A stretch of 44,289 nt of DNA, taken from the NCBI GenBank assembly GCA_913057645.1, contig CAJXOU010000022.1:1-44289 (forward strand). The letters are read 5' to 3'. This stretch comes from an uncultured Rhodobiaceae bacterium (lineage in GTDB: Bacteria; Pseudomonadota; Alphaproteobacteria; Parvibaculales; Parvibaculaceae). The notes beneath the pieces are model-generated. The model was not told the origin of the DNA, did no database searches, and was given only the letters and a program-made list of their open reading frames with translations. Numbering within the stretch: the first letter of the stretch is position 1; every line of letters begins with the position of its first letter. Below are positions 1-44,289 of this stretch, piece by piece. The translations under genes and the position numbers were made by a program.

Positions 1-190
1 AACGTCGGAGGGGCCACTCGCAGGGAGATAGAGGAGACGGAGGACGGGAAGCGGGGCGATGCGGAGGAGAAGCTCCGCAGGGGGCCACGGTGCCGCAGAG
101 CGAGAAGCCCACAGAAGAGGTCGCCGTTCACGAGCCTGGGACCCACTGCTCGGCGCCGCCCCCACAGCTCCTCTGCTCCTGGACCTTGGA
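1..190. other. Atypical sequence at window edge, possible chimeric or foreign end
   Basis: This stretch interrupts the flavoprotein gene and reads unlike the rest of the window. On the minus strand it is pyrimidine-rich (runs of CT, CCTC and CTTC) and contains no family-like coding continuation. The breakpoint estimate (about 185-200) comes from where the flavoprotein translation stops resembling its family. It could be contaminant or adapter-joined DNA at a contig end, or a genuine rearrangement. I recognise no specific source. Confidence 0.4.
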
Positions 191-706
191 CGAGGGGATC
201 AGCCGCGCGGCGATGCCGAAGGTGCGGTTCAGCACGTCGCGTTCGTGTGCGAGACCGGCGTAGCGGGACGGCGCGTGGGCGACATGGAGCTCGCCTTCGC
301 CTTGCGGCTCGATATCGATCTTCTCGTCTTCGGCGAAAGCGCGGACGAAACGCGTTGCCTCTACCTGCGAGGCGACGAAACGCTTCGCTTCCGCCTCGCC
401 ATAGCGCGAGATCATGCTGTCGTAGGAGAGGCCCGTCGGTTGAAGAATGCAGAAGCCACCGTTGCGGCCCGACGCACCCCAACCGAGCGGACCCGCTTCC
501 AGAAGACGCACATCGGCTCCGAAATCGCGCGCAAGATGCAGCGCGCAGGAAAGGCCGGTGAAGCCGCCGCCAATAATGGCAATGTCGCAGACATCGTCGC
601 CATTGGGGCCGAGGTCAGCGCCATCCGCGAGCGCCGGCGCGGTTTCTTCCCAGAGGCTCCCGGCGGGACGGCCTGCATCGTACATCGTGGCGTGATACCA
701 GCTCAT
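128..706 (-). CDS. FAD-dependent amine oxidase-like protein, 3'-truncated
   Basis: The N-terminal part resembles the DadA/PuuB type of FAD-dependent oxidoreductase, which oxidises amino acids or gamma-glutamyl-polyamines in the cytoplasm. The opening MSWYHAT, a Rossmann dinucleotide motif (IAIIGGGFTG, about residues 42-51) and the following LLEAGPLGWGASGRNGG are typical of the family. A GGAAAG Shine-Dalgarno sits just upstream of the ATG at 706. Family members are about 420-430 aa, but this frame stops after 192. The last 20 or so codons (below about position 190) no longer look like this family. The 3' part is therefore missing, through a real rearrangement or an assembly chimera. The substrate cannot be inferred. 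Confidence 0.7.
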   Translation of the reverse strand: MSWYHATMYDAGRPAGSLWEETAPALADGADLGPNGDDVCDIAIIGGGFTGLSCALHLARDFGADVRLLEAGPLGWGASGRNGGFCILQPTGLSYDSMISRYGEAEAKRFVASQVEATRFVRAFAEDEKIDIEPQGEGELHVAHAPSRYAGLAHERDVLNRTFGIAARLIPSSKVQEQRSCGGGAEQWVPGS

Positions 707-741
707 CGAAGTTCTTTCCGTGTTTCCATGAACCGCCGACG

Positions 742-779
742 AGAAAACACCGCTCCCGCCTTGTGCCGGAACGGTGTTT
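742..779 (-). terminator. Putative rho-independent terminator of the sigma/metal-sensor operon
   Basis: AAACACCG (745-752) and CGGTGTTT (772-779) form an 8-bp stem around a 19-nt loop. Read on the minus strand, the right arm runs into TTTTCTC. It lies downstream of the Metal_resist-type gene that ends at 816. The loop is long, so the call is tentative. Confidence 0.35.
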
Positions 780-815
780 ATAGTCTGTCGCGCATGGAAA
801 CGGAAAGCGAGGCGC

Positions 816-1376
816 TTATTCCGGCGGAGGCGGCATGTCCCCGGATCCGGAACGGCGTTCCTCCATACGGTCGCGCCATCGCGTCCGCATCTTGCGGCGC
901 TCGTCGCGCATGGCTTCCGCTACGCGCTGACGTTGTTCCGGGGTGAGCCTCGCGAACGCATCCAGCATGGCATCGCGCCCCACCTCTGTCATCGCCGTCA
1001 TCGCCTCAGACATGTCGTCGAACGCAGCGCGGACGGCCGCCTCGTCATAAGGATCAGCGGCAATCGCCTCGGTCAGCGCATCGCGCGCGGCCTGGCTCTC
1101 GCGAATATGGGGCACGATTTCCCGGAACTGTTCCTTCATCGCCCGGCGAATGACCTGCCTGTCTTCCTCCGGCAGCGCCTTGAAGGCGCTGTGCATCATG
1201 GCGGGGCCGTGACTGTCCGGCGGCGGACCGAAACCGCGGTCGTGCGGGCGGAAGAAAAGCGGCACCGAAATCAGCGCGACGAGAAAGACGTTGACGACGA
1301 CTGAAGCGAGAAAGGCCGGACCGAGCCAGCGGCGCGGCGCCTTGCCATCCGGTGTGGGCGTATTCATGTCGCTCAT
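816..1376 (-). CDS. Periplasmic heavy-metal sensor-like (Metal_resist/CnrX-type) membrane-anchored protein
   Basis: A 186-aa protein with one N-terminal transmembrane segment (about residues 20-42) and a charged, helical periplasmic domain. The region from MMHSAFKALPEEDRQVIRR to FARLTPEQRQRVAEAMRDER resembles the Metal_resist/CnrX/Spy-like family, in which a helical hairpin senses metal or envelope stress. The tail is Pro-rich. The ATG at 1376 overlaps the stop of the upstream putative anti-sigma gene (ATGA), so translation is probably coupled. An alternative start seven codons upstream is less likely. Sigma factor, TM protein and Metal_resist protein in a row recall CnrH/CnrY/CnrX of Cupriavidus. 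Few His or Met ligands are visible, so metal binding is unproven. Confidence 0.7.
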   Translation of the reverse strand: MSDMNTPTPDGKAPRRWLGPAFLASVVVNVFLVALISVPLFFRPHDRGFGPPPDSHGPAMMHSAFKALPEEDRQVIRRAMKEQFREIVPHIRESQAARDALTEAIAADPYDEAAVRAAFDDMSEAMTAMTEVGRDAMLDAFARLTPEQRQRVAEAMRDERRKMRTRWRDRMEERRSGSGDMPPPPE

Positions 1377-1873
1377 TGCATCCACTCCTCGGGCCATGCC
1401 GGTTCGGCGAGCGCCAGCGCCACCAGGCTGTCTTCCGTACCGGACTCGACAGAAGCCGTCACGGCGGTTTCCTGCGTCAGGACGGAAATATCGGAAATCG
1501 AGCCGAGCGTCACGCCGAGCACGATGGATGCGGCGAGAGCGCCGGCCGGAACGGCGGGCGACCCATAAGGCCAGACGGCCTCAATCAGACTACGGATAAA
1601 CCCGGCTTGCGGTTTCGGCGACGGCACAGCCGCGACACCACGCGGCCGTGCCGCCAACAGACGTTCGGCAAGGGCGGCAGAGGGCGCTTCGACGGGAGCG
1701 CGGGCAAGCACGCCATCAAGAGCGGCCGCTTCGGCGAGAAGCGCGCGAGCCTCTGCGGAGGCCGCGACCAGGGCCTCGGCGGAAGCCCGCTCATCATCCG
1801 GCCATCGCCGGGGCGATGCTCCATAGGCATCGACGATCCCGGCGAAACGCTTCAATGTAATTTCTTTCTGCAT
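1373..1873 (-). CDS. Putative anti-sigma factor, single-TM protein
   Basis: A 166-aa protein immediately downstream of an ECF sigma gene (26-nt gap) and overlapping the next gene by 4 nt. The first 75 residues are a soluble, Ala- and Glu-rich helical region (IVDAYGASPRRWPDDER, then an AEA-rich stretch). A hydrophobic segment at about 106-126 (AGALAASIVLGVTLGSI) would cross the membrane, leaving about 40 residues outside. This topology (cytoplasmic sigma-binding part, one TM, short periplasmic tail) and the gene position fit an anti-sigma factor. I see no zinc-binding HxxxCxxC motif. The role is inferred from context, not from a recognised domain. Confidence 0.5.
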   Translation of the reverse strand: MQKEITLKRFAGIVDAYGASPRRWPDDERASAEALVAASAEARALLAEAAALDGVLARAPVEAPSAALAERLLAARPRGVAAVPSPKPQAGFIRSLIEAVWPYGSPAVPAGALAASIVLGVTLGSISDISVLTQETAVTASVESGTEDSLVALALAEPAWPEEWMQ

Positions 1874-1899
1874 CGTATCCAGTCCGTGCCACGAACGCC

Positions 1900-2475
1900 T
1901 CAGGCGCTCATTTCCCTTGAACGCAGCAACTCATCCCTTTCCGTCGCGAGCGACGTCCGCAATTGCCGCCGCGCGCGCGACAGAAGCGATTCCACCGCTT
2001 CGACGGTGACTTCGAGAATTTCCGCCGTCTCCGTGTTGGAGAGTCCCTGATAGTGCGACAGCACCACAGCGGCCCGCTGGCGCTCCGGCAAGAGCTGGAG
2101 CGCGGCCTCGACGCGGGCGGAAAGCTCGCTTTCCTCCAGCTGACGGTCGGGACCGGGCGCACCGCTTTCGAGGTCCGGCATCTCATCGATGTCGACCGTC
2201 GCGCGGCGGCGGCGAAGCCGGTCGAGGCAGAGATTGGCGGCGACGCGGTGGAGCCAGGTACCGAACTGCGCCCTGCCCGGCTGCCAGCGTTCGGCATGGG
2301 TCCAGACGCGGAGAAAGACTTCCTGCGCAACCTCTTCCGCATCGGCCTGATTGCCGAGCATGCGGCGGCCCAACGCAACGATGCGGGCGAGATGACGATC
2401 CATCAGGACGCGACAAGACCGCTCGTCACCTTTCGCGACGGCGGCCACCAGTTCATCGTCCGACGTTTCATCCAC
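1900..2475 (-). CDS. ECF-type RNA polymerase sigma factor
   Basis: A 191-aa sigma-70 family protein of ECF size, with only regions 2 and 4. Region 2 is clear (GNQADAEEVAQEVFLRVW, then FGTWLHRVAANLCLDRLRRR). Region 4 includes LLPERQRAAVVLSHYQGLS and a helix-turn-helix ending in SLLSRARRQLR. It would direct RNA polymerase to a small stress regulon. It heads a tight operon with a putative anti-sigma membrane protein and a periplasmic sensor-like protein, so release is probably triggered by an envelope or metal signal. The EF-hand gene lies just upstream on the same strand and may be co-transcribed or a target. Confidence 0.88.
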   Translation of the reverse strand: MDETSDDELVAAVAKGDERSCRVLMDRHLARIVALGRRMLGNQADAEEVAQEVFLRVWTHAERWQPGRAQFGTWLHRVAANLCLDRLRRRRATVDIDEMPDLESGAPGPDRQLEESELSARVEAALQLLPERQRAAVVLSHYQGLSNTETAEILEVTVEAVESLLSRARRQLRTSLATERDELLRSREMSA

Positions 2476-2507
2476 GCGTCCGCATCCTCCATTCCCTCGG
2501 GGCGTTT

Positions 2508-2534
2508 CGTCCGAAGCCTACAGGGCTTCGGACG
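2508..2534. other. Perfect 11-bp hairpin between EF-hand and sigma genes
   Basis: CGTCCGAAGCC and GGCTTCGGACG pair perfectly around the 5-nt loop TACAG, in the 78-nt gap between the EF-hand stop and the sigma factor start. No T-run follows on the minus strand. It could be a weak terminator or attenuator, an mRNA stabiliser for the EF-hand transcript, or an operator. Confidence 0.55.
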
Positions 2535-2553
2535 ATCACGCATCCCGTCCGCG

Positions 2554-3240
2554 TTATTTGCCGCGGCGGCCTTCACCGGGTTCGATCTTTCCGTCTTCGT
2601 TCTTGTCCATTCGGTCGAACATCCTGCCGGTGCTCTCAGTGAGCTCAGCCTTCGTCACCTGACCGTCGCTGTCGGTGTCGAGACGGCCGAAGAGACCACC
2701 GCGCTTTTCCCTGTGCTCGGAGAAGCGCTTCTTCATCTTCTCGCCCGCGGCCTTCATCTCGTCCTCGGTAAGCGCACCGTCGCCATCGGCGTCGGCCTTT
2801 TCGAAGAACTTCTCCATGCGGTCCGCATGGCGGCCGGGCATGTCGCCTTCCCTGCCGTGTTCGGCCACACGCTTCGCGGCAGCTTCCTTCATTTCGTCGA
2901 GCGTGAGCCTGCCGTCGCCATCGGCATCCGCCGCGGCAAACCGTTCCGCCGGGTCGCCCCGATAGGCCTTCATCTTCTCGTGCATTTCGGCGCGGGCAGC
3001 GTCCGATTCATCCTTCGTCAGAACGCCGTCGCCGTTCTTGTCGGCGGCCTCGAAGCGGGCCTCGGCGGCGGCCTGCATTTCGGCCTTCGAAATGTCACCA
3101 CTCTTGTCGGTGTCTGTCATTTCAAAGAGACGGGCGCCATGACCGCCCATGCCCGGTTCGGCCCGGGAGAGCGCAGGCAGCGCCATCGCTGCCGCGAGCG
3201 CGGCCGCACCGCCGAGCAGTCCATATTTCAGTTTACGCAT
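2554..3240 (-). CDS. Exported EF-hand protein with six calcium-binding loops
   Basis: A 228-aa protein with a signal peptide (about residues 1-27, ending ALSRA) and six canonical 12-residue EF-hand loops, starting at D43, D67, D105, D150, D188 and D212. Each has acidic residues at positions 1, 3 and 5, Gly at 6 and Glu at 12 (for example DKNGDGVLTKDE and DADGDGRLTLDE). It should bind several Ca2+ ions in the periplasm. The ATG at 3240 is chosen because it begins the signal peptide and has an AAAAGGAC Shine-Dalgarno upstream. It precedes the sigma/anti-sigma/sensor operon on the same strand, which suggests shared regulation. The partner is unknown. Confidence 0.85.
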   Translation of the reverse strand: MRKLKYGLLGGAAALAAAMALPALSRAEPGMGGHGARLFEMTDTDKSGDISKAEMQAAAEARFEAADKNGDGVLTKDESDAARAEMHEKMKAYRGDPAERFAAADADGDGRLTLDEMKEAAAKRVAEHGREGDMPGRHADRMEKFFEKADADGDGALTEDEMKAAGEKMKKRFSEHREKRGGLFGRLDTDSDGQVTKAELTESTGRMFDRMDKNEDGKIEPGEGRRGK

Positions 3241-3282
3241 CTTGCTTGTCCTTTTCCCAAGGTTCCGTACCCCAGTGAGTTG

Positions 3283-3326
3283 GGTTCCGGAGGCGCAGCG
3301 CAACCAGGCACCACTCCTCCGGAACC
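3283..3326. promoter_or_regulatory. 11-bp inverted repeat upstream of the EF-hand gene
   Basis: GGTTCCGGAGG (3283-3293) and CCTCCGGAACC (3316-3326) are perfect inverted copies separated by 22 nt, centred about 65 nt upstream of the EF-hand ATG. The arms could be paired operator half-sites two helical turns apart or a 5' UTR stem. The rest of the 195-nt gap (3241-3435) holds nothing else I recognise. Confidence 0.45.
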
Positions 3327-3435
3327 GGAACGACAGCCCCGCCGGACGTCGGGGGGATTTCACGGCGGAAGGCCGTCGTCCGTTATCAAGACAAACGCAC
3401 GGGGACGGTTGTTCCGTCGGAGAAATGCGAAAAAA

Positions 3436-4731
3436 TCAGGGTCTCAAAGGGGCGGGAACCGCAAGCCGCCGGGGATGGGCCCTGGCGGGCTTCGCCAGGA
3501 CGCGGACGGATGCAAGGGTTTCGCGCACCGAGAGGCCGTCGCGGCGTTCCGCAGCGGCAAGGAGAGCGCCAGCGGCGGCGGCCTCCGCATCGATAACGGC
3601 GAGGGCAATATTGGCCCCCAGGGCGGGCGAAAAGCCGGTACTTGTCGCCGCGCCGACGACGCGTCCTTCAAGCGATAGGGTGGAGAACCGAAGCGGCTCC
3701 AGCCCCTCGATGGCGAGGGAGACAACGCGGCGGGCGGGCGGCTCGTCCGATCCGCGGCGCAGGGCCGCACGGCCATTGAAGAGACCCTTGTCGAGATCGA
3801 TCGCGGGGGAAGCCCAGATCGCAGCCGGCGGCAGCGCCTCGCGGGCGTCGATAGCGGCGAAGGCCGAGAGATAATCCTGTCCCGCACGGGGCAGACCGGC
3901 CTCCAGACGGGCGAGCTCGCGCAGGGCGAAGCCTGCCGCACGGAGCCCGAGCGGACCACCGCATTCGACAAGCCAGCGCCAGACATGCGGCGCGTCCTCC
4001 GCATCCGACCAGAGCTCGTAGCGGAGATCGCCGGAGGCCCCCGTCCGGCTCAGATAGACAGGCATACCGGCAATCGTGACCCAGCGCGCGGCAAACGGCG
4101 CAAGGGAGGCGACATCGCCAACGCCTGCCTGCATGAGCACGAAGGCAGAGAGCGGTCCCTGGAGCGAAAGGGTGCCGAGCGTGGCGCTCACATCCTCGAT
4201 CCGGACGCGGAACCCTTCCGAACTGTCCATGAGCCATGCGAGATGCGTCTCTTCCGTTACCAGACGGTAGTCGTCATCGGCGAGACGAAAGAGCAGACCG
4301 TCGCCGAGAACGAGGCCGCGGCTTTCGCACAGAATGACGTGAACCGCGCGGTGGACGCCGAGGTTTTCGATGTCACGGGTAACAAGCCGCTGCAGGAAGG
4401 CAAATGCATCGCGGCCAGCGATGCGGTATTTGACGAGCGGCGAGACATCCATGAGCGCCGCCGCGCCGCGAAGCGCCCGATATTCGTCCCCAAGTCCCGT
4501 CAGCACCTCCGGTACAGTGTAACCGTTCCAGTCCGTCCAGCGATTGGTGCGGCTTTCGAGCGACGTGACGAGGTGGAGCGGCGTCGTCAGCACGGTGCGC
4601 TCGAAGGGCGGCGCTATCGGCTTCTCCTCGAAAAGCGCCGGATCGACGGCGGCCTGTTCGTCCTGCGGGTCGATGTCCTTGCGGTTCGGCTCCACGGGCT
4701 CTTCCTTCTGAGGGGCGGTATCTGGTGTCAT
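3436..4731 (-). CDS. GcvT-like aminomethyltransferase family protein
   Basis: A 431-aa protein of the T-protein/GcvT folate-binding superfamily, whose members use tetrahydrofolate to accept one-carbon units from amines or sulfonium compounds. GcvT-like stretches are ALMDVSPLVKYRIAGRDAFAFL, VTRDIENL, the CESRGLVLGDG region that corresponds to the family's acidic active-site loop, and SRTGASGDLRYELW. The first 45 or so residues are an acidic, low-complexity extension absent from glycine-cleavage T-protein. No gcvH or gcvP lies nearby, so this is not the glycine cleavage gene. Its start overlaps the stop of the upstream flavoprotein gene (ATGA). It is probably a folate-linked demethylase or methyltransferase of unknown substrate. 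Confidence 0.72.
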   Translation of the reverse strand: MTPDTAPQKEEPVEPNRKDIDPQDEQAAVDPALFEEKPIAPPFERTVLTTPLHLVTSLESRTNRWTDWNGYTVPEVLTGLGDEYRALRGAAALMDVSPLVKYRIAGRDAFAFLQRLVTRDIENLGVHRAVHVILCESRGLVLGDGLLFRLADDDYRLVTEETHLAWLMDSSEGFRVRIEDVSATLGTLSLQGPLSAFVLMQAGVGDVASLAPFAARWVTIAGMPVYLSRTGASGDLRYELWSDAEDAPHVWRWLVECGGPLGLRAAGFALRELARLEAGLPRAGQDYLSAFAAIDAREALPPAAIWASPAIDLDKGLFNGRAALRRGSDEPPARRVVSLAIEGLEPLRFSTLSLEGRVVGAATSTGFSPALGANIALAVIDAEAAAAGALLAAAERRDGLSVRETLASVRVLAKPARAHPRRLAVPAPLRP

Positions 4732-6308
4732 CGCTCCCCTCCCTTCGCCGCGCCGATCGCTTCGACGGCGAGCCAGCCCGGCAGGCCCGTGACACCACCA
4801 CCGGGATGGCTACCGGCGCCACAAAGATAGAGCCCCGGCACCGGCGCTTCGTAGCGGCCGAAAGCGGGCGAGGGACGGAAGCCGAAGAGACGGTCGAGGC
4901 GCAGATCGCCCTGGTGCCAGTCGCCGCCCGCCAATCCATATTTCCTTTCGATGTCGGGCGGCGTCAGAATCTCGCCCGCAATCATCGCGTCCGCCGTTCC
5001 CGGCGCGTAGGCATCGACGGTGCGCACGACCTTCTGAACGAAGGTTTCGCGCTTCGCTTCCCAACCGCCCTCGACGTGGAAGGGCACGTTGTGAACGATA
5101 ATGGAAAGGATGTGATGGCCCTCGGGCGCGAGCGACGCGTCGGCAAGGCTCGGCACCAGAATTTCCATGACTGGTTCGGACGCGAAGCCGCCATCGCGGC
5201 ACTCGGCAGCGGCTTCGTCAAGCTCATGAAGCGAGGGGGCAATGACGAGGCGCGCGCCGTGAAGTTCGGGCGCGAGGCCGGAGAAGACCGGCGTGGATTC
5301 CAGAGCGAGATTGATCTTTGCGGTACTGCCCGCGGGGGCAGCAAAGCGCAATTCGAGTGCCGCCTCCGTTTCGAGTCGGGCCGCGCCGAGCAATCCAAGC
5401 ATGGTGACGCGCGGATTGAGCGCGGAAACGACAAGCGGCGCATGCAGCACCGCGCCGTCGGAAAGCTCCACTCCCGCCACGGCATCGTTCTCGACCAGAA
5501 TGCGCACGGCGCGGGCCCCGAGACGGATTTCTCCATGCTGCGCTTCGACGGCGGCGGCGAGCGCATCGGCAAGCGCGCCCATGCCGCCCACGGGCTGCCG
5601 CACGCCCTGCCCCTGCATGCGGATCGCCTCACGCCAGACGGCACGGAAGGAGGTTCCCGGCGCGTAGGGCCCTTCGCCGCCGCCAAGCGTCGCATCGAAG
5701 GCAAGCACGCCTTTCAGGAGTGGCGACTCAAATTCCGCATCAAGCCGGTCGCCGATGCTTTCCGGCAGCGTATGCATGAGCTTGCCGAGAGCCGAGCGAC
5801 CCTGCCATTCCGCCCGAAGTACGGCGCGGCGCAGAAACCGCTTCAACGCATCCGGGTCGTCGCGCCGCGGAGGCACCTGACCAAGCAACGGGGCGACAAG
5901 TTCCGCCTGTGCTCGCAGAAGCGCTACCCGTTCACGGTAGGCTTCCGCATCCTTCGGCAGGCGCTTCGAGAATGCCGCATATTCCCTGCGATTGCGCGGC
6001 AACGCGATGTGGTCGCCATCGCGATCGAGCGCCACGGTCGGCACATCGCGCGCGGCATAGCGGAGCCCGTACCTTGCGAGCTTCAGCTCGCGCTCGATGC
6101 GCCGGGGAAATCCCTCGAGAAGATGCGCGATGGCCGGGGCACGGTAGTCCGGCACGATTTCCGATGTCGCGGCGGCGCCACCGAGACGGTCGCCCGCCTC
6201 CAGCACCAGCACGCGGCCATGCGTGCGGGCGAGGCGCGCCGCGGCAACCAGACCGTTGTGTCCGGCACCGATCACGATCGCATCGTATTTCGTCCCACCC
6301 GTCACCAT
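4728..6308 (-). CDS. NAD(P)/FAD-dependent oxidoreductase, PYROXD2/phytoene desaturase-like (second copy)
   Basis: A 526-aa flavoprotein of the CrtI/PYROXD2 type. An N-terminal GxGxxG dinucleotide motif (DAIVIGAGHNG, about residues 9-19) is followed by the family's LVLEAGDRLGGAA. The C-terminal end (LYLCGAGSHPGGGVTGLPG) is the conserved second FAD-contact region. Enzymes of this fold desaturate or oxidise hydrophobic or amine substrates. No carotenoid genes are nearby, so carotenoid synthesis is not supported. The gene begins 3 nt after its upstream paralogue and overlaps the GcvT-like gene downstream by 4 nt. The substrate is unknown. Confidence 0.82.
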   Translation of the reverse strand: MVTGGTKYDAIVIGAGHNGLVAAARLARTHGRVLVLEAGDRLGGAAATSEIVPDYRAPAIAHLLEGFPRRIERELKLARYGLRYAARDVPTVALDRDGDHIALPRNRREYAAFSKRLPKDAEAYRERVALLRAQAELVAPLLGQVPPRRDDPDALKRFLRRAVLRAEWQGRSALGKLMHTLPESIGDRLDAEFESPLLKGVLAFDATLGGGEGPYAPGTSFRAVWREAIRMQGQGVRQPVGGMGALADALAAAVEAQHGEIRLGARAVRILVENDAVAGVELSDGAVLHAPLVVSALNPRVTMLGLLGAARLETEAALELRFAAPAGSTAKINLALESTPVFSGLAPELHGARLVIAPSLHELDEAAAECRDGGFASEPVMEILVPSLADASLAPEGHHILSIIVHNVPFHVEGGWEAKRETFVQKVVRTVDAYAPGTADAMIAGEILTPPDIERKYGLAGGDWHQGDLRLDRLFGFRPSPAFGRYEAPVPGLYLCGAGSHPGGGVTGLPGWLAVEAIGAAKGGER

Positions 6309-6311
6309 CGC

Positions 6312-7910
6312 TCAGCGCCTCCCGCCGCGCGCCGCAATGACTTCGGCAGCGGCATTGGCACCGGAGCCGCCCATGACGAGCGGACCGGGATGAGCGCTCG
6401 GCGAGCAGAGATAGAAATTCCGGAGCGGCGTCGACGCCCCGCCATGACCCGGGAAGGGCCGGTTCATGAACATCTGGTCGAGCGTCGTCTCACCGTAAGC
6501 GAGATCCCCGCCGGTGAGGCCGATTTCGTTTTCAATGTCGTCCGGCAACAGAACCTCGCAGGCGAGGATGCGCGTTTCGATGCCGGGGCTCACCTCGGCG
6601 AGGCGCGCCGTGACGAGATCGCGCAGCGCGTCGCGGCGTTCGTCGGACCAGGCGCCCTCGTGCAGCGTTTCGGGCACGAAGTGCACCAGCGCGGAGAGCA
6701 CGTGCTTGCCGGGCGGCGCCAGCGAGGGATCGATGAGGGAGGGAATGAGCACGTCGATCAGCGGATCACGCGGGGGCATGCGCTCGCGCCAGTCTGCGAA
6801 GGCACGCTCCATCGCGGGAATATACCCGGTGAGCCGAAGGCCGCCGCCGAGCGAGGGGCAGCCTTCCGGCAGATAGGGAAATTCGGGCACGGCGTCGAGC
6901 GCGATGTTCACCTTGGCGGCAACGCCTTTCATGCGGACGCGGCCGACGCGCTCGACGAGGCCCTCCGGCAGATCCTTCCAGCGGAAGAGGCTGAGGAAGC
7001 TCCGCTTCACGTCGAGGCCGGAGAGAATTGCATCGGCACCGATCTCCTCGCCGTTCGCGAGAACGACGCCGTGTACCTTCGCATCCTTGCTCAGGATATC
7101 GGTGACTTCCGCTTCGAGGCGAAGCCTGCCGCCATTGGCGTCGAGCACGCCGGTCAGTGCATCCACCAGCGCCGCGGGACCGCCATAGGGCATGAGCGTG
7201 TCCGGTGCGCCGCCCATCGCATCACCCGTTTCCGAAAGCCAGGGCCCGACAAGACGAGAGGCGCCGGTGGGCGAACAGGGGCCGAGCGTGCCGCCGATCA
7301 GCGCGGCGGAGGCGAGATGCGCTTTCACGACATCGGACTCGAAACAGGCATCGAGATATTCGGACATGGGCAACGCCCAGAGGCGGAGCATGTCGTTCAG
7401 GTCTTCCGGCGCGATGGCGGCAATCCGGTCGGCAAACGAAAGACGGGCGCGCAACCCTGCAAAGAGACCTTTCGCCCGACCGCGCGCGGGGCCGGAGAGA
7501 AGCGGCGCCAGCCCGCGTGCGGCGCGCAGCATATCGCGGCGGTAGCGTGTGAAGGCATCGGCATCGCGGGATGAAAAGCGCGCGATCTCGCGGCGATGGA
7601 CGGCGCCGTCGCGGTAACTCGCGTGATAGCTTCCGTCGGGAAAAGCGGATACGCCGCCTTCGGCGCGGACAAAGCGAAGCCCGTGTTCGGCGAGGCCGAG
7701 ATCGGCGGCGATGCGCGGCGGCAGACCGCCGCTGCCGAGCGTATAGCGCGGCAGGCGGAAACCGGGCGCGATTTCATGCGCAGCGGAAACGCCGCCTGGT
7801 GCGGAAGCGCGGTCGAGCACCAGCACATCGAGACCGGCGCGCGCCATATAGGCGGCGGCGACGAGCCCGTTGAGCCCGGCTCCGATCACGATCGCGTCGT
7901 GACGCTCCAT
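6312..7910 (-). CDS. NAD(P)/FAD-dependent oxidoreductase, PYROXD2/phytoene desaturase-like (first copy)
   Basis: A 532-aa flavoprotein paralogous to the next gene. The Rossmann motif DAIVIGAGLNGLVAAAYMARAG (about residues 5-26, quoted in part) and LVLDRASAPGG open the protein. The end carries LRNFYLCSPSAHPGPLVMGGSGANAA, the FAD-binding C-terminal signature (HPG...G). It is the first gene of a three-gene operon with its paralogue and a GcvT-like protein. The pair could act in sequence on one substrate or as a heteromer. The 228-nt upstream region should hold the operon promoter. The Shine-Dalgarno (AGGGA) is weak. Confidence 0.82.
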   Translation of the reverse strand: MERHDAIVIGAGLNGLVAAAYMARAGLDVLVLDRASAPGGVSAAHEIAPGFRLPRYTLGSGGLPPRIAADLGLAEHGLRFVRAEGGVSAFPDGSYHASYRDGAVHRREIARFSSRDADAFTRYRRDMLRAARGLAPLLSGPARGRAKGLFAGLRARLSFADRIAAIAPEDLNDMLRLWALPMSEYLDACFESDVVKAHLASAALIGGTLGPCSPTGASRLVGPWLSETGDAMGGAPDTLMPYGGPAALVDALTGVLDANGGRLRLEAEVTDILSKDAKVHGVVLANGEEIGADAILSGLDVKRSFLSLFRWKDLPEGLVERVGRVRMKGVAAKVNIALDAVPEFPYLPEGCPSLGGGLRLTGYIPAMERAFADWRERMPPRDPLIDVLIPSLIDPSLAPPGKHVLSALVHFVPETLHEGAWSDERRDALRDLVTARLAEVSPGIETRILACEVLLPDDIENEIGLTGGDLAYGETTLDQMFMNRPFPGHGGASTPLRNFYLCSPSAHPGPLVMGGSGANAAAEVIAARGGRR

Positions 7911-7994
7911 GCGTCCCTACTCCACACACACCCTGCCCGGCATGGGATTCCCCCAAGGCCTTACCTACCCGAAACGTGCCGAATTGACACGCTT

Positions 7995-8093
7995 CGCGCT
8001 GGGCAGAAACACGCGCCGCACCGGAGACGGATCGCGTGTTAACCAAGAATGTCCGGGGATTGCCTTGCTTTCGACGCGCTCCGCAGAAACACG
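7995..8093. repeat. Imperfect 19-bp direct repeat pair
   Basis: CGCGCTGGGCAGAAACACG (7995-8013) and CGCGCTCCGCAGAAACACG (8075-8093) match at 17 of 19 bases, 80 bp apart, in the gap between glnE and the flavoprotein operon. They could be duplicated regulatory sites for that operon. Nothing else recognisable was seen in the gap 7911-8138. Confidence 0.4.
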
Positions 8094-8138
8094 GTAAACG
8101 CGCCGTCACCCCGGCCGGCAAGCAGGAGGTGCAAGTCT

Positions 8139-11090
8139 TCAGCCAGCCGCAGCGACGACAATGCTTTCAAAAGCCTCGCGGACCTGGCGCTGGCTTTCGG
8201 CAAGGTCAGCCTCAAGCGCCGCAAAATCCGGAGCATCGCCTGCCCGGGCGAGAAGCGATTTGAGTCCGGCCGGGGCCTCGGCGGGGTCGAACACGCCCTC
8301 GACGCAAACGCGGATCACCTGCGTGAGGTTCTGATTGAGGGCGATGGCGCGGACGAGCATGTCGGCCGTTTCGGGGGCCAGGATTCCGGCATCGGCGATC
8401 CGGGCAAGTGCCGTGCGCGTATGCGTGCTGCGGATACCGGGATGCGTAGCGCCGTGCGCGAGCTGGAGAAACTGGCAGATGAACTCGATGTCGACGAGAC
8501 CGCCGCGTACATGTTTCAGCTCCCAGGGATTGTTGCTCACCCTCTCCTTCGCGATACGGGCGCGCATATCCGCGACGTCGGCGGCAATCTCCCTTACTTC
8601 CCGCGGCAGATCGAGCGCATGGGCGATCGCCTTTTCGACACGGGCCTTGAGCTCGCCGGGGCCGGAGATCACGCGTGCCCGCGTCAGCGCCATGCGTTCC
8701 CAGGTCCAGGCTTCGGTTTCCTGGTAGGCGACGAAGCTGTCGAAGGCGGTGGCGATGGGCCCGGCATTGCCGGAGGGACGGAGGCGCATGTCGACTTCGT
8801 AGAGCTTGCCTTCCGCCGTCGGCGCCGTCAGGGCGTTGATGAGCTGCTGGCAGATGCGCGCATAATACTGCGAGGCATAGAGCGGGCGCTCGCCGTCCGA
8901 CACGGCATCGGCGACGGGCGTGTCGTAGATCATGATGAGATCGAGGTCGGAGCTCGCGCTCATTTCCTCGCTGCCGAGCTTTCCCATTGCGACGACGGCG
9001 AAACGGCCGTCCGGAATGCGGCCATGCTTGGCGGCGACGCTTTCTTCCGCAACGGGCGCAAGCGCGGCGACAAGTTCGGATGCGAGCGCGGCATAGGCGG
9101 GACCCGCCTCTTCCGCATCGGCGCTGCCGGAGAGCACCCGGACGCCGAGACGGAACCGGTATTCGCGCGCCCAGACGCGAGCGAAGTCGAGCGTGTCCTG
9201 GTAGTCCTCGGCGTGGACGAGTTCATCCCTGAGACTGCGATTGAGCTCCTCCCGGTCGGGCAGCACCTTGAAGAAATCGGGATCGACCACCGCTTCGAGA
9301 ACACGCGGGTTCTGACTGAGATAGGTCGCGAGCCGGGGGGCGGTGCCGCAAATGCCCGCCAGCAGGTCCAGCAGATGCGGGTTCGAATAGAGCATCGAGA
9401 AAAGCTGGACGCCCGCCGGGAGACCGGTGAGGAACCGGTCGAAACGATCGAAAGCCGCGTCCGGATTGGCGGTGCGCGACAGCGCGCGCAACAGCGCCGG
9501 CATGAGGCTCGTCAGAAGCTCGCGCGAACGCGGCGAGCGCGTGGCGGCGAAACGGCCGGTATGCCAGCCGCGAATGGCTTCCGACATTTCCGATGCCTTG
9601 CGGAAGCCGAGCTCGCTCAATGTCTTCAGCGTGTCGGGGTCGTCCTCCGTACCGGTGAAGACGAGACTGCCCCGCTCCTCGCTCAAGGGAGGTGCGGTCT
9701 CGAACAGTTTCGCATAGTGATCGCGGACGCATTCGAGGCGTTTCGTCAGCGATTCAGCAAATGCGTCCCGGCTTTCGAATGCCATGAAACAGGCAACGCG
9801 GTCGAGATCCGCATCGGCCGTCGGCAGCGAGTGCGTCTGCTCGTCATCGATCATCTGGAGACGATGTTCGAGCGTGCGAAGAAAACGATAGGCCTCCTTC
9901 AGCTCTTCCGCCGTCCCGGGTGCGATCCATTTCTTTGCGGCGAGTTGATCCAGCATGAGACAGGTTTGCTTGCCACGCAGATCGTGGTCGCGGCCACCCG
10001 CGATCAACTGCTGGGTCTGCACGAAGAATTCGATTTCGCGAATGCCACCCCGTCCGAGCTTGATGTTGTGACCGGCCACCGCAATGACACCATGGCCGCC
10101 GACGGCGTGGATCTGGCGCTTCATGGAATGAATGTCGTCGATGGAGGCGAAGTCGAGGTTCCGGCGCCAGATGTAGGGCGTCAGCGTTTTCAGGAGACGC
10201 TCGCCCGCGGCAATATCGCCGGCGACGGGGCGTGCCTTGATGAAGGCGGCGCGCTCCCAGTTCTGGCCGCGGCTCTCATAGTAGCCTTCGGCGGCGGGAA
10301 GCGAGACAGCGACGGGCGTACCGCCGGGATCGGGGCGGAGGCGGAGGTCGGTGCGGAAGACATAGCCCTCCGCCGTCCTCTCCTGAAGCATCTTCACGAG
10401 ATCCTTGGTGAGGCGCACGAAGAACTCGCCGTGATCGAGTCCATCCTTCAGGGGAAGCTCCCCCGGCTCGTAGAAGACGACGAGATCGATGTCGCTCGAA
10501 TAGTTGAGTTCGCCGGAGCCGTATTTGCCCATCCCGAGGATGACGAGGCCCGATCCTTCCGGCGACATTTCCTCCGGCGCCCGCAGCACCTGCCCGCGCG
10601 TTGCGGCGTTTCGCAGAAGCCAGAAGACGGAACTTTCGACGGCGCCGTCGGCAAAGGCCGTGAGCGCCTCCGTCACCTCCTCGAGCTCCCAGGCGCCGGT
10701 GATGTCGGCCATTGCGATCAGGAGCGCGGCTTCCGACTTCGCAAGGCGAAGCGCCGACATGACATCCGCCTGCTTGTCGAGATCGCGCGCGGCATGGACC
10801 CGGGACAGGAGATCGGCAAGCGCTTCGCCCGGCGCGCGCTCGAGAAGGCGCGGCAGCCAGTCGGGGTGAAGCCGGAGAATGCGGCCAAGAAACGGGGAGT
10901 TGCCGAACAGTGAGGCCGCCAGATGGTGAACGCCCTTGTCCTCGAGGAGCGCGGCGACGGCCCGGTCTTCCAGGCGGGCGACGGCGGCTTCGAGATCTTC
11001 CATCTCGCGCGCGACGCGATCGGAGTCGTAGGGAGACGGCGCCCTGTCCGCCACATCACGCAACGCCTTCGCGTGTTCCGACCCGCTCAC
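8139..11090 (-). CDS. glnE: Bifunctional glutamine synthetase adenylyltransferase/adenylyl-removing enzyme
   Basis: GlnE adds AMP to glutamine synthetase when nitrogen is plentiful and removes it under nitrogen limitation, responding to PII. Both nucleotidyltransferase half-sites are present. GSGELNYSSDIDL (about residues 191-203) belongs to the N-terminal removase domain. GSEEMSASSDLDL (about 705-718) belongs to the C-terminal transferase, followed by YEVDMRLRPSGNAGP. The length of 983 aa is normal for alphaproteobacteria. I chose the GTG at 11090 because AAAGGGA lies just upstream and it leaves a 34-nt gap after the acyltransferase gene. Longer starts would overlap that gene. In related genomes glnE directly follows the HK of the degP-RR-HK operon. 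Confidence 0.95.
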   Translation of the reverse strand: MSGSEHAKALRDVADRAPSPYDSDRVAREMEDLEAAVARLEDRAVAALLEDKGVHHLAASLFGNSPFLGRILRLHPDWLPRLLERAPGEALADLLSRVHAARDLDKQADVMSALRLAKSEAALLIAMADITGAWELEEVTEALTAFADGAVESSVFWLLRNAATRGQVLRAPEEMSPEGSGLVILGMGKYGSGELNYSSDIDLVVFYEPGELPLKDGLDHGEFFVRLTKDLVKMLQERTAEGYVFRTDLRLRPDPGGTPVAVSLPAAEGYYESRGQNWERAAFIKARPVAGDIAAGERLLKTLTPYIWRRNLDFASIDDIHSMKRQIHAVGGHGVIAVAGHNIKLGRGGIREIEFFVQTQQLIAGGRDHDLRGKQTCLMLDQLAAKKWIAPGTAEELKEAYRFLRTLEHRLQMIDDEQTHSLPTADADLDRVACFMAFESRDAFAESLTKRLECVRDHYAKLFETAPPLSEERGSLVFTGTEDDPDTLKTLSELGFRKASEMSEAIRGWHTGRFAATRSPRSRELLTSLMPALLRALSRTANPDAAFDRFDRFLTGLPAGVQLFSMLYSNPHLLDLLAGICGTAPRLATYLSQNPRVLEAVVDPDFFKVLPDREELNRSLRDELVHAEDYQDTLDFARVWAREYRFRLGVRVLSGSADAEEAGPAYAALASELVAALAPVAEESVAAKHGRIPDGRFAVVAMGKLGSEEMSASSDLDLIMIYDTPVADAVSDGERPLYASQYYARICQQLINALTAPTAEGKLYEVDMRLRPSGNAGPIATAFDSFVAYQETEAWTWERMALTRARVISGPGELKARVEKAIAHALDLPREVREIAADVADMRARIAKERVSNNPWELKHVRGGLVDIEFICQFLQLAHGATHPGIRSTHTRTALARIADAGILAPETADMLVRAIALNQNLTQVIRVCVEGVFDPAEAPAGLKSLLARAGDAPDFAALEADLAESQRQVREAFESIVVAAAG

Positions 11091-11124
11091 TCGCTTGTTT
11101 CCCTTTTTCAACAACAGATACCTA

Positions 11125-13053
11125 CTATCGAGAGCGGTCTCGTCGCGACTCAGCAGTTTCCCCAAATGATTCCCGCAATCGCAGCCCCGGCGCAATGATA
11201 CGGGCGGCGACAAAGCGGGAGCCGTCCAGCGTCAGATGCGCCTCATCCCATTGAAGGGGACGCGTGCCTTCCTCATCGGCAAAGATGCGGCATTTCCGAC
11301 TCCGGCAAAGGCCCTGATAGAGGGAAATGTAATTCACATCCTCCCGGGCAAGGGCCTGCTGCATGGCGGCGTCGATCCGGGCCACCTCCCGATCTTCGTT
11401 CAGATCGAAAAACCTGTCCGAATAGTCGCCGGGCCAGATGGCCAGCGCTTCGGGAAGCATGACCTTGTAACGAGGAACGGGCCCGATGACCGTGACATCC
11501 CCCGTATGACGCAGGAGTTGCCGGACGGAAGCCCGAATAAATTCGAGATCGGACGCCTCCCAACGGCTTGCCAGAATGATGGCGTCGAATTTCCGGGCTT
11601 CGAACGCTTCACCATAGACGTGGCTGCCGATCGTCGCGCAATCCTCGCGGTCAGGACGGGTGTCGATCCCAAAGAGGACCCTGCAGCCGGGAGCGCCATA
11701 TACTTCGATATCGGCGTCGGGGAAGGCGGCATGGAGGCCGGGATAAAGATGCGATGCGTGACTGTCGCCGAGGAGGGCGATGCGCATCCGTTCCTGATTG
11801 TCTCCGTCGCACGGCACCCCCTCCACGAGCACCGTTTCGCCGCTAATCACCCGACACCTGATGTGACCAAGAATGGCCATCATCTCGGATTTCCCGGTCG
11901 CCATAACGGGCTTGGGATCGAAACGAAGATGAAACCGGTCTGGCCATCCTTCGGCGGCATTGCCCCAGAAGCCGGCACCGAGAAACAGCATCGCCACCAC
12001 GCTTCCGCCCGCGAAAACACGCATGTTGGCTGCTTTCGTCGAGCGGGTGCGGAAGGGGCGTTCGAAATAGCGCCAGGAGAGCCACGCAAGAACGCCGGAC
12101 AGGAGCACAAGGAGAAGCCGGACCGCCATATCGCCGTCTGCGCCGGTGAGATGCCGGTAGAAAACGAAGATCGGCCAATGAAAGAGATAGAGGGAGTAGG
12201 AAATGAGGCCGATGAACACGAACAACCGGCTGCTCAATACACGCCCGACAAGCGTTGAATGCGTCTCGCCCGCGTGGATGAGCGCTGCAGTGCCCAGCAC
12301 CGGCAGAAGCGCCGCCGCCCCCGGAAAGGGTGTGGTGCTGTCGAATCCGAAGACCGCGATGGCGATGAGAAGGACGCCGATCGCCGAAACAGCCTGTGCA
12401 ACCCGTTGGCGCTCGATCCGAGGCACCACACCGACGGCGAGAAGACACCCCGCCATCAGCTCCCAGGCCCGCATCGGTGTGAGATAGAATGCGGCGCTCG
12501 GCGCCTCTCGAACGTAATAGACGCTCAGCGCGAACGACACGACGAAGATCGTCGCCAGCAAGCCTCTGGCCATTGCCATGCTGTGCCGGCAGGCGAACAG
12601 GAGCAAGAGCGGGATGAACACGTAGAACTGTTCTTCAACCGCGAGAGACCATGTGTGAAGAAGCGGAGCCAGTTCAGCGTCGGCACCAAAATATCCGGAT
12701 TCGCGCCAGAACTGGAAATTCGAAGCGAAGATGGCCGTCGCGAACAGGCTCTCGCTGAAATCCTCGAAATAGGACGGGAGCAGGATGAATGCCGACGCGA
12801 CGAGGCAAAGCGCGAGCACGAGAAACAGCGCGGGGAAAATCCGCCGGATCCGCCGCTCGTAAAATCGCGTGAGCGAAAAATTTCCGGACTGGATGTCCGC
12901 CAGCAGAATGCCGGTGATGAGATAGCCGGAAATGACGAAGAAGACGTCGACTCCGACATACCCGCCGGTAAACGGCCATATGCCCGCATGGAACAGGACA
13001 ACCGGCACGACGGCCAGCGTTCGGATGCCGTCGATATCCGGCCGATACCGCAT
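11125..13053 (-). CDS. OafA-type membrane acyltransferase with C-terminal SGNH domain
   Basis: A 642-aa integral membrane O-acyltransferase. The N-terminal Acyl_transf_3 domain starts RPDIDGIRTLAVVPVVLFHAG, contains VGVDVFFVISGYLITG and is followed by about ten membrane segments. The C-terminal third is a periplasmic SGNH hydrolase-like domain with the block I motif LLGDSHASHLYPG and a late DEAHLT (the Asp-x-x-His pair). Such proteins O-acetylate lipopolysaccharide, exopolysaccharide or peptidoglycan. No sugar-polymer genes are adjacent, so the target is unknown. It sits between the histidine kinase and glnE, where related genomes have no gene, so it looks inserted. Confidence 0.9.
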   Translation of the reverse strand: MRYRPDIDGIRTLAVVPVVLFHAGIWPFTGGYVGVDVFFVISGYLITGILLADIQSGNFSLTRFYERRIRRIFPALFLVLALCLVASAFILLPSYFEDFSESLFATAIFASNFQFWRESGYFGADAELAPLLHTWSLAVEEQFYVFIPLLLLFACRHSMAMARGLLATIFVVSFALSVYYVREAPSAAFYLTPMRAWELMAGCLLAVGVVPRIERQRVAQAVSAIGVLLIAIAVFGFDSTTPFPGAAALLPVLGTAALIHAGETHSTLVGRVLSSRLFVFIGLISYSLYLFHWPIFVFYRHLTGADGDMAVRLLLVLLSGVLAWLSWRYFERPFRTRSTKAANMRVFAGGSVVAMLFLGAGFWGNAAEGWPDRFHLRFDPKPVMATGKSEMMAILGHIRCRVISGETVLVEGVPCDGDNQERMRIALLGDSHASHLYPGLHAAFPDADIEVYGAPGCRVLFGIDTRPDREDCATIGSHVYGEAFEARKFDAIILASRWEASDLEFIRASVRQLLRHTGDVTVIGPVPRYKVMLPEALAIWPGDYSDRFFDLNEDREVARIDAAMQQALAREDVNYISLYQGLCRSRKCRIFADEEGTRPLQWDEAHLTLDGSRFVAARIIAPGLRLRESFGETAESRRDRSR

Positions 13054-13180
13054 TCATTTTCCCCGAGGCAGAACCCTTCTCATCGCCCCGTCGAGTATGC
13101 AGACATTTCCTGACAATCCCACGCAATATTTGCGAGCACGGGGACGCGGAATGCGACAATGAGTGATCGCCGGGTTGCCG

Positions 13181-14581
13181 TCATCGTCCGGAAACAGGCA
13201 GGGAAAGCGTAACGCGAAGGCCCGGGTCATTATCCGCGAGCTCGATGACACCGCCATGAAGCCGCGCGACGGCGGCAACAAGGCTGAGGCCAAGTCCCGA
13301 GCCCGGGGTGTTGCGGCTCGCCTCAAGCCGAACGAAACGCTCGAGCACATGCTGGCGCTCTTCCTCGGGAATGCCGGGGCCATGATCGCCGACAGAGAGG
13401 ATGACGCCTCGGCCCGAACGCGCGGGATCCGGCGCGGCGGCGATTTCGATGACGCGCGCCGCATTGCCGGTCTGCGGCATGCCGTGCTTGATCGCGTTGT
13501 CGAGGAGGTTCGCCACCGCCTGGGAGAGAAGTTCGCGATTGCCCCAGATGGTAAGCCCTTCCGGCACGTCGACGGCAAAGGCCAGGTCGTTTTCCTCGGC
13601 GACCGGCTCATAGAGTTCGGCCGCGTCGTGCAGCGTCGCACTGAGGTCGACCCATGTCATGGAATCGCGAAGGGATCCAGCTTCGGCGCGCGCGATCATG
13701 AGAAGTGCATTGAAGGTGCCGAGAAGACCGTCCGCCTCGGCGATGGTCTTTTCGAGTGCCAGCTTGTAATCCTCGGGCGAGGCTTCCTGCATCAAGGTGA
13801 CTTCGAGCCGGTTGCGCAGGCGATTGAGCGGACTGCGAAGGTCGTGCGCGACATTGTCCGTCACCTGGCGCATGCCCGTCATCAGCGCCTCGATCTGATC
13901 GAGCATTGCGTTCAGGTTGCGGCCGAGCTGATCGAGCTCGTCGCCCGTGCCCGCTATCGGCAGGCGCTGCGAGAGATCTCCCTCCATGATGTCGCGGCTG
14001 GAACGGTTGATGTCGTCGACGCGGGCCAGCATGTTGCGGCTCATGAACAGACCGCCGGCGAGGCCGAGCGCGACGGTAAGACCGATCGCCCAGATGAGCG
14101 CGTTGGTGATGAGGTTCTCGATCTCTCGGCGTTCCTGCACATCGCGGCCGACGAGAAGATAGAACCCCTCCTGCAGGAAGAAGGCGCGGGCGCGGGCCGC
14201 CTTCACCTCCGTGCCGTCGAGCGTCTTGCGATTGTAGTTGAAGTCGAACCAGCCGTCGGGACCGGGCTCCACCTGCGGGCGGGCGTCGAGCGTACCGGCG
14301 AGAACGCGGCCCGCCGGATCGAGTACGAGATAGAGGCTCTGGCCCGGATCGCGCGAGCGCTGGATGACCGTGTGAACGAGAAGCGGCAGGCCGCCCTGGC
14401 GGTACTGGTCCGCGAGACCCGCGATCTCGACTTCCACCGCCTCGTCGGTCTGACGCGCAAGGAAGCCGGCGGTATTCCAGTAGACATAGGCCAGCAGCGT
14501 GATCGCCGAGGCGGCGAACAGGGCGAGGTAAATGACCGCGAGCCGGAAGGTCGAGGTCTTGAGGAGTTTAATCAGCGGCAC
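13181..14581 (-). CDS. Sensor histidine kinase (HAMP, HisKA, HATPase)
   Basis: An inner-membrane sensor kinase. An N-terminal TM (RLAVIYLALFAASAITLL) is followed by a periplasmic region of about 110 residues, a second TM (ALIWAIGLTVALGLAGG) and a HAMP linker. The phosphoacceptor H-box is NVAHDLRSPLNRL (His about residue 246). The N box is NLLDNAIKHG and the G boxes are GDHGPGIP and GSGLGLSL. It pairs with the upstream OmpR-type regulator and DegP. The start is ambiguous: GTG at 14581 overlaps the regulator by 14 nt, and GTG at 14599 would add six residues. It probably senses envelope state, judging by linkage to the protease. Confidence 0.9.
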   Translation of the reverse strand: MPLIKLLKTSTFRLAVIYLALFAASAITLLAYVYWNTAGFLARQTDEAVEVEIAGLADQYRQGGLPLLVHTVIQRSRDPGQSLYLVLDPAGRVLAGTLDARPQVEPGPDGWFDFNYNRKTLDGTEVKAARARAFFLQEGFYLLVGRDVQERREIENLITNALIWAIGLTVALGLAGGLFMSRNMLARVDDINRSSRDIMEGDLSQRLPIAGTGDELDQLGRNLNAMLDQIEALMTGMRQVTDNVAHDLRSPLNRLRNRLEVTLMQEASPEDYKLALEKTIAEADGLLGTFNALLMIARAEAGSLRDSMTWVDLSATLHDAAELYEPVAEENDLAFAVDVPEGLTIWGNRELLSQAVANLLDNAIKHGMPQTGNAARVIEIAAAPDPARSGRGVILSVGDHGPGIPEEERQHVLERFVRLEASRNTPGSGLGLSLVAAVARLHGGVIELADNDPGLRVTLSLPVSGR

Positions 14582-15245
14582 GCAGCGAGTATCCCGCACC
14601 CCGCACGGTGTGCAAGAGCGGCTGCTCGAAATTCTTGTCGATCTTGGCCCGGAGCCGCGAAATATGAACGTCGATCACGTTCGTTTGCGGGTCGAAATGA
14701 TATTCCCAGACATTTTCGAGCAGCATGGTGCGGGTGACGACCTGGCCCGCATGTTTCATCAGGTATTCGAGGAGCCGGAATTCGCGCGGCTGGAGGTCGA
14801 TCTCCTGGCCCTCGCGGATGACCTTGCGGGCAAGGAGGTCGATTTCGAGGTTGCCGACCTGAAGCCGGGTGCGGACCTGATCGGGATTGGCGCGGCGAAC
14901 CAGGACCTCGATGCGGGCCAGGAGCTCGGCGAAGGCATAGGGTTTCGTCAGATAGTCGTCGCCGCCGGCCTTCAGCCCCTTGATGCGGTCATCGACCTCG
15001 CCAAGCGCGGAGAGGAACAGAACGGGCGTGCGCACACCTTCTTCGCGCAGCGTCTCGACGACGCTGAGCCCGTCGCGCTTCGGCAGCATGCGGTCCACGA
15101 TCATGACGTCGACGGTGCTGGAGAGCGCAAGCGTAAGCCCTTCCTCGCCATCCGCCGCATGATCGACGATGTGGCCGCTTTCGCGCAGACCCTTCACGAC
15201 ATAGGCCGCTGCTTCGAGGTCGTCTTCGATCACCAGAATGCGCAT
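14568..15245 (-). CDS. OmpR/PhoB-family response regulator
   Basis: A 225-aa two-domain regulator. The receiver (MRILVIEDD, phosphoacceptor Asp51 in MIVDRMLPKRDG, conserved Lys in LTKPYAF) is followed by a winged-helix DNA-binding domain (LQPREFRLLEYLMKHAGQVVTR, NVIDVHISRLRAKID). It is encoded between DegP and its kinase. Control of the degP operon and other envelope-stress genes is therefore likely, with autoregulation. Tandem ATCATGTCC repeats upstream of degP are candidate binding sites. Confidence 0.93.
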   Translation of the reverse strand: MRILVIEDDLEAAAYVVKGLRESGHIVDHAADGEEGLTLALSSTVDVMIVDRMLPKRDGLSVVETLREEGVRTPVLFLSALGEVDDRIKGLKAGGDDYLTKPYAFAELLARIEVLVRRANPDQVRTRLQVGNLEIDLLARKVIREGQEIDLQPREFRLLEYLMKHAGQVVTRTMLLENVWEYHFDPQTNVIDVHISRLRAKIDKNFEQPLLHTVRGAGYSLRAAD

Positions 15246-15289
15246 CGTTTCCCAGAACTCCCGTTTATCTTCCGGGCGGTCGGACCGCG

Positions 15290-15321
15290 CCGCCGATGCC
15301 GCGGGGGACTAGCATCGGCGG
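15290..15321. other. 10-bp inverted repeat between degP and the response regulator
   Basis: CCGCCGATGC (15290-15299) and GCATCGGCGG (15312-15321) form a perfect GC-rich hairpin with a 12-nt loop in the 151-nt degP-regulator gap. On the minus strand no T-run follows, so it is not a standard terminator. It may attenuate read-through or protect the degP mRNA 3' end. Confidence 0.5.
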
Positions 15322-15396
15322 GCGCGACCCTGCGACCCCAATACCGGAGGAACCGGAGCCGCGTTTCCGCGAACACCCGCCCCCCACGGGTATCCG

Positions 15397-16878
15397 TTAC
15401 GACTTTTCGAGCGTCAGCGCGACGAACCGCTGCTGCTCTTCGCTGCGCAGAAGAAGCAGCACCGAATTCTTGTCGGCCTTGCTCGCTTCCTCGACGCCCG
15501 CCACGACATCGGACGGCTTCTTCACGTCGCGGCCGGAAACCTTCACGATCACATCTCCGGGACGCACGCCTTTTTCCGCGGCATCGCTCGCGGGATCGAC
15601 GCTGCGGATGACGACGCCGTCCGGTGTTTCGGCAAGCGCGAGGCCGAGGCTTTCCGTGGTGCCAGCTTCCGGCGTGCCATCGGACGGCGCAGCCGACGCC
15701 ATTTCAAGATTCTCGGGGAAGGTGCCGATCTCGACATCGATCGTCTTGCGGCCTTCATCCCGCCAGACGACGATCTCGGCGTCGGTGTCCGGCTCGAGGT
15801 CGGCGACGGTGCGGCTTACCGCGCGCACGTCTTCCATTTCCTTGCCGTTGACGTTGAGGATCACGTCGCCCGTCTTGATGCCCGAATCTTCCGCCGGGCT
15901 GTCTTCGGCGACCTGCGCGACAAGCGCGCCGCGTGCCTTGTCGAGCAAAAGCGAGGCAGCAAGATCGTCATCCACCTGCTGGATGGTGACGCCGAGCCAG
16001 CCGCGCGTGACCTTGCCGTCTTCCTTGAGCTGCGCGATGACCTTCTGCGCAATGGCGGCCGGGATCGCAAAGCCGATACCGACGCTGCCGCCGGTCGGCG
16101 AGAAGATCGCCGTGTTCACACCGACGACATTGCCGTGCACATCGAAGGTCGGCCCGCCGGAATTGCCCTTGTTGATCGAGGCGTCGATCTGGATGAAATC
16201 ATCGTAGGGGCCTGCGCCGATCTCACGGCCGCGCGCCGAGACAATGCCGGTGGTGACGGTGCCGCCGAGACCGAACGGATTGCCGACCGCGAGCACCCAG
16301 TCTCCGACGCGGACGCTGTCCGAATCGCCAAAGACCACGTAGGGAAGCGCTTCCTTCGATTCCACCTTCACGAGGGCGAGGTCGGTTTTCGGATCGCGGC
16401 CGATCAGCTTCGCGGACATCTCCGTTCCGTCATCGCGAACCACGGTGATGTCCTTGCCGTCGCCGACGACATGGTTGTTGGTGACGATGTAACCGTCCGC
16501 AGAGATCAGAAAGCCGGAGCCAAGTGCTGTCGCATGGCGGCGGCGCGGGGCGCCGTCCGGGCCCTGGGGCTGAAGATCGCGGAAGAATTTCTCGAAGGGG
16601 CTGCCGGGCGGGAAAGGCAGGTCGGGCATTGCCGCCGACCCCCGGGCCTCCACTTCCTCATCAACGCGAATGCTGACGACCGCCGGGTTCACCTTCTGCA
16701 CCAGATCGGCAAAGCTCGGCAGCCGTTCAAGCGCGGTGGCGGCCGGTGCCGCGGACTGCGTATCGAGGGGCGCGGGCTCGGCGACCGCGGTTGCCGACCA
16801 GATGCCGGCGGCGAAGATGCCTGCCGTGGTGAGCGCCAGCGCCGAGCGACGCCATGAAAAATTCCGACCGTTCCGCAT
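15397..16878 (-). CDS. degP: Do-family periplasmic serine endoprotease (DegP/HtrA)
   Basis: A 493-aa periplasmic protease/chaperone that degrades misfolded envelope proteins. It has a signal sequence (residues 1-33, hydrophobic ALALTTAGIFAAGIWSA). The trypsin-like domain has the full catalytic triad: His136 (VTNNHVV), Asp166 (KTDLALV) and Ser240 (KGNSGGP). Two PDZ domains follow at about 285-375 and 400-485. The length is normal. GGGAG upstream supports the ATG at 16878. It is the first gene of a degP-RR-HK set and is preceded by ccmH on the same strand across a 146-nt gap with its own likely promoter. Confidence 0.95.
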   Translation of the reverse strand: MRNGRNFSWRRSALALTTAGIFAAGIWSATAVAEPAPLDTQSAAPAATALERLPSFADLVQKVNPAVVSIRVDEEVEARGSAAMPDLPFPPGSPFEKFFRDLQPQGPDGAPRRRHATALGSGFLISADGYIVTNNHVVGDGKDITVVRDDGTEMSAKLIGRDPKTDLALVKVESKEALPYVVFGDSDSVRVGDWVLAVGNPFGLGGTVTTGIVSARGREIGAGPYDDFIQIDASINKGNSGGPTFDVHGNVVGVNTAIFSPTGGSVGIGFAIPAAIAQKVIAQLKEDGKVTRGWLGVTIQQVDDDLAASLLLDKARGALVAQVAEDSPAEDSGIKTGDVILNVNGKEMEDVRAVSRTVADLEPDTDAEIVVWRDEGRKTIDVEIGTFPENLEMASAAPSDGTPEAGTTESLGLALAETPDGVVIRSVDPASDAAEKGVRPGDVIVKVSGRDVKKPSDVVAGVEEASKADKNSVLLLLRSEEQQRFVALTLEKS

Positions 16879-16955
16879 TGTTCGAACTCCCGTATCGTTA
16901 TCCCGCCTCGTCAGCCTGACGGATCAAGGGTATGGCGGCATGTTCAGGTGTCAGG

Positions 16956-16986
16956 ATCATGTCCCAACCCTTTCCAAATCATGTCC
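16956..16986. promoter_or_regulatory. Tandem ATCATGTCC direct repeats, candidate response-regulator site
   Basis: ATCATGTCC occurs at 16956-16964 and exactly again at 16978-16986, a 22-bp period (about two helical turns). The repeats are 78-108 bp upstream of the degP start. OmpR-family regulators bind direct repeats on one face of the helix, so the adjacent regulator is the obvious candidate. A small palindrome GTCAGGCTGAC lies nearer to degP. Confidence 0.45.
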
Positions 16987-17024
16987 AAATTATTACGGAT
17001 CAGTAAGGCGAAAAAGCGGCGCCG

Positions 17025-17507
17025 TCAGCGGGCGTCGTCGGAGTGTCCGCTGTCTTTCATGAGCACCGCCACGCGGGCGGCCTCTTCCCTGCTAAGCCCC
17101 TCATCAGCGGCAGGGCCGCGATGCCGGCGCAGCACGAGGATCGCGATGCCCGCCCCCGCCAGAACGAAGAAGACCGGGCCAAGCCAGAGTGCCCAGGTGG
17201 CGGGCTCGAAGGGCGGCGTCATGAGTACGAACTCGCCGTATCGGGCCACAACGTAGTCGTAGACTTCTTCGTCGCTGTCGCCGGCAGCGATCCGTTCGCG
17301 GACGACGCGGCGGAGGTCGCCGGCGAGTTCGGCATCGGAGTCGTCGATCGACTGATTCTGACAGACGAGGCAGCGAAGGTTTTTCGAGATCTCCCGCGCG
17401 CGCTCTTCCTGCGCCGGATCGGCGAGACGTTCCGATGGATCGACCAGAGCGGCGGCAGCGCCGGCAAAGGCGAAAGAAAGCAGGAGCGCAGCGAGCAGGC
17501 GACGCAT
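17025..17507 (-). CDS. ccmH: Cytochrome c-type biogenesis protein CcmH (apocytochrome thiol reductase)
   Basis: A 160-aa membrane-anchored periplasmic protein that reduces or presents the CXXCH thiols of apocytochrome c for haem ligation (System I). It has a signal sequence (LLAALLLSFAFAGAAAALV), the redox motif LRCLVCQ (Cys46, Cys49) and a TM segment (LWLGPVFFVLAGAGIAILVL, about 108-128) before a short cytoplasmic tail. It starts 4 nt after the ccmF stop. It lacks the fused CcmI-like TPR domain of E. coli CcmH, consistent with a separate ccmI here. Confidence 0.95.
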   Translation of the reverse strand: MRRLLAALLLSFAFAGAAAALVDPSERLADPAQEERAREISKNLRCLVCQNQSIDDSDAELAGDLRRVVRERIAAGDSDEEVYDYVVARYGEFVLMTPPFEPATWALWLGPVFFVLAGAGIAILVLRRHRGPAADEGLSREEAARVAVLMKDSGHSDDAR

Positions 17508-17511
17508 CGGG

Positions 17512-19494
17512 CTATTCCGCCGGCGCGGGCGCGAGCCGCGCCCGGGCGCCCGTGGGCGCACCGACACGCAAGCGGCGATCCATGAGCGACATCGCGCCGC
17601 CCAGCGCCATGATGGCACCGCCGATCCATATCCACGGCGCGAGGTTGTTGTGATAGGCGCGCAGCACCCATTTGCCGTCACCCGCCCGCTCGCCGAGAAC
17701 GACGTAGAGATCGGCGAAACCGTTGGTGCGGATTGCGGCTTCCGTCTTTTCCTGCCGTTCGGCAGGGAAGCGGCGTTTCTCTGGCAGGAGGGTGCCAAGC
17801 TCGCGGCCATCGCGCGCGACGCGGACGACACCGACGGTCGCCTCGTAGTTCGGACCATCGCGCAGTCCGACCTGTTCGAGGGTCAGCGTATAGCCCGCGA
17901 TCTCCGCGCTTTCCCCGGGCGCAAGCGAGGTGATGAGTTCGGCGCGCCAGGCGGTTACGCCGACAATGCCCGCAACCGCGATGCCGAGGCCGCCATGGGC
18001 GAGCGCCGTGCCCCATGCCGCCCGCGGCAGGCGGCGCGCGCGGCCGAGGCTTTCGGCAAGCGGTGTCGAGAAGAGTTTGATGCGCCAGGCGATTTCCGAA
18101 GCCGCGCCCGCAACGAGCCATACGGCGAGCGCCATGCCAAAGGGTGCGAGCCAGGGACCGTCATGAGCGACCGCGAACGTCGCGAGGCAGGCGACAAGTG
18201 CGAGACCTGCCGCTGCAAGCAGACGCTCGGCGGCAGCCTTCACGTCGGCACGCTTCCAGCCGAGCAGCGGTCCGAGCGGCACGAGGCAGAGCAAAGGCAC
18301 GAAGATCGGCACAAAGGTGTAGTTGAAGAAGGGGGGCCCCACCGTGATCTTCATGCCGGTCAATCCATCGAGCAGCAGCGGATAGAGCGTGCCGACGAAA
18401 ACGGAGGCGACAGCGGCGGAAAGCAGCATGTTGTTCATGAGCAGCGCGGATTCGCGGCTCAGCGGCGCAAAGAGGCCGCCCGTCTTCAGCATCGGCGCGC
18501 GCCACGCATAGAGCGCGAGCGAGCCACCGACGAAGACGATGAGAATGCCAAGAATGAAGCTCCCGCGGGCGGGGTCGACAGCGAAGGCGTGGACCGAGGT
18601 GAGGACGCCGGAGCGCACGAGGAAGGTGCCGAGCAGCGAGAGCGAGAAGGCGAGGATCGCAAGGAGGATCGTCCAGCTTTTCAAGGCACCGCGCTTTTCC
18701 GCGACGATGGCGGAATGGAGAAGCGCCGTGCCCGCGATCCACGGCATCAGGGAGGCGTTCTCCACCGGGTCCCAGAACCAGAAACCGCCCCAGCCGAGCG
18801 TGTAGTAGGCCCACCACGACCCCATCGCGATGCCGATGGTGAGCGAGAGCCAGGCGGCGAGCGTCCAGGGCCGGACCCAGCGCGCCCAGCTCGCATCGAC
18901 GCGGCCTTCGATCAGCGCCGCGACGGCAAACGAGAAGGTCATCGAGAAGCCGACATAGCCGGCATAAAGCCAGGGTGGGTGGAAAGCGAGCGCCCGATCC
19001 TGAAGGATCGGGTTCAGCCCCTGGCCCTCGAAGGGCGCCGGGTCGAGCCGGAGAAAGGGATTGGAGGTGAAAAGAATGAAGAGAAGGAAGGCGACGGCGA
19101 TCGATGCCTGCACGGCGAGAACGCGGGCGCGTAGCGTGTCGGGCAGGTTGTTGCCGAACAGTGCGACCAGCGCACCGAAAAGCGCGAGGATCAACACCCA
19201 GAGGACCATCGAGCCCTCGTGATTGCCCCAGACACCGCTCACCTTGTAGATCAGCGGCTTGGCGGAATGGGAATTGTCGTAAACGAGCTTCACCGAGAAG
19301 TCGGAAACGACGAAGGCATAGGTGAGAGCGGCAAAGGCAAGTGCGACGAGTGCAAACTGCAACAGCGCAGCCGGTTCTGCGACCCGCATGAGCGGCGCTT
19401 CGCGGCGATGCGCGCCGATTGCGGGCACGGCCATCTGCACAAGCGAAACGCCGAGCGCGAGCACGAGTGCGAAATGACCGAGCTCCACGATCAT
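17512..19494 (-). CDS. ccmF: Haem lyase CcmF
   Basis: A 660-aa polytopic inner-membrane protein of the CcmF/CcsA haem-handling family, which transfers haem from CcmE to apocytochrome c. The WWD-type signature is present (GWGGFWFWDPVENASLMPW). About 13-15 TM segments are evident, and the C-terminal region has a soluble periplasmic loop (MKITVGPP upstream, SLAPGESAEIAGYTLTL later). The length is normal. The ATG overlaps the ccmE stop (ATGA) and ccmH follows after 4 nt. No ccmG is present between ccmF and ccmH. Confidence 0.96.
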   Translation of the reverse strand: MIVELGHFALVLALGVSLVQMAVPAIGAHRREAPLMRVAEPAALLQFALVALAFAALTYAFVVSDFSVKLVYDNSHSAKPLIYKVSGVWGNHEGSMVLWVLILALFGALVALFGNNLPDTLRARVLAVQASIAVAFLLFILFTSNPFLRLDPAPFEGQGLNPILQDRALAFHPPWLYAGYVGFSMTFSFAVAALIEGRVDASWARWVRPWTLAAWLSLTIGIAMGSWWAYYTLGWGGFWFWDPVENASLMPWIAGTALLHSAIVAEKRGALKSWTILLAILAFSLSLLGTFLVRSGVLTSVHAFAVDPARGSFILGILIVFVGGSLALYAWRAPMLKTGGLFAPLSRESALLMNNMLLSAAVASVFVGTLYPLLLDGLTGMKITVGPPFFNYTFVPIFVPLLCLVPLGPLLGWKRADVKAAAERLLAAAGLALVACLATFAVAHDGPWLAPFGMALAVWLVAGAASEIAWRIKLFSTPLAESLGRARRLPRAAWGTALAHGGLGIAVAGIVGVTAWRAELITSLAPGESAEIAGYTLTLEQVGLRDGPNYEATVGVVRVARDGRELGTLLPEKRRFPAERQEKTEAAIRTNGFADLYVVLGERAGDGKWVLRAYHNNLAPWIWIGGAIMALGGAMSLMDRRLRVGAPTGARARLAPAPAE

Positions 19495-19973
19495 GGATAA
19501 CTGCCCTGTCCGTAGGTCTCGGAATGCGATTTATCCGCGCCCTCACCCTGCCAGTTGCCGGACTTCTTCAGTGCATCGGCAACTTCGGGCGGCATGTAAT
19601 ACTCATCATGCTTGGCGAGGACGTTGTCGGCCGTGAAACCGCCTGCCTCGTCAAAAGCGCCTTCCGTAATGACGCCTTGCCCTTCCCTGAACAGGTCCGG
19701 CAGGACGCCCCGATAGGTGACGGTGAAGGTTTCGACGAAGTCGGTAACGTTGAAGCGCACGGTGGCATCGCCGAGATCCTGCAGCGAGTCCTGCTCGACA
19801 AGGCCACCAAGGCGGATGCGCTCGCCCGGTTCGACGCCCCGTTCGACCACGTCGCTGGGACTGTAGAAGTAGACGATGCTGTCGCTCATCGCATAGAGGA
19901 CGAGCCCCACGGCAAGACCCAATATGCCAAGGGCGACGACGATGAATGCGGCGCGGCGCTGCTTGCGCGTCAT
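19491..19973 (-). CDS. ccmE: Haem chaperone CcmE
   Basis: A 160-aa periplasmic haem chaperone anchored by an N-terminal TM (FIVVALGILGLAVGLVLYA). The covalent haem-binding motif is AKHDEYYMP with His122 and Tyr126. The OB-fold core (IRLGGLVEQDSL, VRFNVTDF, VTYRGVLPDLFREGQG) is complete. It receives haem from CcmC, whose gene is not in this window, and hands it to CcmF encoded by the overlapping next gene. Confidence 0.96.
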   Translation of the reverse strand: MTRKQRRAAFIVVALGILGLAVGLVLYAMSDSIVYFYSPSDVVERGVEPGERIRLGGLVEQDSLQDLGDATVRFNVTDFVETFTVTYRGVLPDLFREGQGVITEGAFDEAGGFTADNVLAKHDEYYMPPEVADALKKSGNWQGEGADKSHSETYGQGSYP

Positions 19974-20068
19974 GTTTCGCTCCCGAATGAGGCCTGAGGT
20001 ATAGCCCGGCCAATGCAGGCGACGAAACCGCTAAATCGTCGCGGGCTGCCTGCCCGGGCGGAACAGCC

Positions 20069-21001
20069 TCATATCCCGAGCATCAGCCGGGTCGCGGGGC
20101 CCGCAATGCCGTCGTCCACGAGACCGAAGTCGCGCTGGAAGGACTTGAGGGCGGTTTCGAGGCCCTCGTCGAAGATGCCGTCACGGTTGATGGCATAGCC
20201 CTCCTTCGAGAGTGCCTCTTCAAGCGCCCGGACGTCGTTTCCGGACATTTTCGGATCGGTGAGACGGAGATTGCGCGTTGCGACCTCGATGGCCGAGGCA
20301 TTGACGGGCGGACGAAGGCCGAGCGTATCCGTGTCGATCCGCACGCCGCGGACCGTCATGGGAAGATCGAGCGACCAGTTACCCGATGCGGCGAGGGCCC
20401 TGAAGGCATCCATCCGGTAGACCGTCTTGCGCAGCAGGGAATTCGAGTGGCTGGCGAGCCAGTCGCGCCGCGTATCGAGATAGGCGCCGATCCACTTGCG
20501 CTCGCCGGCGGAGGAAGCGGTTCCCGCTTTCGCGGTCGTGCGGTCGCGCATCGCGGTCCATGAACCGTGCACCGCGCTGTCATAGACGACAGCGGCCGAT
20601 AGCGCTTCGCCGAGCCCTGTACGCCTGGCGGAGGCCATGGCTGGCGTCCAGTAAACGCGGTCGAAGAAATCGTCCTGAGCGTCTCTCATGACGGGGTCGC
20701 CGCCCGCCTCCTTCAGGACGTTGCGAAAGGTCCAGTCGGTGTCGAGCCGAAGATCGATGTCGGCGAGCTGAGGCAGGTAAGGCTTCAGCGCCCGCGCATA
20801 GGCGGCACCCGGTGTGGCGCAATAGGCCTTGATGAGAAGATGGAGATTGCCGCTGCCGAGCGTCGTCTGCGCGCGGCCATAGGTCAGATGGCCGCTATCG
20901 CCCGTCAGTAGCGTGACGCGCGCGTAGTCGCCGCGCACGGAACCGGTCTCGAAAATATTGACGATGGCTTGCGCCGTTTCCTTCTGGAGTTCGCTCAGCA
21001 T
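20069..21001 (-). CDS. GH46 chitosanase-like protein with C-terminal peptidoglycan-binding domain
   Basis: A 310-aa protein. The first 220 or so residues resemble glycoside hydrolase family 46 chitosanases: an N-terminal helix with Glu18 (IVNIFETG), then Asp35 in LLTGDSGHLTYGRAQ. This is close to the catalytic Glu/Asp pair spacing of characterised chitosanases. The C-terminal 65 residues form a PG_binding_1 domain (NDVRALEEALSKEGYAI, FDEGLETALKSFQRDFGL, GIAGPATR). No clear signal peptide is present. The ATG at 21001 is chosen over one 11 codons upstream because it matches the domain start. It lies between ccmI and ccmE, which are normally adjacent. The substrate may be peptidoglycan or chitosan. 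Confidence 0.8.
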   Translation of the reverse strand: MLSELQKETAQAIVNIFETGSVRGDYARVTLLTGDSGHLTYGRAQTTLGSGNLHLLIKAYCATPGAAYARALKPYLPQLADIDLRLDTDWTFRNVLKEAGGDPVMRDAQDDFFDRVYWTPAMASARRTGLGEALSAAVVYDSAVHGSWTAMRDRTTAKAGTASSAGERKWIGAYLDTRRDWLASHSNSLLRKTVYRMDAFRALAASGNWSLDLPMTVRGVRIDTDTLGLRPPVNASAIEVATRNLRLTDPKMSGNDVRALEEALSKEGYAINRDGIFDEGLETALKSFQRDFGLVDDGIAGPATRLMLGI

Positions 21002-21064
21002 GATACCCCTGCCCGTTTTTCCGAGTCGGCGCACATCCTAACGCGGCGTACAGGAAACCGGGGA

Positions 21065-22159
21065 TTACTTGTCCAGGGCGGCCTCGGCTTCCGACAGCCG
21101 GGCAAGCGCATCCGGATCGTCCGCGAAAGCCTGTCGTGCTGCGGCAAGCGCTGTTGCCGCCTTCTCCTCGTCCTGCAATACGCCATAGGACCGGATGAGA
21201 CGGAGCCAGCCGTCGAGATCGTCCGGGTTGTCCGCCAGACGGGCGGCAAGGCCTTCCACCATGCCGCGGATCATCGGCTCGTCTTCCGCGGAGATGACCG
21301 GCCGCCCCTCGACGGCGGCAATGCGCGCGCGAAGTGCCGGCGCCCAGGGAGCGTTCTCCGGGGCGCGGGCAAGAAGCGCTTTCCAGCGGGCCAGGGCAAC
21401 CTCGCGCTCACCGGCTTCGAGTTCCGCGGCACCGAGATAAAACTGGGCGCGCGGCTCATCCGGATCGAGTTCGACAGCACGCTCGAAATCCTCTTTCGCC
21501 GCGGACCCAACGACACCGTCATTGCCGAGAACAAGCGCTTCGCCCCGCGCGGCAAGACGGTCCGCGGTGACGCCGCCCGCCATCATCGCCCGAGTCCAGG
21601 CATGCGCCGCATCGTCCGTGCGGCCCAGCATCAGATAGGCCGGTGCAATCGTCTCCCACCCCTGCACATCGCCGGGCCGTTCCTTCAGGCGCCGCTCCAC
21701 GCGCGCGACGAGTCCCTCGACGGGCAGTTTTTCGGCGGGCACTTCCATGCGTTCGGCTATCGGCTGCCCGCTCATGCCGGGCGTTCCTTCGGCGAGATAA
21801 ACGGCGAGCGCGAAAACGGGGAGGCCGAGCGCAAGCGCGAGCGCCGTGCCCTTGCGCCAGCGCGGATTGGCGGCGCCGTCCGCGCGGCGGGCGGCCGCTC
21901 TTGCTTCATCTGCGGCAATGAGGCGACGCGAAACTTCGACACGTGCGGCTTCTGCTTCCGCCTCGGCGATGGTGCCGCGCTCGAGATCGCGGGAGATTTC
22001 GGCAAGCTGATCGCGATAAATGGCAACCTCGCTTTCGCCCTCATCCGCCGGCGAACCGGCGGCGTCCGCACGCAGCGGACGCAGCAGCAGCCACAGCGCA
22101 ACGCCGGTCAGCGCCGCAAAGGCGAGAAAGATCACAATATCGTTTGCCGAAAGCAGCAC
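21065..22159 (-). CDS. ccmI: Cytochrome c-type biogenesis protein CcmI (apocytochrome chaperone)
   Basis: A 364-aa protein with two N-terminal TM segments (VIFLAFAALTGVALWLLL and GTALALALGLPVFALAVYL) around a cytoplasmic leucine-zipper-like loop (YRDQLAEISRDLERG). A long periplasmic TPR domain follows (for example GWETIAPAYLMLGRTDDA and DEPRAQFYLGAAELEAG). CcmI captures unfolded apocytochrome c and delivers it to CcmF/CcmH. It is the first ccm gene here, divergent from the acylase gene. Confidence 0.9.
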   Translation of the reverse strand: MLLSANDIVIFLAFAALTGVALWLLLRPLRADAAGSPADEGESEVAIYRDQLAEISRDLERGTIAEAEAEAARVEVSRRLIAADEARAAARRADGAANPRWRKGTALALALGLPVFALAVYLAEGTPGMSGQPIAERMEVPAEKLPVEGLVARVERRLKERPGDVQGWETIAPAYLMLGRTDDAAHAWTRAMMAGGVTADRLAARGEALVLGNDGVVGSAAKEDFERAVELDPDEPRAQFYLGAAELEAGEREVALARWKALLARAPENAPWAPALRARIAAVEGRPVISAEDEPMIRGMVEGLAARLADNPDDLDGWLRLIRSYGVLQDEEKAATALAAARQAFADDPDALARLSEAEAALDK

Positions 22160-22320
22160 GGATTCCGCCTCTACGGGTGGCCGGTAAACGCGCCCTGTAT
22201 AGAGGTTTCACGGCGGGGCGGAAAGCGGCGGAGGGACGCAGCCTCGGACGGTTTCTCTCCCGTTTGACGGAATCGGGCAGACAGCTAGGCTGCGCACCGG
22301 ACAAAAGAAGGAGATACCGC

Positions 22321-24486
22321 GTGCTGCGCTATGCCAAGACCGGAGTACTCGGGATTCTCGGGCTCGCCCTGACGGTTCTTGCCGTCATTCTCGTCCGGGG
22401 CGCCATCGAAGCGCCATCGCCCACCGACCCGGCGCCGTTGATCGCGAAAGCGGACAGCTATGACGCAACCATCGAACGTGACGAGTGGGGCGTGCCCCAC
22501 GTCTTCGGCAAGCGCGATGCGGATGTCTCCTTCGGCATCGGCTATGCGCATTCGGAAGACGATTTCGCGACCATACAGGACGTGCTGATCGCGACGCGCG
22601 GCAAGCTTGCTTCCGTGAAGGGCGAGCGCGCGGCGGTGAGCGACTATCTCGTCAACCTCATGGGCATCTGGGAAACGATCGATGCGCGCTACGAAAGCGA
22701 CCTTTCGCCCGAGGTGCGCGAGGTGATCGAGGCCTATGCGGACGGCGTGAACTATTACGCCGCGCTTCATCCCGAAGGCGTCATCGATGGATTCCTGCCT
22801 GTCACGGGAGAGGATGTTGCGGCCGGTTTCATGTTCAAGGCGCCCTTCTTCTACGGCCTCGACAAGACGCTGATGGCGGTATTCGAAGGACGGATCGGCA
22901 AGGAAGAAGGCCTGTCGAAACAGGGTGTCGATGCCTTCCTGCCTGCAAAGGACCCTCTTCCCATTGGGTCGAACGGCGTTGCCGTGAGCCCGGCGCGCTC
23001 TGCCGACGGCGCGACGCGGCTTCTCGTCAATTCGCACCAACCATTCACCGGACCCGTCGCCTGGTACGAAGCGGTACTCGAGAGTGAAGAGGGCTGGCAT
23101 GTCGCGGGCGGGTTTTTTCCGGGCTCCCCCTTCATGCTGCATGGACACAATGCCAATCTCGGCTGGGCAAACACGGTGAACGAGCCCGATCTCGTCGACA
23201 TCTATCGCCTCGAGGTCAATCCGGACAACGAAGATCAGTACCTTCTGGACGGCAATTGGCGCGACTTCGAGAAGAGCACGGCGGAAATTCGCGTCGACCT
23301 CTGGGGGCCGTTCTGGTGGACGGTGGAGCGCGAGGTGTTGCGCTCCGACCATGGACCAGTGCTCGAAACGCCGAATGGCTTTTTCGCGGTGCGCTATGCG
23401 GGGATCGGCGAGATCAGGCAGGTCGAACAGTACTACGCGCTGGACAAGGCAACCGGGTTCGGCGAATGGATTGAAGCAATGAAATTGCAGGCGCTGCCGA
23501 GCATCAACTACATCTACGCCGACAGGCAGGGCAACATCGCCTATGTCTACAACGCGCAGTTTCCCGACAGGAAGGAAGGGCCGGACTGGTCGGGTGTTCT
23601 GCCCGGCGATGACTCCTCGCTCATCTGGCAAGGCTACGTGCCGTTCGAGGCGATGCCGAAACTCGTCAATCCGAACTCCGGCTATGTCTATAACGCGAAC
23701 AACACGCCGTTCCGCGCGACCGCCGCAAACGACAACCTCGATCCCGCGGACTTCCCCGAACGGCTCGGCATCCAGAGCGACATGACGAACCGGGCGATGC
23801 GGCTTGAGGAAACCTACGGCGCCGACAATTCGATCACGGCGGGCGAGTTCCGCGACTACAAATACGATCTGCGCTACAGCCAGAATTCGGCGATGATGGA
23901 GATCGTGAACGGCATTCTCGCCATCGATGCGGGCGACGACGCCGAGCTGCGAAAGGCGCAGGAACTGCTGCACGACTGGGACAGGCGGACGGATGTCGCC
24001 AGCCGCCGCGCCGCGCTCGCCGTGCTGACGGCCGAGCCGGTGATCGTCGCAGGCATACGCGGCGAGACACCGCCGGACCCGGCGGACAAACTCCGCGAAG
24101 CGATGTCGCGTCTCAAGACGCATTTCGGCCGGCTCGATCCCGAATGGGGAGAGGTCAATCGCTTCCGGCGCGGACCGGTGGACCTGCCGGTCGACGGCGG
24201 CCCGGACATCCTGCGCGCGATCTATGGATCACGGGAGGAAGACGGCACGCTCACAGCGCGCGCCGGCGATACGCTCATCATGTTCGTGGAATGGGACCGG
24301 GCGGGGAAGCTCAGCTCGGAAAGTGTGCATCCTTTCGGCTCCGCGACGCAGGATGCATCGTCGCCGCACTATGCCGATCAGTCGCCCCTCTTTGTCGGCA
24401 TGAGAACGAAGCCCGTCCGTTTCACGCGGGAGGAACTGGAAGGTCACGTCGAGGAAAGCTATCGCCCCGGCAACCGCGGCGACTGA
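22321..24486 (+). CDS. Penicillin acylase family N-terminal-nucleophile amidohydrolase
   Basis: A 721-aa precursor of the penicillin/AHL acylase family, matured by self-cleavage into two chains. A hydrophobic N-terminal segment (about residues 8-28, VLGILGLALTVLAVILV) anchors or exports it. RDEWGVPHVFG and GYAHSEDDFATIQ are alpha-chain signatures. The autocleavage site GSNGVAVSPARS places the nucleophile at Ser217, and GHNANLGWANTVNEPD belongs to the beta chain. The GTG at 22321 is chosen because AAGGAG lies 7 nt upstream. Substrates could be acyl-homoserine lactones or other amides; the sequence does not decide. It is divergent from ccmI and ends 3 nt from the convergent kinase gene. Confidence 0.9.
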   Translation: MLRYAKTGVLGILGLALTVLAVILVRGAIEAPSPTDPAPLIAKADSYDATIERDEWGVPHVFGKRDADVSFGIGYAHSEDDFATIQDVLIATRGKLASVKGERAAVSDYLVNLMGIWETIDARYESDLSPEVREVIEAYADGVNYYAALHPEGVIDGFLPVTGEDVAAGFMFKAPFFYGLDKTLMAVFEGRIGKEEGLSKQGVDAFLPAKDPLPIGSNGVAVSPARSADGATRLLVNSHQPFTGPVAWYEAVLESEEGWHVAGGFFPGSPFMLHGHNANLGWANTVNEPDLVDIYRLEVNPDNEDQYLLDGNWRDFEKSTAEIRVDLWGPFWWTVEREVLRSDHGPVLETPNGFFAVRYAGIGEIRQVEQYYALDKATGFGEWIEAMKLQALPSINYIYADRQGNIAYVYNAQFPDRKEGPDWSGVLPGDDSSLIWQGYVPFEAMPKLVNPNSGYVYNANNTPFRATAANDNLDPADFPERLGIQSDMTNRAMRLEETYGADNSITAGEFRDYKYDLRYSQNSAMMEIVNGILAIDAGDDAELRKAQELLHDWDRRTDVASRRAALAVLTAEPVIVAGIRGETPPDPADKLREAMSRLKTHFGRLDPEWGEVNRFRRGPVDLPVDGGPDILRAIYGSREEDGTLTARAGDTLIMFVEWDRAGKLSSESVHPFGSATQDASSPHYADQSPLFVGMRTKPVRFTREELEGHVEESYRPGNRGD

Positions 24487-24489
24487 AGC

Positions 24490-26298
24490 TCAGAGGCTCG
24501 CCGTTTCCTTCGACGCCAGATCCTTGCCGACAACACGCGATAGCGGCAGGTCGACGTGAACGACGGTGCCCTCGCCCAGCGTGCTCTCGATAGAGAGAGC
24601 ACCGTCGTGCAGGTCCGTCAGGTGCTTGGCCAATGGCAGGCCGAGGCCCGTTCCTTCATGCGCTCGGGACAGCGATCCGTCGAGCTGGGTGAAAGGCGTG
24701 AGCGCTCGCGGGACATCTTCGGCTGCGATACCGGCCCCCTGGTCGGCAACCGAGATCCGCAGATGTTCGGATGTCACCTGCGCGTCGATACGAACCAGGC
24801 TGCGATCCGGACTGAATTTCACGGCGTTCGACACGAGATTGATGAGCACCTGCTTCAGTGCGCGCTCGTCCGCCACAAGGACGATGGCCGGCGAAGGCAG
24901 GTTGCACTCTATCTCGATATTCGCCTGCTGCGCGCGGTGACGCACGATCCGCGTTGCCGCTTCGACGATGTGATCGAGCTCTGTTTCATCTTCGTGAAGC
25001 TTGAAGTGACCCGCCTCGATCTTCGAGAGATCGAGAATATCGTTGATGAGGCTCAGAAGATGAACGCCGCTGTCGTGAATGTCTTCGGCATATTCCCGAT
25101 AGCGCGGATTTCCGACCGGACCGAAGAGTTCGCGCTCCAGCGCCTCGGAAAATCCGATGATCGCATTGAGCGGTGTCCGAAGTTCATGGCTCATGTTGGC
25201 GAGAAACTCGGACTTCGACCGGCTTGCGGCGGTCGCCTGGTCGCGCGCGTCGCGCAGCGCTTCCGCTTCCTTGCGGCGCGCGGTGACGTCCTGGATGCCG
25301 ATCAAAAGCGCCCGCCGTCCCTGGAAGTGAACCGTCGCGGCCGACACCAGCGCGTGAATGACAGCGTCGTCCTTGCGCTTCATGCGAAACTCGACCGGTG
25401 CCCCTGCCCTCCCGCTGACGAGAAGCGTTTCGATCCGCGCAGGCAGGTCCTCTTCATCGAAGAACGCCCGAACATCGATGTTCTGCGCTTCGTCCTCGTT
25501 CATGCCGAACAGCTTGAGCGCGGCCATGTTCGCCTGCATCAGACCGAACCCCGCCGGGTCCACGAGCGCGATAGGCAGCGGCGCGGCGTAGAAGATGCTC
25601 TGGAAGCTTTCTTCCGTATTGCGCACCGTCGCTTCAGCCTCCTGCCGGCTCTCGACTTCGCGCTTCAACTGATCGTAAAGCTCCTGTTGGCGCATGAGCG
25701 TCAGAAACCCGTCACGCCGAAGGCGGTTTGCGGCGCGCACCATTTCCACGCCGATGGCGTTCACCACCGCGAAGAGCACGCAGATTTCCAGAAGCGTGAG
25801 CGTGTCGATTTCCGCAAGTGCAGGTGAAACGATGACGAAGCCGAGGCAGAGGACGGAAGAGATAACGAGATTCGGCGCAAGCCGCGTCGGCACACCGATA
25901 TAGAAGGCAAACAGAATGACAACGATGCTCAGCAGGGCGGCGGCGAAATTCACTTCGCCGAGCATCAATGACAGCGGCGCGATGAAGGAAACAAGCACCT
26001 GGGTGACAATGGCGCAGAACATGAAACCGCGCCGGTCATCGGGTGTGCGAAAGACCTTCAGAGCGAGAAGCGTCGCGCCCAAAGCCGTGAAACGCCCAAC
26101 GGTCAAGGCAACAAACGGCCAGCTCAGGCCCAGCGTCAGGAAATCGAAAATCGCCCAGCTGACGAAAACATGGATGGCGATGAGAACAGCACCGAGCCGC
26201 GCATGGATCTCGGTCCAGCTCGCGCGCAAGTAGGTGTCCTCGAGCTGCGGGTCTGCAAACTCGCCGGTCCACCGATAGGCATCTTTTTCATCGGTCAT
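24490..26298 (-). CDS. Multi-TM PAS-domain sensor histidine kinase (PleC/DivJ-like core)
   Basis: A 602-aa membrane kinase. About six TM segments (residues 35-185) are followed by a coiled linker and one PAS domain (about 229-345). The HisKA domain has the phosphoacceptor His371 in NMSHELRTPLN, and an HATPase domain (NLVSNAVKFSPD, ADQGAGIA, GTGLGLPLA) follows. The segment after the H-box (PRYREYAEDIHDSG, INDILDLSKIEAG) is the variant found in alphaproteobacterial PleC/DivJ/PdhS kinases that act on DivK-type regulators, so a cell-cycle link is possible. No partner regulator is adjacent. The ATG at 26298 is chosen as the first good start before the TM region. Confidence 0.88.
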   Translation of the reverse strand: MTDEKDAYRWTGEFADPQLEDTYLRASWTEIHARLGAVLIAIHVFVSWAIFDFLTLGLSWPFVALTVGRFTALGATLLALKVFRTPDDRRGFMFCAIVTQVLVSFIAPLSLMLGEVNFAAALLSIVVILFAFYIGVPTRLAPNLVISSVLCLGFVIVSPALAEIDTLTLLEICVLFAVVNAIGVEMVRAANRLRRDGFLTLMRQQELYDQLKREVESRQEAEATVRNTEESFQSIFYAAPLPIALVDPAGFGLMQANMAALKLFGMNEDEAQNIDVRAFFDEEDLPARIETLLVSGRAGAPVEFRMKRKDDAVIHALVSAATVHFQGRRALLIGIQDVTARRKEAEALRDARDQATAASRSKSEFLANMSHELRTPLNAIIGFSEALERELFGPVGNPRYREYAEDIHDSGVHLLSLINDILDLSKIEAGHFKLHEDETELDHIVEAATRIVRHRAQQANIEIECNLPSPAIVLVADERALKQVLINLVSNAVKFSPDRSLVRIDAQVTSEHLRISVADQGAGIAAEDVPRALTPFTQLDGSLSRAHEGTGLGLPLAKHLTDLHDGALSIESTLGEGTVVHVDLPLSRVVGKDLASKETASL

Positions 26299-26451
26299 GC
26301 GTCCTGCCTGCGGCAGCAATTCTCCGACCGCGTCTTCCGACCCCCTCACCCGTCCTCCGAACTGCGACGTGTCGCACGTGTCCCGTTCCCCAAGCGCGCA
26401 CAGCCTATGGGCCAAAGCCTAAATAAAATGCAAAATTCGCTTCGCGACTCT

Positions 26452-26480
26452 TTGATCGCAAGCGACGCGACGCTTATGGT
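26452..26480 (+). promoter_or_regulatory. Possible sigma-70 promoter for the CoA-transferase operon
   Basis: TTGATC (26452-26457), a 17-bp spacer and TATGGT (26475-26480) lie about 57 bp before the ATG, in an AT-richer stretch of the 238-nt divergent gap. The match to -35/-10 consensus is moderate. The rest of the gap shows nothing else clear. Confidence 0.35.
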
Positions 26481-26536
26481 CTTGCCACCTGTCCGGCGTA
26501 CCAGAATGAGACAGTGAGAATCGGAGAAGGAACGAG

Positions 26537-27763
26537 ATGGCTGAACAAGGCGGCGCGGCGAAAGGCATTCTGGCAGGTGTGAGGGTTCTCGATTTCGGCC
26601 GCTACATCGCCGGCCCCTATTGCGCGGCATTGCTGGGAGACATGGGCGCGGAAGTCATACGGATCGAGCGCCGCGAAGGATCGGAAGACCGTTTCGTGCA
26701 GCCGATCGTTCCCGAGGCCGGACCGGGCGAGGGTGGCGAGGGCGCAATGTTCCTGCAGATGAACCGGAACAAGCGCGGCCTGACGCTCGATCCCATGACG
26801 GAAACGGGCCGCAAGATCGTCCGCCGCCTCGTCGCGACCGCCGACGTCGTCGTCGCCAACCTGCCACCGGCGACGCTCAAGGCCATGGGTCTCGACTATA
26901 AGAGCCTCGCAGCGTCGAAGCCCGACATCATTCTCACCACGGTCTCGGCCTTCGGCCATGGCGGCCCCTACAGCGAACGCACGGGCTTCGACGGGGTGGC
27001 GCAGTCGATGGTCGGCGCGGCCTATCTCACCGGCCATCCGGAAGAACCCGTAAAGAGCTATGCACCCTGGGTCGATTTCGGCACAGCCTCACTCTCGGCC
27101 TTCGGCACCATGGCGGCGTTGATGGAGCGCGCTCAGTCGGGCAAGGGCCAGGTGGTGGAAGGTTCGCTTCTTTCGACGGCACTTGCCTATTTCAACTTTC
27201 ACCTGATCGAGCAGCAACTCCGTCAGACAAACCGTGTCGCCATCGGGAACCGCTCGCCCTACGCGGGGCCCGCCGACATCGTGCGGACGAAGGACGGCTG
27301 GATCCTCGTGCAGGTGATCGGCATGCCGATCTTCAAGCGCTGGGCACGGCTGATGGGCGAGGAGGAGCAATGGTTGAACGATCCCCGCTTCAAGGACGAC
27401 CTTTCACGTGGCGATCACGGCGAACTCCTTTCGGAGCGGACGCAGCGCTGGGCGGAGGAACGGACGACAGACGAGGCCCTTGCAGAACTCGAAAAGGCGC
27501 GCATTCCAGCCGGCCCCGTCTACTCGCCGCAACAGGCGCTCGACGATCGGCACATAAGGGAAATGGGCTATCTGAAGCCGCTCGATTTCCCGGGCCTGCC
27601 GGGTCCGGCGCCCGTCATGGAGACGCCGCTCCGTCTGTCGCGAACGCCTGCCTCGGTGCGCGGACGCGCACCGGTGCTCGGCGAACATACTGAGGTCATC
27701 CTCGGCGAACTCGGCTACTCGGCGGAAGAGATCGCTTCATTCCGCACCGAGGGAGTGATCTGA
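26537..27763 (+). CDS. CaiB/BaiF-type (class III) CoA transferase family protein
   Basis: A 408-aa member of the class III CoA-transferase family, which moves CoA between carboxylic acids via a mixed anhydride. Family motifs are present: RVLDFGRYIAGPYCAALLGDMGAEVIRIE at the start (quoted in two parts in the literature style), NRNKRGLTLD, and DGWILVQV. The ATG has AGAAGG upstream. At the position of the catalytic Asp of formyl-CoA transferase (GQxVxxSxxD), the sequence reads GQVVEGSLLS, so the Asp appears to be Ser. This subgroup may use another residue or be non-canonical. A D-cysteine desulfhydrase-like gene follows 3 nt later, so the two are co-transcribed. Confidence 0.88.
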   Translation: MAEQGGAAKGILAGVRVLDFGRYIAGPYCAALLGDMGAEVIRIERREGSEDRFVQPIVPEAGPGEGGEGAMFLQMNRNKRGLTLDPMTETGRKIVRRLVATADVVVANLPPATLKAMGLDYKSLAASKPDIILTTVSAFGHGGPYSERTGFDGVAQSMVGAAYLTGHPEEPVKSYAPWVDFGTASLSAFGTMAALMERAQSGKGQVVEGSLLSTALAYFNFHLIEQQLRQTNRVAIGNRSPYAGPADIVRTKDGWILVQVIGMPIFKRWARLMGEEEQWLNDPRFKDDLSRGDHGELLSERTQRWAEERTTDEALAELEKARIPAGPVYSPQQALDDRHIREMGYLKPLDFPGLPGPAPVMETPLRLSRTPASVRGRAPVLGEHTEVILGELGYSAEEIASFRTEGVI

Positions 27764-27766
27764 CGC

Positions 27767-28819
27767 ATGCCCGTCTCGCTCGCCGATTTCCCGCGCTTTC
27801 CCCTCGCCCATCTACCGACGCCGCTCGCCGAGATGCGGCGGCTTCGGGATGCGCTCGCCGGAGAGATGAAGACGACACCGCCGCGCCTCTTCATCAAGCG
27901 TGACGATTGCACGGGGCTCGCGGGCGGCGGCAACAAGACGCGCAAGCTCGAATATCTGCTGGGTGAGGCGCTTGCTTCTGGCTGCGACACGGTGGTGACG
28001 ACCGGCGCCGTGCAGTCGAACCATGCGCGCCAGACAGCGGCGGCGGCGGCCGCTGCAGGATTGCGCTGCATCCTTGTCCTTTTCGATACCGTGCCCTATC
28101 GCGGCGGCAATTATCGCTCGTCAGGCAATCTGCTGCTCGATCGCGTGCTCGGCGCGGAAGTTCGCATCGAGCCGGCTGATGCAGACGCGGCCGGCGTCTT
28201 CGGCAAGCTCATGGGAGAGATCGAGGCGGGAGGCGGAAAGCCCTATTTCGTGCCCGTGGGCGGATCGAGTGCAACCGGTTCGCTCGGCTATGCCCACGCC
28301 TATCTCGAACTCGCCGACCAGCTGGAGGACGCCGGACTGTCCAATGCCGTTCTTGTGCATGCATCGTCGAGCGGCGGCACGCAGGCCGGTCTCGTCGCCG
28401 GTGCGCAACTGCGCGGCAGCGGGCCGGACGTTGCGGGTATCAATGTCTACCGGTCGGACAATGACGAGATGGCAAAGAGCATCCATGCGCTCGCCTGCAA
28501 GACGGCGGCGGTACTCGACGCCCCTGCCCCCGCGCCGGACGCGGTGGTGCTCGACGGCGGCTATCTCGGTGAGCGCTACGGGATGCCAACGGAACCCATG
28601 CGCAAGGCCGTCGGGCTCGTCGCCCGAACGGAGGGTGTGCTTCTGGACCCCGTCTATACCGGCAAGGGAATGGCGGGCTTCATCGCGCAGGTGATCGCGG
28701 GACTGCACGCGGACAGGCAGGCCGCCGTGTTCCTGCATACAGGCGGCATGCCCGGTCTGTTTGCCTATGAGGAGGAATTTACGGCGAGGAAGGAATCTCA
28801 GTCGCGCACGGCAACCTGA
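27767..28819 (+). CDS. PLP-dependent D-cysteine desulfhydrase/ACC deaminase family enzyme
   Basis: A 350-aa pyridoxal-phosphate enzyme of fold type II. The cofactor lysine is Lys57 in GGGNKTRKLEYL, and QSNHARQTAA is the following conserved substrate-side motif. VPVGGSSATGSLGY and SSSGGTQAG supply phosphate-binding loops. The closest characterised types are DcyD (D-cysteine to pyruvate, H2S and ammonia) and 1-aminocyclopropane-1-carboxylate deaminase. Sequence reading alone does not separate them, but KTRKLEYL favours DcyD-like. Its 3' end overlaps the convergent downstream gene by 22 nt. Confidence 0.88.
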   Translation: MPVSLADFPRFPLAHLPTPLAEMRRLRDALAGEMKTTPPRLFIKRDDCTGLAGGGNKTRKLEYLLGEALASGCDTVVTTGAVQSNHARQTAAAAAAAGLRCILVLFDTVPYRGGNYRSSGNLLLDRVLGAEVRIEPADADAAGVFGKLMGEIEAGGGKPYFVPVGGSSATGSLGYAHAYLELADQLEDAGLSNAVLVHASSSGGTQAGLVAGAQLRGSGPDVAGINVYRSDNDEMAKSIHALACKTAAVLDAPAPAPDAVVLDGGYLGERYGMPTEPMRKAVGLVARTEGVLLDPVYTGKGMAGFIAQVIAGLHADRQAAVFLHTGGMPGLFAYEEEFTARKESQSRTAT

Positions 28820-30237
28820 CCGCGCCGGCGAAGCACGTCGGCCTGTTTCTCCTCGCCGAGCGCTTCGTGGAAGCCCGCGGCAATTTCAAGAAAGGCTTCC
28901 GCATTCGCGCGGCTGGAGCCTTTGGCTCTGCGCAACTCTTCCAGCAGACGGTCTTCATAGGAAGACAGATAGGACTCAATCTGCTGCCTGATACTGCGGC
29001 AATGGCTTTGCGCGCCCAGCGGTTCGCAGATCGGGCCGATGCCCTCGGTGAAACGAAGGCACGCGGTCATGCGGGCAGTGCGGGCCCGATCCGGACCCTT
29101 CGCGAGGTCCGGCTTCATCGGACCGCCACGGCCGTACTGACCGATCTGGTGGAACGGCAGCGAGCGCACGAGTTCGGTTTCGAAGCGCGACATTTCCTGC
29201 GAAATTGCCGCGGATACGCGCCCGCGAGCCGCAAGCAGACGCTGCCCCCATTCGCCATTGCGGCGCAGATCGATTTCCGCCGTAAACCCCCTGGACAACT
29301 GAGCGAAGCGGCGGATATCCGTCAGCAATCGATCCAGATCGATGTGACCCGGCCTCGACATTTCGGACCGGCGGGCGATTTCCTCGATCTCTGCCAGGAG
29401 CACTTCACCGAACACGGCAAGCTCGCAACGGCTGATGACCACGTCGTTGCGCTGATGCGCAACCTTGCGGACAAACCGGAGTATCTGCGAGGGCTCTTCG
29501 AGGCGGTTCATCACGGCGAAAGGAACATAGAGGGCTTCTGCGGGAGAGGCCTCCGCGACCTCCTCGTAGATCGCCTTGACGATAGCGACCGTTTCCTCGT
29601 CGAAATTCGCTATCGACCGCGGTAGTTCCGCCTGCAATTTCAGCATGGCTGGGGCGATCGACAGAACAATCGCGATTTCGCGGGCGTCGTCGAAACCATT
29701 CTCGCCGCCGAGCCGCTTTTCGGCCTGTCTGCGCAATTCGCCGTCGGCGCGCGCTTCGGCGACGGCTGCGACGATGGCGGAAGCGGCAGACGCATGCATG
29801 ACGGACACCGCCGCATCCAGCGCAGCCTTGTCGCCACTCAACGTGTGGTCGACGATACGCCGCGTCATGTCCGGCAGGGCGTCGGGCAGCAACTCGTCCT
29901 TGAGCCAGCCCCACACGCTCATCACGGAGCTGCGTGAAATGACGCCCTGGCGGCGATGGCCGGGTTCCTCGTCGACCAGCAAATCCTCGAATGGGCGGCA
30001 GAACTGACGCAATGCGTCGGGCGTACCAGGCCTGTCTTTACCCGCGAATGACGCCAGCAACGGCCGCAAACCCGACAGGATCATTTCGTAGGGAATACCA
30101 GACGCGCCGCGCAACTTTTCCCGCTCCAGCCCGGAGGCGAGCTTGAGCACCGCCGGCGGCGGCAATTGCGCCAGATAGCTGGCGAGCTTCTGTCTGATCG
30201 AGGCTTGCGGTTCGGTCGTCATTGGCTTCTTCGGCAT
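28798..30237 (-). CDS. Unrecognised helical protein, about 479 aa
   Basis: I do not recognise this family. The protein is soluble-looking, with no signal peptide or TM segment, and is rich in Ala, Arg, Glu and Leu with predicted long helices (for example AAVSVMHASAASAIVAAVAEARAD, read in part, and HIDLDRLLTDIRRFAQLSRG). Codon third positions and length support a real gene. The start is uncertain: ATGs at 30237 and 30222 are both plausible, and the TTG at 30270 is less likely. It is convergent with the desulfhydrase gene and divergent from cspA. It could be an alpha-helical repeat or regulator-type protein, but no function is inferred. Confidence 0.7.
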   Translation of the reverse strand: MPKKPMTTEPQASIRQKLASYLAQLPPPAVLKLASGLEREKLRGASGIPYEMILSGLRPLLASFAGKDRPGTPDALRQFCRPFEDLLVDEEPGHRRQGVISRSSVMSVWGWLKDELLPDALPDMTRRIVDHTLSGDKAALDAAVSVMHASAASAIVAAVAEARADGELRRQAEKRLGGENGFDDAREIAIVLSIAPAMLKLQAELPRSIANFDEETVAIVKAIYEEVAEASPAEALYVPFAVMNRLEEPSQILRFVRKVAHQRNDVVISRCELAVFGEVLLAEIEEIARRSEMSRPGHIDLDRLLTDIRRFAQLSRGFTAEIDLRRNGEWGQRLLAARGRVSAAISQEMSRFETELVRSLPFHQIGQYGRGGPMKPDLAKGPDRARTARMTACLRFTEGIGPICEPLGAQSHCRSIRQQIESYLSSYEDRLLEELRRAKGSSRANAEAFLEIAAGFHEALGEEKQADVLRRRGQVAVRD

Positions 30238-30456
30238 ACCGGGCTCGGTGGTGAGACGCGTTCGCGGCAAGACGCCACCCGTCCGAATTCCCCCTCTGGT
30301 GGCAATCCAGTCAGCAGGCTAGTCAGGCATGCTTAAAATTTGGTTCCACCAACGCAAAATCACAGGGTTTGCCTGTAAACCTGACGTTAAAAAGTGCGGC
30401 TCCAGCCCTCGATTTTCGATAGTCCGGGAGAAAATTCGGTGGTAGCGTTTTTGACT

Positions 30457-30507
30457 GAATGCCATCGTCACGCTGGCATTCTTCCTTTATTCCTACACGA
30501 GGCATTC
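30457..30507 (+). promoter_or_regulatory. Candidate switching leader (alternative hairpins) upstream of cspA
   Basis: GAATGCC (30457-30463) can pair with GGCATTC at 30475-30481 (an 8-bp stem with the flanking A/T) or with an identical GGCATTC at 30501-30507, which abuts the GAGG before the cspA ATG. The two pairings exclude each other, and the second would hide the ribosome-binding region. Cold-shock mRNAs are known to use temperature-dependent leader folding. The mechanism here is inference. The rest of the gap 30238-30456 is AT-richer and probably holds divergent promoters I cannot place. Confidence 0.4.
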
Positions 30508-30515
30508 AAGGCACT

Positions 30516-30722
30516 ATGGCTAGCGGAGTCGTGAAGTGGTTCAACGCCACTAAGGGTTATGGTTTCATTGCGCCGGCGGATGGCGGCAAGGACGTTTTCG
30601 TCCATATCTCAGCCGTTGAGCGCGCCGGCCAGAAATCCCTGCAAGAAGGTCAGCAGATCCAGTACGAACTGGTCGAAGGGCGCAACGGGCGCTTCTCCGC
30701 CGAAGAACTGGTTCTCGGCTAA
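30516..30722 (+). CDS. cspA: Cold-shock protein CspA family
   Basis: A 68-aa single cold-shock domain, an RNA chaperone that melts mRNA structure. It has VVKWFNATKGYGFI (RNP1 in KGYGFI) and VFVHIS (RNP2), with the usual C-terminal EGQQIQYELVEGRNGRFSAEEL. The length is typical. The ATG at 30516 begins MASGVVKWF, the standard family start, and a strong terminator follows 46 nt after the stop. The symbol denotes family membership, not orthology to a given Csp. Confidence 0.95.
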   Translation: MASGVVKWFNATKGYGFIAPADGGKDVFVHISAVERAGQKSLQEGQQIQYELVEGRNGRFSAEELVLG

Positions 30723-30768
30723 CACCTACACCAAACGGAACGAACGCCGCCGCGTTCGAGAAGATCAA

Positions 30769-30797
30769 GGCCCTCCTCTTCGGTGGAGGGCCTTTTT
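30769..30797 (+). terminator. Rho-independent terminator after cspA
   Basis: GGCCCTCC (30769-30776) pairs perfectly with GGAGGGCC (30785-30792) around an 8-nt loop, followed by TTTTT. It ends the monocistronic cspA transcript and separates it from the YihY gene. Confidence 0.9.
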
Positions 30798-30863
30798 ATG
30801 TGGAAACCCCGCTCCCGGCCCGCAACACGCCGCCACTGGCCGAAGCACGCCGCGGCGTCTAGC

Positions 30864-32240
30864 ATGACGTCCATGTTCGGTTCCACTACCTTACTCGACC
30901 GTGCCCACGCCATTGTCTGGGACAGGCCTCTCGCCGAGTTGCCGTTCTGGCAGCGCTCGCTGTTTCTGGCCGCCCGCATCGGCTGGTCGGTCGTGCGCGA
31001 CCTGCTCGGGGGTGCACTCAGCCTCCGGGCCATGAGCCTCGTCTACACGACGCTCCTCTCCATCGTTCCCGCCCTCGCCATCGCCTTCGCCGTCTTCCGC
31101 GCCTTCGGCTTCGACAGCTGGATCGAGGCACTGCTCGCCGATTTCCTCGCACCGCTCGGCGACCAGGGCGTGGAAATCACCCGGCAGATGATGGAATTCG
31201 TACAACGCGTGAACGTCAACGTGCTCGGTACGATCGGTTTCGCCTTCCTGCTCTACACGGTGATTTCCCTCATCAACAAGGTCGAGGCTGCCTTCAACTC
31301 GATCTGGCGGGTCGAGGCAAACCGTTCCTTTGCGCGACAGTTCACCGAGATCGTCAGCATGAGCGTGCTCGGTCCCATTCTCGTGCTGACCGTGTTCGGC
31401 ATCATGGCGGGCGCGGTCTCGAACTCCTTCATCGGTTCGCTCGCCGAGTACGAAGCCGTCCGCTACATCATCGAACAGTCGAGTCGCCTCCTGCCTTACG
31501 CGATCCTGATCGCGGCGTTCGGCTTCATCTATGTGATGATCCCGAACACGCGGGTGCATCTCGGATCGGCCGCGGTCGGCGCGACGGTCGCCGGCATCGC
31601 CTGGGGTGCCGCGGGCTGGACCTTCGCCACCTTCGTCGTCAAGTCGGCGCAGTACGTCGCGATCTATTCCGCCTTCGCGACGCTCGTCTTCTTCATGATC
31701 TGGCTCTACGCCGCCTGGCTCATCCTGCTCGGCGGCTGCTCCATCGCCTTCTATTACCAGAACAGGGCCTATCTCTCGCCCCATGCGGGCGTAAGCCTGC
31801 TGACGCTGCGCCAACTCGACCGCATGTCGGTGCAGGCCTTGCTCCTCGTCCATGAAGCCTTCGAGCGCGGACAGACGCCCTGGACGGAAGAAGCACTCGC
31901 CAGACGGCTGCATGTACCGATGGAGGCGATGGGGGAGATTGCCTCGGCGCTTTGCGAGGGCGGGCTCCTCACCTTCGCCACGGGCACGCCGAGCCGCTTT
32001 GTGCCCGGCCGCCCCGCCGACAAGACCGCTCTCAGGGATATTTTCTCGGCGGTGCGCGCTCGCCGCTACAACCGGAGCGTGGCGGACGACACGCTTGCCC
32101 ACGAACCGCGCGTGGAGGCCTTCTTCGAGAGGCTGGACGAGCAGGAAGCAAACCTCGCAGAACCGGTCACCATCTCTTCCCTGATGGCCGCAAGCGAGGC
32201 GGAGCCAGACGCGAGCCTGCCTGCTTCTGCTGCGAATTAA
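30864..32240 (+). CDS. YihY/BrkB family inner-membrane protein
   Basis: A 458-aa polytopic protein of the YihY (formerly RNase BN, BrkB) family with about six TM segments: YTTLLSIVPALAIAFAVFRAFG, VLGTIGFAFLLYTVISLI, a GPILVLTVFGIMAGA stretch, LLPYAILIAAFGFIYVMIP and two more, ending near FYYQN. Signature AFNSIWRVE is present. A C-terminal cytoplasmic extension of about 150 residues contains a winged-helix-like part (WTEEALARRLHVPMEAMGEI). The molecular function of the family is not established; RNase activity is not attributed to it. The ATG at 30864 is chosen because upstream codons overlap the cspA terminator. Confidence 0.88.
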   Translation: MTSMFGSTTLLDRAHAIVWDRPLAELPFWQRSLFLAARIGWSVVRDLLGGALSLRAMSLVYTTLLSIVPALAIAFAVFRAFGFDSWIEALLADFLAPLGDQGVEITRQMMEFVQRVNVNVLGTIGFAFLLYTVISLINKVEAAFNSIWRVEANRSFARQFTEIVSMSVLGPILVLTVFGIMAGAVSNSFIGSLAEYEAVRYIIEQSSRLLPYAILIAAFGFIYVMIPNTRVHLGSAAVGATVAGIAWGAAGWTFATFVVKSAQYVAIYSAFATLVFFMIWLYAAWLILLGGCSIAFYYQNRAYLSPHAGVSLLTLRQLDRMSVQALLLVHEAFERGQTPWTEEALARRLHVPMEAMGEIASALCEGGLLTFATGTPSRFVPGRPADKTALRDIFSAVRARRYNRSVADDTLAHEPRVEAFFERLDEQEANLAEPVTISSLMAASEAEPDASLPASAAN

Positions 32241-32287
32241 CGCCTTGATTCGTGCCCCGGCGCACAGGAGCAGATCGTTTCAGGCTC

Positions 32288-32311
32288 CCGGTGCTTCGTT
32301 TGCGGCACCGG
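32288..32311 (+). other. 7-bp hairpin downstream of the yihY-like gene
   Basis: CCGGTGC and GCACCGG pair around a 10-nt loop, followed by TTCCCC rather than a T-run. It lies 48 nt after the YihY stop and may mark its transcript end. The rest of 32241-32451 has no recognised gene. It presumably holds the promoter of the small ORF downstream, but I could not place one. Confidence 0.3.
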
Positions 32312-32467
32312 TTCCCCGATCACGGGAATTCGAAAAGGGCGCAATACAAAGGAAACCGCGCACAGGATGCGGTATGTACCGATCCTTCACATACATTTCC
32401 TTGACGTGAGCGCGCTGCGGATTCACGCTGAAGATCCTTGGTTCAACAATTGAAAGGAGGTGATCCG

Positions 32468-32578
32468 ATGTCTAACGGTTTGCTGACACCGTTTGCCATC
32501 GCCAAAGTTTCGATCTCGATAGAGGGTCGTATGGCGAGGCTGAAAGGACCGGACACTTCTGGGGGTCTTTCTGCCTGA
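32468..32578 (+). CDS. Candidate 36-aa small protein with extreme Shine-Dalgarno
   Basis: ATG to TGA encodes 36 residues starting MSNGLLTPFAIAKVSIS and ending TSGGLSA. Directly upstream, 32452-32466 (GAAAGGAGGTGATCC) is complementary over about 15 nt to the usual alphaproteobacterial 16S 3' end (GGATCACCTCCTTTC), and GGAGG sits 7 nt from the ATG. The transcript would end at a strong terminator (32703-32738). Third codon positions are much less GC-rich than in neighbours, so it may be young, foreign, or mainly an RNA. No family is recognised. It could be a leader peptide, a secreted or modified peptide precursor, or a dual-function small RNA. Confidence 0.5.
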   Translation: MSNGLLTPFAIAKVSISIEGRMARLKGPDTSGGLSA

Positions 32579-32702
32579 GCCTTTATCCTTCATCGCCGCA
32601 CCGGCTGACGGCGCGGCGACTCTTCGAGCGGAATAGATTGGTGCAAACGGGGCGGTCCCGCAGATAAAATCAATGGAGACCGCGTCGCTGCCGTTCCGAA
32701 CT

Positions 32703-32738
32703 GGCCGCCGCCTTCCAAAAGGAAAGCGGCGGCCTTTT
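32703..32738 (+). terminator. Strong rho-independent terminator
   Basis: GGCCGCCGC (32703-32711) pairs perfectly with GCGGCGGCC (32726-32734). An inner TTCC/GGAA extension closes on AAAA, and TTTT follows. It ends the plus-strand transcript carrying the small ORF. The stretch 32579-32702 also has a weaker stem (TCGCCGC/GCGGCGA) and no further gene that I can support. Confidence 0.85.
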
Positions 32739-32761
32739 CACGTCTTCGAACGGTCTCTCTG

Positions 32762-32818
32762 AAAAAGTGGCCTCACCCAGGCGCTGGTCGGGGGACGGAG
32801 TTCACCAGGGGTGAGGCC
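32762..32818 (-). terminator. Rho-independent terminator of the lipoprotein gene
   Basis: On the minus strand GGCCTCACCC and GGGTGAGGCC (32809-32818 and 32769-32778) pair over 10 bp, with an inner CTGGT/ACCAG stem. ACTTTTTC follows at 32767-32761. It faces the plus-strand terminator, separating two convergent transcripts. Two more small hairpins (32821-32836 and 32849-32867, the latter spanning the stop codon) precede it. Confidence 0.7.
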
Positions 32819-32857
32819 GAACGGCCTCTCGGCCGTCCATCCTTGTCTCGTGAGCGG

Positions 32858-33337
32858 TCAGCTCACGATCTGCCAGCTTCCATCGGGCTGACGGCAGGCA
32901 GTGCCGTAGGCGCTTTCGGGGCGCCCGCCGATATAGACGGTCTGGCTGTATTCGCGGCAGTAGGCGCCGCCCGACTGATAGGAGCGGCCGGGCTCGACAT
33001 AGCCGTAATTGCCGCTTTGCGGGTTGCTCCAGCGCTGCGGCTGGCCGGTCTGGAAGGCGCCATAGGACGCGTTCTGCACATAGGCCTGATCGGCGCGGTC
33101 GAGGCTGCGGCCGATATTGTTGCCGACCAGCGCGCCGATCAGCACGCCTGCGCCCGTCGCCCAGAGGCGGCCGGAGCCGCCGCCGATCTGCGAACCGGCG
33201 AGACCACCCGCAACGGCGCCGGCAACGGTGCCGATGCCCTGCTTCGGGCCGCCGCTGTAACCGTACGGGTTGCCGGTCTGGCAGCCCGCAAGGGCAATGG
33301 CGAGAGCGCCGACAAGGAGAGTGCTTTTGATCTTCAT
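32858..33337 (-). CDS. Glycine-zipper lipoprotein (17 kDa surface-antigen-like)
   Basis: A 159-aa outer-membrane lipoprotein. The lipobox LAIALAGC places the lipidated Cys at residue 19. A glycine-zipper region follows (GIGTVAGAVAGGLAGSQIGGG and GAGVLIGALVGNNIGRSLD), as in rickettsial 17-kDa antigen and related envelope proteins. The C-terminal half has paired Cys (YCREYSQTVYIGGRPESAYGTACR, in part), the usual ending of this family. The ATG at 33337 is chosen because it begins the signal peptide. An in-frame upstream start would bury it. It is a structural or envelope-integrity role at best, with no enzymatic activity expected. Confidence 0.88.
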   Translation of the reverse strand: MKIKSTLLVGALAIALAGCQTGNPYGYSGGPKQGIGTVAGAVAGGLAGSQIGGGSGRLWATGAGVLIGALVGNNIGRSLDRADQAYVQNASYGAFQTGQPQRWSNPQSGNYGYVEPGRSYQSGGAYCREYSQTVYIGGRPESAYGTACRQPDGSWQIVS

Positions 33338-33460
33338 GACACGTACCCCAATTCCTGATTGGTTGATCCGATGGTCACGAAGATAGAAGACGCCCGTTGA
33401 GCGAGGGCTGAATGCGCCATTCATGTGGCGTTCAGCTTGGCGGGCCGGATGGGCCGGTTT

Positions 33461-34840
33461 TCAGGAGAGGGGGGCGGTAGCGGGCAGGTAGAGCTCCGCG
33501 CGGAGCCCGCCCATGGCGGACGTTTCGAGTTTCAGTTCGCCGCCATAGAGGTTGGCGACCTCGGTGACGATGGACAGCCCGAGCCCCGATCCGGGCTTCG
33601 TTTCGTCGAGCCGGGCGCCCCGCTGCAGCACCGTCTTGCGGGCGGATTCCGGCAGCCCCGGCCCATCGTCCTCGACCGCGACAAGCAGGAAAGCACGGTT
33701 CTTCCGTTCGATCCCTTCCGCCGTCACCGTCAGGCGCACCCGTTCCTCCGCCCACTTGCAGGCATTGTCGAGGAGGTTGCCGACGACCTCTTCAAGATCC
33801 TGCGCCTCGCCACGAAAGCCCGCATCGGGCGGACATGACACTTCGATGGAGATCCCGCGCTCGGCATGGATGCGCTCCAGCGCTCTTGCAATGCGGCCGA
33901 CGACCGGTTCAACCGGCGTATGCGCACCGAGCACGTTTGCCGATGCCGCCATGCGCGCACGGGCGAGATGGCGGTCGATCTGCTCGCGCATCTGCATCGT
34001 CATGCGGCTCACGGTTTCGCCGAACGGGTCCTTGTGGGAGCGCGCTTCGTTGGTCAATACGCTGAGCGGCGTCTTCAGCGCATGGGCGAGGTTGCCGACA
34101 TGCGTGCGCGCACGTTCCAGCACCTCGCGGTTGCCTTCGAGGAGGCCGTTGAGCTCTTCGGCAAGCGGTTCGATTTCGAGCGGGAAATCGCCTTCCAGTT
34201 TCGTCGCTCGCCCCGTGCGTATCTGCGAGAGCGAGCGGCGCACGCGGTCGAGCGGACGCAGGCCGAAACGCACCTGGATCAGCAGTGCGACGAGAAGCCC
34301 CGCCCCCATCGCCGCCATGGCGGCGAAGAGCCAGGTATTGAAGCTCTGAATTTCGACATTCATTTCGGAGCGTTCGCCAGCCACGGCAAAGGAAACGGGA
34401 ACGTCATAACCCGGCAGCGTTACCCGCCGCTCGACCACGCGGAGAGGCTGGTTCTCGGGCCCGATCGTATCGAAAATCTTGAGGCCGATGTCGTTGCGCT
34501 CCGTCTTCTCGGCGGGAGAGAGATCGAGCGACTGGTCGAACAGTGAGCGCGAGCGCAGCGCGGGCCGCGGCGCCACCGGCCATATCTGCCAGTACCAGCC
34601 GGAATAGGCGAGATCGAAGCGTGTTTCGGAGAGACCGCCCTCGCGGACGATTTCGCCCTCCGCGTTCACTTCGGTGGTAGCGATCAGGCTGTGCAGGAGC
34701 ACGTTGAGACGGCTGTCGAAGCTGCGCTCGACCGAATTGCGGAAGATCGCCGAGAGGATAAGACCACCCGCGACGAGCGCGATGGCGCTCCAGAGCGCCG
34801 CGCCCGCGACAAGCCGGAAGGCGAGGCTGTCAGACCGCAT
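33461..34840 (-). CDS. PhoQ-like sensor histidine kinase
   Basis: A 459-aa inner-membrane kinase. TM1 (residues 10-32) and TM2 (about 170-190) flank a periplasmic sensor of about 135 residues. A HAMP-like linker (RFGLRPLDRVRRSL) leads to the H-box NLAHALKTPLSVL with His253, as in PhoQ-type kinases. NLLDNACKWAEE, EDDGPGLP and GSGLGLSIV are the ATP-binding boxes. The gene overlaps the 3' end of the regulator gene by 11 nt, so the two are a cognate pair. A PepSY protein encoded upstream may modulate the sensor in the periplasm. Confidence 0.92.
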   Translation of the reverse strand: MRSDSLAFRLVAGAALWSAIALVAGGLILSAIFRNSVERSFDSRLNVLLHSLIATTEVNAEGEIVREGGLSETRFDLAYSGWYWQIWPVAPRPALRSRSLFDQSLDLSPAEKTERNDIGLKIFDTIGPENQPLRVVERRVTLPGYDVPVSFAVAGERSEMNVEIQSFNTWLFAAMAAMGAGLLVALLIQVRFGLRPLDRVRRSLSQIRTGRATKLEGDFPLEIEPLAEELNGLLEGNREVLERARTHVGNLAHALKTPLSVLTNEARSHKDPFGETVSRMTMQMREQIDRHLARARMAASANVLGAHTPVEPVVGRIARALERIHAERGISIEVSCPPDAGFRGEAQDLEEVVGNLLDNACKWAEERVRLTVTAEGIERKNRAFLLVAVEDDGPGLPESARKTVLQRGARLDETKPGSGLGLSIVTEVANLYGGELKLETSAMGGLRAELYLPATAPLS

Positions 34841-35501
34841 CTTCCGCCGCCGCCAGCCGGTAGCCGAGGCCGCGCACGGTCTCGATCACATCCTTGCCGA
34901 GCTTGCGGCGCAGACGCCCCACGAAGACCTCGATCGTGTTCGAGTCGCGATCGAAATCCTGGTCGTAGAGATGTTCGACGAGTTCGGTGCGCGAGATGAC
35001 GCGGCCCTGATGGTGCATCATGTAGGCGAGAAGCCGGTATTCGAGGGAGGTGAGCTTGATCGCGCGGCCGTTCACGGTGACGCGCGAGCTGCGCGTGTCG
35101 ACACGCACCGGGCCGCATTCGAGCTCGCTCGAGGCGTGACCCGTGGCGCGGCGGAGAAGCGCGCGAAGCCGGGCCAGCACTTCTTCCATGTAGAAGGGTT
35201 TTGCCACGTAGTCGTCCGCGCCCGCGTCGAAGCCCGCTACCTTGTCGCTCCAGCGGTCGCGCGCGGTGAGGATCAGCACGGGCATGATGCGCCCGTCGCG
35301 ACGCCATTTCTCGAGCACCGTCACGCCATCCATTTCGGGTAGACCGAGATCCAGGATCACCGCGTCATAAGGCTCCGTGTCGCCGAGGAAATGCCCCTCC
35401 TCGCCGTCCTTGGCGCTATCCACGACATAGCCCGCCTCTTCGAGGGCGCCGACGAGCTGGCGATTGAGATCGGGGTCGTCTTCGACAACGAGGAGCCGCA
35501 T
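34830..35501 (-). CDS. OmpR/PhoP-family response regulator
   Basis: A 223-aa regulator with receiver (MRLLVVEDDPDLN, Asp51 in AVILDLGLPEMDG, Lys in VAKPF) and winged-helix output (LTSLEYRLLAYMMHHQGRVISR, NTIEVFVGRLRRKLG). It is close to PhoP in style. The ATG at 35501 matches the family start. The 23-nt spacing from the PepSY gene and the overlap with the kinase gene mark a three-gene operon. Likely output: envelope or cation-responsive genes, including this operon. Confidence 0.93.
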   Translation of the reverse strand: MRLLVVEDDPDLNRQLVGALEEAGYVVDSAKDGEEGHFLGDTEPYDAVILDLGLPEMDGVTVLEKWRRDGRIMPVLILTARDRWSDKVAGFDAGADDYVAKPFYMEEVLARLRALLRRATGHASSELECGPVRVDTRSSRVTVNGRAIKLTSLEYRLLAYMMHHQGRVISRTELVEHLYDQDFDRDSNTIEVFVGRLRRKLGKDVIETVRGLGYRLAAAEDAV

Positions 35502-35524
35502 CGCTCTCTTCTCCGTTTCTGGCT

Positions 35525-35851
35525 CTATCTCGCGCCAAGCACGCGGCCGGATGCCGCATCCACGGTCACGACGACGACCCTGTTCTGGGGCGTCATGATC
35601 TTCACATAGTAGGCGTTGCCGCCAAAACTCATGTCGAGGAACCGGCCGGGATAACGGGAGAGCGCCGCGCTTTTCGCCTGTCCCGGCGAAATCGCCTGGC
35701 CCGAGCGCACCGCATCGCGCGCGTTGTCCTGCTCGGAACGGTAGCCCCACTGGGCCTCCACAAGAAGATCGTTCGCGCGCGCCGGCACCATTCCTCCGAA
35801 GAGGAACGCCGCGGCGATCGTCAGGGCGATCCATGTGGATTTCTGCGTCAT
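35525..35851 (-). CDS. Small periplasmic PepSY-domain protein
   Basis: A 108-aa secreted protein: signal peptide (IALTIAAAFLFGGMVPARA), then one PepSY-like domain (SPGQAKSAALSRYPGRFLDMSF, YYVKIMTPQNRVVVVTVDAASGRVLGAR). PepSY domains occur as inhibitors or sensors in the periplasm. Its place directly before a PhoP/PhoQ-like pair, an arrangement common in proteobacteria, suggests it modulates the kinase or belongs to the regulon. Confidence 0.82.
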   Translation of the reverse strand: MTQKSTWIALTIAAAFLFGGMVPARANDLLVEAQWGYRSEQDNARDAVRSGQAISPGQAKSAALSRYPGRFLDMSFGGNAYYVKIMTPQNRVVVVTVDAASGRVLGAR

Positions 35852-35930
35852 GGCACCGTTCCTAAGCCAGCACCGCTGAACCCGGGATGAACGAATAGTG
35901 CGGGTATCCGACAGGAATCGCCAGCCGCCG

Positions 35931-36605
35931 TCAAAAGCCGCTGAGAGTCGCAAATTCCTCCAGCGGCGCGCGATCGGTGCGCAAATGGTTAATCGGCGCG
36001 GTTTCGTCCATGTAGCCAAGCCCCAGCCCGCAGAACAGCATAAGCTCTTCCGGCATGTCGAGAAACTCCGAGACGGTCTTGTGCCAGATCGCCCAGGCCT
36101 CCTGCGGCGCGGTGTGCAGCCCGTGTTCGCGCGCCACCAGCATCAGCGACTGGATGAACATGCCGAGATCCGACCACTGGCCGAGGCCCATCTGGCGGTC
36201 GATGGCAAAGAACATGGCGACAGGTGCATCGAAGAAGGTGAAATTGCGCATGAACTGTTTCATGCGGCCTTCCTTGTCCTCGCGGGGCACGCCGATGGTC
36301 GCGTACATGTCCTCGCCGCACTTGAAGCGCCGCGCCTTGTAGGGCTCCGTCAGGCCCTTCGGATAGATGTCGTATTCGGTATCGCCGTCGCCGAAGGGAT
36401 TGGTCTTCTGTTTCTCGGCGATGATGGCGAGGAATTCCTTCAATCGTTCGCCGGTGATGACGTAGGCATGCCAGGGCTGGAGGTTGCCACCCGACGGCGC
36501 GTATTTCGCTTCCTCGAGAATCTGCCTCACCGTCGCTTCGGGCACCTCCCTGTCGAGAAAGGCGCGGCAGGTGATGCGGGTCTTGAGCGCTTCGGAGACT
36601 TTCAT
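35931..36605 (-). CDS. Nitroreductase family FMN protein
   Basis: A 224-aa FMN-dependent NAD(P)H oxidoreductase of the nitroreductase fold. Motifs: TRITCRAFLDREVPEATV (FMN phosphate contact Arg), AKYAPSGGNLQPWHAYVITG, QSLMLVAREHGL and GLGLGYMDETAPINHLRTDRAP. The ATG at 36605 has GGAAGAA upstream and begins MKVSEALKTR, the family start. It is the last gene of the SDR-ACAD-ACAD run, 29 nt after ACAD2. It may reduce a quinone, enone or nitro group in the same catabolic route. The physiological substrate is unknown. Confidence 0.9.
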   Translation of the reverse strand: MKVSEALKTRITCRAFLDREVPEATVRQILEEAKYAPSGGNLQPWHAYVITGERLKEFLAIIAEKQKTNPFGDGDTEYDIYPKGLTEPYKARRFKCGEDMYATIGVPREDKEGRMKQFMRNFTFFDAPVAMFFAIDRQMGLGQWSDLGMFIQSLMLVAREHGLHTAPQEAWAIWHKTVSEFLDMPEELMLFCGLGLGYMDETAPINHLRTDRAPLEEFATLSGF

Positions 36606-36634
36606 GCGTTCTTCCTTTATGCGGATGACGAATT

Positions 36635-37654
36635 CTATCGCGCGGTAACGTGCGGCCAGAGCGCATCGGCGCCGGCGGCAATCGTTTCGTGGCCGAGCGT
36701 CTCCGCCCAGTCGCGTCCGGCGCCGAACTCCGCGCGCCACGACCAGAGGCGGCGCGTCGCAAAATGGAGCCCGTGCTCATAGGTGAAGCCGATCGCGCCG
36801 TGAACCTGGTGCGCGATCGAGGTCGCGATGCTCGACGCATCGTCCACCCGGATTTTTGCCGCCGCGATCTCGAAGGCAGCGCCCGCCCCGCGCTTGTCAA
36901 CCTGCGCACAGGCGTGGTCCGTGATGACGCCACAGGCGGCAGCCTGTGTCGACAGCACCGCAAGCTGCTGCTGAATCGCCTGGAACTTGCCGATGGGCTT
37001 GCCGAATTGCGTGCGCTCGTTCGCGTAGGCCACCGACTGCGTCGAGAGATAGCCGAGCGCGCCGGCCATCTGGCAGGCGCGGATCAGCGCGCCGTAGAGC
37101 TTCATTGCATTGCCGGGCAGCGAGGCCTTCTTTGCTGTCGCAGGCGCCGCCTTCAGCGTCACGCAGTCGCGCGGTTCGCGCGCGACGTTGATACCGGGAT
37201 CGATTTTCGCAGCCTCGAGCGCAACCAGAACCACCTCGCCTTTCACGATGGCGACGCCATGCGCGGCGTCCCGCCCGTATGGTGCGCGCGCCGCCTCGCC
37301 CGAGAGCTTGCCACCCTCCAGCGTGAAGTCGCCGTCGAGAAGCGTGGTGATGCCGTCCGGCACCTCTATCCCCGCCTGCACGAGAAGCCAGTTCGCGAGA
37401 AGCGCCTCCGCCAGAGGCAGCGGCGCAACATGTTCGCCTGCCGCCTTCAGCACGATGGCCGCGTCCGCCCATGTACCGCCCGCGCCGCCCTGTTCCTCGG
37501 GCACGAGCACGCGGGTGAGCCCGTTTGCTTCCACCTCGCTCCAGAGCGCGGCGGGGAACTCGCCCTCCTCCGCCTTCTGCACCAGCGCCTTGGTCACGCG
37601 TTCTGAAAGAAGCCCGTTCACGCTGTCGGAAAGGATCGTCTGCAATTCGTTCAT
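36635..37654 (-). CDS. Acyl-CoA dehydrogenase, probable non-catalytic subunit of a heteromer
   Basis: A 339-aa acyl-CoA dehydrogenase relative. The C-terminal domain is clear (YANERTQFGKPIGKFQAIQQ, HQVHGAIGFTYEHGLHFATRRL). At the helix-G position of a catalytic Glu the sequence reads LIRACQMAG, with no acidic residue, and the mid-domain flavin loop is degenerate. The adjacent ACAD has the Glu. In actinobacterial ChsE-type alpha2beta2 dehydrogenases, two such subunits from neighbouring genes combine into one enzyme. That fits here but is inference. The gene starts 11 nt after its partner. Confidence 0.85.
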   Translation of the reverse strand: MNELQTILSDSVNGLLSERVTKALVQKAEEGEFPAALWSEVEANGLTRVLVPEEQGGAGGTWADAAIVLKAAGEHVAPLPLAEALLANWLLVQAGIEVPDGITTLLDGDFTLEGGKLSGEAARAPYGRDAAHGVAIVKGEVVLVALEAAKIDPGINVAREPRDCVTLKAAPATAKKASLPGNAMKLYGALIRACQMAGALGYLSTQSVAYANERTQFGKPIGKFQAIQQQLAVLSTQAAACGVITDHACAQVDKRGAGAAFEIAAAKIRVDDASSIATSIAHQVHGAIGFTYEHGLHFATRRLWSWRAEFGAGRDWAETLGHETIAAGADALWPHVTAR

Positions 37655-37665
37655 GGCTCTCTCCC

Positions 37666-38814
37666 TCAGCGCAGTCCGAGCCCGCGGGCGATGATGCCGC
37701 GCAGGATTTCGCGTGTGCCGCCGCGCAGCGAGAAACTCGGCACCGTCTGGGTGAGATAGCCAAGTACCTGTTCGTAGTCGCTGCCCTCGCCCACCGTCGG
37801 CGCCATGCCGAGCAGCTCGTGCGCCCGCACCGGCATGTCCTGCTCGAAGATCGCTCCGAGGTCCTTCACGACGGAGGCTTCGAGCGCCGGGTTCTCGCCC
37901 TTCTCCAGCATGCCGGCCACCGAAAGCGACATCTGGCGGAGCGTCACGAGATGGGCGACCAGGCGGCCGATCTCCACCGCGCCGTCGCCGCCGCGCTTTT
38001 CGAGTTCGCGGATCATCTCGACCATCAGCATGAAGCTCGAGAGGTAGCGTTCGGGACCGGAGCGCTCGAAAGCGAGTTCCGCCGTCACCTGTCCCCAGCC
38101 GCCGCCTTCCGTGCCGACCAGCATGCCGTCGGGAACGAAAGCATCCTCGAACACGACTTCGTTGAAATGCGCGTTGCCCGCGAGGTCCTTGATCGGGCGG
38201 ATGGTGATGCCGTCCGTGTTCTTCAGGTCGACCAGGAACTGCGTCAGCCCGGAATGTTTCGCCTCGGGAGCAGAGTCGGTGCGGAACAGTGCAATCATGT
38301 AATGCGCGGTATGCGCGCCCGACGTCCAGAGCTTGGTGCCGTTCACCCTGTAACCGCCATCCACCTTGTCGGCGCGGGTCCGTGTCGCGGCGAGGTCCGA
38401 TCCGGAATCGGGTTCCGACATGCCGATGCAGAAATAGCATTCGCCCTTCGCGACACGCGGCAGGATCTTCTGGCGCTGCTCCTCCGTGCCGAAACGCAGC
38501 AGCAGCGGCCCGGACTGCCGGTCGCCAATCCAGTGCGCACCGACGGGAGCGCCGGCCGCCAGCATCTCCTCCAGCATCACGTAGCGCTCGAAGAAGCTCC
38601 GCTCATGGCCGCCATATTTCTTCGGCCAGGTCATGCCGATCCAGCCCTTCGCGCCCATCTTGCGGCTGAACTCCGTGTCCGATCCCGACCAGGTCTGCGC
38701 CCGCGTCACTTTCGGCACATGCTTCAGCTCCTCGGCGAGGAAGGCGCGGATCTCCTCGCGAAGCCCCTCCGTCTCGCCGGGCAGTTCGCAAAGATCGAAC
38801 CTGAAAGGCTGCAT
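37666..38814 (-). CDS. Acyl-CoA dehydrogenase, probable catalytic subunit
   Basis: A 382-aa flavoenzyme that would desaturate an acyl-CoA thioester. It has the flavin-side motif MSEPDSGSDLAATRTRA, TKLWTSGAHTAHY and the C-terminal GTREILRGIIARGLGLR. In the loop that carries the MCAD catalytic Glu376 (YEGT) it has RGGT. A Glu in helix G (ELAFERSGPERY) occupies the isovaleryl-CoA dehydrogenase/FadE-type position. Upstream GGAGAAAGAG supports the ATG at 38814. Encoded after an SDR and before a second ACAD, it probably acts on a branched, cyclic or steroid-like side chain, but the substrate is not shown. Confidence 0.92.
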   Translation of the reverse strand: MQPFRFDLCELPGETEGLREEIRAFLAEELKHVPKVTRAQTWSGSDTEFSRKMGAKGWIGMTWPKKYGGHERSFFERYVMLEEMLAAGAPVGAHWIGDRQSGPLLLRFGTEEQRQKILPRVAKGECYFCIGMSEPDSGSDLAATRTRADKVDGGYRVNGTKLWTSGAHTAHYMIALFRTDSAPEAKHSGLTQFLVDLKNTDGITIRPIKDLAGNAHFNEVVFEDAFVPDGMLVGTEGGGWGQVTAELAFERSGPERYLSSFMLMVEMIRELEKRGGDGAVEIGRLVAHLVTLRQMSLSVAGMLEKGENPALEASVVKDLGAIFEQDMPVRAHELLGMAPTVGEGSDYEQVLGYLTQTVPSFSLRGGTREILRGIIARGLGLR

Positions 38815-38835
38815 CTCTTTCTCCCAGTCCTTTTC

Positions 38836-39627
38836 TTACGTCACGAGCGCGGTGGTGCCGCCGTCGATACGGATGTTGAGTGCGTCGAGCGCGCCCGCAA
38901 GCGGGCTCGCCACGAAGGCGACGAGATCGGCGATCTCCTCCGGCAGCGGAATGTGGCCGGTGAGGTTTCCCATGAAATTCTTCAGGACGTGCGGCTCGAC
39001 CTCTTCCCAGGTCTCGCCCCAGCCGCGCTCGCGGCCCTGTTTCAGAAAGCGCTCTTCCACTTCCTTCGTGCGGATCAGGCCGGGCGAGACGAGATTGACG
39101 GTGACGCCCGTCCCCACCAGCTCCTTCGCGAGTGACACGGTCATCGTCGCCAGCGCGCCCTTCGAGGCGTAGTAGTGCGGCATGCGCGCTGCGGGTTCGG
39201 TCGAGCCGATGGTGCCGAGCATCACGATCCGGCCCCAGCCCTTCGCCTTCATCGCCCCCATCAGCCCGCGCGTCAGCCGCACGGCCGAGAGCACGTTCTT
39301 CTGGTAGGCGTCGATCCAGCCGTCAATCTCCGTGCGCTCCCATGAGCCCGGATCCGCCGTGCCGTAATTGTTGATGAGGATGTCGATGTCGCCCGCGGCC
39401 TCGACGACGCCTGCCGCGCCCTTGTCGGTCATGATGTCGCCCGCGACCGCGCTCGCGGCGAAGCCCTTCTTGCGGATTTCGGCGGCGACGGCTTCGGCTG
39501 CATCCAGTTCGAAACCGTGCACGAGCACATGCGCGCCTTCCCGCGCCAGCGCATGCGCGATGGCGCGGCCGGTGCCGCGATGGCTGCCCGAGACGAGCGC
39601 CCGTTTGCTCTTGAGCTGAAGGTCCAT
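38836..39627 (-). CDS. SDR family NAD(P)-dependent oxidoreductase
   Basis: A 263-aa classical short-chain dehydrogenase. The cofactor loop is GSHRGTG (residues 14-20), then INNYGT. The active site is MLGTIGS...HYYASK with Tyr152 and Lys156, and a Ser/Thr at about 139-142. VSPGLIRT follows. It would oxidise or reduce a secondary alcohol/ketone. It is the first gene of the SDR-ACAD-ACAD-nitroreductase run, with a GGAG Shine-Dalgarno. The 131-nt upstream gap probably holds the promoter; I see no clear boxes in it. Confidence 0.92.
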   Translation of the reverse strand: MDLQLKSKRALVSGSHRGTGRAIAHALAREGAHVLVHGFELDAAEAVAAEIRKKGFAASAVAGDIMTDKGAAGVVEAAGDIDILINNYGTADPGSWERTEIDGWIDAYQKNVLSAVRLTRGLMGAMKAKGWGRIVMLGTIGSTEPAARMPHYYASKGALATMTVSLAKELVGTGVTVNLVSPGLIRTKEVEERFLKQGRERGWGETWEEVEPHVLKNFMGNLTGHIPLPEEIADLVAFVASPLAGALDALNIRIDGGTTALVT

Positions 39628-39758
39628 GCCGCTCCGCGCCCCGCCGTGTCGTTCTTCTGCGGCCGCTTTTCTAGCAGCAATAGACGGCCCTGTCCGGGGC
39701 TGAACGGCAGTTTTCGGCAGGTTTGGGCGGAAGGGAGAGAAGGAAGGGTGGAGCCGGG

Positions 39759-39950
39759 TCAGAATTCCGCTGCGGCAAGCGCCGCCTGCGGTTCATTCGC
39801 CACAGCAAACTGGGAGGGGCTGAACAGCGGTGCCCAGGAAAGGCCGGCATAGACACCGGCAGAGAAGAAGAGCAGTGCAGAAACGGCGAAGCCCGCCACC
39901 GCGATGAAGCGGCGGCGGGAACGGCGGTGATAGAAGATTTTCCTCGCCAT
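39759..39950 (-). CDS. Small single-TM protein
   Basis: A 63-aa protein with a strongly basic N-terminus (residues 1-14, HRRSRRRF), one hydrophobic segment (about 16-37, VAGFAVSALLFFSAGVYAG) and an Ala-rich tail. A GGGGAAGG Shine-Dalgarno precedes the ATG, which supports translation. No family is recognised. It may be an inner-membrane small protein or a signal-anchored peptide. It lies between the catabolic operon and the GTA-linked module, on the same strand as both. Confidence 0.6.
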   Translation of the reverse strand: MARKIFYHRRSRRRFIAVAGFAVSALLFFSAGVYAGLSWAPLFSPSQFAVANEPQAALAAAEF

Positions 39951-40054
39951 AGGCCTTCCCCTTTGCCTGTTTGCTTCGGCGATTTGCGCCGGGCCGGGGT
40001 GAGCAATTATGGCAAGTCTAGAACATCGAAACTTTACCGATCGCTAACGCACAA

Positions 40055-40079
40055 GCTCGAATTCGATCCAAATTCGAGC
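40055..40079 (-). terminator. Hairpin after the holin-like gene, possible terminator
   Basis: GCTCGAATT (40055-40063) and AATTCGAGC (40071-40079) form a perfect 9-bp stem with a 7-nt loop, starting 17 nt past the stop of the holin-like gene. The minus-strand tail is TTGTGCGTT, only partly T-rich, so termination is plausible but not certain. Confidence 0.5.
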
Positions 40080-40095
40080 GATGAAAATGATCCGC

Positions 40096-40287
40096 TTACT
40101 GCCTTTTGGCGTGACCGACGTTCAGCGCGACAATGTCGATGACCCGGGAGATCTTGCCCACGACGTCATCGTCCTTGCGCGTGGGCGTCGCCGCCGCAAC
40201 GGCCGATGCCGCGCCGACGATGGCGAGCGCCGCTTCGATCCATTCGGAGAAAGCACCCGAGAACAGACCCGATAGAAGAAAATCCAT
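40096..40287 (-). CDS. Phage-type small membrane protein, holin-like
   Basis: A 63-aa protein with a hydrophobic N-terminal half (about residues 1-32, including AALAIVGAASAVAAA) and a charged end (TPTRKDDDVVGKISRVIDIVA followed by LNVGHAKRQ). The TPTxKDDxVV...LNVGxAK ending is what I recall from small membrane proteins in tailed phages, often labelled holin. AAAGGAAAACAC gives a good Shine-Dalgarno. It follows the hydrolase-like gene by 18 nt in a two-gene unit next to GTA tail genes. Pore formation for lysis is inferred from context. Confidence 0.65.
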   Translation of the reverse strand: MDFLLSGLFSGAFSEWIEAALAIVGAASAVAAATPTRKDDDVVGKISRVIDIVALNVGHAKRQ

Positions 40288-40305
40288 GTGTTTTCCTTTC
40301 AGGAG

Positions 40306-40653
40306 TTAAGGCCCCTTCGCGCGGGGCGCGTAAAAGAGATGACCGCCGATCAGCGCGGTCGGCGCTTCGTTCGCCGCCCAGCCCGGGCACTCCGTGTGCG
40401 AATGAAATTGCGTTGCGCCATGCGTCGGGTCGGGCTCTTCGCCCGCCAGCGCGCGGCAGACGGCCGAAAGCGCGAGCGCAAGCTCGCGGTCCGGGCCCGC
40501 GCAGCGCCCGGAGATGCGGTTCACCAGCGCGAAAGCGAGCGCGAGGCGGCCCTCGTCCTCCTCCCCCCGGGCAACGGCACTCAGCTCCCGCGCCAACTGG
40601 ACCGGTCCGGCGAAGCCGCGGGGGCCGTCTGAGGGGTCACGCCCGCCATCCAT
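40306..40653 (-). CDS. Short SleB-like cell wall hydrolase relative
   Basis: A 115-aa protein that matches the pattern of SleB/Hydrolase_2 cell-wall hydrolases. An early helix (SAVARGEEDEGRLALAFALVNRI) corresponds to the family's EARGE...VALNR region. The end (DPTHGATQFHSH...PGWA...IGGHLFY) matches the family's DPTxGATxFH and GxHxFY signature. At the family's EARGE the protein has VARGE, so the usual catalytic Glu may be absent. There is no signal peptide, so export would need a holin or lysis route. The AAAGGAGC Shine-Dalgarno is strong. It is preceded by its own LexA-box promoter and followed by a holin-like gene. Confidence 0.6.
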   Translation of the reverse strand: MDGGRDPSDGPRGFAGPVQLARELSAVARGEEDEGRLALAFALVNRISGRCAGPDRELALALSAVCRALAGEEPDPTHGATQFHSHTECPGWAANEAPTALIGGHLFYAPRAKGP

Positions 40654-40700
40654 CCCGTCCGCTCCTTTCGTGTTTTCAGATACAAGGATTTAATTCCTAT

Positions 40701-40729
40701 ATATGAGAACAAAAAAGGAACATTGTCAA
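40701..40729 (-). promoter_or_regulatory. Promoter with consensus -35, driving the hydrolase/holin-like pair
   Basis: On the minus strand TTGACA lies at 40729-40724. A 17-bp spacer is followed by an AT-rich -10 region (TCATATATAGG, around 40706-40696). The stretch is conspicuously AT-rich in a high-GC window. The first ATG is about 45 bp downstream. The exact -10 hexamer is ambiguous. Confidence 0.6.
40707..40721 (-). promoter_or_regulatory. LexA/SOS box, GTTC-N7-GTTC
   Basis: GAAC AAAAAAG GAAC on the plus strand, which reads GTTC-N7-GTTC on the minus strand, the direct-repeat LexA operator of alphaproteobacteria. It lies precisely between the -35 and -10 elements, where bound LexA would block RNA polymerase. 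This predicts that the hydrolase-like and holin-like genes are repressed until DNA damage. Confidence 0.7.
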
Positions 40730-40755
40730 GGATACCGGTTTCAATTCCCTGCCCG

Positions 40756-41457
40756 TCAGGCGCCCGGCCCGCTCAGCTCCAGGCAGTGGATTGCGAGCCG
40801 CACGCGGCCCCCGGTGAAATCGCCGCCTTCCGCCGTCAGGCGAAGCGGGGTCGCGCCGTAATAGGCGACCGGGGTGCCGCTCACGCCCGTGACCGTCGCG
40901 TGGAGCATCGCGCCGATGCCATTGCCGTAGCGCATGGGATCGTCGGCAACGCCGAGCTGCCAGGCGCTCGCGCCGGTGATCGCCTCTATCACCACGCCGG
41001 TCACGCCGAGCACGATGGCCCGGTCCGGAATGACGAACGGCGTATCGGAGGTCGCGCCTGCCCCCACCTCATGCTCGCCTTCCACGAGAGTAAATGCGGT
41101 CGCCGCGCCGCTCGCACCGCTCGCGGGCAGCGTCCAGCCCGTGCCGTCATGGAGCAGGAGCGCACCCGCCGCCTCGTCATAGGCTTGCCATCCGGCCTTC
41201 GCGGCGAAGAACATCCATGCACCGTCGATCAGCGCCGCGACCTCGCCGTCATGCCCTTCCCACGCGTCCTCGGCGTCCGCGGCCACGATGTAGCGCGCGC
41301 CCTCCTCCGGCTCGGCGGGCGGCACGGCAAGCGTCCGCGAGACGACGGAGAGATGCAGCAGCGCATCGAGCCGTCGCAGCGCCTCGTTCACGGTCACATG
41401 CTTCTGCGCCTGCGCGGCTTCGAGAAAGGGAAGTCCCAGATGAAAGCTATCCGACAT
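40756..41457 (-). CDS. DUF2793 family GTA/phage protein
   Basis: A 233-aa protein with the DUF2793 N-terminal signature (LGLPFLEAAQAQKHVTVNEALRRLDAL), found directly after the GTA g15-like gene in many alphaproteobacteria. The rest is beta-rich (repeats such as YIVAADAEDAWEGHDGEVAALIDGAW), as expected of a fibre, spike or receptor-contact protein of the particle. The start overlaps the g15-like stop by 11 nt. The particle role is inferred from synteny. The two-gene SOS-boxed unit lies downstream. Confidence 0.82.
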   Translation of the reverse strand: MSDSFHLGLPFLEAAQAQKHVTVNEALRRLDALLHLSVVSRTLAVPPAEPEEGARYIVAADAEDAWEGHDGEVAALIDGAWMFFAAKAGWQAYDEAAGALLLHDGTGWTLPASGASGAATAFTLVEGEHEVGAGATSDTPFVIPDRAIVLGVTGVVIEAITGASAWQLGVADDPMRYGNGIGAMLHATVTGVSGTPVAYYGATPLRLTAEGGDFTGGRVRLAIHCLELSGPGA

Positions 41458-44289
41458 GCAGCGTGGCGCTCCTTCCGGTGCCGCGGCCAAAGGCGCGGCT
41501 CAATTGATAGACGGTGACGTCGAGGGTCTCGATTTCTGTGCCGCCGAAGTCGGCGGCCTGTTCGCCGGCGTCGTAGATCGCCTCCGGCGATGCCGCAGCG
41601 ATGACGCGCTTCACGCCTTCGCCGTCGCGGATTTCGACTTCATAGGCTTCCGCTTCCTCGCCGAGCGGCACCTCGAGCCCGGCCCAGCTGTCGCCACCGA
41701 TGCGCGTGCGGCGAACCCAGGCGAGATGAATCGCGCCGTCGCCCGCGCGCCGCGCGCGAAGGTGAACCGGACTCAACGGGCGCAGTCCGGCGCCAGCGAA
41801 GGCGCGCGTCTCGCTCGCATAGGAGAGGTCGTCATGGGGGAGCGGCGCTGGCCCATAGACCCAGAGCCGTTCGAGCCCGCGCTCCGCTTCGCCGAGCCCG
41901 AGTTCGCCCACCGCCGCGTCGAGCAGCACGAAGCGTGCACCCGGAGCGAGCGGTGCGCGCATCGCCGCTTCCGTTCCCGCCTGTCCGCGCAGAAGCCCGC
42001 GCAACACATAGGTATCGGGCGCGACCAGTTCGGCCTCGCGAAACTGGATCACCTCCCAGTCCCCCTCCGGCGTTTCGAGCGCCGCGCGGTTCGCGCCGTC
42101 GAGAACGGCAAGAGGCTCCGCGCTCGCCAACGCGCCGCTGACCAGTTCGACGCTAAGCGCATTCGACTCGTCCCAGCGCGAAGTGGGTCCGGGCATCAGG
42201 TCGGACAGCGTGCGTCCGGTCGTTGCCTCCACGCTCACCACGGCGTCGAGCACGAGGCCCGCACCGCCATCCTTGTAGATCGCGATACCGCCCGGCCAGG
42301 GATCCGCTGCCACCGCAACGCGTGGCGCGTGAGGTACCTCCTCGCCCGTGACGAGCGGCAGGTCCATGAAGATGACGAGCGGCGTTCCCCAGTCCGGTGC
42401 CGTCGCGGGGCTGCTCTCGCGCGGCGGCGCTTCCGGTGCGCCGAACAGGCTCGGCTCGCAGGCGATACCCGCCGCCTCGCGCGCGCCCGCATCCACGATG
42501 CCCGTGAGCCGGTAGCGGCCTTGCCGGTAACCGAGGTCGAGTGTCACGCGGTCGCCCGGATCGAGCGCGATCAGGCTCGGCGGCAGGTTGAGCGCTGCGC
42601 GCTCGCGTTCCTCCCATGTCTTCTGCAACCAGACATCGGCGATCGCCTGCGCTTCCGCCTGCGTCAGCACCATCGGAAGCGCGCTTGCCGCAACGCGCTG
42701 GCTGCCGCCTGCGAGCCTGCGTGCTTCCACCGCCGCCTGCCGGTAGTCCGCGCCGCCATCGATATAGGTGAGCTTCGCCGAGACCGGCAGTTCCGTTTCC
42801 TGTCCGCGCGTGAGCTTCCAGCCGGGCGCCGCGCCTTCCGCGTCCACCGCCAGCATGTCCGGCGTCAGAGCGGTCTCCGGCGCGTCGTCCAGATGCCGGA
42901 AGCGGATCGCGCCCTCGCGCTCCGCCGCGTCGAAGAAGCCCGCCAGCATCAGGGGTTCGATCGCGGCGCGCGGGCTCATGATGCGGTCGATGACGTAGCC
43001 TTCAACGACGCCATGAAGATCGGCCGCCTCGAAATGTCCGAAACCGGCATCGCTCGCGATCGAAGCCAGAAGCGCATTCAGGGGCGCGGCGCCCATACGC
43101 CCGTTCAGCCAGTGGCCGAGCCGCCAGTTCGCCGCATCCGCCCAGACGTCGTGACGCTCCGGAAAGACCGGGAAGGGCCGCGCGTCCCAGGTCCAGAAGA
43201 AGATCCGCGAGGCATCGACCATCCGCCCGCCGTAAAGGGGCGACACCGGGTTTGCGCCCGCAGGGTGGTCGGGATGGTCCGCATCCCAATAGGACATCTC
43301 CGCCTCGATGAAGCGGCGCTGGATGAAGTCGTCGCGTGTCCCCCGCGAGAAACGCGGCAGCGCACTTTCCGAGGATTTCGGATCGGTAAAGACGTTGGGT
43401 TCGTTCGTTCCCTTGTCCGCCGCCGGGCAGCCGAGTTCGGTGAGCCAGATCGGTTTCGACTGCGGCACCCATGCCGTCGGTGCTGCCGCCTCGATTCCGT
43501 CCGGCCGGTCGTGATGCGCGTTCGACCACCAGTTCTTCAGGTCCTTCGCGCGCCACACCCACGGCTTGCCGTAGGCGCCGTCCGTGACCGGCGTGCGGAT
43601 CTGGTTGAGGCGGTCGTCTTCGCTCGCGTAGTACCAGTCGTGGCTTTCGCCACCGGCGATACGGCTCCTGAGATAATCGAGATCGTAGATCGAGCCCCAC
43701 TCCAGCGCATCGAGATACGCATGGCCGTCGCGCCAGTCGCTCAGCGGCGCATACATGTCGATACCGACGAAATCGATATTCGCATCGGCCCAGAGCGGAT
43801 CGAGATGGAACGCGAAGGCGCCGCCGCCCATATCGTGCCCGCGATATTCCGACCAGTCGGCGGCATAGGAAATCTTCGCCGTTTCGCCGAGGATCGCGCG
43901 CACGTCGCCCGCAAGCTCGCGGAGCGCCTCCACGGCGGGATAGTTTCCCTCCGCGTCGCGCAGTAGCGTCAGCCCCTTCAGTTCCGAGCCGATGAGAAAG
44001 GCGTCGACACCGCCCGCCTCCGCGCAGAGTTCGGCGTAGTGGAGCACCATGCGGCGGTAGCTCCATTCGCCGCCACCCGGCGTCTCGCTGCCGAAGAAGG
44101 CCGCGGCCTCCGCCGCCGGGTCGCTCACCGCGGTGAGGCGCCCGCGCCAGGGATGCGCCGGCTGGGTTCCCGCACCCGAAGGATCGGGCAGCATGTTGTC
44201 TGCCGGAATGTCCATCATCACGAAGGGATAGAAGACGATCGCGAGCCCGCGCGCCTTCAGTTCCGCGATGGCGCGCTTCACGCTCGCGT
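41447..44289 (-). CDS. GTA g15-like TIM-barrel/tail-hub protein, partial
   Basis: The C-terminal part (about 945 residues) of the large baseplate/hub protein of alphaproteobacterial gene transfer agents, which is about 1300 aa in Rhodobacter capsulatus. The N-terminus lies beyond the right edge. The GTA TIM-barrel (glycoside-hydrolase-like) domain is evident in GVDAFLIGSELKGLT, ISYAADWSEYRGHD and FVGIDMYAPLSDWRDG, and is followed by phage tail-type beta domains (for example VVEGYVIDRIMSPRAAIEPLML, read in part). It would form the tip of the tail that contacts and penetrates the cell surface. The gene is intact across the visible part, so this GTA cluster looks maintained. Confidence 0.9.
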   Translation of the reverse strand, partial: ASVKRAIAELKARGLAIVFYPFVMMDIPADNMLPDPSGAGTQPAHPWRGRLTAVSDPAAEAAAFFGSETPGGGEWSYRRMVLHYAELCAEAGGVDAFLIGSELKGLTLLRDAEGNYPAVEALRELAGDVRAILGETAKISYAADWSEYRGHDMGGGAFAFHLDPLWADANIDFVGIDMYAPLSDWRDGHAYLDALEWGSIYDLDYLRSRIAGGESHDWYYASEDDRLNQIRTPVTDGAYGKPWVWRAKDLKNWWSNAHHDRPDGIEAAAPTAWVPQSKPIWLTELGCPAADKGTNEPNVFTDPKSSESALPRFSRGTRDDFIQRRFIEAEMSYWDADHPDHPAGANPVSPLYGGRMVDASRIFFWTWDARPFPVFPERHDVWADAANWRLGHWLNGRMGAAPLNALLASIASDAGFGHFEAADLHGVVEGYVIDRIMSPRAAIEPLMLAGFFDAAEREGAIRFRHLDDAPETALTPDMLAVDAEGAAPGWKLTRGQETELPVSAKLTYIDGGADYRQAAVEARRLAGGSQRVAASALPMVLTQAEAQAIADVWLQKTWEERERAALNLPPSLIALDPGDRVTLDLGYRQGRYRLTGIVDAGAREAAGIACEPSLFGAPEAPPRESSPATAPDWGTPLVIFMDLPLVTGEEVPHAPRVAVAADPWPGGIAIYKDGGAGLVLDAVVSVEATTGRTLSDLMPGPTSRWDESNALSVELVSGALASAEPLAVLDGANRAALETPEGDWEVIQFREAELVAPDTYVLRGLLRGQAGTEAAMRAPLAPGARFVLLDAAVGELGLGEAERGLERLWVYGPAPLPHDDLSYASETRAFAGAGLRPLSPVHLRARRAGDGAIHLAWVRRTRIGGDSWAGLEVPLGEEAEAYEVEIRDGEGVKRVIAAASPEAIYDAGEQAADFGGTEIETLDVTVYQLSRAFGRGTGRSATLHVG

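Follow-up and report, generated by a model that had tools for sequence, protein, structure and literature searches.

Gene transfer agents and the sleB locus

In Rhodobacter capsulatus the lysis cassette of the gene transfer agent (GTA), RcGTA, consists of an endolysin and a holin encoded elsewhere in the genome and activated by GafA with CtrA (PMC6363796, PMC13236601). GTA production in this species needs LexA by an indirect route, apparently through cckA, and its mechanism was termed unknown (PMC9638019). No holin or endolysin was found for the Caulobacter GTA; particles are released by LypABC, and CdxB represses both gafYZ and lypABC (PMC13236601). Caulobacter RogA binds GGAA-N4-TTCC inverted repeats at gafYZ and represses these genes, silencing the GTA, and GTAs aid Caulobacter survival of DNA damage (PMC9632790). 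In Dinoroseobacter shibae, LexA sites were predicted at the promoters of the GTA cluster, lexA and recA (PMC6473078). In the open-access papers searched, neither a LexA operator at genes for GTA release nor a promoter combining LexA and RogA sites was reported.

The window analyzed here is the whole stretch of 44,289 nucleotides, taken from contig C22 of a 3.75-Mb genome that has Parvibaculum MAGs as its named close relatives. The minus strand carries, in this order, the GTA megatron, DUF2793 gene, a 102-bp intergenic stretch, an ORF for a SleB-like protein and an ORF for a small transmembrane (TM) protein (Table 1). The N-terminal part of the megatron lies on contig C83. A megatron (GTA_TIM) with DUF2793, as in RcGTA-type clusters, is present genus-wide, and gafYZ-like activator genes are found in the genome. 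A sequence-only reading of the window had proposed that the pair is linked to a GTA. This linkage is borne out by the megatron and DUF2793 genes immediately upstream and by G095, a member of another family, in which a GTA cluster has an intact SleB and a TM protein at its 3' end. The Shine-Dalgarno sequence, the two ORFs and the hairpin that it listed are all present. The hairpin was rejected as a terminator; the T-run is missing, and comparison with relatives gave poor conservation, none of it clear.

Table 1. Features of the sleB locus and the adjoining GTA genes in window coordinates.
Feature	Position	Strand	Basis or remark
Hairpin	40055..40079		9-bp stem; no T-run on minus strand
One-TM holin-like protein, 63 aa	40096..40287	-	phrog_9685, a PHROG without assigned function
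SleB-like and TM gene pair	40096..40653	-	behind megatron and DUF2793
SleB-like protein (Hydrolase_2), 115 aa	40306..40653	-	no evident signal peptide; Val in place of the canonical catalytic Glu
Shine-Dalgarno AAAGGAG of the SleB-like gene	40662..40668	-	sequence
Palindrome AGGAATTAAATCCT, predicted RogA-type operator over the presumed start site	40685..40698	-	matches GGAA-N4-TTCC
-10 element, CATATA or TATATA	40698..40705	-	18 nt or 20 nt past TTGACA
Predicted LexA box GTTCCTTTTTTGTTC, within the spacer of the promoter	40707..40721	-	perfect GTTC-N7-GTTC
TTGACA -35 element	40724..40729	-	sequence
DUF2793 gene, tail-operon end of the GTA	40756..41490	-	domain match
GTA megatron, 3' part	41447..44281	-	NF048004, 1231 bits; contig end falls inside the gene

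The locus would resemble the RcGTA lysis cassette in that putative release genes of a same-family GTA are controlled by host regulators. The R. capsulatus cassette, however, is a separate locus with a canonical endolysin under GafA/CtrA control and indirect influence of LexA, whereas the Parvibaculum genes are attached to the tail cluster, carry predicted LexA- and RogA-type operators in their promoter and encode a degenerate SleB. The Glyco_hydro_108 profile, which we take to represent the R. capsulatus-type endolysin family, had 0 matches in seven genomes and likewise 0 in the control genomes. The RogA-gafYZ circuit of Caulobacter crescentus shares a LexA/CI-like S24 repressor, a GGAA-N4-TTCC operator and a link to the GTA (PMC9632790, PMC11150451). 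It differs in that the Caulobacter site lies at gafYZ and the Parvibaculum site lies on the sleB operon, combined with a LexA box, and in that the Parvibaculum S24 protein retains its catalytic residues. The LypABC/CdxB system likewise places GTA release under host-encoded control, through a single repressor that ties lysis to activation, but LypABC are CARD-NLR-like proteins with no sequence kinship to the pair as judged by domain descriptions. In D. shibae, too, a LexA site was predicted computationally at a GTA gene cluster itself; unlike the sites described here, it comes from a PWM applied to a single strain and concerns the structural cluster and not release genes, and conservation was not tested there.

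An unannotated 63-aa ORF (MARKIFYHRRSRRR...) at window 39759-39950(-) has one hydrophobic stretch and is kept 3' of the pair in relatives, even where the GTA is largely deleted. This is the case in G002 (L062), where a tail-protein fragment leads straight into the remaining 3' portion of the TM gene. In G006 the main GTA cluster is accompanied by a second complete megatron locus (L157, G006:C1:288770-292675), downstream of which lies another set of genes.

A LexA box and a RogA-type palindrome in the sleB promoter

The GTTC-N7-GTTC element that had been read as part of a TTGACA-type promoter was confirmed between TTGACA and the -10 element. A strict sigma-70 scan of the window did not list the sleB promoter because its spacer is 18-20 nt. 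TTGAC is kept in 15 of the 17 aligned sleB promoters. The bare GTTC-N7-GTTC motif is not rare, with 2 matches in the window versus 1.4 expected and 126 genome-wide versus 50 in the reversed control; the 1.4 matches expected by chance per window mean that a bare box proves little alone. The AT-rich box type (GTTCHNWNWWTGTTC) is rare and occurs 9 times in the genome, at lexA, imuB and uvrA among other places, versus 0 in the reversed control. The lexA gene of this genome has a GTTC-N7-GTTC site (GTTCTAGTTTGGTTC) 87 bp upstream, and the same motif precedes imuB (9 bp) and uvrA (179 bp). These three genes were assigned from translated ORFs and a lexA family search. As in the alphaproteobacterial LexA regulon, sleB has GTTC-N7-GTTC in its promoter, and the site is of the same type as those at known SOS genes of this genome.

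Orthologous loci of relatives were collected through the TM protein and through the megatron. An exact box was present upstream of sleB in 18 genomes, the window's own included (G000, G024, G016, G025, G010, G013, G011, G009, G001, G012, G022, G014, G015, G033, G029, G007, G003 and G004, the last found reading the other strand). The N7 spacer varies between most species and the layout TTGACaatGTTC-N7-GTTCtcATATataGGAAt is constant in the promoter alignment; the aligned promoters were chosen for box presence, so the half-sites are invariant by construction and the genome count is the evidence. The box accompanies sleB across the genus and in a second genus of the family. In a 19th genome, G008, an insertion element separates the box and the palindrome from sleB. 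The one clear exception is G018, in which the box is absent, the 13-nt DUF2793-sleB spacer leaves no separate promoter and SleB is shortened. The G005 locus is cut by a contig end. Genomes without sleB also lack the box, and their TM gene follows either the megatron directly (G026, G017) or DUF2793 (G027, G031). Outside the family, a box was found within ~1.5 kb of the SleB-TM pair in 0 of 16 loci. Judged by these loci, the box is present wherever sleB has a separate promoter.

The box travels with sleB, and not always with the TM gene. G003, G004 and G007 have sleB and the box, and the TM gene was not found in these loci as far as they were fetched, which argues that sleB and the box belong together. 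Chance was ruled out as the origin of the box by its presence, with variable spacers, in the equivalent promoter of 18 genomes. The sequence-only reading had made its SOS hypothesis hinge in part on whether relatives that keep the genes also keep the box. They do, in 18 genomes and in split form in G008, and this conservation, together with the matching sites at lexA, imuB and uvrA, supports the predicted SOS-type control. The second match in the window (35878-35892) also recurs in the 12-kb loci of relatives, but it lies inside an ORF and its GC-rich spacer is nearly fixed, as expected if coding conservation maintains it; it is a useful control for the sleB box.

Two further observations concern these elements. 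The G008 locus (L052, C47) has a transposase gene within the sleB promoter region and a second copy of the palindrome adjoining sleB. Elsewhere in the window's genome, a LexA-type box (GTTCTATTTATGTTC) precedes an ORF with an MraZ-like translation at the start of the division cluster (L004, G000:C26:11160-11174), and the same 15-mer, GTTCTATTTATGTTC, precedes a protease-like ORF in L001.

A palindrome overlooked by the earlier reading lies ten bases downstream of the LexA box and was found in all box-bearing sleB promoters. The genome contains few AGGAATTAAATCCT-like sites at ≤1 mismatch. The best of the others (AGGAACTAAATCCT) is 42 bp upstream of a gene beside pyrD that encodes a 211-aa LexA/CI-like regulator with an HTH and a Peptidase_S24 domain (Pfam E = 8e-25). 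The orthologs of this regulator in relatives have related palindromes in their own promoters. A PWM was built from the autoregulatory sites of the S24 regulator only, with the window's clade excluded. It scored the sleB palindrome at 20.7 bits versus 10.8 bits for the next-best site in the 44-kb window. The site in the sleB promoter had the top rank in every sleB locus tested (12 of 12) and also across 20 kb of Parvibaculum lavamentivorans DS-1, a cultured type strain, which we take G013 to be. A GGAA-N4-TTCC-type operator is common to sleB and to the S24 regulator's own promoter, as would be expected of a RogA regulon. The PWM ranking, combined with the known GGAA-N4-TTCC specificity of RogA, points to a RogA-type operator beside the LexA box on the sleB operon. 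Predicted regulation of this operon by LexA and a RogA-type repressor is well supported by the comparative sequence data.

Domain make-up and operator type place the S24 protein in the RogA family, and its orthology to Caulobacter RogA (CCNA_00080) is putative. The family occurs in 51 of 98 genomes of the class, and RogA is likewise widespread, being reported in 819 of 1331 genomes (PMC9632790). The Parvibaculum protein retains the self-cleavage residues Ser (GDSMEP), Lys (VVVKT) and Ala-Gly (AQAG), and RecA-stimulated self-cleavage is possible on this basis; Caulobacter RogA is reported to be without key cleavage residues (PMC9632790). In two other bacterial families, the promoter of a rogA-like gene contains LexA-type boxes (GTTCCTGTTTTGTTC and GTTCTTTTTTTGTTC in L168 of G078 and L169 of G089), hinting at a LexA-to-RogA cascade.

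The SleB-like and TM proteins

The SleB-like protein matches Hydrolase_2 (PF07486) with E = 2.5e-6 and 28.5 bits, barely above the cut-off of 27, and only in the second half of the profile. It was aligned with Parvibaculum relatives, the intact homologs of G095, G080 and G059, and 4f55. The Glu of the GE[SA]RGE motif, which we take to be the catalytic residue (Glu157 by counting in 4f55), is replaced by Val in the window protein and by V/I/L/A/M/R in the aligned Parvibaculum proteins, from which the WQFSCWN stretch is also deleted. The Glu is retained in G004 (RDEVRGE), G095, G080 and G059, and conservation extends over a C-terminal GAT-FH-H-W-ALIG-FY block. A catalytic Glu is stated to be essential (PMC12331253).

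An AlphaFold2 model of the SleB-like protein has a pLDDT of 84.7. Foldseek ranks 1-3 in the PDB are SleB catalytic domains (4f55, 4fet), although the matches are weak (E 0.2-0.55, TM ~0.4), and VIA with the model gave a weak SleB match (Z 2.4) in a list of otherwise mostly helical background. The protein is like the SleB/Hydrolase_2 lytic transglycosylases in the C-terminal half of the domain and in a weak structural match, and unlike them in that neither the catalytic Glu nor the WQFSCWN stretch remains. The active hydrolase proposed by the sequence-only reading, which had overlooked the missing Glu, is not supported, as both features are gone from nearly all of these proteins. The "hydrolase" label is doubtful, and simple murein cleavage is disfavored because the catalytic Glu is lost. 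A second, full-length Hydrolase_2 protein is encoded elsewhere in the genome (C46). The dN/dS values for the sleB-like gene in four pairs (0.21, 0.35, 0.21 and 0.16) indicate purifying selection, as do those of 0.09-0.19 for the TM gene. A decaying sleB pseudogene was rejected on the 0.16-0.35 range of the four pairs; the gene has nonetheless been lost in several lineages.

The small protein, in which a single TM segment precedes a conserved TPT-KDD-G-ALN-G tail, has no Pfam or NCBIfam match and belongs to no named family. No annotated phage homolog was found for the window protein, and the versions from relatives match hypothetical proteins only. The TM gene adjoins an intact SleB gene in G059, G080, G095 (at the GTA end) and other alphaproteobacterial loci, an association that suggests an ancestral lysis pair. 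The earlier description of the protein as holin-like holds for its small size, its single TM segment and its place beside an endolysin-type gene; a holin role is a guess from the TM segment and the phage neighborhoods. The TM gene was not found in the fetched loci of G003, G004 and G007, and G017, G026, G027 and G031 have no sleB; each gene can therefore be dispensed with.

A candidate GTA release module and the gafYZ activator genes

The regulatory arrangement of the two operators is real, conserved and probably functional. We judge the chances to be even that the pair is a release module of the GTA, coupled to DNA damage and repressed by LexA and a RogA-type protein. The proposed mechanism starts with an old phage-type pair, SleB endolysin plus small TM protein, that closes the GTA cluster at its 3' end and would have gained its own promoter in the Parvibaculaceae. 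LexA bound to GTTC-N7-GTTC between the -35 and -10 elements would repress the operon, and a RogA-family S24 repressor would occupy AGGAAT-N2-ATTCCT, the palindrome that covers the presumed start site. By AND logic, transcription would require LexA cleavage (RecA*, DNA damage) plus loss of the S24 repressor. The latter retains the Ser, Lys and Ala-Gly residues seen in self-cleaving members of its family and so may answer the same signal. Once induced, the products would work at the envelope of the cell, where they would allow lysis and particle release or set their timing, with the TM protein expected to do the membrane step. Because its canonical catalytic Glu is missing, the SleB-like protein would be expected to bind or guide and not to cut, and cutting would fall to another enzyme.

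The same genes could form a classical endolysin-holin cassette derepressed by the SOS response, in which the SleB-like protein would be muralytically active despite its altered active site, with the TM protein serving as its holin. The recurrence of SleB and TM genes as an adjacent pair in phage-like loci, the three top-ranked Foldseek matches, the Glu of G004 and the conserved C-terminal block are consistent with this reading, but the replaced Glu, the deleted WQFSCWN stretch of the aligned Parvibaculum sequences and a structural match as weak as E 0.2 with TM ~0.4 make it unlikely. Loss of the catalytic residue under continued purifying selection, and an SOS-type promoter separate from the GTA operon, would also suit a brake, in which a pseudo-enzyme and a membrane protein delay or block lysis or GTA release during DNA repair. 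We consider a brake quite unlikely: no partner enzyme was identified, the ancestral pair in phage-like loci looks lytic, and RogA-type co-repression predicts expression alongside GTA activation and not opposed to it.

The position of the pair behind the megatron and DUF2793 tail genes, with the TM gene directly after the megatron in G026 and G017, raises the idea that both proteins are particle components that function in tail assembly or cell entry, SOS only boosting their late expression. A dual-operator promoter apart from the structural operon, a TM segment in a small protein and the loss of either gene from GTA-bearing relatives render this highly improbable. Bare GTTC-N7-GTTC motifs are common by chance, and the sleB box might not be a LexA site or might not function. 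This is scarcely credible for an element whose position, AT-rich spacer and half-sites are kept in 18 genomes and whose type recurs at lexA, imuB and uvrA. A damage-wired release module is the reading that we prefer.

Candidate gafY (Bac_DnaA_C) and gafZ (DUF6456) genes are present on contig C172 of this genome. The view that the Bac_DnaA_C match is an unrelated phage gene was dropped on the evidence of the neighboring DUF6456 gene and genus-wide presence. An exact LexA box was found in 13 of 22 Parvibaculum gafY promoters (L104, L106, L107, L109-L112, L116-L120 and L122), and G013 carries a box in both its sleB and gafY promoters. The LexA box was not found in the gafY promoter of this genome and its clade, and the RogA-type palindrome was not found in the gafY promoter of this genome. 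The G017 gafY promoter (L121) has a RogA-type site (19.7 bits) in place of the LexA box, the only one among those scanned. By these promoter comparisons, control at the GTA activator varies within the genus, unlike the sleB box.

A broader proposal, which we hold tentatively and with rather less than even confidence, is that the SOS response controls the Parvibaculaceae GTA directly and at two levels, through gafYZ LexA boxes in most species and, more widely, through the dual-operator release module. The ancestral endolysin would now be a conserved pseudo-enzyme, and damaged cells would release packaged DNA to their neighbors. If correct, DNA damage would be wired directly to the release of packaged genomic DNA, possibly for the repair of neighboring cells. 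LexA operators on the release genes and on the GTA activators of many species would constitute a simple, direct route from damage to the GTA, and a promoter under both LexA and a RogA-type repressor would put a lethal event behind a two-key lock. These predictions are testable in P. lavamentivorans DS-1.

A divergent XRE-family gene adjoins gafY in L067/L070 (G000:C172), and a conserved TTACAT...TTATCCCC...ACGAAATATGTAA region lies between the two genes. The placement of this XRE-family gene recalls that of rcc01866 beside gafA in R. capsulatus.
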